From: an uncultured Sulfuricurvum sp. | GTDB taxonomy: Bacteria > Campylobacterota > Campylobacteria > Campylobacterales > Sulfurimonadaceae | DNA length: 64,000 nucleotides | NCBI GenBank assembly: GCA_903844635.1 | Contig: CAIMUF010000063.1 | Location: 1-64,000 of the forward strand | Reading direction: 5' to 3' | Part shown: in pieces, positions 1 through 64,000 of the stretch | How the letters are laid out: each line of letters begins with the position of its first letter | Numbering within the stretch: the stretch's first letter is position 1 | Made by a program: the position numbers and the translations under genes | Notes under the pieces: generated by a model | What the model was told of the DNA's origin: nothing | Databases searched by the model: none | Seen by the model: the letters and a program-made list of their open reading frames with translations, nothing else

Positions 1-22
1 GACATACAGTGTTATAAACTTC

Positions 23-28
23 TATAAT
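23..28 (+). promoter_or_regulatory. Putative -10 box (TATAAT)
   Basis: A TATAAT hexamer lies about 58 bases upstream of the ATG at 87. No clear -35 is seen, as expected in Campylobacterota where that element is weak. It would drive the lipoprotein and LolA-like pair that follows. The 9-bp direct repeat that begins inside this box could be its operator. Confidence 0.4.
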
Positions 29-45
29 GGTTACAAAATGGTTAC
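26..45 (+). repeat. Direct repeat AATGGTTAC x2, 11-bp period
   Basis: AATGGTTAC occurs at 26-34 and again at 37-45, so the copies are spaced by about one helical turn. They overlap and follow the TATAAT box. This is the geometry of a tandem regulator site, but no regulator is identified. Confidence 0.35.
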
Positions 46-86
46 GATACGTAGCTTGACTTGTAAAAGTAATTTAGGAGTATGTA

Positions 87-113
87 ATGAAAAGTATAGA
101 ATGAAGAAACTTT
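87..113 (+). other. Interrupted start region: ATG, five codons, then in-frame TGA
   Basis: A Shine-Dalgarno-like TAGGAG at 75-80 is correctly spaced from the ATG at 87. From there the reading frame is M-K-S-I-E-stop-R-N-F-L-R, in the same frame as the lipoprotein that follows. The TGA is at 102-104. If it were CGA (one C-to-T transition) the peptide would contain R-R-N-F-L-R, a close match to the twin-arginine export consensus (S/T-R-R-x-F-L-K). It would be followed by a hydrophobic stretch and the lipobox L-T-G-C. The ribosome-binding site therefore points to a start that the TGA separates from the body of the gene. Confidence 0.6.
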
Positions 114-1727
114 TTGCGATACAGTGTTGCTGCAGCGGTTGTATTACCTGGAATGGTATCTCTTACAGGATGTGGAGGAGGTGGCGGTTCGAGTGGACCT
201 TCTCTCAATTCAACTGATACTCAAGTGTCAGCGATTACTTCACTGCAAAGTGCTGGAAATACGCAAAATGCGCAGTTAAGTTCTGTTTCTTCAGAGCTAT
301 TAACAGGGAGCTCTCAAACTTCTCAAACAGGGTTAATGCTCGCGTCTACAGCTAGCACTCCTCCTCTTCCAACTTATCCTTTATTTAAAAGACATGTAGG
401 TATGCTACCCAATGCATATGCGACCTGGGGAGACTATTTAACTGCACATAATCTCGCTTACAAGCAAGCGAACGACCAAATCACTAAGCTTAAAGCCTCA
501 TTGCGTCTTTATGGATTCAAAGAAAAATCTTCTGGGCAAGTAGCAGCTGTGGAACAAACTTCTACTAATCAACAACTTGTCGGAGCAAATGTCATAGTAC
601 CTCTGAGTACTTCAGTAATCGATACAGCGACAGTTTTGATTAACTTGTTTATTTCATCATCTAGTGTGTCTTCTGGCTCGACGTTATTGACTACTATTAA
701 CGATATGCTTATATCGATACTTACAGGGATTAAAAATAAGAGTTTAGATAATCTGACATTTGATTCAAAAATAAGTATTTTAACGAGTATTGCAAGAATG
801 TCTGTAGCAGTTGTTAGTGTTCTTGGAATTGTTGGCTTGAAACAACTTAAAGAACAATCGGTTACTGGGTTAACAGCAGATGCTCAAACGGCAGCTTTAG
901 CAAGAGCGGTTAAAACTCAGAGTTTGTTAACACTTGTATTGACGTCTACAGTAAATTATATGATGAACTATAATATTTCTAAAATACAAGCTGATTTAGC
1001 ATCTACAAACAGTAGCTTTACTCCTCCCTTCACTGATTCAGCGACATTGGCTGCTAGCTTGAATCAGCAAGCTACTCTTTTGCAGACTCTTGGATCAATA
1101 CTGCAATCTGTCTCCCAAATATATACTGCAAATGATACAACGACATTAACAACATATGCACAAAACGTTGGATTTTTATTTACTGCTGAAAATCAAACAT
1201 CATCAGATGCAGCAACTTTTGCAACTCATATGGCAGATCTTGCATATCAGTTTACGAGTCAGATGGAGCAAGATGCGTATCACTTTGCAATGCAGGGCAT
1301 GGAATACGGCTATCTCTTTGCTTCACGCGGCGAAGAAGTAGGTCTGATGGCGGATCGTGTACTTTGGATGGCAGTTCAAATCGGAGTAATGGCAGATCGG
1401 ATTGGACAGATGGCAGATCGGATCGTTTATACCGAACAGCTCATAGTTTATACCGAAATGCTGATTCTCGATTTCGGATTGCTAATTTATGGTGGAATGA
1501 AACAGATTAGCAATACGATGCTCATGGGAATGGCGATTATCTTTGACTGTCAGTGGTATACACCCTCAACAAGTGATCCAATATTGACTGTTATATCTGA
1601 CATGACCCAGACAATGCTGACAAATATGCAAGAGTATGAAAAAATAGTTCTAAATAATCAATTAGCCCTTCAAACAATTACACAGGATGCACTTAAATGG
1701 TTGCCATCAAATACCTCAGTATCTTAG
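114..1727 (+). CDS. Large lipoprotein with heptad-like MADRI repeats; N-terminus disrupted
   Basis: The open frame from the TTG at 114 encodes 537 residues of unknown function. Residues 1-20 form a hydrophobic signal ending in the lipobox L-T-G-C, then a Gly run, so the mature protein should be a lipoprotein. The middle is rich in Ser, Thr and Gln. Residues about 405-455 carry a repeating pattern: MADRV, MADRI and MADRI near 411, 426 and 433, then VYTEQLI and VYTEMLI seven residues apart. This suggests a long amphipathic or coiled-coil helix. TTG 114 has no good ribosome-binding site, and the better-placed ATG at 87 is cut off by TGA 102-104. The 3' end overlaps the LolA-like gene by 31 bases, implying coupling. 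The gene may be a recent pseudogene, or the stop may be a sequencing error. Confidence 0.6.
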   Translation: MRYSVAAAVVLPGMVSLTGCGGGGGSSGPSLNSTDTQVSAITSLQSAGNTQNAQLSSVSSELLTGSSQTSQTGLMLASTASTPPLPTYPLFKRHVGMLPNAYATWGDYLTAHNLAYKQANDQITKLKASLRLYGFKEKSSGQVAAVEQTSTNQQLVGANVIVPLSTSVIDTATVLINLFISSSSVSSGSTLLTTINDMLISILTGIKNKSLDNLTFDSKISILTSIARMSVAVVSVLGIVGLKQLKEQSVTGLTADAQTAALARAVKTQSLLTLVLTSTVNYMMNYNISKIQADLASTNSSFTPPFTDSATLAASLNQQATLLQTLGSILQSVSQIYTANDTTTLTTYAQNVGFLFTAENQTSSDAATFATHMADLAYQFTSQMEQDAYHFAMQGMEYGYLFASRGEEVGLMADRVLWMAVQIGVMADRIGQMADRIVYTEQLIVYTEMLILDFGLLIYGGMKQISNTMLMGMAIIFDCQWYTPSTSDPILTVISDMTQTMLTNMQEYEKIVLNNQLALQTITQDALKWLPSNTSVS

Positions 1728-2428
1728 GTATAAGTGTAGTTTACCTCTATGCTGCTCCCAATGCGAGCGAAATTTATCAAAAAACCGTAAAAGTTCTCTC
1801 CATTCCACAGATCAAGTTTCAAGTATCCTCGACTATTAGGAGCGGAAGTTATCTGGAGAAACAGATGTTTAGTTTGGCACGAATGGAGGGAGAGAAAGAT
1901 TCGTCCCTCCTTGTGTGTTTTGCCTCTCCTTCAAAAATAAAAGGGACAGCGATGCTGTTCAAAAAAAATAAAAGTGATTCGCAAACTTTCGTCTATTTTC
2001 CGGTACTTGATCGTGTTCGTATCGTACCAAAGCAAAACGAGAAAGAGGAAGCTTTTGGTTTGGGACTTTCGTATTCTGAAATGCAAAATAGTACAGATCA
2101 ATTGAGTTTTCTTAAGACGATTAGTGATCATGGAAAATCGTATTATCAACTTTTAAAAAATGTTGAGGGGACTAAAACAGTTTATACGATTTCGGTCGAT
2201 GATGTTATTTTGAAAAAAATGGATGTTTTTGAAAATAATCAGCTTTTAAAAGAAGTATTTATCGATGAAGTAAAAGCACTCCGTGGGCAAACAATTATTA
2301 CAAAATGGCACATTCTTGATCATATTAAGGATGAATCTTTGTCATACGATATTAATGAAGAGTCGATTCAAACTGTTGTTGACAGTAGATTATTTAACCA
2401 ATCCGCCCTTACACACTGCAAGCCTTAA
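1697..2428 (+). CDS. LolA-like outer-membrane lipoprotein-sorting protein
   Basis: A 243-residue protein with an N-terminal signal peptide (about residues 1-20, ending near Y-A-A-P), so it is periplasmic. The body reads like the LolA_like family (Pfam PF17131): an I-K-G-T-A-M-L-F strand, then a Y-F-P-V-L-D-R-V-R-I segment near residue 95 and a G-L-G-L-S-Y segment near 118. In that family the segments form a curved beta-sheet that binds lipid or lipoprotein. Such proteins usually sit next to RND permeases, and an RND-like gene follows here on the opposite strand, its end overlapping this gene by 20 bases. It overlaps the lipoprotein gene upstream. It probably carries a hydrophobic cargo across the periplasm; the cargo is unknown. 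Confidence 0.7.
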   Translation: MVAIKYLSILGISVVYLYAAPNASEIYQKTVKVLSIPQIKFQVSSTIRSGSYLEKQMFSLARMEGEKDSSLLVCFASPSKIKGTAMLFKKNKSDSQTFVYFPVLDRVRIVPKQNEKEEAFGLGLSYSEMQNSTDQLSFLKTISDHGKSYYQLLKNVEGTKTVYTISVDDVILKKMDVFENNQLLKEVFIDEVKALRGQTIITKWHILDHIKDESLSYDINEESIQTVVDSRLFNQSALTHCKP

Positions 2429-4274
2429 GATAACGGCGATGTAAGATTGGAACAATCCAGAGAATAAAGAGGAGATTGGCAGCGAGTAAGATTCCAAGCT
2501 CAAAGGCAAATGCTCTCATTATTCCCCCCACAAAAAACATCCCGCCTAAGCAAATCAGAACTGAAAAATTTGAGATAAAGCTCGGCTGGAGGACACTTCT
2601 TTCGCATGCTTCGCCTTCACGTTTGTAACAGACAAAAAGCTGGATAAGTGAGTCCGTGATGAGTCCGGCATATAAAATCACATTGAGCAGGGTTAGAATA
2701 GTAATTTGTTTGTTGAAAATGAAGTGAAAAAATCCTAAAACTCCCAATGAGAAAAGTGCGGAAAAAACAATGGTTAAGACACTCATAATGTTTCGGCAAT
2801 AAAACCAAAAAAACAATGCTGTTGCAGCGAGAGTAATCATCAACCCCAGTAAAAACTCTTGAACAAAAATATGAATGAAATAATCAAAGTCAGAAATTTT
2901 CCCGCTAATAGTAACATTAAATTCAGGATACTGCTCTCCTAATTCATCAATACTATTCATCATCGTTCGCATGGATTCGGTTGTCATGGTCAAGGGAATT
3001 GCTACAACAATAGTGCTTTTTTTCCGATCGGAAGACCACAGAGAAAAAGGGTGTTCTATAAAACTTTCTGCCAATAAAAATTGAGCTAAAAGATTAGGAT
3101 TGGTTTTGTCGGGTGCAGATTTTGAAAATTCATCAAATGCTTTTGGGGCACTGGCAATAATTTTTCCAGGTATTAAAGGCTCAAGTTTTTCTTGAAACTG
3201 AATAAGTTTTTGCATGATGCGTTCATTGGTAAAATTTCCGTTAAGAGTACTTACATTCACAACAAAAGGGAGTGTTGGCAGTCTTGTTTCTTCAAAATGT
3301 TCGATTTTTTTCAATTCCAGGGAAGAACTTGGAAGTAAATTGACAATATTTAAATCAATATTTATAGGATGATGAAAGATACTGATCATGCCTAAAAGAG
3401 CAAGAAATAGGAAGAAAATACTCTTTTTTTGAATTTTTAACAGAGTTCGCGATGGTTTGAGAGCTAATCGCTGATAATGGAGTTGCGAGGAGAAAAAACG
3501 CATGAGATAAATGCGAATATTCATGTAAATATGTAAAACTCCCAATCCAATCATCATCATAACACCAAATGAATGGATTAATCCAAAATGGGACGTCACT
3601 AAAAATAAGGCACTTAACATGGTCGCTGCAACTGAAATTTGAATACCGAAAAAAAGACGTTTCGTATCCATCCCTTCCGCATAAATATAGTTAATAAGTG
3701 TTAGCGCGTAAATGACTAGAAAAATAAGAGCCAGTAAAGAGGCAGAATTAATTTCGAAAAAACCAAGATTTAAAATAATTGCCAACGCTAAAAAATACAG
3801 TGCCATTTCAATAATAATATCTATCCATAAGCGTACAGGGATAAAAAATAATAAAATAATGAGTACAAAAGGAAAAATAATGAGGGTATAAAACTCAAGC
3901 TCATGAAAAAAATTTTTGAACAAAATATTTCCAACAACTGAGGTTCCACTGCGTGAATACTCTTGAGTTTGCTCGAGTACATCATTGAGTTTTGAAATAT
4001 CAAAAATGAGGAGATAGGTATTTTTATACTCTTCCAAAAGCATATATCGATCTATGAGATGGTTATTTTTGTACTCTTGAGGAATGGATGGATCCGATAT
4101 GTTACAAAACAGGTACTGTTGATGCCCATTGAGTAAAGCTGTGGTATCGCGAGCGGCAGGACTTTTTGGTAAAAAGGAACTCCATTCGATTGGATCAACA
4201 GGGATATGAATGGCAATAGTGTAATCACATATTAAAATTGCCAATATTATAATGATTTTTTTTATAAGACTCAA
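2409..4274 (-). CDS. RND superfamily (MMPL-type) membrane transporter, compact form
   Basis: A 621-residue polytopic protein. TM1 is near residues 5-23. A short periplasmic loop of about 100 residues follows, then a block of five or six helices (about 130-265) and TM7 near 285. A second periplasmic region (about 305-470) and a C-terminal helix block (about 475-615) complete it. This is the duplicated RND layout, but the first loop is much shorter than the 200 or more residues usual in MMPL/HpnN-type exporters. The start is a TTG whose last bases form the TGA stop of the upstream barrel gene, so the two are translationally coupled. With the barrel and LolA-like genes nearby, transport of a lipid or other hydrophobic molecule to the outer membrane is the best guess. 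Confidence 0.7.
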   Translation of the reverse strand: MSLIKKIIIILAILICDYTIAIHIPVDPIEWSSFLPKSPAARDTTALLNGHQQYLFCNISDPSIPQEYKNNHLIDRYMLLEEYKNTYLLIFDISKLNDVLEQTQEYSRSGTSVVGNILFKNFFHELEFYTLIIFPFVLIILLFFIPVRLWIDIIIEMALYFLALAIILNLGFFEINSASLLALIFLVIYALTLINYIYAEGMDTKRLFFGIQISVAATMLSALFLVTSHFGLIHSFGVMMMIGLGVLHIYMNIRIYLMRFFSSQLHYQRLALKPSRTLLKIQKKSIFFLFLALLGMISIFHHPINIDLNIVNLLPSSSLELKKIEHFEETRLPTLPFVVNVSTLNGNFTNERIMQKLIQFQEKLEPLIPGKIIASAPKAFDEFSKSAPDKTNPNLLAQFLLAESFIEHPFSLWSSDRKKSTIVVAIPLTMTTESMRTMMNSIDELGEQYPEFNVTISGKISDFDYFIHIFVQEFLLGLMITLAATALFFWFYCRNIMSVLTIVFSALFSLGVLGFFHFIFNKQITILTLLNVILYAGLITDSLIQLFVCYKREGEACERSVLQPSFISNFSVLICLGGMFFVGGIMRAFAFELGILLAANLLFILWIVPILHRRYLKACSV

Positions 4275-5728
4275 AAGACACTTCTTATGAGGATACTTAG
4301 AGTATTCGTAGCACTGTTATGCTCAGAAACTATACCTTGAATCACTAAATCTGTACGGTCATATTCTAATGTAAAGCTTGGATTGATAGAAATATCATTC
4401 ATTGTATCAACGTGTGCAGCGATCAAACGATTTTCAAAATGTCCACGAAAAAATGACCATCGTACGGGCTCAAATTTGGTAGTCATCATTGCAATCATCG
4501 CATCTTTATTGTATTGGCTAAGATGAATATACTGTGTCTCGAGAGAATAATAGACTGAGGGCGTAAGATGGTCAATGGCTAATCCCAGCGAAGTAATCGA
4601 ACCATAGTTATTCAGAAGCGGAACTTTGTCACGATAGGCAAGTTCGCCTCTGATTCCATACGAATCAGTCGTTGTTTCACCATAGATTCCAGCTTGTTGA
4701 TATCGAAATCCTTCAACGGACTTGATGGGGTCTAAATCCAATGAAGCAATATAGTTCGTCAAATCTGGTGCAGCACTTTGTCCATTTTCATATGTTAGTG
4801 CTGCATTTAAAAGGTTTTGATCAACGCGAATCAAAGGAATTTCAGAGTATCGATTGAAATACAAAAAGCCCATTTTTCCGTAATCATTGGTATACTCACT
4901 CACAAATCCAAGCGAAGAGTTTTGAACTTTCAACGACCTTGAGGGTCTTTTGGACTCAATATCATGAGAGAGAAAAGGGCTGATTGCATTGGTGTATAAA
5001 GGAGAAAAAATCTCTTGACCGATGGGATCTTGATTAAAAAATTCCTGATAGTGTTGGGGTACAAATTGATTGATGACATAATTAGTGTAAAACCCCGTGT
5101 AGTCTTGATATTTACTGTCGTAGGGCTGAACAAAAAATGAAATCTTCATTTCATCTGTAGGAAAAATATCGACCTGTCCCATCCAAAGAGGTATTTTTTT
5201 TATGGTTATTTTTGGGTCATCAAAAAATTCATACCGAATAGGATTGAGGGTATCTACCATGCTTAGATAATCCAATACTCCTACTTTGGAAACCATTTTT
5301 CCGACTTTAACATGAACATTATCTCCGAAATAATCAACGTAAAGGTGATTAATCGGAAGGTCAGGATGTGGAAGCCCTTTTTGCCCATACACGCCACCCG
5401 AAATTTTCCAGGTATCGTTCCCATATTCTGTATCAAAAAGGACAAAAGCATAGGGTGAATTTGAGAAAAAAGTTTTATTGCTCATGGTGCGACCAATCAG
5501 AGTTGCTTCGATGAATTCTTTGGTTTCAGTTTTTATTTCTTTTACTTCATCCATTGGAAGCTCAACACTCTCTTGCAGCAGTGTTTCTTCTTGAGATTGA
5601 CGATAGTGGGATAATTTTTCTTGGAGTGTTTTAACGTTAACTTGCATTATTATCTCATCGGCAGATAGAAAAGCACAATAAAGTAATGGAGTTAAATAAA
5701 TGGCTAATTTTTTAATAAAAGTGTCCAT
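4271..5728 (-). CDS. Outer-membrane beta-barrel protein of the RND/LolA-like cluster
   Basis: About 485 residues from the ATG at 5728; a TTG at 5740 is also possible and would overlap the upstream stop by four bases. A signal peptide of about 21 residues is followed by a polar helical segment (residues about 25-60, rich in Glu and Gln), then alternating aromatic/polar strands to the end. The C-terminal strand ends in Phe (S-V-F), the usual outer-membrane insertion signature. The barrel has phrases such as K-V-G-K-M-V-S-K-V-G-V-L, as seen in porin-like DUF1302-type partners of RND exporters. It may form the outer-membrane exit or receiving site for the RND protein encoded just downstream. The family assignment is tentative. 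Confidence 0.6.
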   Translation of the reverse strand: MDTFIKKLAIYLTPLLYCAFLSADEIIMQVNVKTLQEKLSHYRQSQEETLLQESVELPMDEVKEIKTETKEFIEATLIGRTMSNKTFFSNSPYAFVLFDTEYGNDTWKISGGVYGQKGLPHPDLPINHLYVDYFGDNVHVKVGKMVSKVGVLDYLSMVDTLNPIRYEFFDDPKITIKKIPLWMGQVDIFPTDEMKISFFVQPYDSKYQDYTGFYTNYVINQFVPQHYQEFFNQDPIGQEIFSPLYTNAISPFLSHDIESKRPSRSLKVQNSSLGFVSEYTNDYGKMGFLYFNRYSEIPLIRVDQNLLNAALTYENGQSAAPDLTNYIASLDLDPIKSVEGFRYQQAGIYGETTTDSYGIRGELAYRDKVPLLNNYGSITSLGLAIDHLTPSVYYSLETQYIHLSQYNKDAMIAMMTTKFEPVRWSFFRGHFENRLIAAHVDTMNDISINPSFTLEYDRTDLVIQGIVSEHNSATNTLSILIRSVF

Positions 5729-5736
5729 CAAAAATA

Positions 5737-6522
5737 TCAATAATTATAGATTAGTGCGGCATTAAAAATATTGAAATTTGATTCGGAACGAGGTTCAAAC
5801 CATTTATCTGAATGTACTGTTGATTTTTCTATATCCCATGTCTGGTAGGTATAGGCGAGTTTTAAATCCCATGATGGGCTAATTGCATGTATCCAGGGAA
5901 TAGAAATACTATAGCCATCGGTACGTCCTAAATCAAATATTCCATGTTGATTAGATTCCATCTTTGGTGAAAAAGCTCTGTGGTATTCAGCCGAAACTCC
6001 AATGGTGTCATTAGGGAAGATATTTTCACTAAGTCCAGTAGAAATAGAGCCATATGGCCAAACATACTGCTCATTATGACCATCGGCTAAAATTCTTTCC
6101 CATAATCGGTATCCGATTCCAAGACGCACAAACCATAGTGCTTGATTCAATTTTTTAGTCTCACTATAGCCAATACTACCCTCACTAATGGTATTTTTAG
6201 TAGTTAAATTATTAACAGGGCTATTAATAGTTCCATCACTGTTAAGATAAAATCCATCATATCTACTATTCCCCTGATATCGCAAAAAATCAATATCAAG
6301 AAAGCCACCATCACCATCAAATCCATCGCTTATTTGAGTAATATAATTCAGACCAAATCCAAATAATGCATCTGCTATTTCAGAATCAGCAAATGACCCA
6401 TTTGTATTGAATTCTGTGTAATCCATTGACATCGTATTAATGCTAATGCTCAACTCACTGTCGTTTGCAAATGCGCAAACAGTAGAAAATAGAATATAAA
6501 TTAATGTATTGTATTTATTCAT
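5737..6522 (-). CDS. Outer-membrane beta-barrel protein, unassigned
   Basis: A 261-residue protein with a signal peptide cleaved near residue 19 (C-A-F-A), so it is exported. The rest alternates polar and aromatic residues in strand-length blocks and ends in Y-N-Y, an aromatic terminus typical of outer-membrane barrels. Segments such as F-G-F-G-L-N-Y and G-I-G-Y-R-L-W are typical small-barrel strands. It is the first gene of a minus-strand run with the larger barrel and the RND protein, all with 4-base or near-zero junctions. No specific function is recognised. Confidence 0.55.
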   Translation of the reverse strand: MNKYNTLIYILFSTVCAFANDSELSISINTMSMDYTEFNTNGSFADSEIADALFGFGLNYITQISDGFDGDGGFLDIDFLRYQGNSRYDGFYLNSDGTINSPVNNLTTKNTISEGSIGYSETKKLNQALWFVRLGIGYRLWERILADGHNEQYVWPYGSISTGLSENIFPNDTIGVSAEYHRAFSPKMESNQHGIFDLGRTDGYSISIPWIHAISPSWDLKLAYTYQTWDIEKSTVHSDKWFEPRSESNFNIFNAALIYNY

Positions 6523-6633
6523 ATTAAAAAGCCTCTAATTATAATAAACTATTATACTGTATTTGACACAATATTTTATTAAATATGATTTATTAGCACA
6601 AATATATGATACTATTTTTAAAAAAGATGAATA

Positions 6634-7629
6634 ATGAAATTTTTTTTACTTCCAATTTTAGTAACGAATTTAGTGTATGCCGACAGTTTAGATATTACGG
6701 ATGTGAGTAAGGGTCTTACCAGTATCAGTGAATATTCCAGCGCACTTAACGCTTCTACTCTTGGGGTCTTTGGAATCATGACACACGGAGAAGTAGAAAT
6801 AGGCAAGGGAACTATCTCTTTGGAAGGAGGCTTTTTAGGTTTAAATGGAAAAATCAGTGATGACGTTATAATCTACACTCTTAAAGCTGAACACCAAAAT
6901 ATTCCAATTGGTCATATCAACTATAACTATAAAATTAGCTGGTTTGATTCCAAAGCAATAGATCAGGGAATCTCAACATACAATGGCACTGTCAGTAATA
7001 TCAACTCGTATACAGGACCTTATACGGGTAATGCTTTGGATATTCCATCGATGGAATACCGGATAAAAGGACTGGATGCAGATATAGGTTTGGGATGGAA
7101 TCTCATTGATATTGGTCCCCATGATTATTTTAGCATAGGAGGAGATGTTGGTATTTCTACGCCATGGATTGAATCTACCCAGAGTGCGAGTTCATCAAGT
7201 TCTGGAAGTTCAAATGCCATTGCCTCGTTATATGGCATGGGAAATACAAAGATATGGACCTATAAAGCAGGGGCGCAACTCAGAGTAAGTAAAAGTTTAG
7301 CCCCTTATTTATCATTGTATGGTTCTTCCATTTATGCCTATCAATATGCTTCAGTAAAAAATGACAGCATAGGATTCAAGAGTTATGTCAATGGAACATT
7401 TACTGAAAGTGAGTTAGGTTTACGATATCAGCCGCTGGAAAAAAAATATCCTATAACCAGCTGGTTTTCTATCACGCCTCAATTATATTTTACGGCAGGT
7501 GTTCGTTACAATGAGTGGGTTTTACATGATGTTGCTGTTAATTTGTTTGACCAAAATATCCCACTTCCAAAGAGTGATATGAAAGTGAGCAGTTCCACGA
7601 CATATTTTGGTTTAGGGTATGGATTTTAG
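6634..7629 (+). CDS. Outer-membrane beta-barrel protein, unassigned
   Basis: A 331-residue protein with a short signal peptide (cleavage near V-Y-A-D, residue 16). Repeated Gly- and aromatic-rich strands end in Y-F-G-L-G-Y-G-F with a terminal Phe, the outer-membrane barrel signature. A Ser-rich linker (near residues 187-197) probably forms a surface loop. It is divergent from the barrel/RND operon, with about 110 AT-rich bases between them, and its stop overlaps the convergent receiver-like gene by four bases. It could belong to the same envelope module. No family is assigned. Confidence 0.55.
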   Translation: MKFFLLPILVTNLVYADSLDITDVSKGLTSISEYSSALNASTLGVFGIMTHGEVEIGKGTISLEGGFLGLNGKISDDVIIYTLKAEHQNIPIGHINYNYKISWFDSKAIDQGISTYNGTVSNINSYTGPYTGNALDIPSMEYRIKGLDADIGLGWNLIDIGPHDYFSIGGDVGISTPWIESTQSASSSSSGSSNAIASLYGMGNTKIWTYKAGAQLRVSKSLAPYLSLYGSSIYAYQYASVKNDSIGFKSYVNGTFTESELGLRYQPLEKKYPITSWFSITPQLYFTAGVRYNEWVLHDVAVNLFDQNIPLPKSDMKVSSSTTYFGLGYGF

Positions 7630-8027
7630 ACAGTACGGTTATTACTTGCTGCATCATAATGATTACAAGGGTAATCGTTAAATCCTTTAATCATTCGAAT
7701 AATATTTTGAATCGATGTCGGATTACTTAATCTACGAGCATGATGATGATTGACACAATCTTCACATCGTAGAATAATGCATTTAGCAGCGTCACTGACA
7801 ACTAATATAGGTTGAAGTGGATCAAGTTCTAGAACATATTCGGCACACTGTTGGCACGCTTCAGTGGTGTGATCGAGGATTATTAAGTCATAATGTTTGA
7901 CTTGAAAAACGTTTCGTACTTCTTCAGAAGTAAACGCCACATCAATTGTACAGCTTACGGCATCTTCTATCAGCATTTTTCGAGTTTGGACTTGCAGCCC
8001 ACAATGATCTATCATTAATATTTTCAT
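7626..8027 (-). CDS. Atypical receiver-like protein with Cys/His cluster
   Basis: A 133-residue single-domain protein. The fold pattern is that of a response-regulator receiver: strand M-K-I-L-M-I-D at the start, strand L-I-I-L-D near 48-52 with D52 as the possible phosphoacceptor, and strand I-L-V-V-S near 74-79. The usual acidic pair near residue 7 is reduced to one Asp (D7-H8), and the conserved Lys-Pro of the last loop is replaced by S-N-P. It also has C58xxC61, C83, C88xxC91 and H94-H95-H96. That pattern suggests metal binding or redox sensing rather than ordinary phosphorelay. It has no output domain. Nearby genes are an outer-membrane barrel and a kinase/phosphatase. Confidence 0.55.
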   Translation of the reverse strand: MKILMIDHCGLQVQTRKMLIEDAVSCTIDVAFTSEEVRNVFQVKHYDLIILDHTTEACQQCAEYVLELDPLQPILVVSDAAKCIILRCEDCVNHHHARRLSNPTSIQNIIRMIKGFNDYPCNHYDAASNNRTV

Positions 8028-8073
8028 AATTTTATTATAATTTATAGGGAGTTAAAACCTAATAATAACAGAG

Positions 8074-9714
8074 TTATTTTGAAATATAAAGTACAAATGT
8101 GAGAATTTCAAGGGAGAACATAACCAAAAAAGCAATTTTATAAAAGGTAACGGGAGAACGTTCGATCAGTGGACTCCCTTTAGAAAAATAGGGTTTTACT
8201 TTTTCAGGTGATTTGAGCTCATAAAAAAATTCTGAGTAGTGAGTGTAACGCTCATTGGAATCGAGTGCAATGGCGTGCATAATGATGGAATCGAGCCATC
8301 CAGGAATATTTTTGTTGAGCTTGATAGGCCGTTTGGGCGTTTTAAATGTAGGTGTTTGGAACGGTTCGATCTCACCGTAGGGCATAACACCTGTGAGTGC
8401 CCAGTAAAGGGTCACTCCGATGGAAAATATTTCACTCGATTCGTTGATAATTCCTCCTGTAAAACGCTCCGGTGCTAAATAGCTTGGAGTTCCTGCACGG
8501 GAGTTGAGAGAGAAAATTTCGACTATGGATCCAAAATCAACCATTTTAAAAGTGACCCCTGCCTCACTCACTTTTTTAGTGACGATAATATTTTCAGGCT
8601 TGATATCACCATGTACGAGTCCTAAGTGGAGTAGATGAGCTTCGGCTTTGTGTAAAAATTTCCCTAATTCAATCGCAGTATCAATGGAAACAGTGCGATT
8701 TTTGAGATAGTCTCGTAGATTTATCCCTTCAATCAGTTCCATAAGGTAATAACGCATGGTACGTTCTTTTGGAACCCATGCGTGGCCAAATGCTTTGTGG
8801 GTCACCTGTTTAGCATACCATGCTTCTCGGACAAACTCATCGAGCGCTTGAGGATCATCAGCGTTCATTGGAAATTTCATCACAAACAGTTCATCGTTTT
8901 TAGAGACTTTCCAAATACGGCGGTGCTCCATCATGGGAGAGAGGAGGGTATAACCGTCGATGACTTGACCCTCAAATAGAGTTTCAGGAATAGGCAGGGG
9001 TGCATTTTTGATCGCGTGGAGCGGATCGAGTGCGTCAATTCGAAAAATTTGCAAACTCATATCATCACGATCTTTTGGGAGAGCGTTTTGAGATACGTGG
9101 GTGACGATGCTTTTGGCTCCTAACCCTTTTTGCATCAGTTCTAAAAAAGAGACATTATCGATGAGATTATAAACTCCATCACTGCAAAGGATGAGGGTGT
9201 CACCAACGGCTATGTGCGTAGAGAGAATCGGGACATCAATATTTTCGCAAAGCCCGCATGCTTGCGTAAGTACGTGAGACATATACTCATCGTCCATAGT
9301 GTGATCGGTACTTAGCTGTTGCAGTTTAGCATCGGATGACAAAAGATAGATGCGTGAATCACCGAGATTAAGGGTATAAAGTGTTTCACCTTCGATGACG
9401 GTAAGGCAAAGAGTGGTGAGAAGCTCGATTTTCTCGTATTGCGACATCGATTCTTTGAATAAAAGATTGTTGATATGACGGGTGAACACTTCCATTGTTT
9501 TAGGAATGTCCCACGCTTTTGGACGCGTTTTAAACTGGTCGATAAAAAATTTTACGCATTGGCGCGCCGCGCTTCCGCCACGCTTCGCACTTCCGACCCC
9601 GTCACATAAGACGCTGACAAATAAGGTATTGTCGATGATGCTAAAAGCACACGCATCATCCCCCATACAATCAGGTTTAGGTAGGATGAATTGTGAAGAC
9701 TGAAGGTGTAACAT
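8074..9714 (-). CDS. Bifunctional PP2C phosphatase / Ser-Thr protein kinase
   Basis: A 546-residue fusion. Residues 1-235 are a PP2C (PPM) phosphatase: D-D-A-C-A-F near 20, C-D-G-V-G-S near 38, G-D-S-R near 122 and S-D-G-V near 178 supply the metal-binding aspartates. Residues about 245-510 are a Hanks-type kinase: an M-K-F lysine strand, H-G-D-I-K-P-E-N near 368 (catalytic loop), D-F-G near 393 and A-P-E near 413. A single helix near 525-543 should anchor the C-terminus in the membrane. The start codon directly follows the stop of the nitrate transporter gene, so the two are co-transcribed. This kinase/phosphatase fusion next to NNP-type nitrate transporters is a known pairing in other bacteria. 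It probably controls transport or nitrate use; the substrate is not known. Confidence 0.85.
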   Translation of the reverse strand: MLHLQSSQFILPKPDCMGDDACAFSIIDNTLFVSVLCDGVGSAKRGGSAARQCVKFFIDQFKTRPKAWDIPKTMEVFTRHINNLLFKESMSQYEKIELLTTLCLTVIEGETLYTLNLGDSRIYLLSSDAKLQQLSTDHTMDDEYMSHVLTQACGLCENIDVPILSTHIAVGDTLILCSDGVYNLIDNVSFLELMQKGLGAKSIVTHVSQNALPKDRDDMSLQIFRIDALDPLHAIKNAPLPIPETLFEGQVIDGYTLLSPMMEHRRIWKVSKNDELFVMKFPMNADDPQALDEFVREAWYAKQVTHKAFGHAWVPKERTMRYYLMELIEGINLRDYLKNRTVSIDTAIELGKFLHKAEAHLLHLGLVHGDIKPENIIVTKKVSEAGVTFKMVDFGSIVEIFSLNSRAGTPSYLAPERFTGGIINESSEIFSIGVTLYWALTGVMPYGEIEPFQTPTFKTPKRPIKLNKNIPGWLDSIIMHAIALDSNERYTHYSEFFYELKSPEKVKPYFSKGSPLIERSPVTFYKIAFLVMFSLEILTFVLYISK

Positions 9715-10992
9715 TTATATTTTTGCCCCTGAAACTGCGCCCCACGTTGTTCTCCAACGCGTTTTAACCAGACTGATACCGCTCATTGCGATAAGAACCA
9801 TCACACCGAAGATCAAAAATCCGGCTGTATACCCCTCGAATGCTCCTTGAGACCATCCGAATGTTTTGATAAGAGCCGTACCGCCCAAACCGCCTGCTGC
9901 ACCGATAAGTCCTGTCATAACGCCGATGTCTTTACCAAAACGCTGCGGAACGAGTTGAAAGACTGAACCATTTGCCATTCCCAAATTTGCCATGATAAGA
10001 AACATCACGACAATCGCTGCCCAAAACGGAAGTTTAATAAAGGCACTGATAAGTGAGAGAACGACAATCATACCAAAAAAGATATAAAGTGATTTTATTC
10101 CCCCCATTTTATCGGCAACTGCACCGCCAACCGGACGAAGCATCGCTCCTGCAAAAATACAAAGTGCTCCGAAATATCCAGCGATAACTTTGACGTTCTC
10201 TTCGTTCATCACATCGATGCCAAAGGCAGACATATCTGCTTGGTAGGTGTTCATCAAATAGACTTTCATGTAGTTGGCAAATCCGATGAATCCTCCGAAA
10301 GAGACCGCATAAAAGAGGTTAAACCACCATGTGTCTTTGTCTCGCATGAGTTTCATATAATCCGCTAATTTTTTAGGATTTGGTTTGTAGACACTTGCAG
10401 GTGCATCTTTCGCCATAAGCATGTAGGCTACCAATACAACACTCGACAAAATCCCGCCGACCAAAAAGACCGATGCCCATCCCCAAAGCTCTGCAATTTT
10501 TGGCGCAAATAAAAAGTCAATAACAACCCCGATATTTCCAGCCCCTGCAATTCCAAGAACTGTTCCCTGAAGACGTGGCGGATACCATTGACCTGCTTGC
10601 GGAAGTGCTACAGCAAACGATGCACCTGCAAAACCAAGACCCAATGCAACAAGAAGAAGCTGATTATAGGTAATTGAATCCGCACTAATATAGGCTAAGA
10701 ACAGTGTGGCAATCACGATGAGCTGAGAAACAAGAGCGGTTTTTTTAGCTCCGATCTTATCGACAAACACACCCAGTACGATACGCAGGAGTGCACCCGC
10801 AAGTACTGGAACCGCGAGCAGTGTCGCTTGTTGATCATCATTCATGCTAAATCCGCGGCTTGAGAGGCTTTCCCTAATCTCGGTTGCTAATGGTCCCAGC
10901 ATCGTCCACATCATAAAACTAAAATCAAAATACAAGAACGCGGCAAACAGTGTTGGCCAGTGTCCCTCTTTTTTTAAATCTCCGAATTTCAT
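9715..10992 (-). CDS. narK: Nitrate/nitrite transporter, NarK/NNP family (MFS)
   Basis: A 425-residue major facilitator protein with about 12 transmembrane helices and no signal peptide. Family marks include the early F-M-M-W segment, the G-F-A-G-A-S-F-A motif near residue 120 and G-A-G-N-I-G-V near 150, in the Gly-rich nitrate-signature style of NNP proteins. A second Gly-rich stretch (G-A-A-G-G-L-G-G) lies near 370. It imports nitrate, exports nitrite, or exchanges the two. No nitrate reductase gene lies in the window, so respiratory versus assimilatory use cannot be told. A strong AGGAGG precedes the ATG and lies partly inside the palindrome TCCTAATTAGGA (10999-11010). The kinase/phosphatase gene follows directly. 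Confidence 0.88.
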   Translation of the reverse strand: MKFGDLKKEGHWPTLFAAFLYFDFSFMMWTMLGPLATEIRESLSSRGFSMNDDQQATLLAVPVLAGALLRIVLGVFVDKIGAKKTALVSQLIVIATLFLAYISADSITYNQLLLVALGLGFAGASFAVALPQAGQWYPPRLQGTVLGIAGAGNIGVVIDFLFAPKIAELWGWASVFLVGGILSSVVLVAYMLMAKDAPASVYKPNPKKLADYMKLMRDKDTWWFNLFYAVSFGGFIGFANYMKVYLMNTYQADMSAFGIDVMNEENVKVIAGYFGALCIFAGAMLRPVGGAVADKMGGIKSLYIFFGMIVVLSLISAFIKLPFWAAIVVMFLIMANLGMANGSVFQLVPQRFGKDIGVMTGLIGAAGGLGGTALIKTFGWSQGAFEGYTAGFLIFGVMVLIAMSGISLVKTRWRTTWGAVSGAKI

Positions 10993-10998
10993 GCATCC

Positions 10999-11010
10999 TC
11001 CTAATTAGGA
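10999..11010. promoter_or_regulatory. 12-bp palindrome overlapping the narK ribosome-binding site
   Basis: TCCTAATTAGGA is a perfect palindrome that covers part of the AGGAGG ribosome-binding site of the minus-strand nitrate transporter gene. It could be an operator, or a small structure affecting translation. Twelve-base palindromes are not rare by chance, so only the position makes it noteworthy. Confidence 0.25.
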
Positions 11011-11183
11011 TTTTTTTATCTCAAAAGTGTACACTAATGTGCAATGCTTTCTATTCAGTTGATTGTTTATTTTTTAATCAGTTAGTTTTATTTATTTTAT
11101 TTAGGTTGCAAGAAAAGAGTTTTAATTTAAAAATGTGCTACTATAGTATCTTTATAGATAAATGGCTTTGTGAGGAAAATGGA

Positions 11184-12170
11184 ATGATGATTAGACGAGT
11201 AGGTGGATTGATAACTCTTGCCATTGCATTGCATGCTCAACCGTATACGTTAGGCAATGGACTGCATATTGATCCGATGTTTAATATTGGCGGTTATTTT
11301 TCCAGCGAATTTCAGTCAAAAAATAGCGAAGAATCACTTACATTTGATGATGTAGCCGTCATGGCATACGGGGATATTAATCCTATGTTCTCGTATTTAG
11401 CAGAGTTTGAAGCAGTTGGTTTTTATCATAAAAATCTTTCAACAGGAGAAGAGAAGGGAAATCAAAAGTTTCATGCAGAACGATTTTATGCGGACCTTTG
11501 GCTCGCAGATGCATACAATTTTCGACTGGGTAAGATGCTGACCCCGATTGGCTATTGGAATATAGAGCCTATTAATGTTTTGCGTGATACAACTTCCAGT
11601 CCTCTTTACAGTATGCTTCTTTTTCCTAAATTTTTGACGGGTGTTGATCTAAATGGCTATATCCCGAATGTTGATAACGTTCACTACCACCTTTTTGCGC
11701 AAAATAATCATGATCTTGATGAAGAGTATATAAATATTCCCAATACTCATTTTTATGGCTTTTCAGCTGAGAAAGAACTAACAAATGAATCCAGTTTCGG
11801 AGGAAGTGTCGGGGAATATATTACGCTAACTAATCAGCGTACCCGTTTCATTCAAGCCAATACAAAATTTGACAATGAACAATGGCAAATGATGGGTGAA
11901 ATGATCTTTGCCCAAAATAATTTTGCTGATAACGATCATTCGTCAACTCTTTCAGGATATGCCCAAGGGATGTATCGCTATACCCAAGAACATGCTTTTA
12001 TCGGTCGATATGAATACTACAATGATCATCATACCAATTATGTCGATAATATCGCGGTTGCAGGATACAGCTATCGACCTTGGTATCCAGTATCACTTAA
12101 AGGTGAATATCAGTGGCATTCGTTGAGGGATGAGAATACTTTTTTATTCTCATTGTCGGTATTGTTCTGA
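11184..12170 (+). CDS. Outer-membrane porin-like protein of a signalling operon
   Basis: A 328-residue protein from the ATG at 11184, chosen because GAGG at 11172-11175 lies eight bases upstream and a signal peptide follows directly. The mature protein has many aromatic strand-like segments and ends in S-V-L-F, with the terminal Phe of barrel proteins. The segment around R-L-G-K-M-L-T-P-I-G-Y is like porins that copurify with phosphate- or anion-binding proteins. Its TGA overlaps the ATG of the PstS-like gene by one base, and the HD-GYP gene follows, so the three form one operon. It may admit a ligand that the small binding protein senses. Confidence 0.6.
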   Translation: MMIRRVGGLITLAIALHAQPYTLGNGLHIDPMFNIGGYFSSEFQSKNSEESLTFDDVAVMAYGDINPMFSYLAEFEAVGFYHKNLSTGEEKGNQKFHAERFYADLWLADAYNFRLGKMLTPIGYWNIEPINVLRDTTSSPLYSMLLFPKFLTGVDLNGYIPNVDNVHYHLFAQNNHDLDEEYINIPNTHFYGFSAEKELTNESSFGGSVGEYITLTNQRTRFIQANTKFDNEQWQMMGEMIFAQNNFADNDHSSTLSGYAQGMYRYTQEHAFIGRYEYYNDHHTNYVDNIAVAGYSYRPWYPVSLKGEYQWHSLRDENTFLFSLSVLF

Positions 12171-12571
12171 TGAAAATAATCATTTTGTTTTTTGGGTTAT
12201 TGATATTAGTTTCAGGGGCAAATTACAGTGTTATAGTCTCTAAAAAGCTCTCGTATTTGAGCGTAAGCTCTCATGAGATTCGTGATGTTTTTTTACAAAA
12301 AAGACATACGATCGGGGATCAAAAGCTTATTCCGATTAATCTAGTTGGGCAAGACGATGCTCGAAGTACTTTTGAATCGGTTGTCTTAGGGATGGATAGA
12401 AATCGCCTTAATTCGTATTGGATCAAGCAGCACTTTGCCGGCGTTAATCCTCCTGTGACACAGCCTTCGTACGAGTCTATTAAGTCCTTTGTCCAAAATG
12501 TGGATGGTGCTATTGGCTACATTCCCTCAAAAATGGTGGATAACAGTGTGAAGGCAGTTTATGAGTTTTAA
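12170..12571 (+). CDS. Small PstS-like periplasmic binding-domain protein
   Basis: A 133-residue protein with a signal peptide (about residues 1-17, G-A-N). The rest resembles a half-size phosphate-type periplasmic binding protein: S-S-H-E-I-R-D-V-F near 34, Q-K-R-H near 44, then a W-I-K-Q-H segment and a late G-A-I-G-Y-I-P motif near 118 typical of PstS-like domains. It is far too short to be a full transport binding protein, and no ABC permease is nearby. It starts inside the stop of the barrel gene and ends 11 bases inside the HD-GYP gene. It probably delivers ligand information to the membrane HD-GYP protein. Confidence 0.6.
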   Translation: MKIIILFFGLLILVSGANYSVIVSKKLSYLSVSSHEIRDVFLQKRHTIGDQKLIPINLVGQDDARSTFESVVLGMDRNRLNSYWIKQHFAGVNPPVTQPSYESIKSFVQNVDGAIGYIPSKMVDNSVKAVYEF

Positions 12572-14069
12572 GCTAAAAACAATTCTTTTGTTTTTAGGAA
12601 TTAGTTTAATTCCATATGCTTTGACGATGTTGTTGATGGGTAATTCGTTTCGAAGTGAACAGTACAATGCTGTAACACAGGAAATGAATACTCAGTTAAG
12701 TATGAGTGTAGAACATATTAACCAACAGCTTGAAACAGTGCAAAAAGATATGGCTTTTATCGCTAAATCAGATGTGATGAATGATATGTACACGCAAGAT
12801 TTAGATCACCGTATCAGCAATGCACTTTTGGCCAAAAAAAATGATCTGAAAATCAAGGGTGATTTTTACGTTATTGATCAAAAGGACAGAATTTTAGCAT
12901 CAAGCGATTTCTCGTCTATTGGGTCTAATATTAGGCAAAAACCTTTTTTTAGTATACCAATAATCTCTAATTTTACCCAGCAATCTATCGGCACTATTGT
13001 TGTTGTTTATCCTCTTGAAAATTTAAAACCTTTTTTTTCCAATACAGCTGAAAGGCACTTTTATGTTCGACATCATGATGGTCAAATTGATTTACGTCCG
13101 AGTATATTTGAAAAACCGCTCATAGTGTCTCAACCATTAACCATAAAACCTGATTTGACCATTGTTTTGGAAGAAGAGAAAGCCTTTGCCTATCGGTTGT
13201 TATACAAATATGAGCAATGGTTTCTCTTGCTTTTGATTGCTGGTGCATTGTTCATCGCTACTGCGGCGTATTATGTAGCAACGGCACTTATTCGTCCCGT
13301 CATTACTCTCTCGGATGTTGCAAAAAAAGTAACGAAAACTCAAGATTATACACAGCAGGTAAAAATTGATCGTGATGATGAGATAGGACAACTCTCTGAT
13401 GCGTTTAATACGATGATTGGTGGAATGGATACGGCTCTTGAAGAGATTACGGCTCTTAATAAAGAGATTGAAGATACACAGCGCGAAGTTGTTTTCACAA
13501 TGGGTGCAATCGGAGAGAGTCGTTCCAAAGAAACCGGTAATCATGTAAGAAGAGTTGCTGAGTATTCCAAACTTCTTGCACTTTATTCAGGTCTTAATGA
13601 AAATGAAGCTGAAATGCTCAGACAAGCTTCTCCAATGCATGATATAGGAAAAGTAGCTATTCCTGATGCCGTTTTAAACAAGCCAGGACGTTTCGATGAA
13701 GAAGAACGTCGTATTATGGATACGCATGCAGCTCTTGGATACGAGATGCTCAAGCATTCTCAGCGTGAGTTACTTTTGATGGCAGCAACGGTTGCGTATG
13801 AACACCATGAAAAATGGGATGGCAGCGGTTATCCGAGGGGACTCGGTGGTGAAGCTATTCATATTTATGGTCGGATTACGGCATTGGCAGATGTTTTTGA
13901 TGCATTGGGAAGCGATCGGGTTTATAAAAGTGCGTGGGAAGATGAACGAATTTTTAACCTTTTTCGTGAAGAGCGAGGGAAACATTTTGACCCGTCTCTT
14001 ATCGATATTTTCTTTGACCATTTAGATGAATTTTTAACAATTCGTGAACATTTGCGTGATAAAATATAG
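12561..14069 (+). CDS. Membrane HAMP / HD-GYP cyclic-di-GMP phosphodiesterase
   Basis: A 502-residue sensor. TM1 is near residues 8-26, a periplasmic sensory region near 30-215, TM2 near 217-240 and a HAMP segment near 240-295. A short coiled coil (about 290-315) leads into the HD-GYP domain (about 315-490). The HD pair is in H-D-I-G-K near 360, and H-H-E-K-W-D-G-S-G-Y-P near 415 carries the GYP signature, so it should hydrolyse c-di-GMP. The gene overlaps the PstS-like gene by 11 bases, pointing to direct coupling of periplasmic sensing to c-di-GMP breakdown. The ligand is unknown; an anion sensed through the PstS-like partner is my inference. Confidence 0.85.
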   Translation: MSFKLKTILLFLGISLIPYALTMLLMGNSFRSEQYNAVTQEMNTQLSMSVEHINQQLETVQKDMAFIAKSDVMNDMYTQDLDHRISNALLAKKNDLKIKGDFYVIDQKDRILASSDFSSIGSNIRQKPFFSIPIISNFTQQSIGTIVVVYPLENLKPFFSNTAERHFYVRHHDGQIDLRPSIFEKPLIVSQPLTIKPDLTIVLEEEKAFAYRLLYKYEQWFLLLLIAGALFIATAAYYVATALIRPVITLSDVAKKVTKTQDYTQQVKIDRDDEIGQLSDAFNTMIGGMDTALEEITALNKEIEDTQREVVFTMGAIGESRSKETGNHVRRVAEYSKLLALYSGLNENEAEMLRQASPMHDIGKVAIPDAVLNKPGRFDEEERRIMDTHAALGYEMLKHSQRELLLMAATVAYEHHEKWDGSGYPRGLGGEAIHIYGRITALADVFDALGSDRVYKSAWEDERIFNLFREERGKHFDPSLIDIFFDHLDEFLTIREHLRDKI

Positions 14070-14094
14070 CATAGTTCAAAAAAAGGGGATTTGC

Positions 14095-14532
14095 ATGTTT
14101 GCTGAATTCAAAAAATTTTTAATCGGTGGCAATGTCATCGATATGGCCGTAGGATTTATTTTTGGTGCTGCGTTTGCAACCGTTGTTAAATCATTGGTCG
14201 CCAATATCATTATGCCACCGGTTGGTTTACTCATGGGTGGAGCCGATTTTTCATCATTATTTATCGCTTTGGACGGTAAAGAGTATATTTCATTAGCCGC
14301 TTTGGATGCCGCTGGGGCTCCTGCTATCAAGCTTGGATTGTTTGTAAATGATGTTATTTCGTTTACGATTTTAGGATTTGTGATGTTTATGATGGTGAAA
14401 GCCTATAATAAACTTAAAGCGCAAGAGCCTGAAGCCGCAGCAGCTGTACCTACGACTAAAGTATGTCCTGAATGTGCAATGGAAATTCCATTAGCAGCCC
14501 ATGTGTGTCCTCATTGCCGAAGTGTGCAATAA
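14095..14532 (+). CDS. mscL: Large-conductance mechanosensitive channel MscL with C-terminal zinc ribbon
   Basis: A 145-residue protein from the ATG at 14095, preceded by GGGG at 14085-14088. The MscL core has F-K-K-F-L-I-G-G-N-V-I-D-M-A-V-G-F-I near the start (TM1, pore-lining) and a second helix near residues 80-102. The usual charged C-terminal helix is followed by C-P-E-C and C-P-H-C (residues about 123-143), a zinc-ribbon not present in the E. coli protein. It should act as an emergency osmotic release valve in the inner membrane. The ribbon is cytoplasmic, so it may bind metal or a partner. It follows the HD-GYP gene by 25 bases and may be co-transcribed with it. Confidence 0.85.
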   Translation: MFAEFKKFLIGGNVIDMAVGFIFGAAFATVVKSLVANIIMPPVGLLMGGADFSSLFIALDGKEYISLAALDAAGAPAIKLGLFVNDVISFTILGFVMFMMVKAYNKLKAQEPEAAAAVPTTKVCPECAMEIPLAAHVCPHCRSVQ

Positions 14533-14538
14533 GTTTTA

Positions 14539-17500
14539 TTAACGACTCATTCTAAATACTTCAAACGCTTCTGCGGGAAGAGGTTTAGAATAAAAATATC
14601 CTTGTATTTCATCACATCCTTCTGCTTGAAGATATTCGAGCTGCTCAATCGTTTCAACTCCCTCTGCAATAGTTTGCAAGCCTAAGCGTTTTGCCATACT
14701 GATGATCGCACTGACGATAGCTTTATCCTCTTTATCAATATTGATGTCCCGAATAAAAGATTGATCAATCTTGAGTTTATAGATTTTGAATTTCTTCAGA
14801 TAGCTTAAGCTTGAGTACCCTGTCCCAAAATCATCTATGGACATGTGTACCCCAAGATCGTGTAAATCATTCATTACATTGATGGCTTTTTGCGGATCAT
14901 GCATCGCTATGCTTTCGGTCAGTTCAAGTTCCAGGTATTGAGGGGGTAATCCGATTTCTTCAAGTATCATGGAAACCGTGTTTAACAGCGATAGATGCCG
15001 AAATTGTATTGCTGATAGATTGACTGCAATAATAATTGGTTTACTTCCTTGGTCCATCCATATTTTTGCTTGAGATATAGCGGTTTGCAGTACCCACTCC
15101 CCTACAGGTAAGATGAGACCATTTTCTTCTAAAATAGGGATAAATTCCGCAGGAGATATACTTCCATACTCGGGATGATGCCAGCGTAAAAGTGCTTCTA
15201 CCCCAATGATTTCGCCATCCTTAGAAGAAATTTGAGGTTGATAGTGGAGCTGAAATTGATTTTTTTCCAGCGCATGACGCAAGGCATTGCTAAATTGTAG
15301 ATTTCGAGCTGAATGTTCTTGCATCTCATTGGTAAAGAAGCTGTAGCCGTTACGCCCCTCTTGTTTGGCGCGATACATCGCGGTATCGGCATTTTTATAG
15401 AGAGTTTCGAAATCTATTCCGTCATTAGGGTATAAGGCAATTCCAATAGAAGCGCTGGTATTCAGTTCATGATGATCGATTTGGAAAGGAGTGTTAAAAA
15501 TATCCAAAAGTTTTTGAGCCACTTTTCTGGCTCCATTACTCTGTATGTTGGGGAGAAGAATGATGAACTCATCGCCTCCTAGCCGTGCTAAGGTGTCTTC
15601 TTCACGTAATAATGATTGCATACGTTCAGAAGACTGAACCAGAAGGGTGTCACCGACACTGTGTCCTAAGGTATCATTAATTTCCTTGAATCGGTCAAGG
15701 TCGAGGAACATGACTGTAATCTCTTTATTGTTGCGTTTTGCCAAACTTAATAAATTTTTAATTTGAAGGTTGAGCTGTGTACGATTTGGCAATCCTGTCA
15801 GAGAATCAAAATTTGCCAGATATCGGATTTGATCTTCATTATGTCTACGTTGGGTTGTATCTCTTGTAATACCTAGCAACATAGTAATATTTCCATTGGC
15901 ATCACGCAAAGGTGTTGCATGGGTTTCAAGCCAGCGATGTGTCCCTTTGATTCCCTGAATTTCAAACTCTAATATACCATTTTCCCCATTCATCACACGT
16001 TTATGCAACGCGATAAAAGCGGATCGCCATTCAGGAAGCAAGTAGTGCATTAAAGTATATTTTTGTGCTTCTTCCAGCGTATCCACTTCTAACATTTTTA
16101 ATCCGGCAGGATTCATCTCGATAAGCTTACCGTTGGTATCCACCAATTTGACACATTCGGGTTCCGTCTCAATAATAGTTGATAGATGTTTTTGACTTTG
16201 GAACAAAGCATCTTCAATCTCTTTTCGATGAGCGTCACGAGCAAAGCTATCCAAGGCGTAGTTGATGTCCAATACCATCTCTTCTAGTAACCTTTGAGAT
16301 GTTTCATCAAAAGCATTCGTTTCTTCAGCATAGAGGGTAAAAACCCCTACTGGTATACCGTTTCGTTCAATGGGAAGAGCAGCAGAAGAGCCCCATCTGT
16401 ATATTTTTCCTTTGGTATGCCAAGGTGCCGTTGAGGAGTCATTTTGAAAATCTTGGCACCAAATCGGATGCTTCTCATTAAATGCACGTCCGCAAGGACC
16501 TTGTCCCAAAGGATTATTAGAGTCTAGAGATATGGAAAGTTCAAAAAGATAATCGCTTCCTTCTCCGTAATAAGCAACGGGGATGATTTGTTGTTTTTCT
16601 TGATTTGCAAATCCAATCGTTGCCATCTTCATTCCGCCGAAATTGACTGCATCACGGCAAATGATGGGAAAGAGTTCTTCTTCATTTTTTGATCTTACAA
16701 TGGCTTGATTACATTGACTAAGAGCCGCATACAGTTGTGTTAAGCGGGCATTACTGGCCGTGGTTTGCTTAAGTTTGATTTGCGTTTCTTTTAGCCATCC
16801 CAATATGCTGTCTTCCATTCCTTCATTTAAAACGATAGGATTAGTGAAATCTCCTTGACCGATAGCGGCAATATGATGATGTACGTTATCAATGGTATCT
16901 CCTAGTATTTTGTTTATTGTTTTATAAAGTCTCCAAACCATAAAGAAAAAATAAATTCCAATTAAAATAAAGAGTATTCGAAAATAAAAGGCAATCATTT
17001 CAGCTCGATAAACAGCATCATTCGTCCGTTTTTTCATCATGACATAAAATTGATCAATAGGATGCATGATAGAAGCTTTTGCCTGGTGGTAAGTTTCATC
17101 ATGCAAGAGTTCGAGTGCTTTTTGTTTTTGAAGAGCCCTCTGCGATGGAGAGCCTTGTGATTGAATCAGCTTCATTGCAGCAAATTCGGTTTGGGTTAGA
17201 GCATCAGAATTATTTTTAGCTTCTGTAAGTTTGGAAAATTCATCGTAGGTGAAGCCGGCTTTAGCCATCATATCCATAAGTGAAATCGATTGATTGCTTG
17301 ATGGACGTGGACGTTTATTATCCAGACCAACCAAATCCCAATAAATATTTTGATAATCGAGGGGACGAGGTTTTTTACCATTACGAATATCGAGAATTTC
17401 TTGATAATATTCTTTATAGCGCAAATTTCCTGTAGCTGCATAGGTTCTAATCATTCGGGTTAAGTCATCCGATGAATGGCGCAGTTCATCCGCGAGTAAA

Positions 17501-17646
17501 AAAGAGTTCAGACGTATTTCATTTACACGGTCAATTTGTTTTTCAAAATAAACATAGACATTAAATGAAATTAAAAATAGTATTAAGACAGAAATTGTTT
17601 GCCAAAGATTCCGTACGAAAGGAGAATAAGATTTTTTTAAAGGCAT
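14539..17646 (-). CDS. GAF-PAS-GGDEF-EAL signalling protein
   Basis: A 1035-residue membrane sensor. TM1 is near residues 15-33, a periplasmic or linker region near 35-215 and TM2 near 220-240. A GAF domain (about 300-470), a PAS domain (about 485-605), a GGDEF domain (about 615-780) and an EAL domain (about 795-1030) follow. The diguanylate-cyclase motif is intact (G-G-D-E-F near 690). The EAL domain keeps E-A-L near 813, E-L-T-E and D-D-F-G-T-G, so it could both make and break c-di-GMP. The periplasmic part contains D-D-L-T-R-M-I-R-T-Y-A, often seen in chemosensory-type input modules. A perfect 16-bp inverted repeat lies directly upstream of its ribosome-binding site. It is convergent with mscL, six bases apart. 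Confidence 0.88.
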   Translation of the reverse strand: MPLKKSYSPFVRNLWQTISVLILFLISFNVYVYFEKQIDRVNEIRLNSFLLADELRHSSDDLTRMIRTYAATGNLRYKEYYQEILDIRNGKKPRPLDYQNIYWDLVGLDNKRPRPSSNQSISLMDMMAKAGFTYDEFSKLTEAKNNSDALTQTEFAAMKLIQSQGSPSQRALQKQKALELLHDETYHQAKASIMHPIDQFYVMMKKRTNDAVYRAEMIAFYFRILFILIGIYFFFMVWRLYKTINKILGDTIDNVHHHIAAIGQGDFTNPIVLNEGMEDSILGWLKETQIKLKQTTASNARLTQLYAALSQCNQAIVRSKNEEELFPIICRDAVNFGGMKMATIGFANQEKQQIIPVAYYGEGSDYLFELSISLDSNNPLGQGPCGRAFNEKHPIWCQDFQNDSSTAPWHTKGKIYRWGSSAALPIERNGIPVGVFTLYAEETNAFDETSQRLLEEMVLDINYALDSFARDAHRKEIEDALFQSQKHLSTIIETEPECVKLVDTNGKLIEMNPAGLKMLEVDTLEEAQKYTLMHYLLPEWRSAFIALHKRVMNGENGILEFEIQGIKGTHRWLETHATPLRDANGNITMLLGITRDTTQRRHNEDQIRYLANFDSLTGLPNRTQLNLQIKNLLSLAKRNNKEITVMFLDLDRFKEINDTLGHSVGDTLLVQSSERMQSLLREEDTLARLGGDEFIILLPNIQSNGARKVAQKLLDIFNTPFQIDHHELNTSASIGIALYPNDGIDFETLYKNADTAMYRAKQEGRNGYSFFTNEMQEHSARNLQFSNALRHALEKNQFQLHYQPQISSKDGEIIGVEALLRWHHPEYGSISPAEFIPILEENGLILPVGEWVLQTAISQAKIWMDQGSKPIIIAVNLSAIQFRHLSLLNTVSMILEEIGLPPQYLELELTESIAMHDPQKAINVMNDLHDLGVHMSIDDFGTGYSSLSYLKKFKIYKLKIDQSFIRDINIDKEDKAIVSAIISMAKRLGLQTIAEGVETIEQLEYLQAEGCDEIQGYFYSKPLPAEAFEVFRMSR

Positions 17647-17655
17647 TATTATTCC

Positions 17656-17693
17656 TAAAATATGATAATATAATTTGATATTATCATATTTTA
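17656..17693. repeat. Perfect 16-bp inverted repeat in the 5' leader of the GGDEF-EAL gene
   Basis: TAAAATATGATAATAT at 17656-17671 is the exact reverse complement of 17678-17693, with the 6-base spacer AATTTG. The last base of the arm (17656) starts AGGA, the ribosome-binding site of the minus-strand signalling gene that begins at 17646. As RNA it would form an A/U-rich hairpin ending at the ribosome-binding site. As DNA it could be an operator for a dimeric regulator. Confidence 0.7.
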
Positions 17694-17737
17694 AAGGAAA
17701 TATAACTGACGAGCATTCTGTTTGTCGAAAGGTTATT

Positions 17738-17763
17738 GTTCGATAAGCTCACCATGAACGGGA
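17738..17763. repeat. REP-like dispersed palindromic element
   Basis: The segment GTTCGATAAGCTCACCATGAAC (17738-17759) resembles the short REP-type sequences found between genes in many proteobacteria, usually with GTTC/GAAC ends around an AGCTCA core. It lies in the 125-base gap between the GGDEF-EAL gene and the gene at 17772. It is probably a dispersed intergenic repeat; only one copy was seen here. Confidence 0.4.
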
Positions 17764-17771
17764 TGATGGTA

Positions 17772-18338
17772 TTACGCCATACTGTCTAAAATATTTCCAC
17801 CAAGTAGAGTGATTTTTTCATCGATTTTAGCTAGTGCTTTATCAAGGGTCTCATAAGAAATATCGGGAAGTTTTCCACCCCACAACTTTTCTGCTTCATT
17901 AAACCCGCGAACGATTCCCTCACGACCCGCTTTGAGTTTATCCACATTATCGCCACCGCCGCTAAGAACAAAATCCGCAAGACGATTGGACGTTTGTGTG
18001 ACTCCAAAGAATCCATCTTCACTGACCAATGCTTTGGCTTCATCTGGGTTCATATCGGCTATGGGTTTTCCGGTATAGCCTATGGCTTTAAAATCAATGG
18101 ATTTTAAAATGTCTTTAACTTTATTGATATCAAAAGGTGCACTTTGTGCTTCTAAATTGCCGGAGGAGTAACTTTCAACGCTTTGGCTGTATTCAACAAG
18201 ATACGCTTGAGAGAGAGTTTTTCCGGATATTTCACCGCTTTTAATTTTCTCTTTAAAATCGGCAGATTCTTTTTCATTTTGTCCAAGCGTATTTGCCGCG
18301 TATGGATTAACTGCGGCTGTTGTTGCATTAATTTGCAT
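17772..18338 (-). CDS. Uncharacterised soluble protein
   Basis: A 188-residue protein with no signal peptide or membrane helix, preceded by AAGGAG. It starts M-Q-I-N-A-T-T and is rich in charged helices. A central segment has G-Y-T-G-K-P-I-A near 92, a G-F-F-G-V-T-Q-T-S-N-R near 115 and a G-G-G-D-N near 133. Similar Campylobacterota proteins are sometimes labelled 'hydrogenase-4 component G', but nothing here supports a hydrogenase role: no hydrogenase gene is near. It lies alone between the signalling gene and the efflux operon, with its own leader. I do not assign a function. Confidence 0.6.
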   Translation of the reverse strand: MQINATTAAVNPYAANTLGQNEKESADFKEKIKSGEISGKTLSQAYLVEYSQSVESYSSGNLEAQSAPFDINKVKDILKSIDFKAIGYTGKPIADMNPDEAKALVSEDGFFGVTQTSNRLADFVLSGGGDNVDKLKAGREGIVRGFNEAEKLWGGKLPDISYETLDKALAKIDEKITLLGGNILDSMA

Positions 18339-18450
18339 AAGGACTCCTTTTCGTATCGTATATCTCTATATCGTCCAAATCACTATTTTTTATTAACGCC
18401 AAAGGAATAAAATCCCTTTAGCTACGCTTGCAGCACAAGGCACTAAAGCT

Positions 18451-18466
18451 TGCCTCTTGCGAGGCA
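18451..18466 (-). terminator. Hairpin at the end of the efflux operon
   Basis: TGCCTC at 18451-18456 pairs with GAGGCA at 18461-18466 across four bases; on the minus strand the loop reads GCAA, a stable tetraloop. It lies immediately downstream of the permease stop codon, but its T-tract is poor. It could be a weak terminator or a transcript-stabilising hairpin. Confidence 0.4.
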
Positions 18467-18469
18467 GAA

Positions 18470-19678
18470 TTACTCATGTCGCAGGGCATCGATTGGGTTA
18501 AGACGAGCTGCTTTGCGTGCCGGAAAATATCCAAAAACGATTCCGACTATTGTCGAAAATAAAAAAGCGATAACCACAATCGAGGTATTGAAAACAAAAG
18601 GGAGATCAAAAAAGAGGTTGATTCCCACACCCACACTGATTCCCAGCACCATACCGATAATTCCTCCCAGCGAAGAGAGGACAACGGCTTCGACCAAAAA
18701 TTGTAGCAGTACTTCACGCTCCAGTGCACCGATAGCCAGACGTATACCGATTTCCCGTGTTCGTTCAGTGACGGAGACGAGCATGATGTTCATAATCCCG
18801 ATTCCACCGACAAGCAGACTGATGGCTGCGACGGCACCTAGTAAAAGGGTAAGCATTTTAGTGGTAGAAGAAAGGGTTTGGACTACTTCGCGAAGATCTC
18901 GTACATTGAAGTCATCTTCATCTCCCATGCGTATATGACGGCGTTCACGCATGAGGGAGGTAACACTGTTCTTGATGGTTTCTATCCCTGAAGCATTTTT
19001 TGAGGAAAGCAAAATAGTCGAAACATCCTGATTTCCACTGATACGGCGCTGAAACATTCGGATTGGAACGACGATAAGATCGTCCTGATCCATTCCAAAC
19101 ATGGAAGCACCTTTAGGATGGAGCAACCCGACTACTTGGCAGGAGAAGTTTCCCAACCGTATAGAGGCGTCAAGCGGATTTTGGTCACCAAAAAGTTCTT
19201 TATGGATTGTCTCTCCGATGATGCAGACGGCTTTCCCCCCTTGCAGTTCGGCAGCAGTAAAATTTCGTCCTGATTCAAAGATCCAATCTTTGACCGTAAA
19301 ATAATCGTTATTGCTTCCATCGATCGACGTGGAATAATTTTGATTGCCATAGACGGCTTGCATCCCTTTTGAGGAGACGGGTGCTACACCTTTTAGACCT
19401 CCGATTTCGCGTGAAATGGCAGTAATGTCATCTTGGGTAAAACGTTTGGCTGTAGTGTCTCCCCCTGGGCCGTGACGGTCTTGTCCGGGACGGATGATGA
19501 TCATATTACTGCCAAGCTTAGAAATACTGTTGGTGACGTATGCCGTTGTGGCATCACCCAGCATCACCATGGCAATGACGGAAGCTACTCCGATGACAAT
19601 TCCCAATGTAGTCAGGACAGAACGCATCACGCTGCGGCGGATTTCACGAAGAGCCAAAATAAAGGCATTCCAAATCAT
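18470..19678 (-). CDS. ABC transporter permease, MacB C-terminal type
   Basis: A 402-residue FtsX/MacB-type permease. TM1 is near residues 18-42, a MacB periplasmic core domain near 45-270, and three C-terminal helices lie near 280-305, 330-355 and 365-390. The stretch E-R-T-R-E-I-G-I-R-L-A-I-G-A is the classic coupling-helix signature of this family. It is separate from its ATPase, unlike E. coli MacB where both are fused, and overlaps it by four bases (ATGA). With the ATPase, fusion protein and TolC-like gene upstream it forms a tripartite efflux pump; the substrate is unknown. Confidence 0.85.
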   Translation of the reverse strand: MIWNAFILALREIRRSVMRSVLTTLGIVIGVASVIAMVMLGDATTAYVTNSISKLGSNMIIIRPGQDRHGPGGDTTAKRFTQDDITAISREIGGLKGVAPVSSKGMQAVYGNQNYSTSIDGSNNDYFTVKDWIFESGRNFTAAELQGGKAVCIIGETIHKELFGDQNPLDASIRLGNFSCQVVGLLHPKGASMFGMDQDDLIVVPIRMFQRRISGNQDVSTILLSSKNASGIETIKNSVTSLMRERRHIRMGDEDDFNVRDLREVVQTLSSTTKMLTLLLGAVAAISLLVGGIGIMNIMLVSVTERTREIGIRLAIGALEREVLLQFLVEAVVLSSLGGIIGMVLGISVGVGINLFFDLPFVFNTSIVVIAFLFSTIVGIVFGYFPARKAARLNPIDALRHE

Positions 19679-20382
19679 ACGAGCTCCTTCGATTCAGCGG
19701 TATCGATGACTCCGTCACGAAAATGGATCGTTCTCGTTGCATAGGCTGCCATATCGCTTTCGTGGGTAACCATGATAACGGTGATTCCCTGATCACGGTT
19801 GAAAGAGCGAAGAAGTTCCATCACCTCAATGCTTTTAGCAGTATCGAGATTTCCGGTTGGCTCATCGGCGAGCAATACCAAAGGATTGGTGACAATAGCC
19901 CGAGCAATAGCAACACGCTGCTGCTGTCCTCCGGAGAGTTCTCCAGGGGTATGATGCGCGACATTTTCAAGTCCGACACTGTGAAGCGCTTTCATTGCCA
20001 TTTCTCGGCGCTCATGTGCGGGAACACCCCGATACAGAAGGGGAAGCTCGACGTTTTCGACGGCGGATGTTTTACCCAGCAGATTGAATCCTTGGAAGAT
20101 AAAACCGATGTAATTACGCCGCAGCAATGCCCTCTGGTCACGGCTGAGCCCTCCGACATCGATCCCTTCAAAAAGGTATTGTCCTTCTGTGGGAGTATCG
20201 AGACATCCGATGATATTCATTGCTGTCGATTTTCCCGATCCGCTGGGACCCATAATGGCGACGAATTCCCCTTGATGTATGGTCAAATCAACGCCGCGAA
20301 GTGCGTAAGCAGTGGCATCACCGGAACCGTAATATTTTTTAGTTCCTTTGAGTTCGATGACAGGCAGATACGGCTGAATCAT
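19675..20382 (-). CDS. ABC transporter ATP-binding protein, MacB N-terminal type
   Basis: A 235-residue ATPase of the LolD/MacB group. Walker A is G-P-S-G-S-G-K-S near residue 45, the signature L-S-G-G-Q-Q-Q-R near 145, and Walker B L-L-A-D-E-P near 168 with T-G-N-L-D following. The His switch is in V-T-H-E-S near 200. It powers the FtsX-type permease encoded next. Four-base overlaps on both sides tie it to the fusion-protein and permease genes in a single operon. Confidence 0.9.
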
Positions 20383-21599
20383 TGTTGTTCTTCAACTCCG
20401 GTGATGATTAAATCTCCGATTTTTAAAGATGAGCCTTGCACGATGCTCTTGATGCCATCTGATTGTCCGATAGTCACTTTTATTTTGGTCGGAGTTTCAT
20501 TTTTTAATACCCAGACATACTTTCCTTTGTCATCTTGATCGGTAGCATGCTTTTTCTTGTCAGCCTTATCAGAAGGTGGAGGAGTAAAGCGCAATGCGGC
20601 ATTGGGGATAACAGGAACATTTTTAAACGTACCGGTAATAATAGAAGCATTCGCCGTCATCCCAGGACGTAAAAGGAGATCCGTGTTATGAACTTCTACA
20701 ACTGCTTGATAGGTGACAACCCCATTCACGATAGCGGAATTCATCCGAAGCTGGGTGATTTTACCGTCGAACTGTCGTGCTGGATAAGCATCGACGGTAA
20801 ACTGCACTTTTTGGTTCTCTTTCACTTCTCCGACATCGGCTTCATCGACGCTGACGATGACCCGCATTTTTGTTAAATCTTCTGCGATTTTGAAAAGTAT
20901 GGGAGTCTGCATCGATGCTACCACGGTTTGTCCCGGTTCGATTTTTCGCTCGAGTACGATTCCATTGACCGGAGAGACTACAACCGCTTTACGAAGGTCG
21001 TCCTCATTAGCATTAAGCCCTGCGGTAGCCTGATCGCTTTGAGCAACAGCAACTGCCAGTTGTGCTTTGGCTTTTTCAACGGCAGTTGAGGTATTGTCCA
21101 TCTCTTGTTTGGATGGGTAGTTTCCACCCGTTGCTGTATACATCGAGTGAACTCTTCCCCATTCGTTTTGGGCATTTTTTAATGTTGCTTTGGCTTCAGA
21201 AATAGAAGCTTTACTTCCAGCAAGGGAGGCTTTGGAACTCACCACTTTAGAATGCAATTTGGTCGTATCTAGACGTGCCATGACTTGACCCGCATTTACT
21301 TGGTCATTATAATCGACGAGCACTTCGCTGATAGTTCCGGAAACTTCAATTCCCACCTCGACCGTATTCGTAGGCTCTATATTCCCTGTGGCAGAGACAG
21401 AGGTGGTGAGGGTTTTAATTTCTAGCGGAGTAGTTATATAGGTAATTTTTTGAGCTTGCGTATGGTTGATCCATACCCAACTACTTCCAATAGTTATCAA
21501 TAAAAAGAGTCCTAAAAGCCAAATATATTTTTTTATAGGCCGTTTGACAGATGTTCCCAAGCCAAGTGTTTTTTCGATTGTCGAAGATGAAGCGGTCAT
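20379..21599 (-). CDS. MacA-like periplasmic membrane fusion protein
   Basis: A 406-residue RND/ABC adaptor. One N-terminal membrane helix (about residues 25-45) anchors it. Strands with V-E-V-G-I-E-V-S-G-T-I, D-Y-N-D-Q-V-N-A-G-Q-V and L-D-T-T-K form the lipoyl/barrel-sandwich half near 80-115. A helical hairpin (about 115-200) follows, with the lipoyl other half near V-V-S-P-V-N-G-I-V-L-E-R. A His/Lys/Asp-rich stretch near 350-365 is unusual. It joins the ABC permease to the TolC-like channel. The ATPase gene overlaps its stop by four bases, and its own start overlaps the TolC-like gene. Confidence 0.87.
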   Translation of the reverse strand: MTASSSTIEKTLGLGTSVKRPIKKYIWLLGLFLLITIGSSWVWINHTQAQKITYITTPLEIKTLTTSVSATGNIEPTNTVEVGIEVSGTISEVLVDYNDQVNAGQVMARLDTTKLHSKVVSSKASLAGSKASISEAKATLKNAQNEWGRVHSMYTATGGNYPSKQEMDNTSTAVEKAKAQLAVAVAQSDQATAGLNANEDDLRKAVVVSPVNGIVLERKIEPGQTVVASMQTPILFKIAEDLTKMRVIVSVDEADVGEVKENQKVQFTVDAYPARQFDGKITQLRMNSAIVNGVVTYQAVVEVHNTDLLLRPGMTANASIITGTFKNVPVIPNAALRFTPPPSDKADKKKHATDQDDKGKYVWVLKNETPTKIKVTIGQSDGIKSIVQGSSLKIGDLIITGVEEQQ

Positions 21600-22810
21600 A
21601 AGAGTTCCTTAGAAGGTTTGAGGGAAAAATGGAGCTTGGCAAGTTCTATTTGTATATTGATTTCATTGATCTTAATCTCTAATTCTTCAACTTTTTTGGA
21701 ATTTTTGAGTGTTTGAAGATCGTAGCCTGTTTTGGTTCCAGCATTGACTCCTGCTTGAGTGGCTTGGATGAGATCATCATAAAGGGCGAGATTATGAGTC
21801 GTGATGGTAATGTATTCACGATAACTTTCAATCTTTTCGATGGTTTGAGTATAGGTAGATTCGAGTTCACGACGTTTATCTGCTGTAACAGCTACTTCTT
21901 GGAGATAAGACGCTTTTGCCTCTTGGATAGTGGATGATGCGTTATAAACTAGAGGGAGGTTGAGCGAGACACCCGCGCCGTAATAGTTGCCACTGTAACT
22001 TCCGGCAAGTTCTTTTGGGTCATAGCTTTGGTACCCGATATTTCCATTGACCGCTAGGGATGGCAGATACTTAGTGCGGGTGACATCATAAAGTTTTTGA
22101 AGTGTATTGCTTTGAGCATGCGCGTATTGCAGATCAAATTGATTTTGTAAAAAATCTTCTTTTTGGATCAATTCAAAACGGGGAAGGGGGAAGGTCTCGG
22201 GGTTTATATCACTGATTTTTATGACATCAAAGTGCTGCTGCGCAATACTGTATTTAGTGGCTGCATAGGTTTTGAGTTCACTGCTTTTGAGCATTAGCGC
22301 ATTATTGAGTTCGGTTATGTCCGCTTTTCCTGCATCGTATAAATGACGTTTGATAAAGATGGCAATTTCTTGATTATCAAGTCGAAGTTGGCTTTGGTCA
22401 CGTTGAAGGAGACTTTTCTGGACATTTAGCAATGCGGTAAATAGCTGCTCATTGAGTGACGCTATTTGCATTTGCAAGGTTATGGAATTGCTTTGCATCT
22501 TGGCATCGGCGTAGTCAATCTGATAGGTGATTCCGCCAGAGCGAAAAATGTCTTGCGAAACCGACGCCCCAGCACGCTTCATATCGCTGTGAGTATCTCC
22601 TAATGCACTTTTATCATATTCGTAGGTAGCGTTCAGATTGATAGGTGCAATCCAATTGGTTCGCAGTTTTTCGTGTTCTGACTCATACATCTCTTGCTGT
22701 TTTTGCAAGATCATTTGTTTTTCATTGGAGAGAAGAGCAGTATTATCCGCTGCACTCACAGTTATGGAATAAAAAGTTAGGATAAGAATGGGTAAAGAAT
22801 GGTATTTCAT
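21596..22810 (-). CDS. TolC-family outer-membrane efflux protein
   Basis: About 404 residues from the ATG at 22810; a TTG at 22828 is a weaker alternative. A signal peptide ends near S-A-A-D. The rest is mainly long helices with Gln, Leu and Asn (the alpha-barrel), with two beta-strand insertions such as L-A-V-N-G-N-I-G-Y-Q-S-Y near 265 and Y-Y-G-A-G-V-S-L-N-L-P-L near 290. This is the duplicated OEP layout. It is the first gene of the efflux operon and forms the outer-membrane exit duct for the MacAB-type pump. The intergenic gap to the divergent-side DTW gene is only about 28 bases. Confidence 0.83.
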   Translation of the reverse strand: MKYHSLPILILTFYSITVSAADNTALLSNEKQMILQKQQEMYESEHEKLRTNWIAPINLNATYEYDKSALGDTHSDMKRAGASVSQDIFRSGGITYQIDYADAKMQSNSITLQMQIASLNEQLFTALLNVQKSLLQRDQSQLRLDNQEIAIFIKRHLYDAGKADITELNNALMLKSSELKTYAATKYSIAQQHFDVIKISDINPETFPLPRFELIQKEDFLQNQFDLQYAHAQSNTLQKLYDVTRTKYLPSLAVNGNIGYQSYDPKELAGSYSGNYYGAGVSLNLPLVYNASSTIQEAKASYLQEVAVTADKRRELESTYTQTIEKIESYREYITITTHNLALYDDLIQATQAGVNAGTKTGYDLQTLKNSKKVEELEIKINEINIQIELAKLHFSLKPSKELL

Positions 22811-22855
22811 ACCCCTATTGTAATACAAATTGGGTAACTTAGAAGTAACAAAAAG

Positions 22856-23524
22856 TTAATGACTGAGGAGTGATTTGTCTCTTTCGGGTCTTATTCTAAA
22901 TCGTTTTGTCGAAATGCATCCAATCTGATATTCGACCATCGATAAAAAAGGTTCTAAAAAAGGTTCAAACTGTGCATCCTCTATGGTTTCTAAGCCATGA
23001 GCGTTGAGCAACTCTAAAATAGTAAGGGTTGATTCGATGGTGGAGAGGCAAAAATCTTTGGGCTGTTCTTTGATTTGAAATTGCGAGCACTTGGTATGGG
23101 TAAAACTGAGTTTTGGCAAGCGCTGAAGATTTTTGCTCAAACGAAGCATTTTCATCGAACAAGGCCACGTAGAATCGAGGATGAAAATTACTAACTGTTT
23201 GTTTTGCAGATCAATTTTTTGGGCATTGAGATAGAGACTGTCACTTCCGGGATAGAGGAGATAGCAGAGATTGTTATGATTGTCTATAAGAGCATTGACC
23301 GCGGTATGATCGCTAAAATCAACATCGATAAAAATTTCTGAATTGGGAAGTGAAAGATGGGTCATTCGACCCGTCCCATTTTTGGTCTTTTTAAACTCTT
23401 TTGGATGCATTAATATGATAAATTTTGTTGCCGTTTTAATCGGTTTGACGGAGGAGCATAAGCACTGTTTTTGAGGTCGATAGCAGTGATAACATGTTTC
23501 TCTGTTTACAGTTTCGCTATCCAT
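22856..23524 (-). CDS. DTW-domain tRNA aminocarboxypropyltransferase-like protein
   Basis: A 222-residue protein. An N-terminal Cys motif, C-Y-H-C-Y-R-P-Q-K-Q-C-L-C (residues about 9-21), probably binds zinc. The family motif D-S-T-W (near residue 118) follows I-L, in the DxTW form. In E. coli the relative TapT (YfiP) adds an aminocarboxypropyl group from S-adenosylmethionine to uridine in tRNA. The function here is inferred from the family. It starts at 23524, about 180 bases from the divergent micro-ORF. Confidence 0.8.
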   Translation of the reverse strand: MDSETVNRETCYHCYRPQKQCLCSSVKPIKTATKFIILMHPKEFKKTKNGTGRMTHLSLPNSEIFIDVDFSDHTAVNALIDNHNNLCYLLYPGSDSLYLNAQKIDLQNKQLVIFILDSTWPCSMKMLRLSKNLQRLPKLSFTHTKCSQFQIKEQPKDFCLSTIESTLTILELLNAHGLETIEDAQFEPFLEPFLSMVEYQIGCISTKRFRIRPERDKSLLSH

Positions 23525-23707
23525 AGCCGTATTCTCTCAATTTTTTTCGACAGTATACAGGTAAAAAACGTCAAATTTTAGGATTAAGCTACTAATACTT
23601 CACTAATGATTAAAGATTAAAATTTTGCTCAGAGAAGGGAATGCGGGATGATTATCCGTTAGATGATTGTTTCCATTCTAGTCTTTAAACAATAAAAAGA
23701 GGTTCAC
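23525..23707. other. Leader region upstream of the micro-ORF; no gene seen
   Basis: This 183-base divergent gap between the DTW gene and the secreted micro-ORF is AT-rich at its left end. It contains a weak GAATG/CATTC-type inverted pairing, which also flanks a short GGAT/ATCC stem. I see no tRNA or ORF. A structured leader is possible but not supported well enough to name a riboswitch. Confidence 0.25.
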
Positions 23708-23842
23708 ATGAAAAAAGTAGCATTAGTATTCGTAATGGTTGCCGCAATGGCATCAAGTGCATTTGCACATCACATGGCAGTTTATGAAGATGCAGGTATT
23801 AACATTCCTGAGTTTTCTCCGCATTTAGATATGGAATTTTAA
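23708..23842 (+). CDS. Secreted micro-ORF, 44 residues with signal peptide
   Basis: A clear AAGAGG at 23697-23702 precedes ATG 23708 by five bases. The peptide begins M-K-K-V-A-L-V-F-V and has a textbook signal peptide ending S-S-A-F-A. That leaves a mature peptide of about 24 residues with H-H-M near its start, three Glu, three Asp and a further His. It ends in D-M-E-F. It is too short for ordinary ORF tables. The next gene is a TonB-dependent receptor; a hairpin (23859-23885) separates them. It may bind metal through His and acidic residues, but this is inference. Confidence 0.6.
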   Translation: MKKVALVFVMVAAMASSAFAHHMAVYEDAGINIPEFSPHLDMEF

Positions 23843-23858
23843 TTTTACTCTAACATCA

Positions 23859-23885
23859 TTTTGCATACATTATGTGTGTGCAAAA
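23859..23885. terminator. Stem-loop after the micro-ORF
   Basis: TTTTGCATACA at 23859-23869 pairs with TGTGTGCAAAA at 23875-23885, with one G-U pair, and a five-base loop. It starts 17 bases after the micro-ORF stop, so it could end that small transcript or protect its 3' end. The plus-strand T-tract is weak. Confidence 0.4.
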
Positions 23886-23985
23886 CACAACTCTTTCTAA
23901 TTCAAGCCCTGTATCTTCTAAAAATAAAATACTAAATTTTTTTCCTGTAATGTTAAATCACTATAATTGCAAAACAAAATAAAAA

Positions 23986-23992
23986 ATTATCA
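23986..23992. promoter_or_regulatory. Possible Fur half-site upstream of the TonB receptor
   Basis: ATTATCA (TGATAAT on the other strand) lies 33 bases upstream of the receptor start. It matches one half of the Campylobacter Fur consensus, with A/T-rich flanks. A full palindromic box is not present, so iron control is only suggested. Confidence 0.25.
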
Positions 23993-24025
23993 TTTTAGAT
24001 AGTGTTTAAAACAAAAGGAGCTAGT

Positions 24026-26050
24026 ATGAATCGTATTCCCCTTCTTCTCACCTTTACTCTTTCGCTTGCCTGCGCACAAGAGATTGTTCAGATCGAAAAA
24101 ATTGAGGTTCAAGAGAATGCTTCAACCATTGAAGAGCGAAAAGAGAGTTCGATAGCCAAGCGAATTATCAGTGGTGAAGAATTATCTCAATACGGGGATC
24201 TCAATGCTCTCGAAATTCTCAAACGGACGCCTGGCGTCAGTATTGCAGATGGTAAGGGTAAAAAATCTGCTCCTGGTAAAGGCTATACGGTTGTTTTAAT
24301 CGATGGGGAGGAAGCGTCAGGTTCTAAGCGGGTTAATCCACTGGAACAAATCTCTCCTGATATGATTGAAAGAATTGAAGTCATGACGAACGGCTCAGCA
24401 GAATATACGGCTGAATCGATGGGCGGAATCGTGAATATTGTCCTTAAAAAACCAAAATCTGAAGGACAGACGATAGCGAAGATAACGGTAGGAACCTATG
24501 GGGGTGATGTGCCGATGGAGAGTGTCTTCGCTCAACGTGAAGGAAAATCAGGTAACTTGGCGTATCTTTTTAATATCACTGCTGCCGATAATCGACAGCT
24601 AGACACTGCTTCAACCCTCAATACCTCTACAGGTGAAGAGAGTAGAAAAACTGATGCACGATATCAAACGCTCAATGCAACAACCAAGTTGATTTATACC
24701 CCGTCATCTAGAGATAAATATACCTATAATGGTTCAATAGGGCTTAATAAATCGAAAAGTGAAATGAATAGTATGCCAGATCCGTTGAGTACGACGGATA
24801 AATCCAAGGGAATGATGTTATGGTCAGGGATCAAAGGGGAGCATCATCTTTCCAGTACCGAGTTGTTGGAGTGGAAACTTAAATTTCACCAAAATGATGA
24901 CAACGGTGAATTTATATCCTTACAATCTTCGCCAATTGAGCAAAAAGATAACGGATTTATGCGTATATTTGGAGCGGAGGGGATTTACTCACGTGCTATA
25001 GGAGATCATTTTATCAAAACAGGGCTGGAACTAAAACGGCAAAATCAGCGTGATGATGTAAGCGTATACAACTCATCAAACCTCTTATCACTCAATACGA
25101 CACAAATGCGCCAAGACAAAGGTTCTCTCTATATGCAAGATGAGATCAGTTTTGGAGATTCAACTGTCGTGACTCCAGGAATACGGTATGAAAATGTTTC
25201 GCGCGATTTTGGAGCAACGTCTACCATTGATTATTTCGCTCCATCAGTACATCTTCTTCATCGTTTAACCTCTAGTGATAATCTCAGAGCCAGTATTGCC
25301 AAAACGGTGAAACTTCCTACCACAAATCAGCTCTCTACGCTCACTGACAGCTCATTGGATCGTAATGACATCCTCCATCCCGATCTTATTGGTAATGCTA
25401 ATCTTACTGAAGAGAAAGCCCTTAGCTACGAGCTTCGATATGAACATTTCTTTGAAAACAAAGGGATCGTCAGTATTGGGGGATTTTATCGAAATATTGA
25501 CGATAAAATTGAAAATGTGATAAAACTGGATTCGAGCACCTCCCGGTATACCCAAACACCTGAAAATGCAGGACAGGGGAGTTTGTGGGGGTTGGAGTTG
25601 GAAGTCAAAAAATCGTTAAGTGAGTATGTGGAGGGGTTAGGAGTATTTGGAAATGCCACAGTACAAGATTCATCTCTTAAAAACACGGAAACAGGGATGA
25701 CTCGCCCCATCAAACAAACGAGTAATTTTCTCTCGAATATAGGGGTAGACCACACTCTAAAAGCGTATAAATTTACCTATGGAGCTGCATATCGATATGT
25801 GGGCGGATACGATAACCAGATGGAATATCAACTTTCACAATCGCAAAAAGGATACGGAGCTCTTGACCTCTACGCGAGTAAACGACTTGATAAGAATTTT
25901 AAATGTCAGCTAAATTTGAAAAATATTACAAGTACTATGATCGAAACAACTTCAAATATGTATGATGATACAGGAACTTTAACGGGTACACAACTTGATA
26001 AAATACACTCCAAACCACAAATTCTTTTAATGGTAGAAGGGAAGTGGTAA
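24026..26050 (+). CDS. TonB-dependent outer-membrane receptor
   Basis: A 674-residue receptor from the ATG at 24026; AAAGGAG at 24014-24020 decides this over upstream codons. A signal peptide ends near C-A-Q. A TonB-box-like segment I-V-Q-I-E-K-I-E-V follows, then a plug domain (about residues 40-150) with L-K-R-T-P-G-V-S-I, V-V-L-I-D-G and I-E-V-M-T-N-G-S-A-E-Y. The 22-strand-type barrel ends in V-E-G-K-W. It imports a bound ligand, perhaps a metal chelate, using TonB energy. Its ligand cannot be read from the sequence. It follows the secreted micro-ORF. Confidence 0.88.
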   Translation: MNRIPLLLTFTLSLACAQEIVQIEKIEVQENASTIEERKESSIAKRIISGEELSQYGDLNALEILKRTPGVSIADGKGKKSAPGKGYTVVLIDGEEASGSKRVNPLEQISPDMIERIEVMTNGSAEYTAESMGGIVNIVLKKPKSEGQTIAKITVGTYGGDVPMESVFAQREGKSGNLAYLFNITAADNRQLDTASTLNTSTGEESRKTDARYQTLNATTKLIYTPSSRDKYTYNGSIGLNKSKSEMNSMPDPLSTTDKSKGMMLWSGIKGEHHLSSTELLEWKLKFHQNDDNGEFISLQSSPIEQKDNGFMRIFGAEGIYSRAIGDHFIKTGLELKRQNQRDDVSVYNSSNLLSLNTTQMRQDKGSLYMQDEISFGDSTVVTPGIRYENVSRDFGATSTIDYFAPSVHLLHRLTSSDNLRASIAKTVKLPTTNQLSTLTDSSLDRNDILHPDLIGNANLTEEKALSYELRYEHFFENKGIVSIGGFYRNIDDKIENVIKLDSSTSRYTQTPENAGQGSLWGLELEVKKSLSEYVEGLGVFGNATVQDSSLKNTETGMTRPIKQTSNFLSNIGVDHTLKAYKFTYGAAYRYVGGYDNQMEYQLSQSQKGYGALDLYASKRLDKNFKCQLNLKNITSTMIETTSNMYDDTGTLTGTQLDKIHSKPQILLMVEGKW

Positions 26051-26165
26051 AATGACGTTAAAACAATCAAATAAATAAACTTAAAACGTCAAATTAAGAA
26101 AAGTTCATTAACCGTTTATAGGATAAGATGGCTAATATACACTAAATTATCCAAGGAGATACGTC

Positions 26166-26363
26166 ATGAAAGACAATGAACCAACGTTGAGTTCGATCGA
26201 GGATTACAATACGCTAAAAGGGTCAAAAAAACGAGTTGTTTGGACGGTTATATTGGTTGGCTTACTCATTGGCGCCTTTTTTGTCGGTGCAAAGATTTAT
26301 TATGGTGAAGCAAATGATAGCTTGCATGTTCAAGACCCTATTGTTAAAGTACCAGTTAAATAA
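26166..26363 (+). CDS. Small single-helix membrane protein
   Basis: A 65-residue protein with AAGGAG seven bases upstream of its ATG. The first 23 residues are polar, ending in K-K-R. One hydrophobic helix follows (about residues 24-44, V-W-T-V-I-L-V-G-L-L-I-G), and then a short polar tail rich in Val, Pro and Lys. It is unrelated to any named family I recognise. It stands alone between the TonB receptor and the membrane protease, with a hairpin repeat just after its stop. Confidence 0.6.
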   Translation: MKDNEPTLSSIEDYNTLKGSKKRVVWTVILVGLLIGAFFVGAKIYYGEANDSLHVQDPIVKVPVK

Positions 26364-26383
26364 TGATAAAATTCTTCAACGTC

Positions 26384-26403
26384 ATTCCCGTGAAAACGGG
26401 AAT
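26384..26403. repeat. Hairpin of the CATTCCCGC...GCGGGAATG dispersed type
   Basis: ATTCCCGT at 26384-26391 pairs perfectly with ACGGGAAT at 26396-26403 across a GAAA tetraloop. The surrounding GTCATTCCCG...CGGGAATTCAG matches a widespread class of short intergenic hairpins in bacteria. It could end transcription of the 65-residue gene or be a dispersed non-coding repeat. Confidence 0.55.
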
Positions 26404-26430
26404 TCAGCTTAATTTAGTATAAGGTTTTAA

Positions 26431-27675
26431 ATGATTTCATCCATTATCGTGCTCTATAGTTTGTACATCCTCATACGTCTTTATATCAGCGTTATGCAGA
26501 TTGGTTATATCAATCAGATGAAGCGTAAAGGTGCTTTACTAATGGGAGAGCAAGCGTATTTGGACGCCGGTAATTACGCTGTTGACAAAGAAAAACTTTC
26601 AATGATTGAAGCCTTTGTGGAGTATGGACTCTTTTTGGTTTGGATGATGGGGATGATTTATTGGTTGGACATACAGCTAATGGCACAAAGTACAGTTGTG
26701 CAGTCGATTGCTGCCGTATTGGGAATGCTGCTGATTAATTCGTTGGTGATGCTCCCTTTTGGATGGATTGCCAAATTTAAAATCGATGCACAATACGGGT
26801 TCAATCGCTCTTCTACGGCGCAATTCGTAAAAGATACGCTGATTAGCACACTACTAACGATTGTTATCGGAAGCGTTATTGTGTGGATTATTTCAATGAT
26901 TATAACCTCCAGTACGTTATGGTGGCTGTGGAGTTTTTCATTTATTTTTGCGGTTGTAGTCGCCTTGAATATGTTTTTTCCGACCATTCGAGCTCTTTTC
27001 TTTGATAAAGTAACTCCGTTAGAAAACAGCGAACTGCGAGAAAAAATCGAAGAGTTGATGGCAAAAACAGGTTTTGTAAGCAGCGGTGTATTTGTGAGTG
27101 ATGCGAGTAAGCGTGACGCACGTCTTAATGCCTACTTCGGTGGTTTGGGTAAAACAAAACGGGTTGTACTGTTTGATACGTTGATCGAAAAGCTTTCGCC
27201 TTCCGAATTAGTAGCCGTTCTTGGTCATGAGTTAGGACATTTTGCACACGGCGATTTGTATAAAAATATTGCAATGGTGGGGGCAATGCTGTTTGGGATG
27301 TTTGCCTTATTTGGCAATCTTCCTGAATCTCTTTATTTGGAGCTTGGCGTTGCGAAATCTCCGCATGTTATTATGATGTTATTTGTTCTTTTACTGCCAA
27401 TGGTTAGTTTTGTAATTATGCCGTTGATGGGAATGATGAGCCGTCACAATGAATATGAAGCAGACCGTACCGGAGCAGAACTAGGCGGAGCAGAACATTT
27501 GGTCAATGCACTCAAAAAACTGGTAACGGAGAATAAAAGCTTTCCATTATCTCATCCGATTTATCGATTTTTTCATACGACTCATCCTCCTGTTATTGAT
27601 CGTTTACGAGCATTGGGTGCTGATATTCGCGTTGAAAGTTCGGAAGGTTTTTCTGATCCATGTCCAGTACTCTAA
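26431..27675 (+). CDS. M48-family (Ste24-like) membrane metalloprotease
   Basis: A 414-residue protein with an N-terminal multi-helix region (about residues 1-195, M48 N-terminal type). The catalytic HExxH is H-E-L-G-H near 266-270. The third zinc ligand is in N-E-Y-E-A-D near 345. Further helices lie near 280-300 and 310-335. It is the CAAX-prenyl-protease-like architecture and probably degrades or processes membrane proteins. Its stop lies 16 bases inside prmC, so it heads an operon with prmC, a DUF4149 protein and an ABC ATPase. Confidence 0.87.
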   Translation: MISSIIVLYSLYILIRLYISVMQIGYINQMKRKGALLMGEQAYLDAGNYAVDKEKLSMIEAFVEYGLFLVWMMGMIYWLDIQLMAQSTVVQSIAAVLGMLLINSLVMLPFGWIAKFKIDAQYGFNRSSTAQFVKDTLISTLLTIVIGSVIVWIISMIITSSTLWWLWSFSFIFAVVVALNMFFPTIRALFFDKVTPLENSELREKIEELMAKTGFVSSGVFVSDASKRDARLNAYFGGLGKTKRVVLFDTLIEKLSPSELVAVLGHELGHFAHGDLYKNIAMVGAMLFGMFALFGNLPESLYLELGVAKSPHVIMMLFVLLLPMVSFVIMPLMGMMSRHNEYEADRTGAELGGAEHLVNALKKLVTENKSFPLSHPIYRFFHTTHPPVIDRLRALGADIRVESSEGFSDPCPVL

Positions 27676-28493
27676 AAAAGCTTCATGCGGATATTACAAC
27701 CGTATTAGAAGGAGTTGTTGAGTTTCCAAGACGTGAAGCAGAGCTTCTGTTAATGGCGTTTTTGGACTGCAATCAGCTCTATTTTATCACTCATCAAGAT
27801 GACATAATCGATGTTGGTAATCCAAGATTAGCAGAGTGGATCGAAAAGCGCTCGCGTAACGTTCCTCTTGAATATTTAACAAATCGTGTCAGCTTCTACA
27901 GCCGTGAATTTTACATCGATGAAGGCGCATTAATCCCTCGACCTGAAACCGAGCATCTGATTGATGAGGTTCTCTCCCATGTGAATAAAGAGGAAGAGGT
28001 TACGATTGTTGAAGTGGGAGTAGGGAGTGGCATCATCTCAATACTTCTAGCCCTTCATTTTCCCAAAGCTTATTGTATTGCCGTTGATATCTCACCTCGA
28101 GCTCTAAGCGTTGCGCGCCGTAATATTCAAGCATTTGGATTGGAAGATCGGATTGAACTGCGTGAGGGCGATTTACTTGCCTGTGTGAACGAAAAAATCG
28201 ATCTGCTTGTTTCCAATCCCCCCTACATAGCCGATGATGCTTCTTTGGAATCGAACCTGTCGTATGAGCCTCAAAACGCTCTTTTTGGCGGTAGCGTGGG
28301 CGATGAAATTATTCAGAGACTTTTGGATGAAGTGTATGCACGATCCATTCCTCTATTCGTCTGTGAAATGGGCTACGATCAGCGCCTAAAAGTGCAGGAA
28401 TATCTCAAATCTTTTGCGGTACAATCGTTGGAGTTTTATAAAGATTTAGCCTCGTTCGATCGAGGATTTATATTAAAGGCAATTCATGAATAA
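27660..28493 (+). CDS. prmC: Peptide chain release factor methyltransferase PrmC
   Basis: A 277-residue SAM-dependent methyltransferase that modifies the Gln of the GGQ motif in RF1/RF2. The N-terminal helical domain (about residues 1-85) leads to P-R-P-E-T-E near 97, the SAM motif V-E-V-G-V-G-S-G near 118, and the catalytic S-N-P-P-Y-I-A near 182. These are diagnostic for PrmC. It overlaps the protease gene upstream and the DUF4149 gene downstream. Confidence 0.93.
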   Translation: MSSTLKKLHADITTVLEGVVEFPRREAELLLMAFLDCNQLYFITHQDDIIDVGNPRLAEWIEKRSRNVPLEYLTNRVSFYSREFYIDEGALIPRPETEHLIDEVLSHVNKEEEVTIVEVGVGSGIISILLALHFPKAYCIAVDISPRALSVARRNIQAFGLEDRIELREGDLLACVNEKIDLLVSNPPYIADDASLESNLSYEPQNALFGGSVGDEIIQRLLDEVYARSIPLFVCEMGYDQRLKVQEYLKSFAVQSLEFYKDLASFDRGFILKAIHE

Positions 28494-28965
28494 AAAAACT
28501 TTTATCGATATTTTTTATCTTTTCACCCTTGCTACAACAGCAGGAGCTGTTTTCGTTTTAGGCGCATTGGTTGCGGCGGTTGTCTTTCACTCTGAGCTTT
28601 ATTTGAGCATACCAATCCTCTCCCGTTATGAAGAGGGGAAAATTATGGGGGAAATATTCCGCCGTTTTAGTTATTGGGCGTATTTCATGACAGCTGTTAT
28701 CCTGTTTTATGAAGTCTCACGATACAAAGTAATGCAGATTGATAAAATTTCAATTTTAAGTGCGTTGGGTGCGATCAGTACACTTTTGCTTTTTGCTGCC
28801 GTGTACGTTCCTAAAATTTTAGAGTATCAATCGCGCGGTGAAAGTGCTATAGATGAATCGTTTGAGTCGCTGCATAAAGCGAGTGAAATTGATTTTAAAA
28901 TCTTGCTCTTAATGTTGATTGTACTTTTTGCCCGTCGCACTTATTTGATGATGGCTAAACGATGA
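28486..28965 (+). CDS. DUF4149-type membrane protein
   Basis: A 159-residue protein with four predicted helices (about residues 8-33, 60-80, 88-108, 136-155). The sequence has F-R-R-F-S-Y-W and a Glu/Ser-rich loop (E-S-A-I-D-E-S-F-E-S-L-H-K-A-S), which is the pattern of DUF4149 family proteins in Campylobacterota. The function is unknown. It overlaps prmC by eight bases and the ABC ATPase by four. Confidence 0.65.
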   Translation: MNKKTFIDIFYLFTLATTAGAVFVLGALVAAVVFHSELYLSIPILSRYEEGKIMGEIFRRFSYWAYFMTAVILFYEVSRYKVMQIDKISILSALGAISTLLLFAAVYVPKILEYQSRGESAIDESFESLHKASEIDFKILLLMLIVLFARRTYLMMAKR

Positions 28966-29714
28966 TACGTTTTGAAAATGTCACTAAAAGCTTCGGAAAA
29001 CGGGAAATTCTTCGAGGTGTCAATCTTGAAATTGAAGCCGGTAAAACAACGGTTATTTTTGGCGTTTCCGGCGGTGGAAAATCGACGATTATCAAACATA
29101 TGGTGGGGTTACTCAGACCTGATAGCGGAACGATAAGCTATAAAGGGATGAATATCGATCATGCCGATGAGACAACTTTACGGGAAATTCGTAAAAAAAT
29201 CGGATTTCTCTTTCAAAGCGGTGCATTGTTTGACAGTATGAATATTGGCGACAATGTTGCATTTCCGATGCTTGAACATCAAAAGTTAACTCCAAAAGAA
29301 CTCAATTATAAGATTGATGAAAAACTCACCATGGTAGGACTTGACCCAATAATCGTTAAATCCCTCTACCCAGAAGAACTCAGTGGCGGAATGCGTAAAC
29401 GTGTAGGCCTAGCGCGTACTCTTGCATTAGAACCGGAGGTTATTCTTTACGATGAACCGACATCAGGACTTGATCCCGTCACGAGCGATTTTATCACTCA
29501 GATGATTTGTAGACTGCGTGATGAGATGGGAATGACATCAGTATTGATTAGCCATGACATTGCTGAAAGCTTCAAAGCAGGAGATAACTACGCGATGCTT
29601 TTTGATGGAGTGATCGTGGATGCAGGGAATAAAGAATATTTTAAAAATTCACCAAATGCAGTCGTTCAGCAGTTCATAAATGCACGATCCGATGGTCCAA
29701 TCGCGTTTCATTAA
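28962..29714 (+). CDS. ABC transporter ATP-binding protein, MlaF-like
   Basis: A 250-residue ATPase. Walker A is G-V-S-G-G-G-K-S near residue 34-41, the signature L-S-G-G-M-R-K-R near 139 and Walker B I-L-Y-D-E-P-T-S-G-L-D near 160. The G-G-M-R-K-R signature and the tail are typical of MlaF, which drives retrograde phospholipid transport between the outer and inner membranes. No MlaE or MlaD gene lies adjacent, so its permease must be elsewhere. The gene is the last of the M48-prmC operon, and its end overlaps the DnaJ gene by four bases. Confidence 0.8.
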   Translation: MIRFENVTKSFGKREILRGVNLEIEAGKTTVIFGVSGGGKSTIIKHMVGLLRPDSGTISYKGMNIDHADETTLREIRKKIGFLFQSGALFDSMNIGDNVAFPMLEHQKLTPKELNYKIDEKLTMVGLDPIIVKSLYPEELSGGMRKRVGLARTLALEPEVILYDEPTSGLDPVTSDFITQMICRLRDEMGMTSVLISHDIAESFKAGDNYAMLFDGVIVDAGNKEYFKNSPNAVVQQFINARSDGPIAFH

Positions 29715-30001
29715 CGCCCCCCAAACTTCTTTGTCCACCACTCTTGTGGTGTAAGAGTTTTATTTTGTAAAAATTCTTCATCAAAATTGTATTCATAGGT
29801 GGAACAGTATTCGAGGAGTATTGCGTAAGCTTCATTGATTTGAGTACTCATTGCGTGAGCCGTATCGGGGTCATCCCTGTGCTTATCAGGATGCCATTGT
29901 TTCATCATTGTTTTATAGCGGATTTTGATTTCAGAGAGAGTGGCTTTGTCACTCAGACCAAGGAGCGTTTTGGCCTTTATGAGTGTGTCAAAGGAGAGCA
30001 T
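29711..30001 (-). CDS. Small DnaJ-domain protein
   Basis: A 96-residue protein that is essentially one J-domain. Helices lead to the H-P-D motif in K-Q-W-H-P-D-K-H (near residue 36-39), which stimulates Hsp70 ATPase. No Gly/Phe or zinc regions are present. It therefore acts as a minimal DnaK co-chaperone, with its own target unknown. It lies 12 bases downstream of ftsZ and is probably co-transcribed with it. Confidence 0.8.
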   Translation of the reverse strand: MLSFDTLIKAKTLLGLSDKATLSEIKIRYKTMMKQWHPDKHRDDPDTAHAMSTQINEAYAILLEYCSTYEYNFDEEFLQNKTLTPQEWWTKKFGGR

Positions 30002-30013
30002 GCTTAGTAGTAT

Positions 30014-31138
30014 TTAGTCTTTTTGTTGACGCATAAACGTCGGAACGTCTAAAAAGTCTTCACTGTAATCGCCGTTAGAAACCATAGCAGCACGTACAAC
30101 TACACGAGGCTTGACTGCAATGTCTTTATTCTCAAATTCGCTATTATTGATGCCTTGAGAAGCTCTTTTTTCAAAACCAGTAGCGACAAGAGTGATGCGA
30201 ATAAAATCAATAGGAAGATCTTTATTAGTGGTTGTTCCAAAAATAACTTCGGCACTGTCATCAACACTTTTTTGCACTATTTCCATGGCTGAACTAATTT
30301 CCATAAATGGATATTCAGGGTGCATGTTGAAGTGAACCAAAACACCTAATGCGCCGTTGATCGACATGTTGTCAAGTAACGGAGATTCAATAGCGTTTTT
30401 AATCGCTTCATTCGCTGCATTATCACCTGTATATTCACCGACACCCATAAGGGCTAATCCACGATGGCTCATAACCGTTTGTAAGTCTGCAAAGTCAAGA
30501 TTGATATCATCTTCACCACTTGCCAAGATCACACCCGAAGTACCGCTAACTGCGCGAGCAAGTACACTGTCAACGATTTTGAAGCTCTCTTTGATCCCCA
30601 TTTTTGGATCAATGATTGATAGAAGTTTGTCATTAGGGATAACAACAATCGAATCGGATTCATTTTTGAGTTCTTCAAGACCCTCTTCGGCAAGTTTAAG
30701 GCGTTTACGTCCTTCAAAAGAAAAAGGCTTAGTGACAACAGCAATCGTCAATGCTCCACATTCTTTAGCTATTTTAGCAATGATAGGAGCTGCACCAGTG
30801 CCTGTTCCACCACCTAAACCAGCAGCAACGAAAACAATGTCTGCACCATCAAGAGCACGACGAAGATCTTCATAACTTTCAAGAGCCGATTCTTTACCCA
30901 CTTCAGGTTTCATCCCTGCGCCCAAACCTTTGGTTAGTTTAGCACCCAATTGAATTTTGATAGCAGCTGAGCCTTGCTCCAATACTTGCGCATCGGTGTT
31001 TGCAATAATGAGTTCAATACCAGGAATTTGCTCTTTAAGCATAAAGCCGATCATGTTACCGCCGCCGCCGCCAACGCCGACTGCTACGATCCGTGCCCCT
31101 GTTAATGATGATGATTCGTTAATTGAAAATGGTTCCAT
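30014..31138 (-). CDS. ftsZ: Cell division GTPase FtsZ
   Basis: A 374-residue tubulin homologue that forms the Z ring. The nucleotide-binding stretch V-G-V-G-G-G-G-G-N near residue 20, the G-G-G-T-G-T-G tubulin signature near 108 and N-D-K-L near 170 are intact. The C-terminal peptide V-P-T-F-M-R is present near residue 365, the usual binding site for FtsA. It follows ftsA by 19 bases in the same operon. Confidence 0.97.
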   Translation of the reverse strand: MEPFSINESSSLTGARIVAVGVGGGGGNMIGFMLKEQIPGIELIIANTDAQVLEQGSAAIKIQLGAKLTKGLGAGMKPEVGKESALESYEDLRRALDGADIVFVAAGLGGGTGTGAAPIIAKIAKECGALTIAVVTKPFSFEGRKRLKLAEEGLEELKNESDSIVVIPNDKLLSIIDPKMGIKESFKIVDSVLARAVSGTSGVILASGEDDINLDFADLQTVMSHRGLALMGVGEYTGDNAANEAIKNAIESPLLDNMSINGALGVLVHFNMHPEYPFMEISSAMEIVQKSVDDSAEVIFGTTTNKDLPIDFIRITLVATGFEKRASQGINNSEFENKDIAVKPRVVVRAAMVSNGDYSEDFLDVPTFMRQQKD

Positions 31139-31157
31139 ATTTGCTCCTTAGGTGTGA

Positions 31158-32597
31158 TTAAAATAGTTGTGTTGCCCAATTCCAAAACTTGGCGATTGGA
31201 TTTGGTTCTTCGGTTTGACGACTTGAATTGCTTGAGATATTGACCATTTTAGATGCTTCTGCTTTTGGTTTCGCATCCACTCTTGGTGCACTTTTAGGTG
31301 GAGTTGATGAAGCAGGTTTTGACTGCGTCGATGATGAATACGAAGGTGGGATCGAATACTCAATCTCAACTTCTTCTTCAGCATGAGGTGCATCATGATG
31401 CAATACTTCTTCACCCGAATGGCGCATACGTTTATTAACATCGATCTCATATCGTGTGTATCCATCAGCTGCGTATTTGATAAGTCCTACCGCTCCTGAA
31501 TAAGAAGGATCACGAAGGGTATCAAACAAACCACCCATATCTGAAGGTTTTGCAAGGCGGACAGGCATATTGTCCAAAATAGCAACCGCAAGCTCGCGCA
31601 GCCCTTCAATTTTAGTAAATCCACCGGTAAGGACGACACCTGCACCCAAATGTTCTTTTAATCCGCTTTTTTCTAAAGATTGCGCAATAATCATCAACGT
31701 TTCTTCTACGCGAGCATAAATAACATTGTGTACCACTTCAAGTGAAACTTCATGCGTTGCATTTTCATCACCGATCACAGGTAGCTCAATTAAATCATTG
31801 CTCGGTGCATAAAGAGAACCGTAATTCATTTTTACATTGTCAGCGGTTTGTAGTGGTGTGTGCAATGCCATAGAGAGGTCATTGGTAATATGGTTAGAAC
31901 CGACACCTAAAAAGTCGTTATAACGGATAGCATGACCGGAATGGATCACGATGTTGCTGGTATTTCCACCCATATCTACAACAGCAGCACCCAACTCTTT
32001 TTCATCGAGATTAAGTACAGCGATAGCGGAAGCGTAACCGCTTAGAACCACACTTTCTACATCGACACCGGCAGCTTTGACTGCTTTGCGCAAATTATTC
32101 AAATTGCTTTTAACGGTCGTAATAATATGCGTTTCAACTTCCAAGCGGGATGCATTCATTCCAAGAGGATCTTCGATGAAATCTTGATCGTCTACCTTGA
32201 AGTTATAAGGAAGTGCGTGAAGTACTTCAAACTCATTGGGTATGTTTGCATTGTAAAGAGAGGTATGCATAACACGATTAATCTCTTTGAGGGTAATCTC
32301 TTTATCAGGGATATTAACAATACCGCTTGAGTTTAAACTTTTAGTGTAGGCACCCGAGATGGTTACGATTGCACTTTTTAAATCAGTTCCTGCTACACGC
32401 TTAGCATCATTGAGAGCATTCTTAATCGATTTAGACGCTAGCTCAATGTTCGTGATACTTCCTTTTCGAAGTCCCTGCGCTTTGGCTATACCTGCTCCAA
32501 TAATTTGAGCACTGTTGTCATCACCAATCTCTGCGATAATGGCACAGATTTTTGTCGATCCGATATCGATGGCTAAAACCGTTCGTTTCAAAATCAA
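31158..32597 (-). CDS. ftsA: Cell division protein FtsA
   Basis: A 479-residue actin-like protein that tethers FtsZ to the membrane. The ATP-site D-I-G-S-T-K near residue 11-16, the phosphate-binding D-M-G-G-N-T near 210 and G-A-G-V-V-L-T-G-G near 325 mark the actin fold. A Pro/Ser/Glu-rich linker (residues about 395-460) precedes the C-terminal amphipathic stretch I-A-K-F-W-N-W-A, the membrane-targeting helix. It overlaps the PpiD-like gene by four bases. Confidence 0.96.
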   Translation of the reverse strand: MILKRTVLAIDIGSTKICAIIAEIGDDNSAQIIGAGIAKAQGLRKGSITNIELASKSIKNALNDAKRVAGTDLKSAIVTISGAYTKSLNSSGIVNIPDKEITLKEINRVMHTSLYNANIPNEFEVLHALPYNFKVDDQDFIEDPLGMNASRLEVETHIITTVKSNLNNLRKAVKAAGVDVESVVLSGYASAIAVLNLDEKELGAAVVDMGGNTSNIVIHSGHAIRYNDFLGVGSNHITNDLSMALHTPLQTADNVKMNYGSLYAPSNDLIELPVIGDENATHEVSLEVVHNVIYARVEETLMIIAQSLEKSGLKEHLGAGVVLTGGFTKIEGLRELAVAILDNMPVRLAKPSDMGGLFDTLRDPSYSGAVGLIKYAADGYTRYEIDVNKRMRHSGEEVLHHDAPHAEEEVEIEYSIPPSYSSSTQSKPASSTPPKSAPRVDAKPKAEASKMVNISSNSSRQTEEPNPIAKFWNWATQLF

Positions 32598-34060
32598 ATC
32601 CCCTCTGCATAGATTTCTATTGGATACTTACTCTCAAGCATTTTTAACAGCTTTTGATTGAGTAAATTTCCTTTTAGCTTCATAACGGTGTTGTCATCAG
32701 CTATTGTTGTATCTTGAAGCAACTTTTGTTCCAAAACGTTATAAAGAATCACATTTCCACTTTCCAAAGTTAAAAACCCTTGTTTCTGTTTGGATGCAAA
32801 TAATTTATTAACAAATTCAGTCGATTCTTGATCCGACAAACCCGCTAATTTAGAACTTTCTTTACGTGTTATGAAATCACTTACGGTTCCATGAAATGTT
32901 TTAAAACTGTTTTGCGCTAACTCTTGAAGTTTGGCTTTTTTCATCTCATAAGTGTAACCGATGTTAGCTTCAGCTTTTGCTTCTTCATAGGTTTTCGGCA
33001 TAGTCGGATTGAGTTTTTCGAACTTAATGATAACGTATTCGTTATTCACTTTCCGTGGTTTCAAAAATGCTTTTTGAGTGTTGAGTGCCATAATTTCTTT
33101 TAAGAGTTCAGGTGAGAAAGTTTTGCTATCAGAAGATAGATTTATCTTTTCTACTGTTACGGATGAGTTAAGTGAACCTTTTTTAAAATCAATGTAACGA
33201 CGAAGAGCTTCTTTTTGAGTTGCTTCATCATTTAAGGCTGCAATAACTTGCGCTCGTGCTTGAGCTAATTCAAGCATTTTGCCGTCATTAGAGGTAAAAG
33301 AGTGCATATTTGATTGATAATAGCTATTTATGTCTGCTTCATTTGGATTTGTACTTAGAAGCGGTTGACGAACTAAAGAGAGGTCGTACGTTGCCGCTTT
33401 TTTATAATTGTTTTTATTCTTTTCCCAGTAACCTTTTAAAGCTGTTTCATCCGAAGTGATTGTGAGCATATCTGGAGTGAGAACCTTATAATCGATTTTA
33501 TCCGCAACTCCCATTGCATATGCGATAGACGTTCCTTCAAGCGGGCTAACTCTTGGAGAGAAAAGATAAAGTGTTTTTTGAATGAGTAATTCGCGACGCA
33601 TCGAAGTCTCATAATCTTTTATTGTAAGATGATTTTGTTTCAGCGTATCCGTATATTGCTGCTTATCAAATTGACCATTTTTAGTAAATGCTTTTTGTGT
33701 TTTGATCAAATCAAAAAGTTCTGCATCACTTATTCGTAATTGATAACTTGCTGCCAAATTTAAAATGAGAGATTGATCAATAAGATTTTTGAGGGCTTGA
33801 CGCTGTAATCCAAATTCTTTAGCTTTCTTTTCATCTAATTTACCTTGAAACATTTGGTTGTATTGGTTGAAAAGATTACTATAATTTTTTTGCAGCTCTT
33901 CTTGGGTTATGGTAATCTTTCCAACTTTAGCAACCGCTCCGGCTTTGTCGCCATAATCGTATTGCCCCCATCCTACAAATCCTGCTCCAATAAAAGCGAT
34001 GGTTGAGATCCAAATCGTTATGACAAGGTATTTTCGGTGACGTTGCATCCAAGTAATCAT
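32594..34060 (-). CDS. PpiD/SurA-like membrane-anchored peptidyl-prolyl isomerase
   Basis: A 488-residue protein with one N-terminal helix (about residues 13-32, I-T-I-W-I-S-T-I-A-F-I-G). A SurA_N-type chaperone region follows (about 40-160) with L-I-D-Q-S-L-I-L-N. A long C-terminal half holds a degenerate parvulin-like domain and helical tails. It is anchored in the inner membrane with its bulk in the periplasm and helps fold outer-membrane proteins. The ppiD-like/ftsA/ftsZ order is common in Campylobacterota. The start is at 34060; the intergenic region to bioA is divergent. Confidence 0.8.
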   Translation of the reverse strand: MITWMQRHRKYLVITIWISTIAFIGAGFVGWGQYDYGDKAGAVAKVGKITITQEELQKNYSNLFNQYNQMFQGKLDEKKAKEFGLQRQALKNLIDQSLILNLAASYQLRISDAELFDLIKTQKAFTKNGQFDKQQYTDTLKQNHLTIKDYETSMRRELLIQKTLYLFSPRVSPLEGTSIAYAMGVADKIDYKVLTPDMLTITSDETALKGYWEKNKNNYKKAATYDLSLVRQPLLSTNPNEADINSYYQSNMHSFTSNDGKMLELAQARAQVIAALNDEATQKEALRRYIDFKKGSLNSSVTVEKINLSSDSKTFSPELLKEIMALNTQKAFLKPRKVNNEYVIIKFEKLNPTMPKTYEEAKAEANIGYTYEMKKAKLQELAQNSFKTFHGTVSDFITRKESSKLAGLSDQESTEFVNKLFASKQKQGFLTLESGNVILYNVLEQKLLQDTTIADDNTVMKLKGNLLNQKLLKMLESKYPIEIYAEGI

Positions 34061-34105
34061 TATGTTGTGGACCTTTAATATGGTTTTATGGTGTAAAATT
34101 AGGAT

Positions 34106-34111
34106 ATTTTA
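34106..34111 (-). promoter_or_regulatory. Possible -10 box for ppiD-ftsA-ftsZ
   Basis: On the minus strand TAAAAT follows GCAC about 46 bases upstream of the PpiD-like start. This resembles the G-C-n-TAnAAT form of other -10 boxes in the window. It lies in the 144-base divergent region between the division operon and bioA, which holds no gene. Confidence 0.3.
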
Positions 34112-34204
34112 GTGCGTTTACCATTAAACTTCTATGAAAATAGAGGCAGAATAACAGATGTTATAACATTTATAGGTAAAAATTGATTAATTATAAGGAT
34201 TTAT

Positions 34205-35506
34205 ATGACTAATGCTGAGATTTCACAACGGGACCAGAACGTTTTATGGCATCCGTGTACACAAATGAAAGATCACGAAACCTTTCCGATTATTCCTATT
34301 GCACGTGGACAAGGTGTTTATCTTGAAGATTTTGAGGGAAAGAAATACATAGATGCGATTAGCAGTTGGTGGGTAAATTTATTCGGTCATGCAAACAGTA
34401 CCATCAATAACAAAGTAAAAGAACAATTGGAGTCTTTAGAGCATGTAATTCTTGCCGGATTTACCCACGAGGGAATAGTTCGTCTCTCAGAGCGTTTGGT
34501 TACTCTTGCACCTGATGGTTTAAGTCGTTGTTTTTATGCGGATAACGGTTCAAGTGCGATTGAAGTTGCCTTAAAGATGTCCTATCATGCACACAAAAAC
34601 AATGGTGCTAACAAGGCGTTATTCGTCTCTCTCTCCAACAGCTATCATGGTGAAACACTGGGTGCTCTTTCCATAGGAGATGTAGCCTTGTACAAAGAAA
34701 CGTATGAACCGTTATTGATTCGTTCAGTGCAGACTCCGGTTCCCCATAATCAGTCGATTGAAGCAGCACTGGAAGCGCTGAATGAATATGAAGTGCTGTT
34801 AAAAGAAAAATCCGATGAAATAGCAGCGCTCATCGTTGAGCCGCTTGTGCAAGGTGCGGGTGGGATGGTTATGTATCACCCGTATTTTTTAACACAGGCT
34901 AAAGCGTTAAGTGCACGCTATGGTGTCCATTTTATTGCGGATGAAATCATGGTAGGTTTTGGGAGAACGGGAAGCATGTTCGCATGTGAGCAAGCAGGAA
35001 TAACTCCTGATTTTTTAATTCTTTCAAAAGGACTAACCGGTGGATATCTGCCACTGTCAGTGGTAATGACGACAGAGAATATTTATAATACTTTTTATTG
35101 TGATTATGATCCTTATCGCTCTTTTTTGCACTCACACAGTTATACGGGCAATGCGCTTGCGTGTGCGGCAGCCAATGCTACATTGGATATTTTTGAAAAT
35201 AATAATGTTATTGAAACCAATAAAACTTTATCCGCTCTTATTACGAAAGAACTTTTACGGTTTGAAAAACGTATTGATGTGAAGGAAACACGCCAATGCG
35301 GTATGATTGGAGTCATTGAGCTGGATGGTTTTGATCCAATTGAGCGTATCGGTGTTAAAATTCATCGTCATTGCTTAGCGCTTGGAGTATTGATTCGTCC
35401 ATTAGGGAGTGTTGTTTATGTGATGCCACCTTATATTATTACGGAAGATGAACTAATAACTGTTTTTGATGCGATTGAGTCGGCTTTAAACGAGCACAGT
35501 GTATAA
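34205..35506 (+). CDS. bioA: Adenosylmethionine-8-amino-7-oxononanoate aminotransferase (BioA)
   Basis: A 433-residue class III PLP aminotransferase of biotin synthesis, making 7,8-diaminopelargonate with SAM as amino donor. The BioA mark W-H-P-C-T-Q-M-K is at residue 16, S-S-W-W near 54, A-D-N-G-S near 117 and D-E-I-M-V-G-F-G-R-T-G near 245. The PLP Lys is in S-K-G-L-T-G-G near 280. No other biotin gene is adjacent. It is monocistronic or leads into rsmH, 27 bases downstream. Confidence 0.93.
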   Translation: MTNAEISQRDQNVLWHPCTQMKDHETFPIIPIARGQGVYLEDFEGKKYIDAISSWWVNLFGHANSTINNKVKEQLESLEHVILAGFTHEGIVRLSERLVTLAPDGLSRCFYADNGSSAIEVALKMSYHAHKNNGANKALFVSLSNSYHGETLGALSIGDVALYKETYEPLLIRSVQTPVPHNQSIEAALEALNEYEVLLKEKSDEIAALIVEPLVQGAGGMVMYHPYFLTQAKALSARYGVHFIADEIMVGFGRTGSMFACEQAGITPDFLILSKGLTGGYLPLSVVMTTENIYNTFYCDYDPYRSFLHSHSYTGNALACAAANATLDIFENNNVIETNKTLSALITKELLRFEKRIDVKETRQCGMIGVIELDGFDPIERIGVKIHRHCLALGVLIRPLGSVVYVMPPYIITEDELITVFDAIESALNEHSV

Positions 35507-35533
35507 TACCACTAACATAATCTAAGGTTTTAA

Positions 35534-36454
35534 GTGCAAAATATCCCTCATATTCCTGTTTTGTATCGTGAAGTAGTAGAAGCATTTTCACCGTGTGAGA
35601 CAGGTATTATTATTGATTGTACGCTTGGATACGGTGGACATACGTCGTTATTGCTTGATGCCCAGCCAAATCGTAGACTAATCGGTATTGACCAAGATCC
35701 TACCGCGATTGAATTTTCAACGAAGCGCTTGACTTCTTATGGTGATCGAGTCGAGATACGTCAAGGGCGTTTTTCGCTGGTTACAGAAGCTATTTTAAAC
35801 AATAAAAACGATCAAGTTTGCGGTATTTTGGCCGATATAGGTGTTTCATCCTTACAACTTGATGTAAGAGAACGTGGTTTTTCTTATCAGAGTGATTGTT
35901 TGGATATGCGTATGGATCCTAATGCACCACTGAGTGCCTCGATTGTGGTAAACGAGTATTCTCAGAGTGAACTGGAGAAAATTTTACGCGAGTATGGGGA
36001 AGTAACAAATGCCAAGGTTGTTGCAGAAACATTGGTAAAAAGACGCCCTTTTGAATCCGCAAAAGAACTTTCAGATGCAATTTTTCATTTGATGCCAAAG
36101 GGAAAAAAAATACATCCAAGCACGTTGGTTATGCAAGCCATTCGTATCGAAGTCAATGATGAACTGGGAGAACTGGTCCGTTTATTAGAAGCAATCGAAA
36201 ACTCTTCATTGAAGCATCTTCGTGTAGGGATCATTACATTTCATTCATTGGAAGATCGAATTGTAAAGCAACGGTTTACCCTGTGGGCAAAAAATTGTAT
36301 CTGTCCTGATGATGCGATGCGATGTACGTGCGGGAATAATCATTCAATAGGTAAAGTAATAACCAAAAAACCACTTACTGCGCAAGAAGATGAACTTCGT
36401 GCTAATTCGCGGAGTCGAAGTGCAAAATTACGAATTTTTGAGATAAACAGATAG
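35534..36454 (+). CDS. rsmH: 16S rRNA (cytosine-1402-N4) methyltransferase RsmH
   Basis: A 306-residue methyltransferase (MraW). It starts at GTG 35534, with TAAGG six bases upstream and the conserved H-I-P-V-L opening directly after. The SAM site D-C-T-L-G-Y-G-G-H-T is near residue 29-38 and the C-terminal T-F-H-S-L-E-D-R near 238 is diagnostic. In many bacteria it opens the division and cell wall cluster; here only the FtsL-like gene follows, seven bases on. Confidence 0.95.
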   Translation: MQNIPHIPVLYREVVEAFSPCETGIIIDCTLGYGGHTSLLLDAQPNRRLIGIDQDPTAIEFSTKRLTSYGDRVEIRQGRFSLVTEAILNNKNDQVCGILADIGVSSLQLDVRERGFSYQSDCLDMRMDPNAPLSASIVVNEYSQSELEKILREYGEVTNAKVVAETLVKRRPFESAKELSDAIFHLMPKGKKIHPSTLVMQAIRIEVNDELGELVRLLEAIENSSLKHLRVGIITFHSLEDRIVKQRFTLWAKNCICPDDAMRCTCGNNHSIGKVITKKPLTAQEDELRANSRSRSAKLRIFEINR

Positions 36455-36460
36455 GTCATC

Positions 36461-36739
36461 ATGAACGAAAAACATGACATTTTAGAAGAAACGCAATCGA
36501 TTATCACTCCTGATGAGACGATGGGTGGAGAATTTTTACGAAATGTTTTTATTGTAATATTTTTAATTTTAATGATTATATTTCCAAAAATATTTATCCA
36601 AACACAGATATATTTTAAAAGTCGCGAAATATCAACGCTTAATCGTGAGCATGATGCCCTCAAAGAGGAAAATAGAATCATTCGGGCAAAAGTAGAACGT
36701 ATGGTCTATAAAAACAAAATTTTGGATACGTTTTTTTAG
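36461..36739 (+). CDS. FtsL-like small division protein
   Basis: A 92-residue protein with a polar N-terminus (about residues 1-26). One transmembrane helix lies near 27-48 (V-F-I-V-I-F-L-I-L-M-I-I-F), followed by a heptad coiled coil (about 55-85, L-N-R-E-H-D-A-L-K-E-E-N). That is the layout of FtsL and FtsB, and the location after rsmH is the normal place for ftsL. The sequence itself is too divergent to be certain. It would bind FtsB and FtsQ at the septum. Confidence 0.65.
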   Translation: MNEKHDILEETQSIITPDETMGGEFLRNVFIVIFLILMIIFPKIFIQTQIYFKSREISTLNREHDALKEENRIIRAKVERMVYKNKILDTFF

Positions 36740-36744
36740 AATCC

Positions 36745-36784
36745 CAGCCCTCATAATTATTTACCTTTATAGGGAAGGCTTTTT
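36745..36784 (+). terminator. Possible terminator after the FtsL-like gene
   Basis: AGCC near 36745 can pair with GGCT at 36776-36779, which is followed by six T. The internal region pairs imperfectly. The T-tract supports a terminator, the weak stem does not, so confidence is low. Confidence 0.35.
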
Positions 36785-36825
36785 TGCAAGTTTTGCCTAT
36801 TACAATCCTCTTTAATTTCATTGTG

Positions 36826-36831
36826 CTATAA
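36826..36831 (+). promoter_or_regulatory. -10 box (TGTGC-TATAAT) for the isoprenoid/haem operon
   Basis: TATAAT preceded by T-G-T-G-C lies 25 bases upstream of the ATG at 36856, a good Campylobacterota-type promoter. The run of close or overlapping genes down to ubiD (45131) makes it the likely main promoter. Confidence 0.55.
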
Positions 36832-36855
36832 TCGCTTTTTTAGTCTTGGAGTCTA

Positions 36856-37272
36856 ATGACAAGGATTTTTCTTTTCATTTCTATATTACTTTTATCGTTG
36901 AACGCTGCTCCTTGGCGAGAGATGAAAAGTTTTACTCTCAAAAAAGATGAAACCGTTAGGCTGTTAATAAAAACAACGACAGCTAAGAAGGAGAGAATTC
37001 TTTTGTGGCGATGGACGCTTTATACGGATAAAGCGTTAGTCGTTCATGAAAGTTTTGATCAATTTGTCGGGCAGCATATTCTTTATCTTGGGCTTAATGA
37101 TAGTTTTCGAAAGCCTCTCTTGCCCGCTCTTAAAAGTGAGAGAGATGTTCCATACGCTTTAGTCGTATTTAAAAAATTTGATGATAAAAATCAAACCGCA
37201 CAGTTTGATTTTTTGCTTATTGATAAAGAAAAGAGAGTTTTAGTGGATTATTTAGAGAAGGAAGTGAAGTAG
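36856..37272 (+). CDS. Secreted protein of unknown function, first gene of the operon
   Basis: A 138-residue protein with an N-terminal signal peptide (about residues 1-18, L-N-A-A-P), so it is probably periplasmic. The mature part is compact with alternating hydrophobic strands and K-K-E-R-I-L-L-W-R-W-T-L near 45. It ends L-E-K-E-V-K. No family is recognised. It lies two bases upstream of the polyprenyl synthase gene. Its position at the head of a housekeeping operon suggests a conserved local role. Confidence 0.6.
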   Translation: MTRIFLFISILLLSLNAAPWREMKSFTLKKDETVRLLIKTTTAKKERILLWRWTLYTDKALVVHESFDQFVGQHILYLGLNDSFRKPLLPALKSERDVPYALVVFKKFDDKNQTAQFDFLLIDKEKRVLVDYLEKEVK

Positions 37273-37274
37273 TA

Positions 37275-38165
37275 ATGATGGAACGTGTTGAAGAGCTTAT
37301 TCGCCTATTGATCAGAGAAATTGATTTTCCTCAAGCATACGAGCTTTTTTCCAAACTCTCAGGGGGTAAACGACTTCGTGCGAGACTGATTTTGACTATT
37401 GCTCCTTCTCATCCTGATGCACCCTTACTTGGTGCTATTGTCGAACTTATCCATGCAGCAAGTTTACTCCATGACGATGTGATTGATGACGCACTATTAC
37501 GCCGAGGAGTTGCGTCGGTCAATGCTACTCACGGTTCCAAAGTGGCTATTATGCTAGGCGATATTTTATATTCAAAAGCATTTAGTGCACTAACAGCGTT
37601 TGATCCTCGTATCGCCCATTCGGTTGCCCAGTCGGTTACGAAACTCTCGGTTGGAGAGATGATGGACGTTGAGATGTCGCAAACTTTTAATACCAATCGT
37701 GATGATTACCTTAAGATGCTCTATCTTAAAACGGCAACATTGATTGAATCATGTGCTTATTGTGCCGCTTTACTTGAAAACAAAGAAGCCGATGCTTATG
37801 CGCTATATGGGAAAAATTTAGGGACTGCCTTTCAAATCGTGGATGATATTTTAGATATCACGAGCGATGATGTTACCCTTGGCAAACCTTCACTGAATGA
37901 TTTTGTCGAAGGTAAAACAACCTTGCCTTATATTGATTTATACGATGCACTTGGTAGCAGCGAAAAAGAGATGTTAGTGGGATGTCATGGACGCGTTTTG
38001 GATGCGCAGGAGAAAGAGTGGGTGTTTGGCGTTATGGACAAATACGGTATTATTGAAAAGTCGTATGCCTATGCGCAGCTGCTTTGTGATGAAGCTATTG
38101 CTGCTGTTCCCCATGAGGATGCTTTGCGCTCCATCATTACCAGCGTTATTCAAAGAAATCATTAA
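37275..38165 (+). CDS. Polyprenyl diphosphate synthase
   Basis: A 296-residue trans-prenyltransferase. The first Asp motif is D-D-V-I-D-D near residue 66, preceded by L-L-H, and the second is D-D-I-L-D near 192. The K-L-S-G-G-K-R-L-R substrate-binding stretch is near 27. It extends isopentenyl diphosphate to a long chain, most likely for menaquinone side chains. The slightly short length suits octaprenyl/heptaprenyl-type enzymes, but chain length cannot be read. It overlaps hemA by one base. Confidence 0.87.
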   Translation: MMERVEELIRLLIREIDFPQAYELFSKLSGGKRLRARLILTIAPSHPDAPLLGAIVELIHAASLLHDDVIDDALLRRGVASVNATHGSKVAIMLGDILYSKAFSALTAFDPRIAHSVAQSVTKLSVGEMMDVEMSQTFNTNRDDYLKMLYLKTATLIESCAYCAALLENKEADAYALYGKNLGTAFQIVDDILDITSDDVTLGKPSLNDFVEGKTTLPYIDLYDALGSSEKEMLVGCHGRVLDAQEKEWVFGVMDKYGIIEKSYAYAQLLCDEAIAAVPHEDALRSIITSVIQRNH

Positions 38166-39457
38166 TGCATTACCTCGTTATTAGTTTTTCACATAAAAAT
38201 TCAACCCTTGCCCAGCGTGAAAAATTGGCTTTTGTGGATGATGCGTCAAAAAAAGAGATACTTTCACACATAAATGAGCACCCTAATATTAGTGAATCAT
38301 TGATCCTCTCAACGTGCAATCGGATGGAAATTGTATGCAGTTGTTCAGGCGTTGAAGAAGCTGAAGACCATGTGCTGACACTGTTGTCCATTCATTCACG
38401 AAGTGGACGTGATGAGCTAAAAGGCAGAGCAGACATTTTTAATGATTATGGAGCCATTCATCACCTTTTTAGTGTCGCGAGTTCATTGGATTCGATGGTG
38501 GTTGGAGAGACCCAAATTGCGGGACAGCTTAAAGATGCGTTTAAACTTTCCAATGAAAATGGCTATTGTGGAGTTAAGCTTGCACGGGCGCTCCAAGCGG
38601 CTCAAAAATGTGCGGCTGAAATTCGTAATGTCACTGATATCTCAACGGGTTCTGTCTCAATCGCCAGTGTTGCTGTTTCCAAAGCACATGAGTGTGTCGG
38701 AACGTTTGCCGGGATAAAGGTTCTTGTTATCGGTTCGGGTGAAATGTCAGTGATTACCTGCAAACATTTGAATGCGCAAGGGGCGGATGTTACAATTATG
38801 AACAGGACCTTTAGCAAAGCTGAAGCGATAGCACGTGAATGCAATGCGAAAGTACGCTCGTATGAAGAGATACGCTATGCAATTAATGAATATCCTATTT
38901 TGTTTACATCGACTGGCTCTTTATCCCCCATTATTACCGATGAGATGATAGACGCATGTTCATTTGAACGATATTGGTTTGATATGGCAGTTCCAAGAGA
39001 TATTGAGCATGAGACATCAGGAATGGGAATACATCTTTATTGCATCGATGATCTCAAAGATATCGTGAGTGCGAATATTGCAATGCGAGAGGATGAAGCA
39101 CGTGCCTCTTTTGTCCTTGTCAGCCGTCACTGTACGAAATTTTTTGAACTTCTTAAAACCATCTCGATTGAGCCTTTGATCAAAAATTTATACACTCGCG
39201 CTTATCAGTCGGCACGTGAAGAGTCAGAACGAGTTATCGAGAGTGGATTTATTCCAAAAGAATACGAATATGCGATTCAAAAAGCAACCCAGCAAGCATT
39301 AAAGCGATTTTTACATCCTTTCGCACAGCGGATGCGTGATGGATCTGACTCGATGCGAGTGGATGCTTTGATCGAATCAATGAGTTTTTTGATGGATCAA
39401 GATGAGGGCGAAGAGATGCGCCAAATCAGTTGTAAATATTACCCAAAAGGAAAATAA
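38165..39457 (+). CDS. hemA: Glutamyl-tRNA reductase HemA
   Basis: A 430-residue enzyme that turns glutamyl-tRNA into glutamate-1-semialdehyde, the first step of tetrapyrrole synthesis by the C5 route. The catalytic Cys is in S-T-C-N-R-M-E near residue 49-55. The G-E-T-Q-I motif is near 115 and the Rossmann G-S-G-E-M near 190. It is followed by proS with a one-base overlap; hemC lies further along the same operon. Confidence 0.95.
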
Positions 39458-41160
39458 TGCGTTTTTCACGAGCCTACATACCTACGACCAAAGAGTCTCC
39501 CAAAGATGCTCAATTACCGAGTCATATTTATCTTTCCCGTGCGGGATTTGTAACACAAGTTGCAAGCGGTCTTTATAATTTTTTACCATTAGGAAAACGT
39601 GTTTTACGTAAAATAGAGAACATTATCAATGAAGAGATGTCCGCGTGCGGTGCATTGGAAGTTGATTTGAGTTTTGTTACTCCAGCAGAGCTGTGGCAAG
39701 AGAGCGGACGTATTGAGAAGTTTGGCAAAGAGCTTCTTCGCTTCCGTGACCGCAAAGACAATCTTTTTGTTCTTGGACCTACTCATGAAGAGATGATGGT
39801 AAGCATTGTACGTAATCGTGTGACCAGTTACAAACAGCTTCCGCTTAATGTTTACCAAGTAAAAACTAAATTTCGTGATGAAGCGCGTCCACGTTTTGGG
39901 CTCATGCGAGCACGTGAGTTTGTGATGAAAGACGGGTACAGTTTCCATGCCTCTACGGAAGATTTAGATCGTGAATTTGATGCGATGGAAGCAGCATACA
40001 AACGGATTTTGGAGCGTTTAGGCCTGACGTTTCGTATTGTTGAAGCGGATAGCGGAGCGATTGGCGGTACGGGTTCCAAAGAACTGATGGTATTAGCACA
40101 AAGCGGTGAAGATACTCTCGCTGTATGTGATACGTGTGAATACGGTGCTAATGTTGAAGCAGCACGTCGTGCGCCACGTACAATCATCCCCGAGGCTCCT
40201 AAAGCCGATTTTATGAAATTTAAAACACCCAATGTGAAATCAATTGATGATTTGAGTGCATTTTTTCATGTTGATCCTTACTATACTCTTAAAGCCGTCG
40301 TAATGCGCGCTGTGTATACGGAAGGAAGTGAGCCTGTTTGTTTCTTTATTCGCGGATGCGATGAACTCCAAGAAGTTAAAGCACGTAACAGCGTTGGGGC
40401 TATTGATTTAGTGGACATCAGTGAAGCAGAACTTAATGAAATTGGTTTGGTTCCAGGATTTATGGGACCGCTTGATCAGGATAAAATCCGTTTTGTGATG
40501 GATAATGATACGCGTAATGCAGCAGCAATGATATGTGGTGCCAATGAGGCAGACTATCACTTCGTCGGAGTTGACCTGAGCGTGATGGGTGAGGTCGCAT
40601 TTGCAGATCTCGTTGCGGTACAAGAAGGGGATGGTTGTCCTCATTGTGGTGGTAAATTTCTTCACACCAAAGGGATTGAAGTAGGGCATATCTTTAAACT
40701 TGGCACCGTTTACTCTGCACCGTTAAAAGCAGAGTTTTTAGATGAAAATGGACGTTCACAACCCTTTATCATGGGAACCTACGGGATGGGTGTCAGCCGT
40801 CTTGTTGCGGCCGTTATCGAGCAGCATCATGATGAAAAAGGGTGTATCTGGACGCATGCAACGGCTCCTTATATGGTCAACGTAATGGTTTCTAATATCA
40901 AAGAAGAATCGCATCTTACTTATGCTGAAACACTTTACATGAACTTGGGACAAAATGGTATCGAGACGATTTTAGATGATCGTAAAGAACGTTTTGGATT
41001 TAAGATGTCGGATGCAGAATTAATCGGATTTCCTTTTACGGTTATTGTCGGTAAAGAGATGGAAAACAATCAGGTACAAATCATGGTTCGAAAAACGGGC
41101 GAAATGATTACCGTCAGTACGGATGATGTTATGAATAAATTAAAAGAGCTTATTGGATGA
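39457..41160 (+). CDS. proS: Prolyl-tRNA synthetase ProS
   Basis: A 567-residue class II synthetase of the bacterial type, with an inserted YbaK-like editing domain (about residues 225-385). Motif 1 (about 40-60), the T-H-E-E motif 2 entry near 109 and F-R-D-E-x-R-P-R-F-G-L near 137-147 form the catalytic core. Motif 3 G-M-G-V-S-R-L near 443 and the anticodon domain (about 470-560) follow. It charges tRNA-Pro and edits Ala-tRNA-Pro. Confidence 0.96.
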
Positions 41161-41573
41161 TCTATTTTTTACTCTATCTTTTTTGCGAGGTTTTACTAAC
41201 CGTTGAGGTTGCTTCTGAAATTGGTGGATTTATGATGTTTGCAGAAATTGTTGGAAGTGCTTTTATCGGAATCCTGATTCTTTTTAATTTTCGCTCAACT
41301 TTGATTACAAATATAATGGAACTAAGAGAGCGAAGACTGGATGCAAACGGTTTTTATCAGCGTAATTTACTCTCTTTATTGGGAGCTATCTTTTTAATTT
41401 TACCTGGGATTTTAACGGATGTTATCGGAATTTTGATACAATTTTCACTAGTAATCGGGTTAATCATTAACCAATTTAAGCCAAAATATCCAGAAGAAAA
41501 AAATAAAACTCACTCAAAGGACGACAATGTTATTGATGCCGAAATTATCAGCGACTCTCCTTCTCTGCGCTAG
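41157..41573 (+). CDS. FxsA-family membrane protein
   Basis: A 138-residue protein with four predicted helices (about residues 1-22, 25-45, 68-88, 92-108). The L-P-G-I-L-T-D motif near 82 is diagnostic for the FxsA family of cytoplasmic membrane proteins, whose role is poorly known (the E. coli gene limits F-plasmid phage exclusion). It overlaps proS by four bases and the next gene by 47 bases, an unusually long overlap. Confidence 0.8.
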
Positions 41574-42363
41574 CCTTTTTGGTGCTACGGATGCCGAAGT
41601 CATTACGTTTCTCAAAAAAGGGATTGGAAGCAATCCCAATATTAGCAATCTGGATGTAGACATTAGCGGAAAACAAAATGTTTCAGGGATGAGTGGATGG
41701 CAAGCGTATTTTGTTACCATTGAAGCGGACGTAAAACAAGGTGCCGAAAATCGTCATATCAATCAAAATGGAACCTATTTTGTTAATGGGGATACTATTG
41801 CACCGGAACTTGTTAATCTTAAAACCGGTGAGCGCTACAATGACATTATTGCTCCCCAATTTAACAGCACCTATTATACAAAAGCCAATCTTGTCAGCGG
41901 TGAGGCAACTGCTGCTCACAAAGTAGCTATTTTTTCTGATCCGTTGTGCCCATTTTGTCGTCGTTTTGTACCTGAAGCTCTCTCCTATATGGCAAAATAT
42001 CCTAAATCTTTTGCAGTTTATTATTACCATTTCCCCCTTACTCAGCTCCATCCGGCTGCAGTTACTTTGACAAAAGCGGCAATTTTTGCTGAGCAAAGTG
42101 ATATCGATAATGTAACATTAAAAATGTACCAAGTTGATATTGACCCCAACGAAAAAGATGAACAGAAAATCGTGGATGCTTTCAATAAAACGTTTAAAAC
42201 AAAAGTGAGTGTCACTGATTTACGACGCCCCTCAGTTATTAAACAGTTTGAATTCGATCAAAAAGCCGTTCGCACAATGACAGTGAATGGAACTCCAACG
42301 GTGTTTTTTGATGGTGTTAAAGATACGAAAAAAACGAAATACAAAGACGTAAAGGTTAAGTAA
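41527..42363 (+). CDS. Periplasmic thioredoxin-fold protein with C-P-F-C motif
   Basis: A 278-residue protein starting 47 bases inside the fxsA-like gene; AAGGA at 41517-41521 supports ATG 41527. A signal peptide (about residues 1-19) is followed by an N-terminal domain (about 20-130) and a thioredoxin fold with the redox pair C-P-F-C near 141-144. A cis-Pro segment G-T-P-T-V-F lies near residue 258. It resembles DsbA/DsbC-type thiol oxidoreductases, and probably handles disulfides in periplasmic proteins or cytochromes. Oxidase versus isomerase activity cannot be settled from the sequence. Confidence 0.75.
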   Translation: MLLMPKLSATLLLCASLFGATDAEVITFLKKGIGSNPNISNLDVDISGKQNVSGMSGWQAYFVTIEADVKQGAENRHINQNGTYFVNGDTIAPELVNLKTGERYNDIIAPQFNSTYYTKANLVSGEATAAHKVAIFSDPLCPFCRRFVPEALSYMAKYPKSFAVYYYHFPLTQLHPAAVTLTKAAIFAEQSDIDNVTLKMYQVDIDPNEKDEQKIVDAFNKTFKTKVSVTDLRRPSVIKQFEFDQKAVRTMTVNGTPTVFFDGVKDTKKTKYKDVKVK

Positions 42364-42366
42364 TAG

Positions 42367-43314
42367 ATGAAAAAACTCACCATCGCAACACGTGGAAGCA
42401 AACTGGCTCTTTGGCAATCCAATTATATTAAATCGGTAATTGAATCATCTCGTCCTGATATTGAAGTTGAACTCAAGATCATTATTACCTCAGGAGACAA
42501 AATTCTTGATGTTCCCTTGGCAAAAATTGGCGGTAAGGGATTGTTTTTAAAAGAGATTGAAGAGGCACTTTTAGCGGGAGATGCACAAATGGCTGTCCAT
42601 TCGCTCAAAGATGTTCCTACAGTGATGCCAGAAGGACTTCTTCTATCCGCTATTACGACGCGTGAAGACGTACGTGATGCGATGCTGAGTCAAAAATATG
42701 CAGATATCATTTCATTACCGCAGGGTGCAGTGGTAGGGACATCCTCTCTTCGCCGTCGTATGCAGTTGGTAAAACAGCGTCCTGATTTGATTATCAAAGA
42801 TTTGCGTGGAAACGTGGATACGCGTATTCGTAAACTCAAAGAAGGAGAATTTGATGCGATTATTCTGGCTGCAGCTGGTATTAATCGTCTTGGATTCGCA
42901 AGTTTAGTCGAGTATTTTTATCCAATTTCACTTGATGAAATGATTCCTGCAATGGGGCAGGGTGCATTAGGAATTGAGACCATTAATGAACCGTGGGTTT
43001 TGGAAATTGCGGCAATGCTCGAAGACACCAGCAGCCGTATTGAGACCACGATTGAGCGTGAATTTGTGGATACTCTTAACGGAGGATGTCAAGTTCCCAT
43101 CGGCGTCAGTGCTCGTGTCCTCAATGATGGACGGGTCAGTATTTGCTCAACTCTTGGTATGCCTGATGGCAGCGATATTATGGGTGAAGAGATTACGGTT
43201 TCACTCGATAAAATCAACGGCGTTGGTGAAGCTATGGCGCGTCGTCTTATTGATAAGGGTGCAATGGAATTGTTATCACGTGCCGAAATCATGGCAGACG
43301 GGCATAAAGTATGA
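42367..43314 (+). CDS. hemC: Porphobilinogen deaminase HemC
   Basis: A 315-residue enzyme that links four porphobilinogen units into hydroxymethylbilane. A-T-R-G-S-K-L-A-L is near residue 7-15, with the S-L-R-R motif near 126. The dipyrromethane-cofactor Cys is in G-G-C-Q-V-P near 239-244. It starts three bases after the thioredoxin-fold gene and overlaps ubiD by four bases. Confidence 0.96.
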   Translation: MKKLTIATRGSKLALWQSNYIKSVIESSRPDIEVELKIIITSGDKILDVPLAKIGGKGLFLKEIEEALLAGDAQMAVHSLKDVPTVMPEGLLLSAITTREDVRDAMLSQKYADIISLPQGAVVGTSSLRRRMQLVKQRPDLIIKDLRGNVDTRIRKLKEGEFDAIILAAAGINRLGFASLVEYFYPISLDEMIPAMGQGALGIETINEPWVLEIAAMLEDTSSRIETTIEREFVDTLNGGCQVPIGVSARVLNDGRVSICSTLGMPDGSDIMGEEITVSLDKINGVGEAMARRLIDKGAMELLSRAEIMADGHKV

Positions 43315-45131
43315 CGTTAGCCAAAACACTCGACCTTCTCAAATCCCATAATGAAATTCGTGTGATTGACACACCTTTGGATATATATCTTGAGATTCCT
43401 CATTTAGCCTATGCTGAAGTTAAAAAAGAAGATGGCGGACAAGCCCTGTTATTTACCCATCCCATTGATTCAAAGAATAAGAAAGAATTTTCCACTCCTG
43501 TGGTGATGAATCTTTTCGGTTCGTATAAACGTACGGAACTTCTTTTTGGGCGTGATGTGGAAGGTGTGGCTCAAGAGATTGAAAAACTTCTGCACATGAA
43601 ACCGCCACAGGGTTTTAAAGAAAAAATAGGGATGCTGGGTGATCTTTTTGCAATGAAAGACATCTTTCCTAAAAAGCTTAAAACGCGTGGAGCGTGTCAA
43701 GAAACAATCCTACAAGGTGATGATGTTAATTTGTATGATTTACCTATTTTAACGACATGGGAAGAGGACGGTGGCCCTTTTATCACGATGGGTCAAGTCT
43801 ACACTCAAAGTTTAGATGGGGAAGTTGTCAATCTTGGGATGTATCGACTTCAAGTGTACGACAAAAATCATTTGGGCATGCACTGGCAGATTCATAAAGA
43901 CTCTTCACATTTTTTCGATCAGTATCAACGTGCCGGTAAAAAAATGCCAGTTTCTATCGGTATTGGCGGAGATCCACTCTACACATGGTGCGCGACTGCT
44001 CCACTGCCGTATGGAGTGAATGAACTTTTACTGTATGGTTTGATTAAAAAAGAATCTCCTAAGTTGGTTGAATCGATAACCACACCTCTGTATGTTCCTG
44101 AAGATTTAGATTTTGTGATTGAGGGATGGGTTGACCCTGAGAAGCTTGTTCTTGAGGGACCGTTTGGAGATCATACAGGGTATTACACCTTAGCTGAGCA
44201 CTATCCTGCTTTAGAAGTCAGTGCGATTACCAGCCGTAAAAATCCACTTTATCTTGCTACGGTTGTCGGTAAACCGCCATTGGAAGATAAATATATGGGA
44301 TGGGCAACCGAGCGAATATTTTTACCTCTTTTAAAAACCAATGCAGCGGATTTGATTGATTACCATATGCCTGAAAATGGAGTTTTTCATAATCTTATCT
44401 TAGCAAAAATGAAACCACTGTACAAAGGGCATAGTAAACAGTTTATGCATCTTTTTTGGGGTTCAGGACAGATGAGCTTTGTAAAACATGCTTTATTTTT
44501 CGGTGAAGATGCTCCAAAATTGACCAACTATGAAGCATTGTTGACGTATGCTCTTAATCGTTTTATTCCTAAATGTTTGTTTATTTCCGAGGGAATCACG
44601 GATGCTTTGGATCATTCCAGCCCTGAAACTCTTGTAGGGGGAAAATTAGGAATTGACTTTACCTCCTTGTATTCGCTTAAAAAACCGGATGTCATCGACA
44701 GTGCTCTTTTGTTAGAGCGTATTCGTCCTCTTCTTCCTGAAGTGTGTGAAGTGACGCAATACATGCGTCATACTGCAAATCCCATCACGGTTATGAGTGT
44801 CAAGAAAAATCGTTCATTGGCGACTGCTGGAAAGACATTGGCTTCTTTGGAATCCTTTTTACGGATAGTAGTCGTTGTGGACGATGAAAACAATGATATA
44901 CATAACCCCTATATGCTGCTTTGGAGAGTTGCAAACAATATTGATGCCGGACGTGATATTTGTGTATCCGGTTCCATTGTTTCGGTTGATGGAACGAGCA
45001 AATCACTGATTGATGGATTTGAACGAGAGTGGCCAGGTGATGTTCTTTGTACTCAGGGTGTTGTTGATAAACTCAAGTCACTTTCACTCTGGGATTTGGA
45101 TACCAAACGGGAACAAAAATATCAATTATAG
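43311..45131 (+). CDS. UbiD-family prenylated-flavin decarboxylase
   Basis: A 606-residue decarboxylase of the UbiD family. The E-G-P-F-G-D-H-T-G-Y-Y motif near residue 282-292 holds family-typical residues. It needs prenylated FMN made by a UbiX protein (not in the window). In Campylobacterota, which make menaquinone by the futalosine route, a UbiD-type enzyme is thought to carry out a late decarboxylation; this fits its place in an operon with a polyprenyl synthase. Confidence 0.87.
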   Translation: MTLAKTLDLLKSHNEIRVIDTPLDIYLEIPHLAYAEVKKEDGGQALLFTHPIDSKNKKEFSTPVVMNLFGSYKRTELLFGRDVEGVAQEIEKLLHMKPPQGFKEKIGMLGDLFAMKDIFPKKLKTRGACQETILQGDDVNLYDLPILTTWEEDGGPFITMGQVYTQSLDGEVVNLGMYRLQVYDKNHLGMHWQIHKDSSHFFDQYQRAGKKMPVSIGIGGDPLYTWCATAPLPYGVNELLLYGLIKKESPKLVESITTPLYVPEDLDFVIEGWVDPEKLVLEGPFGDHTGYYTLAEHYPALEVSAITSRKNPLYLATVVGKPPLEDKYMGWATERIFLPLLKTNAADLIDYHMPENGVFHNLILAKMKPLYKGHSKQFMHLFWGSGQMSFVKHALFFGEDAPKLTNYEALLTYALNRFIPKCLFISEGITDALDHSSPETLVGGKLGIDFTSLYSLKKPDVIDSALLLERIRPLLPEVCEVTQYMRHTANPITVMSVKKNRSLATAGKTLASLESFLRIVVVVDDENNDIHNPYMLLWRVANNIDAGRDICVSGSIVSVDGTSKSLIDGFEREWPGDVLCTQGVVDKLKSLSLWDLDTKREQKYQL

Positions 45132-45217
45132 ATGTATACTGAGCCTATATTAAGCAATATATTAGAATTCCTAATGTATCATAATTTAGATTTTAATGAA
45201 AAAGGGAAATTATATTT

Positions 45218-45553
45218 ATGATAAAATTAATTGGACTTATTACTTTATTGTTGATGTCAACATTCACATCATTAAATGGCGCAACCTATAAAGGTCAAAA
45301 AATTTATATGGATACATGCAAAGACTGTCATGGAGGCGGACAAGCAATGGCTGCCTCAAAAAATATGCGGACATGGGGAAAAATTATGGATAAAAAAGGT
45401 GAACAACTTGCTGATATTCATTTAAATTCTAAAAAAGCGCAAGCTTCATGGGAATATTTTACAGACAAAAAATTTACGAAAGATTCGAGACATCTAGAAG
45501 ATTTTTTGATTGAATACGCTAAAGATAGCGGTAACGTTCCTGCTTGTAACTAA
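45218..45553 (+). CDS. Small c-type cytochrome
   Basis: A 111-residue protein with a signal peptide (about residues 1-21, ending S-L-N-G). A single haem-binding motif C-K-D-C-H lies near residue 34-38 with G-G-G following. The sixth ligand is probably a Met near M-D-K (about 53). It is a small electron carrier or accessory subunit. It stands alone between ubiD and argH, with its own terminator-like hairpin. Confidence 0.8.
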   Translation: MIKLIGLITLLLMSTFTSLNGATYKGQKIYMDTCKDCHGGGQAMAASKNMRTWGKIMDKKGEQLADIHLNSKKAQASWEYFTDKKFTKDSRHLEDFLIEYAKDSGNVPACN

Positions 45554-45554
45554 T

Positions 45555-45571
45555 TTACCGCTTTGCGGTAA
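45555..45571 (+). terminator. Hairpin after the cytochrome gene
   Basis: TTACCGC at 45555-45561 pairs perfectly with GCGGTAA at 45565-45571 across TTT. It begins two bases after the stop codon, and T-rich sequence follows (TGCTTTCT). It most likely ends the cytochrome transcript before the argH promoter. Confidence 0.6.
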
Positions 45572-45593
45572 TGCTTTCTAAACCAAACTTCGC

Positions 45594-45599
45594 TAAAAT
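45594..45599 (+). promoter_or_regulatory. -10 box (CGC-TAAAAT) for argH
   Basis: TAAAAT after C-G-C lies about 31 bases upstream of the argH ATG, between the hairpin and the gene. It resembles the other -10 boxes in this window, with one base different from TATAAT. Confidence 0.4.
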
Positions 45600-45629
45600 A
45601 CCCAACTTTTTATATTATTTGGAGTCACT

Positions 45630-47018
45630 ATGGAAAAAATGTGGTCCGGACGGTTTGCACAGGATGCTTCGTCATTGTTGGAACAATTTAATGCATCGAT
45701 AATGTTTGATCGAAAATTGTATCGTGAGGATATTGAAGGTTCAGTAGCTCATGCCCAAATGCTGGCACATCAAGGTATTTTAACTCAAGAAGAGTTGGTG
45801 TCGATAGAATCAGGGATGACTCAGGTGTTGAGTGAAATTGAAGCAGGTTCTTTTGAATGGAAAATCGGTGATGAAGATTTGCACATGGCGATTGAAAAAC
45901 GTCTCACGGTCATTATCGGTGAAGCAGGTAAAAAGCTTCATACTGCTCGTAGTCGGAACGATCAAGTTGCCCTTGACTTCCGCCGTTATGTATTGCGTAA
46001 AAACAATGAAATTGCAGAAAAAATACAATTATTGATGAGTATTATTGTTGATATTTCTCGTGAGCATACGACGACACTGCTTCCGGGAATGACCCATTTA
46101 CAACATGCACAACCCATTAATTTTGCCTTTCATCTGTTGGCCTATGTGACCATGTTCAAACGTGATGTCGAACGTTTTGAGAGTTCATATCAGCGTAATA
46201 ATATTTCCCCAATCGGATGTGCAGCACTTGCCGGAACTCCTCATAATATTAACCGTGAAATGACCGCTAAAACACTTGGATTTGACTCGGTCAGTGTGAA
46301 TTGTCTCGATACAGTAAGTGACCGTGATTTTGCTCTTGAAATTCTTTTTAATATTTCAACACTGATGATGCATATCTCGCGTATTTCGGAAGAAATTATT
46401 CTCTGGTCGAGTTATGAATTTCGTTTTGTCGAACTTTCGGATGAATACTCAACAGGGTCATCTATTATGCCACAAAAGAAAAATCCGGATGTTCCTGAGC
46501 TTTTAAGAGGAAAAACTGGACGTGTGTATGGAAATCTTATGGGACTTCTGACAGTGATGAAAGGGCTTCCACTTGCGTATAATAAAGATACTCAAGAAGA
46601 CAAAGAAGGGGTTTTTGACAGCATTGAAACGATCGAAATGTCTCTTGAGATTTTAGGTGAAGCACTTAAAACCATGACAATAAAGCCTGAAAATATGGCA
46701 CGTGCCTGCAAGCTTGGTCATTTGAGTGCTACGGATTTGGCGGATTATTTGGTTGAGCATTGCGGTGTACCGTTTCGCGAAGCTCACTTTATTACAGGAC
46801 GTGCAGTGGCGCGTGCTGAAGTGTTAAATATTGATCTCAGTGAAATTGATTTTAATGAGTTGCATGCGATTGATGATCGAATCAAAGAGGATGTAATTCG
46901 CTACTTGAGCATTGAACATTCTATGAATGCACGAACTTCACAAGGTGGGACAGCAGAAGTTCGTACGTTAGAACAAATCATCTATTTCGATAATTATTTA
47001 AAGGATGCCAAACTATGA
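45630..47018 (+). CDS. argH: Argininosuccinate lyase ArgH
   Basis: A 462-residue member of the fumarase/aspartase superfamily that splits argininosuccinate into arginine and fumarate. It begins W-S-G-R-F and has T-A-R-S-R-N-D-Q near residue 109. The signature [12 protein letters not shown] is near residue 280-291. A ribosome-binding GGAG lies upstream. It overlaps the OsmC-like gene by four bases. Confidence 0.96.
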
Positions 47019-47479
47019 AAATAACCGTTTCCCATCAAGAAGCAATGCGCTTTGAGGCGAAAACCGAAAAAAGCAGTTTTATCATCGATTGTCCCCAAAT
47101 CTCTCCAATCGAATATTTTTTAAGCGGGATTATCGCGTGCAGTGCAACTGATGTTGTGATGTTGCCAAAACAGCAAGGATTTGAAGTCACGAATCTTCAA
47201 GTAGCCGGTGAAGTGGTTCGAAATGAATCTGCACCGAAAAAGTTCAATACACTGCACCTCGAATATCGTTTTGATTCCAATGCGGATGATACGTTAGCCG
47301 CGCGTTGGGTTATGGCGAGCTTAGAAACGTACTGTTCGACAATTAATACGATACGTGACAGTACAGCTATTACCTATACGATTATCCATAATGGCAATAC
47401 TATTCGTGAAAATGAGACGATGATCAGCGGTGGAGGAAGCGCCGTAGATTTTGGCTCACTCCAAGGCTGTAATGCATAG
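47015..47479 (+). CDS. OsmC/Ohr-family protein
   Basis: A 154-residue protein with the OsmC fold. The first redox Cys is in G-I-I-A-C-S-A-T-D near residue 42 and the second in E-T-Y-C-S-T near 110, the usual pair for reducing organic hydroperoxides. The end is rich in Gly. It is coupled to argH by a four-base overlap, though the two have no clear functional link. Confidence 0.75.
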
Positions 47480-47516
47480 TCAGACAAGTTTTGCTTGTTT
47501 GGGGTAATAAATTTCT

Positions 47517-47601
47517 CCCGTATCCGAAAGATACGGGTAGCTTTAGGGGATTGCAAAGGACTTTAGTCCTTGCCACTAAAACGGACGAGTTCGTTTTAGT
47601 G
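47517..47601. repeat. Three consecutive hairpins between convergent genes
   Basis: In the 135-base gap between osmC-like (+) and the HIT gene (-) there are three stems. CCCGTATC/GATACGGG is at 47517-47537, AAGGACT/AGTCCTT at 47556-47571 (extended by a GC pair), and CACTAAAACG/CGTTTTAGTG at 47574-47601 with an 8-base loop. A further weak ACAAG/CTTGT stem lies at 47484-47498. T-tracts are short. They may be bidirectional terminators or a composite dispersed element; a similar AATCCC...GCTAC stretch lies near 18412-18425. Confidence 0.6.
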
Positions 47602-47614
47602 TGTAAAATGTCGT

Positions 47615-47971
47615 CTAAAAAAAGTCTTTGGAATCAGCATCACTGAGGTGATTCCAATGAAGTTTTGCTCCACCTACAATATGAAAATGGAGATGTTTTA
47701 CCTCTTGACCACCATTGTCACCGATGTTACTGATGATACGATAACCGCTTTGGTCAATTCCCAAATCTTTGGCAACATCTTGCATAAATACTCCCATTTT
47801 TCCCATTAATTCCGCTGGAATATCATTGAAACTATCATAATGTTTTTTTGGAATAACCAATACATGGACCGGAGCTTTTGGATTAATATCATGAAATGCA
47901 AAGAAGTTTTCATCTTCTTTGACACTGTTGGATGGAATTTCACGGTTGATTATTTTACAAAACAGACACAT
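47615..47971 (-). CDS. HIT-family nucleotide hydrolase (HinT-like)
   Basis: A 118-residue protein of the histidine-triad family. The catalytic triad is in K-H-L-H-F-H-I-V-G near residue 95-103 (H-x-H-x-H). The N-terminus has C-L-F-C-K-I-I-N-R-E-I-P, and V-L-V-I-P-K-K-H-Y is near 37-45. HinT-type enzymes hydrolyse purine nucleoside phosphoramidates. It is convergent with osmC-like and divergent from pheS. Confidence 0.9.
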   Translation of the reverse strand: MCLFCKIINREIPSNSVKEDENFFAFHDINPKAPVHVLVIPKKHYDSFNDIPAELMGKMGVFMQDVAKDLGIDQSGYRIISNIGDNGGQEVKHLHFHIVGGAKLHWNHLSDADSKDFF

Positions 47972-48043
47972 TTTAAACCTCTTTTTTTGTCATATTGTAG
48001 CACACAGCTTTCACCTTGAAGCTTATTGTAAAAGAGATTTCAC

Positions 48044-48049
48044 TACAAT
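48044..48049 (+). promoter_or_regulatory. -10 box (TACAAT) for the pheST-aroA-ispH operon
   Basis: TACAAT lies about 35 bases upstream of the preferred pheS start at 48084, in the divergent gap from the HIT gene. It would serve pheS, pheT, aroA and ispH. Confidence 0.35.
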
Positions 48050-48083
48050 TACCCAACTATAACGTATGATAAGGATGATAACT

Positions 48084-49076
48084 TTGCAAGAGTGGATTAA
48101 TGCTATAAAATCAGCCGATACAATTGATAAAATTGAAGAAATTCGTATTGCAGTTTTTGGAAAAAAAGGGATAATGAACGCTGAGTTCGCCCGTATGAAA
48201 GATATCCCTGATGCCGAAAAAGGGACTTTTGCTAAAGAGTTAAATATTCATAAAGAGACGCTAAATGCCTTATTGACAGATCGAAAACTCTTTTTGGCTA
48301 TGGAGCATTTAAATGCAACTATGAAAGCTGAAGCAGTCGATGTCAGTCTGGCTTCACCACTTAGTGAGCGTGGATCGCTTCACCCTGTGATGGAGACAAT
48401 GGATCGAATCGTTGAGTATTTTACAGCAATGAATTTTGCTGTGCATACAGGTCCAATGGTTGAAGATGATTTTCATAATTTCGAAGCATTAAATCTTCCA
48501 AAATACCATCCTGCCCGCGATATGCAAGATACGTTTTATTTTAAAGATGCAAAACTTTTACGTACCCATACGTCACCGGTGCAAATACGTACCATGCTTA
48601 GTACAAAACCGCCGATTCGAATGATTGCACCAGGTTCTGTATTTCGTCGCGATTATGACATTACTCACACTCCGATGTTTCATCAAGTAGAAGGGTTGGT
48701 TGTCGAAGAAGAGGGAAAAGTCTCTTTTGCTAATCTTAAATTCATTCTTGAAGATTTTTTAAAAACAATGTTTGGAGACGTTGATGTCCGTTTCCGTCCA
48801 AGTTTTTTCCCATTCACAGAACCGTCGGCTGAAGTGGATATCAGTTGTATTTTCTGTGCAGGCGAGGGATGCCGTGTTTGTTCAAAAACAGGCTGGCTTG
48901 AAGTTCTTGGATGCGGTATTGTCGATCCGAATGTTTTTAAAGCGGTTGGCTATGAAAATGTCAGCGGGTATGCGTTTGGTCTAGGCGTTGAGCGCTTTGC
49001 CATGTTGATTCACCGTATTGGGGATTTACGATCACTGTTTGAAGGTGATGTTAGATTATTGGAGCAATTTAGATGA
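48084..49076 (+). CDS. pheS: Phenylalanyl-tRNA synthetase alpha subunit PheS (TTG start)
   Basis: A 330-residue class II synthetase subunit. I choose TTG 48084 over the ATGs at 48066 and 48075 because AAGGAT (48071-48076) lies seven bases before it, and the family's N-terminus (M-Q-x-(F/W)-I-x-x-I) aligns to exactly this point. The core has H-P-V-M-E-T-M near residue 98, motif 2 R-T-H-T-S-P-V-Q near 168, and motif 3 G-F-G-L-G-V-E-R with F-G-L-G-V-E near 303-308. Two Cys pairs (C-I-F-C and C-R-V-C) near 260-270 probably bind zinc. It overlaps pheT by four bases. Confidence 0.95.
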
Positions 49077-51406
49077 TCGTTACAAAAAATTGGTTAAACG
49101 AGTGGATTGATCTAAGTTCTATTTCAACGGAGCAATTGCTTAAAACATTTAATGCTATTGGCTTAGAAGTAGATCGTCATGAAGTGATTTGTGCTCCTTC
49201 TGGAGTGGTTGTTGGATTTGTAGAATCGTGTGAAAAGCATCCTGATGCCGATAAGCTCAATGTATGCCAAGTCAATGTAGGAAGTGGTATCCGTCAGATT
49301 GTCTGCGGTGCTTCTAATGTACGTGCGGGGATTTATGTTGCAGTGGCAACTGTCGGAGCCGAACTTCCCGGTGGACTGGTGATTAAAGAGGCAGTTTTAC
49401 GCGGAATGGATTCTCACGGGATGATCTGCTCGTCCAAAGAGATCGGTTTGCCAAGTATGGGTGAGGGGATTATGATCCTCGACGCAAGTATCGGTGAATT
49501 GGTTAATGGCAAAAATTTGAATGAATATGCTGCTTTTAATGATGATATTATTGAGATAGAACTCACAGCCAATCGCGGAGATTGTTTAAGTGTTTATGGA
49601 ATTGCACGTGATTTATGTGCTGCATTTAACAAAGAGTTACGTGAAATCAGTAAAAGTGTTGAGCCAGAGGGACGATTAGGAATAGGGCGTATTTTACAGC
49701 TTCAGCATTCTGAAACTTACGATGTTGAGCTTTTATATGGTGCGGTTGATATTAAAGGGCTAAGTGTCCCCTTTTTAGTGGCATTACGAATGGCTATCTT
49801 AGAACAGAGTTATACTAATATTATGGATACTATTCTTAAATATGCGACACACAGTACGGGTGTTATTTTACGGGCATATCCTTTTGATGTTTTAGAAGAT
49901 ACAGGTAATGGAAAATCGATTATTACCCTCACAACAGATAGCAATGGTTATGCTGTATTGAATGGAAAAATGCCTCTTTCTGTTGTTGGTGTTTCTCAAA
50001 ATGATGAAGCACGATTTAGTTTGAGTGAAGGACTGGCGATTATTGAAGCCAGTTACATCCCCCCTGAAATTATTGCTAAAAAAATGGGTGAAATAAAAGT
50101 TGCAAGCTGCCCTCATTATTATCATACTTCGAGAGGATCTGAACCAACTTTAAGCAAGGGTGTTCAATACGCCATGGGTCTTTTTGAAAAATACACGACA
50201 TCGACGATTTATGGTGGTCATTTAGAGCTTCAGTCTCCTCGTGAAACACGCGTTGTTACGATGAATGAAGAAGAATTTGAGTCATTTATTGGTATGAAAA
50301 TTGATAAAACGACTTTGACTCAAATTCTTAAAAATCTTGGAATGCTCATTAGCAAGCCAAAAACGTCTGCATTTGCTATTTCAATTCCCAACTTTCGTCA
50401 TGATATTGTGAATAAACAAGATATTGTTGAAGAAATTGTTCGTATTATTGGGATTGATAATATCCCCTCTAAGGCTCTTGTGTTTTCAGAGAGAAATCAA
50501 AATACAGATGATTTGAATACGTATAAAAAAGTGCGAATGTATCGTCATCGCAGTGCTCAAAGTGGATTTTTTGAGAGTGTTCATTTTGTCTTTAATGAGC
50601 GCAGTATTTGTGAGCGCTTTGGTTTTGTCTGCACGGATGAGGATAAAGAGTTACTAAATCCGATTACAGCTACCTTTGATACTTTACGACCGACATTGAT
50701 GGTGGGGCTTTTAAATTCTGCAAGTGCCAATGTCAAAGTAAATCAAAAAAAGATTGCATTATTTGAGAGCGGGATGATCTTTGATGCACAGCGCAATGAA
50801 AGCAAGCGAATCGGTTTTATAATCAGCGGCGCGCGTGAGGGAGAAAAAATCATCAATTCAGGAAAATCACCGACAGTTGATTTGAATTGGTTCGCGCAAA
50901 AAATCTCCGATATTGTTGGTTCATTTGAGTTGAGTGCTCATGCTCCTGTGCACACGTTGGCACATCCTTATATCTGTGCAAAAGTGATGCTAAATGGAGC
51001 GGAAGCAGGAGAGCTGTTCCGTCTTCACCCCAGTATCGAAGAAGAATTTGATTTAGCACCTACATTTATGTGCGAGCTTAATATGGATGTTTTGCCGTAT
51101 GGCTTGGTTGAAGCACAGCCTTTTTCAAAATATCAATCTTCGTTTCGAGATTTAAGTCTCTTAATTCCTAAAACACTCTCTTATGAGATGATTAAAAATG
51201 TCATTGCTAAGCACGCAAGTGCCGATGTAAAACGCTTTTATCCGGTAGATCGTTATGAATCAGACTCTTTAGGCGAGAATGTTAGTCTTAGTATCCGTTT
51301 CATGTTGCAATCGATGGATAAAACCCTTGAAGAAGAAGAAATCACAACAGCAATGGAGTGGATTTTGACAGGTTTGCGTGAAGAACTGGGAGTAAATTTG
51401 CGATGA
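49073..51406 (+). CDS. pheT: Phenylalanyl-tRNA synthetase beta subunit PheT
   Basis: A 777-residue subunit. An OB-fold tRNA-binding domain (about residues 40-145) has P-D-A-D-K-L-N-V-C near 56 and V-C-G-A-S-N near 81. The B3/B4, B5 and catalytic-like domains follow, and the C-terminal FDX-ACB anticodon domain (about 685-775) has R-D-L-S-L near 695. With PheS it forms the alpha2-beta2 enzyme. It overlaps aroA by four bases. Confidence 0.95.
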
Positions 51407-52680
51407 TGCGCGCTACCGTCTACCCTGCAGATCCCTTTGAATTTGAAAGTGATGCAATTGCACCGGATAAATCCATTTCCCATCGATGTGCAATGTTCTC
51501 AGTGTTAGCTGAAGGCGAGAGCACAATTGAGAATTTTTTGCGTGCAGAAGATACCCTTAACACGCTTAAAATTGTAGGTCATCTTGGAGCTGAAATTATT
51601 GATAATGGCTCGGTCATTACAATCCGTTCTAATGGGATAAAAGAGAGTTCAGAAATTCTTGATTGTGGTAATTCTGGAACGGGAATGCGTCTTTTTTGCG
51701 GGCTTCTTTCCTCTGCCCAGGGTCATTTTATCCTGACAGGTGACGAATATCTCAAACGTCGTCCGATGAAGCGGGTGACCCAGCCCCTTCGAGCTATTGG
51801 CGCACGTTTGGATGGACGAAATAACGGTGATTTAGCCCCTCTTGCAATCCGTGGAGCGTCTTTGAGGTCTTTTGACTATACTTCCCCCATTGCCTCAGCT
51901 CAAGTGAAAAGTGCCATGATGTTGGCAGCATTGCGTTCGGACGATGTTTGTACCTTTCGTGAACCGGAGCTTAGCCGTGATCATACAGAGCGAATGCTTC
52001 GCGGTATGGGTGCTCATATCGAAATTAATGGCTTGGAAACAAAAATATGGCCGTTAGAGAAACCTCTTTCACCTTTAAATATTCGTGTCCCAGCCGATCC
52101 TTCCAGTGCTTTTTTCTTTGCGGTTGCAGCTGCAATCACTCCTGGTTCAACGGTAGTAATCGAAGGAGTCACCCTTAACCCTACGCGTATTGAGGCATTT
52201 AAAGTACTCGAACGGATGGGTGCAAATATTATCTACACCTTGACCAGTGAAAAATACGAACCCATTGGAAATATTACGGTCAAATACGCTCCCCTAAAAG
52301 CCGTGACAGTTGAAGAAAATATCTCTTGGCTTATTGATGAGCTGCCCGTACTTTCGATTGCTATGGCGTGTGCATCAGGGAAAAGCATCATCAAAAATGC
52401 CGAAGAACTTCGGGTAAAAGAGTCCGATCGTATTAAAACGGTTGTGGACAATCTTAATCTTTGCGGTATTGTAACCGAAGAATATCCCGACGGATATGCA
52501 GTGCAGGGTGGAACGTTGCAAAAAGCTGTCGTTAACAGCTATGGTGATCATCGTATTGCGATGAGTTTTTTGATAGCAGGGTTACGTTGCGGTATGGTAG
52601 TTGAGGATATCGAGTGTATTAACACTTCATTTCCTAATTTTTTTGAGCTTTTGAGCCAATGCAGCAAGGTAGAGAGATGA
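51403..52680 (+). CDS. aroA: EPSP synthase AroA
   Basis: A 425-residue enzyme that joins shikimate-3-phosphate and phosphoenolpyruvate in the shikimate pathway. D-K-S-I-S-H-R near residue 23-29, G-N-S-G-T-G-M-R near 89-96 and R-R-P-M-K-R near 120 are the phosphate-binding motifs. V-K-E-S-D-R-I near 341 and G-D-H-R-I-A-M near 383-389 are also present. Its last four bases are the ispH start. Confidence 0.96.
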
Positions 52681-53504
52681 TTATAGAGCTTGCAGAAGAT
52701 TACGGTTTTTGCTTTGGGGTTAAACGCGCGATAAAAATTGCGCAAGAGAATAGAAATTCAGCCACTTATGGTCCATTGATTCATAATCCAAGTGAAATCG
52801 ATCGACTAAAAAGGGATTTTAATGTTGCCTTGAGTGATGATTTGAAGAGTTTTAAAGCTGGAGATACGGCAATTATTCGTACACACGGTATCACCAAGCA
52901 AGAGCTGGCTTTATTGAAAAAACGTAATGTTCATGTTGTTGATGCAACATGTCCCTATGTGACAAAGCCACAACAAATATGCGAAGAAATGTCAGCACAA
53001 GGGTATGATATTGTTATTTTTGGAGATGAAGCGCATCCTGAAATAAAAGGGGTTCAAAGTTATTCGACGAGACAAGTCCATGTGGTAAATTCTCCTGAAG
53101 AGCTAGATGGATTGTTGCTGTATGACAAAGTGGCAGTAGTGGCACAAACTACAAGAAGGCCAGATGATTATCAAAAAATTGTAGCTAAATTAATGCTCAC
53201 TCACAAAGAAATTCGTGTTTTTAATACAATTTGCAATGCTACTTTTGATAACCAGGATGCAGCGGAAAAACTTGCAAAGAAAGCAGATGTGATGCTTGTA
53301 ATAGGGGGAAAGAACTCCTCGAATACCAAGGAACTTTATAAAATTTCTCTAGCTCAATGCCGTGACAGCTATCATATTGAAAGTGCTGATGAACTACAAG
53401 AACAGTGGTTTATAGGAAAAAACATTTGTGGTATCAGTGCAGGCGCCTCAACGCCTGATTGGATTATTCAAGCCGTTATCGAGCGTATCAAACTTTTATC
53501 GTAA
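52677..53504 (+). CDS. ispH: 4-hydroxy-3-methylbut-2-enyl diphosphate reductase IspH
   Basis: A 275-residue iron-sulfur enzyme of the MEP isoprenoid pathway. The start is ATG 52677, inside the aroA stop (ATGA). The three cluster Cys are in G-F-C-F-G-V near residue 12, A-T-C-P-Y-V near 96 and I-C-N-A-T near 190. The aroA-ispH-rpsA order is common in the phylum. Confidence 0.95.
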
Positions 53505-53548
53505 CCTTAAAATCATCCTTTTTTATCAAAAAAAAAGCATTTCTACGC

Positions 53549-53554
53549 TATAAT
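53549..53554 (+). promoter_or_regulatory. -10 box (GC-TATAAT) for rpsA
   Basis: TATAAT after C-G-C lies about 31 bases upstream of the rpsA ATG at 53585, in the 80-base gap after ispH. A run of A (53528-53536) lies at about the -30 region. Confidence 0.55.
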
Positions 53555-53584
53555 CAGCCAATTTTTAGTTACAAGGGAATAGGC

Positions 53585-55240
53585 ATGGCGTTCGATAACG
53601 AAGCGTATGAAGAAGAAAATTTTGCTGAAATGCTGGAGGCATCGTTCAAAGAGCAAGAATCCACTCGCATTACAGAAGGTGAAGTTGTAGAGATCCAAGA
53701 GAGTGACAACCGCGCACTGGTCGGCGTTGGTGAGAAACTAGAGGGGATCTTGCCACTCGATGAGATTCGTGATGCTGAGGGAAAACTCCTCTTCAACGTT
53801 GGTGATAAAATCACCGTTATGGTCATAGGACATTACAATGAGCGTCCTAAAATTTCATATAAAAAAGTGCTTGAACAAGAGAAAACATTAGCATTTATCA
53901 ATCTTCACAAAGAAGATTTTGAGTCAGTTGTCATCGAAGCACTGGTTACAAAGAAAAATAAGGGTGGCTATTTGCTTGAAGCAGATGATGTCCATTTCTT
54001 CCTTCCTCGCTCACTTGCAGCGTTCAAAGATACCGATCAAGTCGTTGGTAAAACGATTAAAGCTCAAGTGGTCAAAGTTGATCCTGCTGAAGCATCGATT
54101 GTTGTATCACGCCGTAAGCTTTTCAATGATGAACGCAAACGTAAAAAAGAAGTGATTGATGCATTGATGGAAGAGGGTAAAATTATCCAAGGTACTGTCA
54201 AAAAAATCACAAGCTATGGAATGTTTGTTGATGTTGGCGGGATTGATGGTTTGGTTCATTACAATGAAATCAGCTACAAAGGTCCTGTTAATCCATCAAA
54301 ACTTTACAAAGAGGGTGATGTTGTAACCGTTAAAGCGATTGCATACGATAAAGACAAGCGTCATTTGTCTCTTTCAATCAAAGCAGTTCAATCGGATCCA
54401 TGGAGAGAAGTTGAAGAAGCATTGGAAGAGGGCGATACCATTACGGTTACTGTCAGCAACATCGAGCCATACGGTATTTTTGTTGATCTTGGAAATGACA
54501 TCGAAGGTTTCTTGCACGTTTCAGAAATCACTTGGGATAAAAACATTAAGCATCCTAAAGATTATTTGACACTTGGTCAAGAAATTGACGTTGAAGTTAT
54601 CGAGATCAACTCTAATACGCATAAATTACGTGTATCGTACAAGCGTCTTCAGCCTAAGCCGTTTGAAGAGTTTATGCGTACATCACGTGAAGGGGACCTT
54701 GTCAAAGGAACTGTTACATCATTGACAGATTTTGGTGCTTTCATCAAAGTCGGCGGTGTAGAGGGACTATTACACAATCAAGATCTTTCATGGGATAAAA
54801 ATGCCAAATGTAAAGAAACTCTTAAAGTTGGTGATGAAATCGAAGTAAAAATCGCAAAAATCAACACTGAAGATGAAAAAATCTCTTTAAATCGTAAAGC
54901 ACTTGAAGAGAGCCCAATCGATAAATTTGCTGCTAATCATAAAATGAACGAAGTGTTGAGTGCAACGGTTCGTGATGTTAAAGATTTCGGTGTATTTGTT
55001 TCATTAGAGGGTGGAGTTGATGCTCTTATTCGTAATGAAGACCTTTTGCCATTGACTCCGGAAGAGCTTGTTATTGGACAAGTGATTGAGGCTGTTATTA
55101 TGGTTATCGATGCTAAACGTGATCGTATCCGTCTTTCGGTACGTAAATTAGAGCGTATTAAAGATCAAGAAATGCTCAACGAGATTAATGATGATGAATC
55201 AAACAGTCTTGGTGATTTGATTAAAGATCAATTGAAATAA
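53585..55240 (+). CDS. rpsA: 30S ribosomal protein S1
   Basis: A 551-residue protein from ATG 53585, supported by AAGGGA at 53573-53578. Six S1 (OB-fold) repeats of about 70-85 residues can be followed. Examples are the repeats around G-M-F-V-D-V-G near 215, G-I-F-V-D-L-G near 300 and G-A-F-I-K-V-G near 385. Each begins with a G-x-(V/I) strand. S1 brings mRNA to the 30S subunit. serA and a small gene follow in the same direction. Confidence 0.95.
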   Translation: MAFDNEAYEEENFAEMLEASFKEQESTRITEGEVVEIQESDNRALVGVGEKLEGILPLDEIRDAEGKLLFNVGDKITVMVIGHYNERPKISYKKVLEQEKTLAFINLHKEDFESVVIEALVTKKNKGGYLLEADDVHFFLPRSLAAFKDTDQVVGKTIKAQVVKVDPAEASIVVSRRKLFNDERKRKKEVIDALMEEGKIIQGTVKKITSYGMFVDVGGIDGLVHYNEISYKGPVNPSKLYKEGDVVTVKAIAYDKDKRHLSLSIKAVQSDPWREVEEALEEGDTITVTVSNIEPYGIFVDLGNDIEGFLHVSEITWDKNIKHPKDYLTLGQEIDVEVIEINSNTHKLRVSYKRLQPKPFEEFMRTSREGDLVKGTVTSLTDFGAFIKVGGVEGLLHNQDLSWDKNAKCKETLKVGDEIEVKIAKINTEDEKISLNRKALEESPIDKFAANHKMNEVLSATVRDVKDFGVFVSLEGGVDALIRNEDLLPLTPEELVIGQVIEAVIMVIDAKRDRIRLSVRKLERIKDQEMLNEINDDESNSLGDLIKDQLK

Positions 55241-55244
55241 AGAT

Positions 55245-55727
55245 ATGCGAAAAGCAGCGTATTGGCTATTTCCGATAATAGCCATTTTTGTTGCTATTTT
55301 TATTGTCCTTTTTATGATTCAAATTAATCCAACTCCTTCAACGATTGTTGAAGAGTCAAGCTCTGCTGAAAGTACGTTGTCTGATGAGACAAATGAAAGT
55401 TCGAATGGCTGGATGAACGGATTACATCTAACAAAAGAGAAAGAGTATTCCTATCCGATTAACGAAGTGGTTATCGAAATGGATACTCAATCAAGCGTAC
55501 TAAAATCTCATAAGTATCATTTAGTGGTGCTTTTGAAGGATTCGTATGAATTTTTTTGTTTGAAACAAGAACTTAAAAATACGAATCTTTCCTATCTTTT
55601 AAACCAAGAGGGAAGCGCAATGAGTGTTGAAATTGACTCAGATGATTACAATGCACTCGCAAATCTCCTCTTAAAACTTAAAACCTATCAAATTTCGGCG
55701 ACACTTTCGCCGGTCAAAGAGGACTAA
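55245..55727 (+). CDS. Membrane-anchored protein of unknown function between rpsA and serA
   Basis: A 160-residue protein starting four bases after rpsA. One N-terminal helix (about residues 7-27) is followed by a Ser/Glu-rich linker (about 30-55) and a folded domain with alternating hydrophobic strands. The late stretch S-D-D-Y-N-A-L-A-N-L-L-L-K is near 130. No family is recognised. serA starts four bases after its stop, so it is co-transcribed with rpsA and serA, which suggests a conserved local role. Confidence 0.6.
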   Translation: MRKAAYWLFPIIAIFVAIFIVLFMIQINPTPSTIVEESSSAESTLSDETNESSNGWMNGLHLTKEKEYSYPINEVVIEMDTQSSVLKSHKYHLVVLLKDSYEFFCLKQELKNTNLSYLLNQEGSAMSVEIDSDDYNALANLLLKLKTYQISATLSPVKED

Positions 55728-55731
55728 CCCA

Positions 55732-57321
55732 ATGGAAAAATTTAAAATTGTCGTTTGTGACCATATTCATGAAGAGGGTTTAAATCTTCTTCGTAATGAC
55801 GATAAAATTGAGATGATTTTTGCTGCTGACATGGACAAAACAGCATTACTTGACGTTATTGCAACAGCTGATGTTGCTATTACTCGCAGTTCAACGGACG
55901 TCGATGAGAAATTCATCCAAGCCGCTCGAGGCAAGCTCAAAGCAGTTGTTCGTGCAGGTGTTGGTGTTGATAATGTAGACATTCCAGGATGTTCTAAAGA
56001 GGGTATTATCGTCATGAACGTACCAACCGCAAACACGATTGCAGCGGTAGAGCTTACAATGACTCATATGCTCTCATGCATGCGTATGTTCCCATATTCT
56101 CATGATCATCTCAAAAACCAACGTGTTTGGAAGCGTGAAAAATGGTACGGGTATGAGTTAAAAGGTAAAAAACTGGGTGTCATCGGTTTTGGTAACATCG
56201 GTAGCCGTGTCGGTATCCGCTCTAAAGCATTTGAGATGGATGTTATCGCATACGATCCTTATATCCACCCATCCAAAGCAACGGATGCAGGTGCTAAATA
56301 TACTACGAATTTTGAAGATATTTTGGCGTGTGACATTATCACGATTCATACTCCAAAAAACAAAGAAACCGTCGGAATGATCGGTGCAGATGAAATCGCA
56401 AAAATGAAAGACGGTGTAGTTTTGATCAACTGTGCACGCGGTGGTTTGTACAATGAAGATGCTCTTTATGAGGGACTCAAATCAGGTAAAATCCGTTTTG
56501 CCGGTATCGATGTATTCGACAAAGAACCTGCAACCGATAATAAGCTTCTTGATTTGGACAACATCTGTGTCTCTCCGCACTTGGGTGCAAATACATTTGA
56601 ATCTCAGTTGGGTATTGCTCTTGAAGCGGCTCAGCAAGCGATCGAAGCGGCAAAAGGGATTGCGTATCCTCATGCACTTAATCTTCCGATTGATGAGTCT
56701 AAAATACCTTCTTTTGTTAAACCATTCCTCGAAATGGGACAAAAAATCGGCTTTTTAGCGTCTCAGATTAATCGTGCTCCAATCGTTTCGATCAAAGTTA
56801 GCGGACGTGGTGACATTGCTCAATATGTTACGTCTCTGGCTACTTTTGTAACCGTAGGTGCGTTGGCAGAGACATCCGGTGAAACGATCAACTATGTCAA
56901 TGCTGACTTTGTTGCAGCTGAACGTAACATCAAAATCGATACGGAAGAACTTCCTGAAAGTCCTGTATATAAAAACTTGGTTACCGTTCGTTTGACGACC
57001 GATAAAGATGTAATCGAAATTAGTGCAACGATGTTTAACGATGACGTACAGCGTATTGTTGATATCAATGGATTTGGTGTGGATGTTGAACCAAAAGGAA
57101 ATATGATTCTGTTCAAAAATACCGATGTCCCGGGTGTTATCGGACAAGTGGGCACATTACTTGCTGCACATGAAGTGAACATTGCTGATTTCCGTCTTGG
57201 ACGTAATAAAAGCAAAGAAGCATTGGCGGTCATTATCGTTGATTCTGCTGTTAGTGAAAAAACTCTCAAAGAACTTTCTGCTCTTAACGCGTGTATCAGC
57301 GTCTCTTACGCACGAATTTAA
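55732..57321 (+). CDS. serA: D-3-phosphoglycerate dehydrogenase SerA
   Basis: A 529-residue long-form enzyme for serine synthesis. The NAD motif G-F-G-N-I-G is near residue 152, the catalytic Arg in N-C-A-R-G-G near 232, Glu in D-K-E-P near 260 and His in S-P-H-L-G near 282. An intervening (ASB) domain and a C-terminal ACT domain (about 455-527) allow feedback by serine. A hairpin follows its stop. Confidence 0.95.
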   Translation: MEKFKIVVCDHIHEEGLNLLRNDDKIEMIFAADMDKTALLDVIATADVAITRSSTDVDEKFIQAARGKLKAVVRAGVGVDNVDIPGCSKEGIIVMNVPTANTIAAVELTMTHMLSCMRMFPYSHDHLKNQRVWKREKWYGYELKGKKLGVIGFGNIGSRVGIRSKAFEMDVIAYDPYIHPSKATDAGAKYTTNFEDILACDIITIHTPKNKETVGMIGADEIAKMKDGVVLINCARGGLYNEDALYEGLKSGKIRFAGIDVFDKEPATDNKLLDLDNICVSPHLGANTFESQLGIALEAAQQAIEAAKGIAYPHALNLPIDESKIPSFVKPFLEMGQKIGFLASQINRAPIVSIKVSGRGDIAQYVTSLATFVTVGALAETSGETINYVNADFVAAERNIKIDTEELPESPVYKNLVTVRLTTDKDVIEISATMFNDDVQRIVDINGFGVDVEPKGNMILFKNTDVPGVIGQVGTLLAAHEVNIADFRLGRNKSKEALAVIIVDSAVSEKTLKELSALNACISVSYARI

Positions 57322-57325
57322 TCTT

Positions 57326-57341
57326 TTCCCCTAGTGGGGAA
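57326..57341 (+). terminator. Hairpin after serA
   Basis: TTCCCC at 57326-57331 pairs with GGGGAA at 57336-57341 across TAGT, five bases after the serA stop. T-rich sequence follows. It separates serA from the K+ module, where three short CTTTATACTT-like direct repeats (about 57346-57375) lie further on. Confidence 0.55.
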
Positions 57342-57406
57342 TGCTTCTTTATACTTTCTTTATACTTCTTTACCTTATCCTGAGACCAAACTTATACGAT
57401 AACATC

Positions 57407-57412
57407 TATAAT
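57407..57412 (+). promoter_or_regulatory. -10 box (TATAAT) for kup
   Basis: TATAAT after C-A-T-C lies about 34 bases upstream of the ATG at 57446. The intergenic region also carries TTTATAC direct repeats (57349-57366), perhaps binding sites for the KdpE-like regulator. Confidence 0.45.
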
Positions 57413-57445
57413 CAGTCAAAGAAATCCGAATTTAAAAGGACGATA

Positions 57446-59266
57446 ATGACGTTACGAGAACGTATTAAAAGTGAGATGATGGTTATTAAATCATTAGGTG
57501 TGGTATATGGAGATATTGGAACGAGTCCTATTTACACTTTTGCTGTAATTTTACTATTGGTACAACCTACTAAAGAGACAATATTTCAAATTCTTTCAAT
57601 GATTATTTGGACACTCACGATGCTTGTTACAGTTCAGTATGCATGGCTGGCTACTAGTCTTTCAAAGCGAGGTGAAGGTGGAACAGTTGTACTCGTACAA
57701 TTATTATTACCATATCTTAAAGGTGCCCGTCTTGTCGCTGTTGTTACAGCATTGGGGTTTGTCGGAATTTCACTAATGATCGGGGATGGTGTTATTACCC
57801 CTGCAATCAGTATTCTAAGTGCTGTAGAAGGTATTATGCTGATACCTGGATATGAAGAGACTCCCAAATTAATACTTCTTATTATTGCTTCTGGGATTGC
57901 ATTTGCACTTTTTATCGTTCAGAAAAAAGGGATTGAAAAAGTTGCTAGTGCTTTTGGTCCTATCATGGTAGTATGGTTTTTCGCTATTGGGATTGTTGGT
58001 GGATATTTTATACTACAAAATCCGGAAGTTCTTCGGGCGATTTCACCATTCTATGCACTTGAATTTATTGCGGAACACCCTTTTATTGCTTTTGTTATTT
58101 TGGCTGATGTCTTGTTATGTGCGACCGGTGGTGAAGCCCTTTATGCTGATATGGGGCATTTGGGACGTTTACCGATTCTTAAAGGATGGCTTTTTGCTTC
58201 CGTTGCATTGATACTCTCTTATTACGGGCAGGGTGCCTTTCTCCTCTCTCATCCTGATGCTGTAAAAAGCCCATTTTTTGAGATGTTTCATTCCCTTGTA
58301 CCCTCGTTATACGTCCCGTTGCTACTATTAGCCGTAATGGCAACGGTAATTGCTTCTCAGGCAATGATCAGCGGAATATTTTCAGTTTTGTATCAAGCGA
58401 TGACCACCCGTATTTTCCCTCACTTCAACGTAAATTATACGTCAAATGAACTGCGCAGCCAAATTTATGTCGGATCGATCAACTGGTTTTTATTCGTCTG
58501 CGTTGTTGCGATGCTTTTTATCTTCGGTGAATCGGGTAAATTGGCAGCAGCTTATGGTCTCTCGGTTGCAGGTGCAATGAGTATTACGGGTGTGTTGATG
58601 AGCATGATATTCATGTATAAGCGCCAATATCTTAAAATGGGAGTTTCGATTATCGCCGGATTAACGAGTTTAATTTTCTTTGCTTCGTGCTGGTTAAAAA
58701 TCCCGCATGGCGGGTATTGGTCCCTGATTATTGCCTCAGTTCCCCTCTTTATCGTTATTCTCTATACCCAAGGACAAAAACGGCTCTATGCTTCTTTTGT
58801 ACCGATCGATAAAGCTCTTTTTTTAGCTGAATATCTCAAACGCTATGCACAAGGATTCCATTTGGAAGGTACGGCTTTATTTTTTGCCCGTAATGCTGAA
58901 GCGATCCCGGCGTATATCTCGAAAACGATGTTTCAAAACGGTATCATGTATGAGCGCAATATCATCGTAACTGTTCATCCCTCGTATGAGCCTCATGGGG
59001 TCACAAGTGAACTTTCTCCGATAGGTGAAGGGCTTGATTTACTCAGTATTCGACCAGGTTATATGGAGACATTAAATGTCGAGGCAATTTTACGTGGAAG
59101 AAATATTGATGAACGTACAATTTTTTATGGCGATGAAGAGATTGTATCTGATAACCTGATATGGAAGATTTTTGCATTTATCAAAGATGTCTCACCTAAT
59201 TTTGTCAGCTTTTACCATTTTCCGCATGAGAAATTGATTGGTGTTGCACGCAGAGCGAAAATTTAA
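57446..59266 (+). CDS. kup: Kup-family potassium transporter
   Basis: A 606-residue transporter from ATG 57446, which AAAGGA at 57435-57440 supports. V-V-Y-G-D-I-G-T-S-P near residue 18-27 is the family signature, G-D-G-V-I-T-P-A near 110 and G-G-E-A-L-Y-A-D near 226 are also typical. About 12 helices fill the first 440 residues; the rest is cytoplasmic. It imports K+ with H+. The KdpD-like and KdpE-like genes follow seven bases on. Confidence 0.93.
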   Translation: MTLRERIKSEMMVIKSLGVVYGDIGTSPIYTFAVILLLVQPTKETIFQILSMIIWTLTMLVTVQYAWLATSLSKRGEGGTVVLVQLLLPYLKGARLVAVVTALGFVGISLMIGDGVITPAISILSAVEGIMLIPGYEETPKLILLIIASGIAFALFIVQKKGIEKVASAFGPIMVVWFFAIGIVGGYFILQNPEVLRAISPFYALEFIAEHPFIAFVILADVLLCATGGEALYADMGHLGRLPILKGWLFASVALILSYYGQGAFLLSHPDAVKSPFFEMFHSLVPSLYVPLLLLAVMATVIASQAMISGIFSVLYQAMTTRIFPHFNVNYTSNELRSQIYVGSINWFLFVCVVAMLFIFGESGKLAAAYGLSVAGAMSITGVLMSMIFMYKRQYLKMGVSIIAGLTSLIFFASCWLKIPHGGYWSLIIASVPLFIVILYTQGQKRLYASFVPIDKALFLAEYLKRYAQGFHLEGTALFFARNAEAIPAYISKTMFQNGIMYERNIIVTVHPSYEPHGVTSELSPIGEGLDLLSIRPGYMETLNVEAILRGRNIDERTIFYGDEEIVSDNLIWKIFAFIKDVSPNFVSFYHFPHEKLIGVARRAKI

Positions 59267-59272
59267 CGATGA

Positions 59273-60280
59273 ATGGTTTATAATTCAGTTATGTACCAAA
59301 TTGTCTTTCCATTTTTGTTTTTGGTCGTTCTTAGCTTTATCTCTAAACTTTTTAGTGAGGAACTTCAGCTGGTTAATATCGGAATGATTCATCTTATTCC
59401 AATACTATTTGCTGCCATGCAGTTAGGACGTAGAGATACGTTCATTATATCGATAGCTTCCGTGCTTTCATTCAATTTCTTTTTTATTCCGCCGACTTTT
59501 ACATTCACCGTACATGACTTCAGATATATATTTAGTTTTGTAATTATGATTACGGTTGGGCAGATTGTTTCATGGCTGAGTGAACAAGCTGCTCGGGCAA
59601 AAGCACTCGAGAGTTCAGAACGTCTCGAAGAGATATTATTAGGATCACTTTCTCATGAACTGCGTACACCGCTCGCGGCAATCATGGGAGCATCGTCAGG
59701 GCTGCTCACTGAGGAACTTGATCTAAATTCTGAACAAAAAAAGGAGCTATATCATACGATTGATAACGGTGCCCATCGTATGCGGCGACTAATCGATAAT
59801 CTCCTCGATAGCGCACGTCTGCAAAGTGGTATGTTAAAACTCAAAATACAAGAGTGCGATATTTGCGAACTTTTGGGAAGTTCTTTATCAAAAACTGAGC
59901 ATACTTTTCCTGCAACGTTAACGATAAATGAGGAGATTCCATCGGTTCAAGGAGATGCTGTTTTGATCGAGCAAGCACTCTATAATCTTTTGGAAAATGC
60001 CTTTAAATATGGTGATGCTGTTAATATCTTGGTAGATCATGATCCGGATGGGGTGTTTATTCGTATATGCAATACAGGCTCTATTCCACATGCATACGAA
60101 GCTTCTACGGCATGGAGAGCTTTTTCAAGACTGAGTAATATACGAGGTGAAGAAGGGATAGGCTTAGGGCTGTATGTAGCGTATCGAATCGCAGAAATGC
60201 ATGGTGGAAGTATAAAGACGATGAGCGATGGTGTAGAATTTTGTGTGACGATGAGACTTCCAGCGAGGAGTGATAGATGA
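59273..60280 (+). CDS. Short KdpD-like sensor histidine kinase
   Basis: A 335-residue kinase with the DUF4118-type four-helix membrane region of KdpD (about residues 8-105). A HisKA domain follows with the phospho-His in L-S-H-E-L-R-T-P near 127-134. The ATPase domain has N-L-L-E-N-A-F-K-Y near 238 and G-I-G-L-G-L-Y near 300. It lacks the N-terminal KdpD and Usp domains. ATG 59273 or 59291 are both possible. It lies directly after kup and overlaps the KdpE-like gene by four bases. Confidence 0.82.
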   Translation: MVYNSVMYQIVFPFLFLVVLSFISKLFSEELQLVNIGMIHLIPILFAAMQLGRRDTFIISIASVLSFNFFFIPPTFTFTVHDFRYIFSFVIMITVGQIVSWLSEQAARAKALESSERLEEILLGSLSHELRTPLAAIMGASSGLLTEELDLNSEQKKELYHTIDNGAHRMRRLIDNLLDSARLQSGMLKLKIQECDICELLGSSLSKTEHTFPATLTINEEIPSVQGDAVLIEQALYNLLENAFKYGDAVNILVDHDPDGVFIRICNTGSIPHAYEASTAWRAFSRLSNIRGEEGIGLGLYVAYRIAEMHGGSIKTMSDGVEFCVTMRLPARSDR

Positions 60281-60960
60281 ATGAAACGATTTTAGTTATT
60301 GACGACGACAGTGCGATCCGTAAACTTCTCGAAGTAGCTCTCAGCGCTGCTGGATATCATCCTGTATGTATTGCGACAGGTAAAGAGGGATTGACACGTG
60401 CTGCAATTGACGCTCCCGCGTTGGTATTACTAGATTTAGGATTGCCTGATATGGATGGCAAAGAATTCCTCACCCGCTTTCGTGAATGGAGCCAATCACC
60501 TGTTATCGTCCTCTCTGCACGCTCTGGTGAGAGTGAAAAAATAGCGGCGTTAGAGGGTGGATGCGATGATTATCTTACTAAACCGTTCGGTACGGGAGAA
60601 CTTCTCGCACGGATTAAAGCCGCACTTCGTCGGCGTGGTAACGGGATGAGTGATGCTTCATCTAGACTACTTAGCGATAACCTCTCGTTGGATATTGCTT
60701 CACACACGGTGATGTTGGATAATGAAGAATTGAAACTTACCCCAAAAGAGTTTGAATTGCTGAGAATATTAATGCAAAATAGTGGTAAAGTTCTTACCCA
60801 CTCATGGTTGCTTAAAGAGATTTGGGGGGTAGGGTATCAAAGTGAAACTCATTATCTTCGAGTATTTATTAACCAACTACGTCAAAAAATTGAAATAGAT
60901 TCTGCTCGTCCGAAGCGTATTATTACCGAAACTGGAATTGGCTATCGCTTTGTCGGGTAA
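60277..60960 (+). CDS. KdpE-like response regulator
   Basis: A 227-residue OmpR-type regulator. The receiver has the acidic D-D-D near residue 8-10, the phospho-Asp in L-L-D-L-G-L-P near 52 and the Lys in L-T-K-P-F near 101. A winged-helix DNA-binding domain follows (about 130-225) with L-T-P-K-E-F-E-L-L near 157. It should control kup-like K+ uptake genes together with the KdpD-like kinase. Confidence 0.88.
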   Translation: MNETILVIDDDSAIRKLLEVALSAAGYHPVCIATGKEGLTRAAIDAPALVLLDLGLPDMDGKEFLTRFREWSQSPVIVLSARSGESEKIAALEGGCDDYLTKPFGTGELLARIKAALRRRGNGMSDASSRLLSDNLSLDIASHTVMLDNEELKLTPKEFELLRILMQNSGKVLTHSWLLKEIWGVGYQSETHYLRVFINQLRQKIEIDSARPKRIITETGIGYRFVG

Positions 60961-60989
60961 GAAAACCTCTTCTTTTAGTCCCTCTTTGC

Positions 60990-60995
60990 TATAAT
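60990..60995 (+). promoter_or_regulatory. -10 box (TTTGC-TATAAT) of the mutS-like gene
   Basis: TATAAT preceded by T-T-T-G-C lies about 28 bases upstream of ATG 61023. It is a strong Campylobacterota-type -10 box, and shows that the broken mutS gene had its own promoter. Confidence 0.55.
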
Positions 60996-61022
60996 TTGCC
61001 ACTTTTTTAATACGGAGCAGGG

Positions 61023-61250
61023 ATGAATACAGAAGAGATAGGGGCACTTTTACAGGATAAAAGCAAGCTCCTCTCGGAAACGTATTTTGAGCTTCAGGCT
61101 GCGTGTGAAGCCAAGTATGGTCCCGATACCCTCGTCATCATCGAAATAGGCTCTTTTTTTGAAGTCTATGAGGTCAATAATGAGTTTATGAAAATCGGTA
61201 AGGCGAAAGAGTTTCCCTATCTTCATAATTCAATCCAGCTATCCGCTTAA
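61023..61250 (+). pseudogene. Truncated mutS-family gene (first part only)
   Basis: The 75-residue frame begins like the mismatch-repair MutS family: Y-F-E-L-Q near residue 21, then I-E-I-G-S-F-F-E-V-Y near 40-49, including the F-x-E mismatch-contact motif. K-I-G-K-A-K-E follows near residue 57-63. The natural protein is many hundreds of residues long. Here, after K-A-K-E-F, the frame stays open only 12 more residues and stops. An integrase gene follows 140 bases later. This is the 5' fragment of a MutS gene split by an inserted element; the rest should lie beyond the window. Confidence 0.75.
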
Positions 61251-61328
61251 TACCTCCGTAATATAGGGGTTTGCTCCTTAACCTGTTTTTCTTCTGACAC
61301 ATTCTAAACTCCTTTATTTCATTCTGAA

Positions 61329-61348
61329 GTGTATAAAAAGGTGTATAA
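61329..61348 (+). repeat. Direct repeat GTGTATAA x2 before the integrase
   Basis: GTGTATAA occurs at 61329-61336 and 61341-61348, twelve bases apart, just upstream of the integrase -10 box. It could be an arm-type or regulator site for the recombinase. The evidence is only the repeat and its position. Confidence 0.35.
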
Positions 61349-61351
61349 GTC

Positions 61352-61357
61352 TATAAT
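61352..61357 (+). promoter_or_regulatory. -10 box (TATAAT) of the integrase
   Basis: TATAAT after G-T-C lies about 33 bases upstream of ATG 61390, directly after the GTGTATAA repeats. It is probably the integrase promoter. Confidence 0.45.
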
Positions 61358-61389
61358 TTCCAAAAGAGCGATACAAAAGGTTGTGTGAA

Positions 61390-62640
61390 ATGGCTTATGA
61401 TGGAATAACAACAAAGGTTATGGCTGACGGTTCTAAGAACATTTTTGTGAGATTCAAATATCTCAGTAAAACTTATCCTGTAAAAAACTTTACAAAGATT
61501 TTTGGATGTAAAACTGAGAAGCAAGCGTTTGAGAGATTGCAAGAAGTAAAGGTGTTAATATCACAAAACAAAGACCCATTTACTGCTCCAAAAATTACAC
61601 TAAATGCTATCTTCGATGAAATGGCAAGAGTTAAGATAAAAACAGGAAAATGGAAAGAAAGCACAGCTGAACTGAATTGTCGTTTTTATGATAAATATAT
61701 GAGAAAACAAATAGGATGGAAAAATCCATCCCGAATCATAAAAGATGATTTGATGAAAATCATTACTGATGACTTAAGTCATATGCATGACCATACAAAA
61801 ATTCAATTGGTTAAAATCTTGAAGCCGATTATTGAAGAAGAAATAGAGAAGGGCAATCTCTATCAAAATGTTTTGAAGACTCTTCCAAGTATGAGGAAGA
61901 GAGCCATTAAAGAAAGTATCCGTTTTCGTTCTCTTGATTCAATGGAAATTATTGCAAAAAAGATATATAAAGCAATTCCTTTTTATAGAACATACAAAGA
62001 AGATGAAGTTCCTAATTTTTTATATTTTAGTCTTTTAACTGCTCAACGTGTTGGACAAATTAGAAATCTCGAAATAGCTCATTTTGACCTAGAGAGAAAA
62101 ATTTGTGTAGCTCCAGCAGCGATAACAAAAACAGGAGAACCATATCGGTTTCCAATTCCAGATGAAGTAATTCCATATTTAAAAACTATTACAAAGGGAA
62201 AAGTCTTTCCAACAATCCACGATTCCACTGTTGATTACATTTATAGAAAATTGGTAAAGATTGCGGGAGTTCATCTTGTTGATGGGAAAAATATTACTGC
62301 ACATGATACAAGAAGGCTTGTTTTAAATATCATGACTGTCAAGTTGGGAATAAATAGTCTTCTTGCCGATAGTTGTTTAAATCATAAACAACAAAGTGGT
62401 GTAGTGGATCACTATTGGAATCCTACTGATGAAGATGTTGTTAATGCTTTCCAAAAATATTGGGAATATGTAAGAGACCCATTGTTTGAATTTGAACCAA
62501 TCATAAAAGAAAGAAGTCGAAGAAGAACAAAAGAGGAGTGCGAAGGATTAAGAGCTGTTGGAATGATGAAGCCAAAAGATCCAAACAGGTCTTATGAGTT
62601 AGAGAAGGCAAAAAGGCAGAATAAACTTAATTGTTTGTAG
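61390..62640 (+). CDS. Tyrosine recombinase (integrase)
   Basis: A 416-residue site-specific recombinase from ATG 61390; AAAAGG at 61375-61380 lies nine bases upstream. An N-terminal arm-binding region (about residues 1-75) is followed by a core-binding domain (about 75-180) and a catalytic domain (about 185-365). The catalytic residues are in place: Arg near 220 in A-Q-R-V-G-Q-I-R, Lys in T-K-T-G-E near 245, His305-x-x-Arg308 in H-D-T-R, His332 in L-N-H-K and the nucleophile Tyr342 in D-H-Y-W. The C-terminal tail (about 370-416) is basic. It is the phage/island type that inserts into chosen genes, here probably into mutS. Many AGA codons mark it as foreign. Confidence 0.9.
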   Translation: MAYDGITTKVMADGSKNIFVRFKYLSKTYPVKNFTKIFGCKTEKQAFERLQEVKVLISQNKDPFTAPKITLNAIFDEMARVKIKTGKWKESTAELNCRFYDKYMRKQIGWKNPSRIIKDDLMKIITDDLSHMHDHTKIQLVKILKPIIEEEIEKGNLYQNVLKTLPSMRKRAIKESIRFRSLDSMEIIAKKIYKAIPFYRTYKEDEVPNFLYFSLLTAQRVGQIRNLEIAHFDLERKICVAPAAITKTGEPYRFPIPDEVIPYLKTITKGKVFPTIHDSTVDYIYRKLVKIAGVHLVDGKNITAHDTRRLVLNIMTVKLGINSLLADSCLNHKQQSGVVDHYWNPTDEDVVNAFQKYWEYVRDPLFEFEPIIKERSRRRTKEECEGLRAVGMMKPKDPNRSYELEKAKRQNKLNCL

Positions 62641-62669
62641 TCCATTGTGGACACACATATATTACTGAA

Positions 62670-62909
62670 ATGGAGATTCCAAAAGCTGTTAAAAAGGCAC
62701 AAAATTATGTAGTGAAGAAAAAAGATTATGATATATTAAGCGAAAATGATAAAGACCATATTTTACGTGAATTGGATCTTATTGTGACTTTAATTTCCGA
62801 GTTGCAAACCATAAGAGAAATCGAGAAGTTTGAAGATAATTGGTTTGTTCCTATAAATAGAGCTTATTTGTCTGAAGATTTTTTTGCCTCTAGTCTCTTA
62901 TTTAATTAG
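62670..62909 (+). CDS. Small soluble protein of unknown function in the element
   Basis: A 79-residue protein from ATG 62670; a TTG at 62631, overlapping the integrase stop, would add 13 residues. It is charged and helical: K-K-A-Q-N-Y-V-V-K-K-K near the start, L-S-E-N-D-K-D-H-I-L near 30, and a long helix L-D-L-I-V-T-L-I-S-E-L. No family is recognised. It follows the integrase in the same direction. Neither start has a clear ribosome-binding site. Confidence 0.4.
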   Translation: MEIPKAVKKAQNYVVKKKDYDILSENDKDHILRELDLIVTLISELQTIREIEKFEDNWFVPINRAYLSEDFFASSLLFN

Positions 62910-62951
62910 GGGTGGGTGGCGGGAGTCCAATCAAATAAATTTCACCTTGAA

Positions 62952-62971
62952 AAAGTGGCATTCGCCACTTT
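62952..62971. terminator. Hairpin between convergent element genes
   Basis: AAAGTGGC at 62952-62959 pairs perfectly with GCCACTTT at 62964-62971 across ATTC. It lies ten bases beyond the stop of the minus-strand 141-residue gene; on that strand the stem ends in TTTT. It probably ends the minus-strand operon and may serve the plus-strand gene too. Confidence 0.6.
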
Positions 62972-62981
62972 CTCCTAACTA

Positions 62982-63407
62982 TCAATTTTCTTCATCGTCA
63001 TAATATTTTCTCCGTGATCTTCTGATACCACGCTCAACCGCAATAACATCGCCGTTAAGCTCGCCAGCGGTTGATAACGCAATTATGACGACAAATAAAG
63101 ATGCCTTAGCGTTATACCGTTGATCACCAATAAATCCAAAATCTGAATCCTTAGTAAGCCATACCCAAAGTAACGTTCCCAAAAGCGTTACGACAATAAT
63201 TGCTGGATTTTTGAGTGAGTCAAGAAAATTTCTATCAAACGACCACGTCCTGACAAAAAAGCTAAAAATGAAAAACAGCACTGTAAATCCCGTGGCGAAC
63301 CCTGCAATCGAATTACTGGCAAACAAAAGGAAGAATCCTTTTAGTGCAACTAAAATAAAGATGTAGGCATTTAGTAAATACCCACCGATTGTTAAAAAGA
63401 CTTCCAT
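62982..63407 (-). CDS. Polytopic membrane protein of the element, unknown
   Basis: A 141-residue protein with four predicted helices (about residues 4-26, 30-52, 69-86, 103-117). A short cytoplasmic tail is rich in Arg then Asp/Glu (R-R-S-R-R-K-Y-Y-D-D-E-E-N). No family is recognised. It is the last gene of a minus-strand operon with a signal-peptide protein and the DUF2958-like gene; its start overlaps the 90-residue gene. Small membrane genes here suit a conjugation or surface module, but that is only context. Confidence 0.5.
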   Translation of the reverse strand: MEVFLTIGGYLLNAYIFILVALKGFFLLFASNSIAGFATGFTVLFFIFSFFVRTWSFDRNFLDSLKNPAIIVVTLLGTLLWVWLTKDSDFGFIGDQRYNAKASLFVVIIALSTAGELNGDVIAVERGIRRSRRKYYDDEEN

Positions 63408-63679
63408 TATTGATCCTTTGTTGTATTTGCTTCTGTCATGTTGTTATCAATATTCACAGAAGCGTTTTGTTCTTTGTTAGCGTCAATCTCTGACGCTATA
63501 AGATTAGACGTTGCCTGTCCAATCACCACAAACCCTAAAATCCCAAGCCGTACAAGAGGATTTACGGTTCCGCTGGTTGATCCCGATACCTTGCTCCAAA
63601 AGTTTTTGGAAGCGTTTAGGGCTTCGCCTGCATTTACCTGCATCGCAAGCAAAATCAGAACGATAAAAAGTTTTTTCAT
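63407..63679 (-). CDS. Small exported membrane protein of the element, unknown
   Basis: A 90-residue protein with a signal peptide (about residues 1-17, V-N-A-G) and one later helix (about 42-62, L-V-R-L-G-I-L-G-F-V-V-I-G). An Asn/Asp/Glu-rich tail follows. The size and layout resemble coat proteins of filamentous phages or pilin-like VirB2 proteins, but no motif proves either. It is coupled by overlaps to the 141-residue gene and to the DUF2958-like gene (ATGA). Confidence 0.5.
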   Translation of the reverse strand: MKKLFIVLILLAMQVNAGEALNASKNFWSKVSGSTSGTVNPLVRLGILGFVVIGQATSNLIASEIDANKEQNASVNIDNNMTEANTTKDQ

Positions 63680-63964
63680 ATTCTTATCTCCTTTTTCATT
63701 TGGGATAACGGTTTTTCAATCTCAAAAATATTGATACGATATTGACTTTTTAAGTCTTCAATCTCTTCAAGTGAAACGTAACCAAGCTCACCCTCATGAA
63801 TAAAGCAATATCCAAACGCTAACCCTTGCTCTTGATCGAGTTCAGTAATCAACCACACCGCCTGCATACACGTAATTTTTAAATAGACGATTGGGTCTTT
63901 TGTATTCTCTTGAGAATACAAAAGACGGGATTCGATTCATTTGTGATTGTGTTAAGAGTGCCAT
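63676..63964 (-). pseudogene. DUF2958-like gene with a one-base frameshift near its start
   Basis: The open frame 63676-63921 gives 81 residues with D-P-I-V-Y-L-K, W-L-I-T-E-L, and H-E-G-E-L-G-Y-V-S-L-E-E-I-E, close to the DUF2958 family of plasmid and conjugative-element proteins. Its TTG start has no ribosome-binding site. ATG 63964 has GGAG seven bases before it and begins M-A-L-L-T-Q-S-Q-M-N-R-I-P-S, the expected DUF2958 N-terminus, but in another frame. Removing one T from the run at 63920-63923 (A on the plus strand) joins the two into R-I-P-S-L-Y-S-Q-E-N-T-K-D-P. The gene is thus broken by a single-base insertion, or the sequence has an error. Confidence 0.6.
63895..63926. repeat. Perfect 32-base palindrome (15-bp arms)
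   Basis: GTCTTTTGTATTCTC at 63895-63909 is the exact reverse complement of 63912-63926, with TT between. It lies inside the DUF2958-like gene and includes the frameshifted T-run. A perfect 15-bp match at this spacing is very unlikely by chance in 64 kb. Confidence 0.85.
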
Positions 63965-64000
63965 ATTAAAACTCCAGTCCTAATTGATTTGCGACGCTTC

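Follow-up and report, generated by a model that had tools for sequence, protein, structure and literature searches.

The 64,000-nt stretch of DNA analysed here (the window), from an environmental bacterium of the Sulfuricurvum type, opens with a lipoprotein gene whose frame is interrupted by a TGA (102–104, plus strand), and alignment places this codon at the first arginine of a twin-arginine translocation (Tat) motif, encoded by CGA in the nearest relatives. The interruption most likely reflects a nonsense mutation of the ordinary kind, or else an error at the extreme end of a draft contig, rather than a new decoding mechanism. We lean towards a real C-to-T nonsense allele (CGA to TGA) that would mainly silence this single-copy gene.

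Start region and twin-arginine motif

Read from ATG 87, the frame gives M-K-S-I-E-stop-R-N-F-L-R-Y-S-V-A-A-A-V-V-L-P-G-M-V-S-L-T-G-C, that is, MKSIE, the stop and then RNFLRYSVAAAVVLPGMVSLTGC, and it stays open to the stop codon at 1725–1727. On the plus strand it therefore comprises a short ORF (ATG AAA AGT ATA GAA TGA, 87–104) and the rest of the lipoprotein ORF, which counts 537 aa from TTG 114 (MRYSVAAAVVLPGMVSLTGC; 114–1727) and includes a hydrophobic stretch and an LTGC lipobox (117–173, Cys codon 171–173) conserved in the relatives. A Tat motif with Arg-Arg (MERRKFL, MNRRKFL, MDRREFL and similar) opens all 12 full-length orthologs, whose distinct N-termini read MERRKFMRYS, MERRKFLRYS, MDRRSFISVA, MNRRKFLSTS/T (four proteins), MTRRGFISRS, MQKRRSFLKLS, MKRREFMTLA, MNRRNFLALG and MDRREFLTLT. 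In each of them Arg-Arg-x-F is followed by a hydrophobic stretch and a lipobox ending in Cys-Gly-Gly, the architecture of Tat-dependent lipoproteins. The window copy retains the hydrophobic h-region and the lipobox cysteine (YSVAAAVVLPGMVSLTGC), and its genome encodes the translocase (TatC, 231 bits; TatA/B/E, 70 bits), but its n-region, as assembled, carries stop-Arg in place of the twin arginine. The two orthologs from the same genus (contigs G012:C53, NZ_JAQTQR010000019.1, and G024:C213, JAUYSQ010000072.1) read ATG GAA CGA AGA AA(A/G) TTT where the window reads ATA GAA TGA AGA AAC TTT. Since the relatives conserve the residues on either side as well as an arginine at the stop itself, the pattern is more than a chance one. 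The positions given in the earlier note (TAGGAG 75–80, ATG 87–89, TGA 102–104, the T-run 111–115 and LTGC) are all correct, and its proposal that the stop removes an arginine of the Tat signal is borne out by the CGA AGA of both same-genus orthologs and the Arg-Arg of all 12; CGA in relatives at 102–104 was also the outcome that it had named as supporting a mutation.

ATG 87 is very probably the authentic start of the gene, followed by a premature stop, because its distance from the -10 box resembles that in the relatives and its Shine-Dalgarno (SD) match is equally strong. The promoter (1–28, plus strand) consists of a -35 GACA, the leading TT of which is lost to the contig end, and a -10 TATAAT at 23–28, and it aligns with the TTGACA/TATAAT of both same-genus relatives. 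From the -10 box to ATG 87 there are 58 nt, as against 59 in both of these. The SD sequence TAGGAG (75–80, plus strand) forms a duplex of -6.8 kcal/mol with the anti-SD, compared with -6.9, -7.6 and -7.9 kcal/mol in relatives, and lies 6 nt from the ATG rather than 5; the standard anti-SD sequence was used, as an exact pattern search of the draft did not find the 16S 3' end.

A plain DNA alignment places the relatives' ATG opposite ATA 96–98 of the window, and scores this pairing above that with ATG 87 (93.5 versus 84 for G024, 80 versus 77.5 for G012). Replacement of the original start by ATA 96 was nevertheless rejected, as both the distance to the -10 box (58, 59 and 59 nt) and the SD spacing favour ATG 87, followed by an insertion of about 9 bases; its exact homology to the relatives' ATG is tentative. 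The n-region is about 9 bases longer in the window than in the relatives, and the relatives do not share MKSIE; in most of them just one residue separates Met from Arg-Arg (e.g., ME-RR). An imperfect 13-nt direct repeat (79–91 and 93–105, plus strand, 11 of 13 positions identical) may be a slippage trace of this gain. As a case for tandem duplication of the start region the repeat is statistically weak, since 29 of 1000 shuffles, and 10 of 660 window stretches of the same length, contain an equal match. The exact start region had no match in a scan of viral contigs. Structure prediction gave a mean pLDDT of 38.5, from which no conclusion was drawn.

Nature of the premature stop

Two further readings would leave the gene without a nonsense mutation. 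Readthrough or recoding of UGA (as Sec, Trp or Arg) would accord with the frame conserved with relatives on both sides of the TGA, but those relatives carry Arg rather than TGA at this position, and TGA terminates 14 of the 42 long ORFs in the window. Of the tRNA-Sec and the SECIS-like hairpin just past the UGA that mark selenocysteine insertion, neither was found: no tRNA-Sec scored above the family threshold, the seven matches below it coinciding with genes for ordinary tRNAs (Ser, Leu, Tyr, Pro and Glu), and no notable fold lies 3' of the TGA (z-score 0.59). Recoding is thus unsupported and very unlikely. The other reading, loss or gain of a T in the run at 111–115 with ATG 101 as the real start (MKKLLRYS...), has the attraction that a one-T deletion would yield a clean Sec-type signal start. 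However, the relatives match the window in length over the run (AAATTTATGCG, AAGTTTTTACG), in frame with Arg-Arg, so no base is missing and no T need be lost or gained; moreover, ATG 101 has no SD sequence (-0.8 kcal/mol), a lack that the earlier note had itself observed. We rejected this explanation and consider it barely credible. Taken together, all readings beyond a nonsense allele, a base error or a restart at TTG 114 account for very little of the probability.

The position of the TGA makes error a serious rival to mutation. The window begins at the very first base of contig C63 (72,589 bp) in an 86-contig draft genome, so that the stop sits only 102 nt from the contig tip. Nowhere else in the assembly does the sequence of this tip recur, and it overlaps no other contig; it is therefore a dead end, probably thinly covered. 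In short-read assemblies a contig end of this kind usually indicates that coverage was limiting. At such a unique tip a single-read error could survive. Many of the pseudogenes with internal stops in draft bacterial assemblies have a technical origin, low coverage being one of the causes (PMC11017572). The gene described here resembles them in that a lone in-frame stop, close to the end of a contig, interrupts a conserved gene that is intact in other respects, although here the stop lies in the n-region of the signal peptide and nearly the whole mature protein remains in frame 3' of it. That the organism carries an intact gene, with T 102 introduced in error during sequencing or assembly, or taken by the assembler from the allele of a minority strain, is accordingly a possibility to be taken seriously, if the less probable one. 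Against it, the bases flanking the TGA match the relatives well, which argues against a junk tip, the window's remaining long ORFs are tightly packed with no sign of frequent errors, and the weak signal of relaxed constraint described below would have to be a coincidence. A real nonsense allele, on the other hand, is supported by a premature stop opposite a sense codon of intact relatives (CGA in both same-genus orthologs, Arg-Arg in 12 of 12), by a promoter, SD sequence, ATG 87, downstream frame and neighbouring cassette that are all intact, by the presence of TatC and TatA, by the single copy of the gene and by the absence of an indel in the T-run. We consider this allele somewhat probable.

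A third explanation keeps the gene functional, with translation starting at TTG 114, whether directly or through ribosomes that restart past the TGA, and with Sec replacing Tat in export. No other in-frame start 3' of the TGA would keep the signal peptide; a complete lipoprotein signal follows TTG 114, the short ORF with the strong SD sequence ends 9 nt ahead of it, and the C-terminal domain is still constrained. However, TTG 114 itself has no SD sequence (-0.8 kcal/mol), and as all full-length orthologs use Tat such a switch would be unprecedented in the family, which makes the rerouted gene improbable. In a specific and quite doubtful form of this idea, ribosomes reaching the UGA of the five-codon leader ORF would restart at TTG 114, and a single mutation would thereby act as a Tat-to-Sec switch with both the lipoprotein and its coupled LolA-like partner still expressed. 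A literature search found no paper on a Tat-to-Sec switch through a nonsense mutation and restart.

Under the nonsense allele, the sequence is most simply explained by taking ATG 87 as the original start: the n-region of the window would have gained about 9 bases (MKSIE-RR versus ME-RR), a later C-to-T change then making the first Arg codon a stop. Ribosomes starting at ATG 87 would halt after five codons and no full-length Tat-exported protein would be made. A low rate of restart at TTG 114, about 9–10 nt 3' of the TGA, may still give a lipoprotein with a Sec-type signal lacking Arg-Arg, and this residual translation could maintain that of the overlapping LolA-like gene.

Constraint, distribution and gene cassette

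No further stop was found in the 537 downstream codons, although 220 single changes could create one, and the C-terminal domain is about 76–78% identical to that of the nearest relatives. Lineage changes at codon positions 1, 2 and 3 numbered 89, 83 and 99 in the window, 59, 42 and 87 in G024, and 67, 47 and 103 in G012. The ratio of first- plus second-position to third-position changes was thus 172:99 in the window versus 101:87 in G024 (p = 0.04) and 114:103 in G012 (p = 0.02), a weak signal that hinges on the middle region, where the alignment is poor. Of 93 positions that do not vary among the other orthologs compared, the window differs at four and loses a charge at three of these (E>Q, R>C, R>Q). 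In the conserved C-terminal domain, by contrast, changes are not in excess (30:33 versus 22:23), which by these counts excludes a long-dead gene. Together with the charge losses, the codon-position pattern agrees with a recent or mild relaxation of constraint on the window lipoprotein and would weakly fit a real loss, but it falls short of proving the stop genuine.

Neither Pfam nor NCBIfam has a family specific to the lipoprotein; NCBIfam matches to dipicolinate synthase were dismissed, as they reached 21 of 320 bits, far under the cut-off. Its distribution is patchy: the gene occurs in 2 of 40 other genomes of the genus (3 of 41 with that of the window), and relatives are scattered elsewhere in the order and also in Thiomicrorhabdus and Thiotrichales. 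Ca. Thiovulum and three related genomes (L026 4449–5540; L032–L035) encode its C-terminal domain, at 47–52% identity, in proteins of 330–370 residues with no evident signal peptide or lipobox. A secreted-looking protein of 214 residues (L005 1096–1740, genome G058) has only the MADRIGEMADRIVYTE repeat motif in common with the family. The ortholog of Thiomicrorhabdus NP51 (L024 4869–7080) is split in two frames, 4869–6359 and 6286–7080, a possible frameshift or assembly error.

The lipoprotein gene heads a five-gene cassette (window 87–6522). A LolA-like gene (1697–2428, plus strand; PF17131, E 2e-17) overlaps its end, as it does in relatives, and is probably translationally coupled to it. On the minus strand follow an intact membrane protein (2409–4274), with 70% full-length identity to that of a relative, which no Pfam model matches and which appears by eye to be of the RND/MMPL class; a DUF1302-like protein (4271–5740), 70% identical to a homologue in Sulfuricurvum STB_144 (L021) that itself matches DUF1302; and a small predicted beta-barrel protein (5737–6522), 53% identical to its L021 homologue. 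The cassette is conserved in STB_144, which shares the small barrel-like protein with the window, and the core order, a Tat lipoprotein gene with an overlapping or adjacent LolA-like (PF17131) gene and, on the opposite strand, RND/MMPL-like and DUF1302-like genes, is the same in another genome of the order (G039, L036) and in the gammaproteobacterium Thiomicrorhabdus (L023). The window matches the gene order of these three genomes and deviates only at the start region of the lipoprotein gene; its cassette partners are all intact, at 53–75% identity to those of STB_144. A literature search found no paper on a cassette of this composition.

Significance

With every cassette partner intact and both TatC and TatA encoded in the genome, any loss of the lipoprotein would be a recent event, or an incomplete one owing to restart. 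If real, the TGA at 102–104 represents yet another loss-of-function allele of recent origin, or at most provides a natural experiment on whether a Tat lipoprotein can be exported through Sec, and it shows nothing new on decoding. Its position carries a lesson, namely that an isolated stop within about a hundred bases of the end of a draft contig deserves distrust. The intact five-gene cassette, to which no tool gave a name as a whole, is a more useful lead than the TGA itself.
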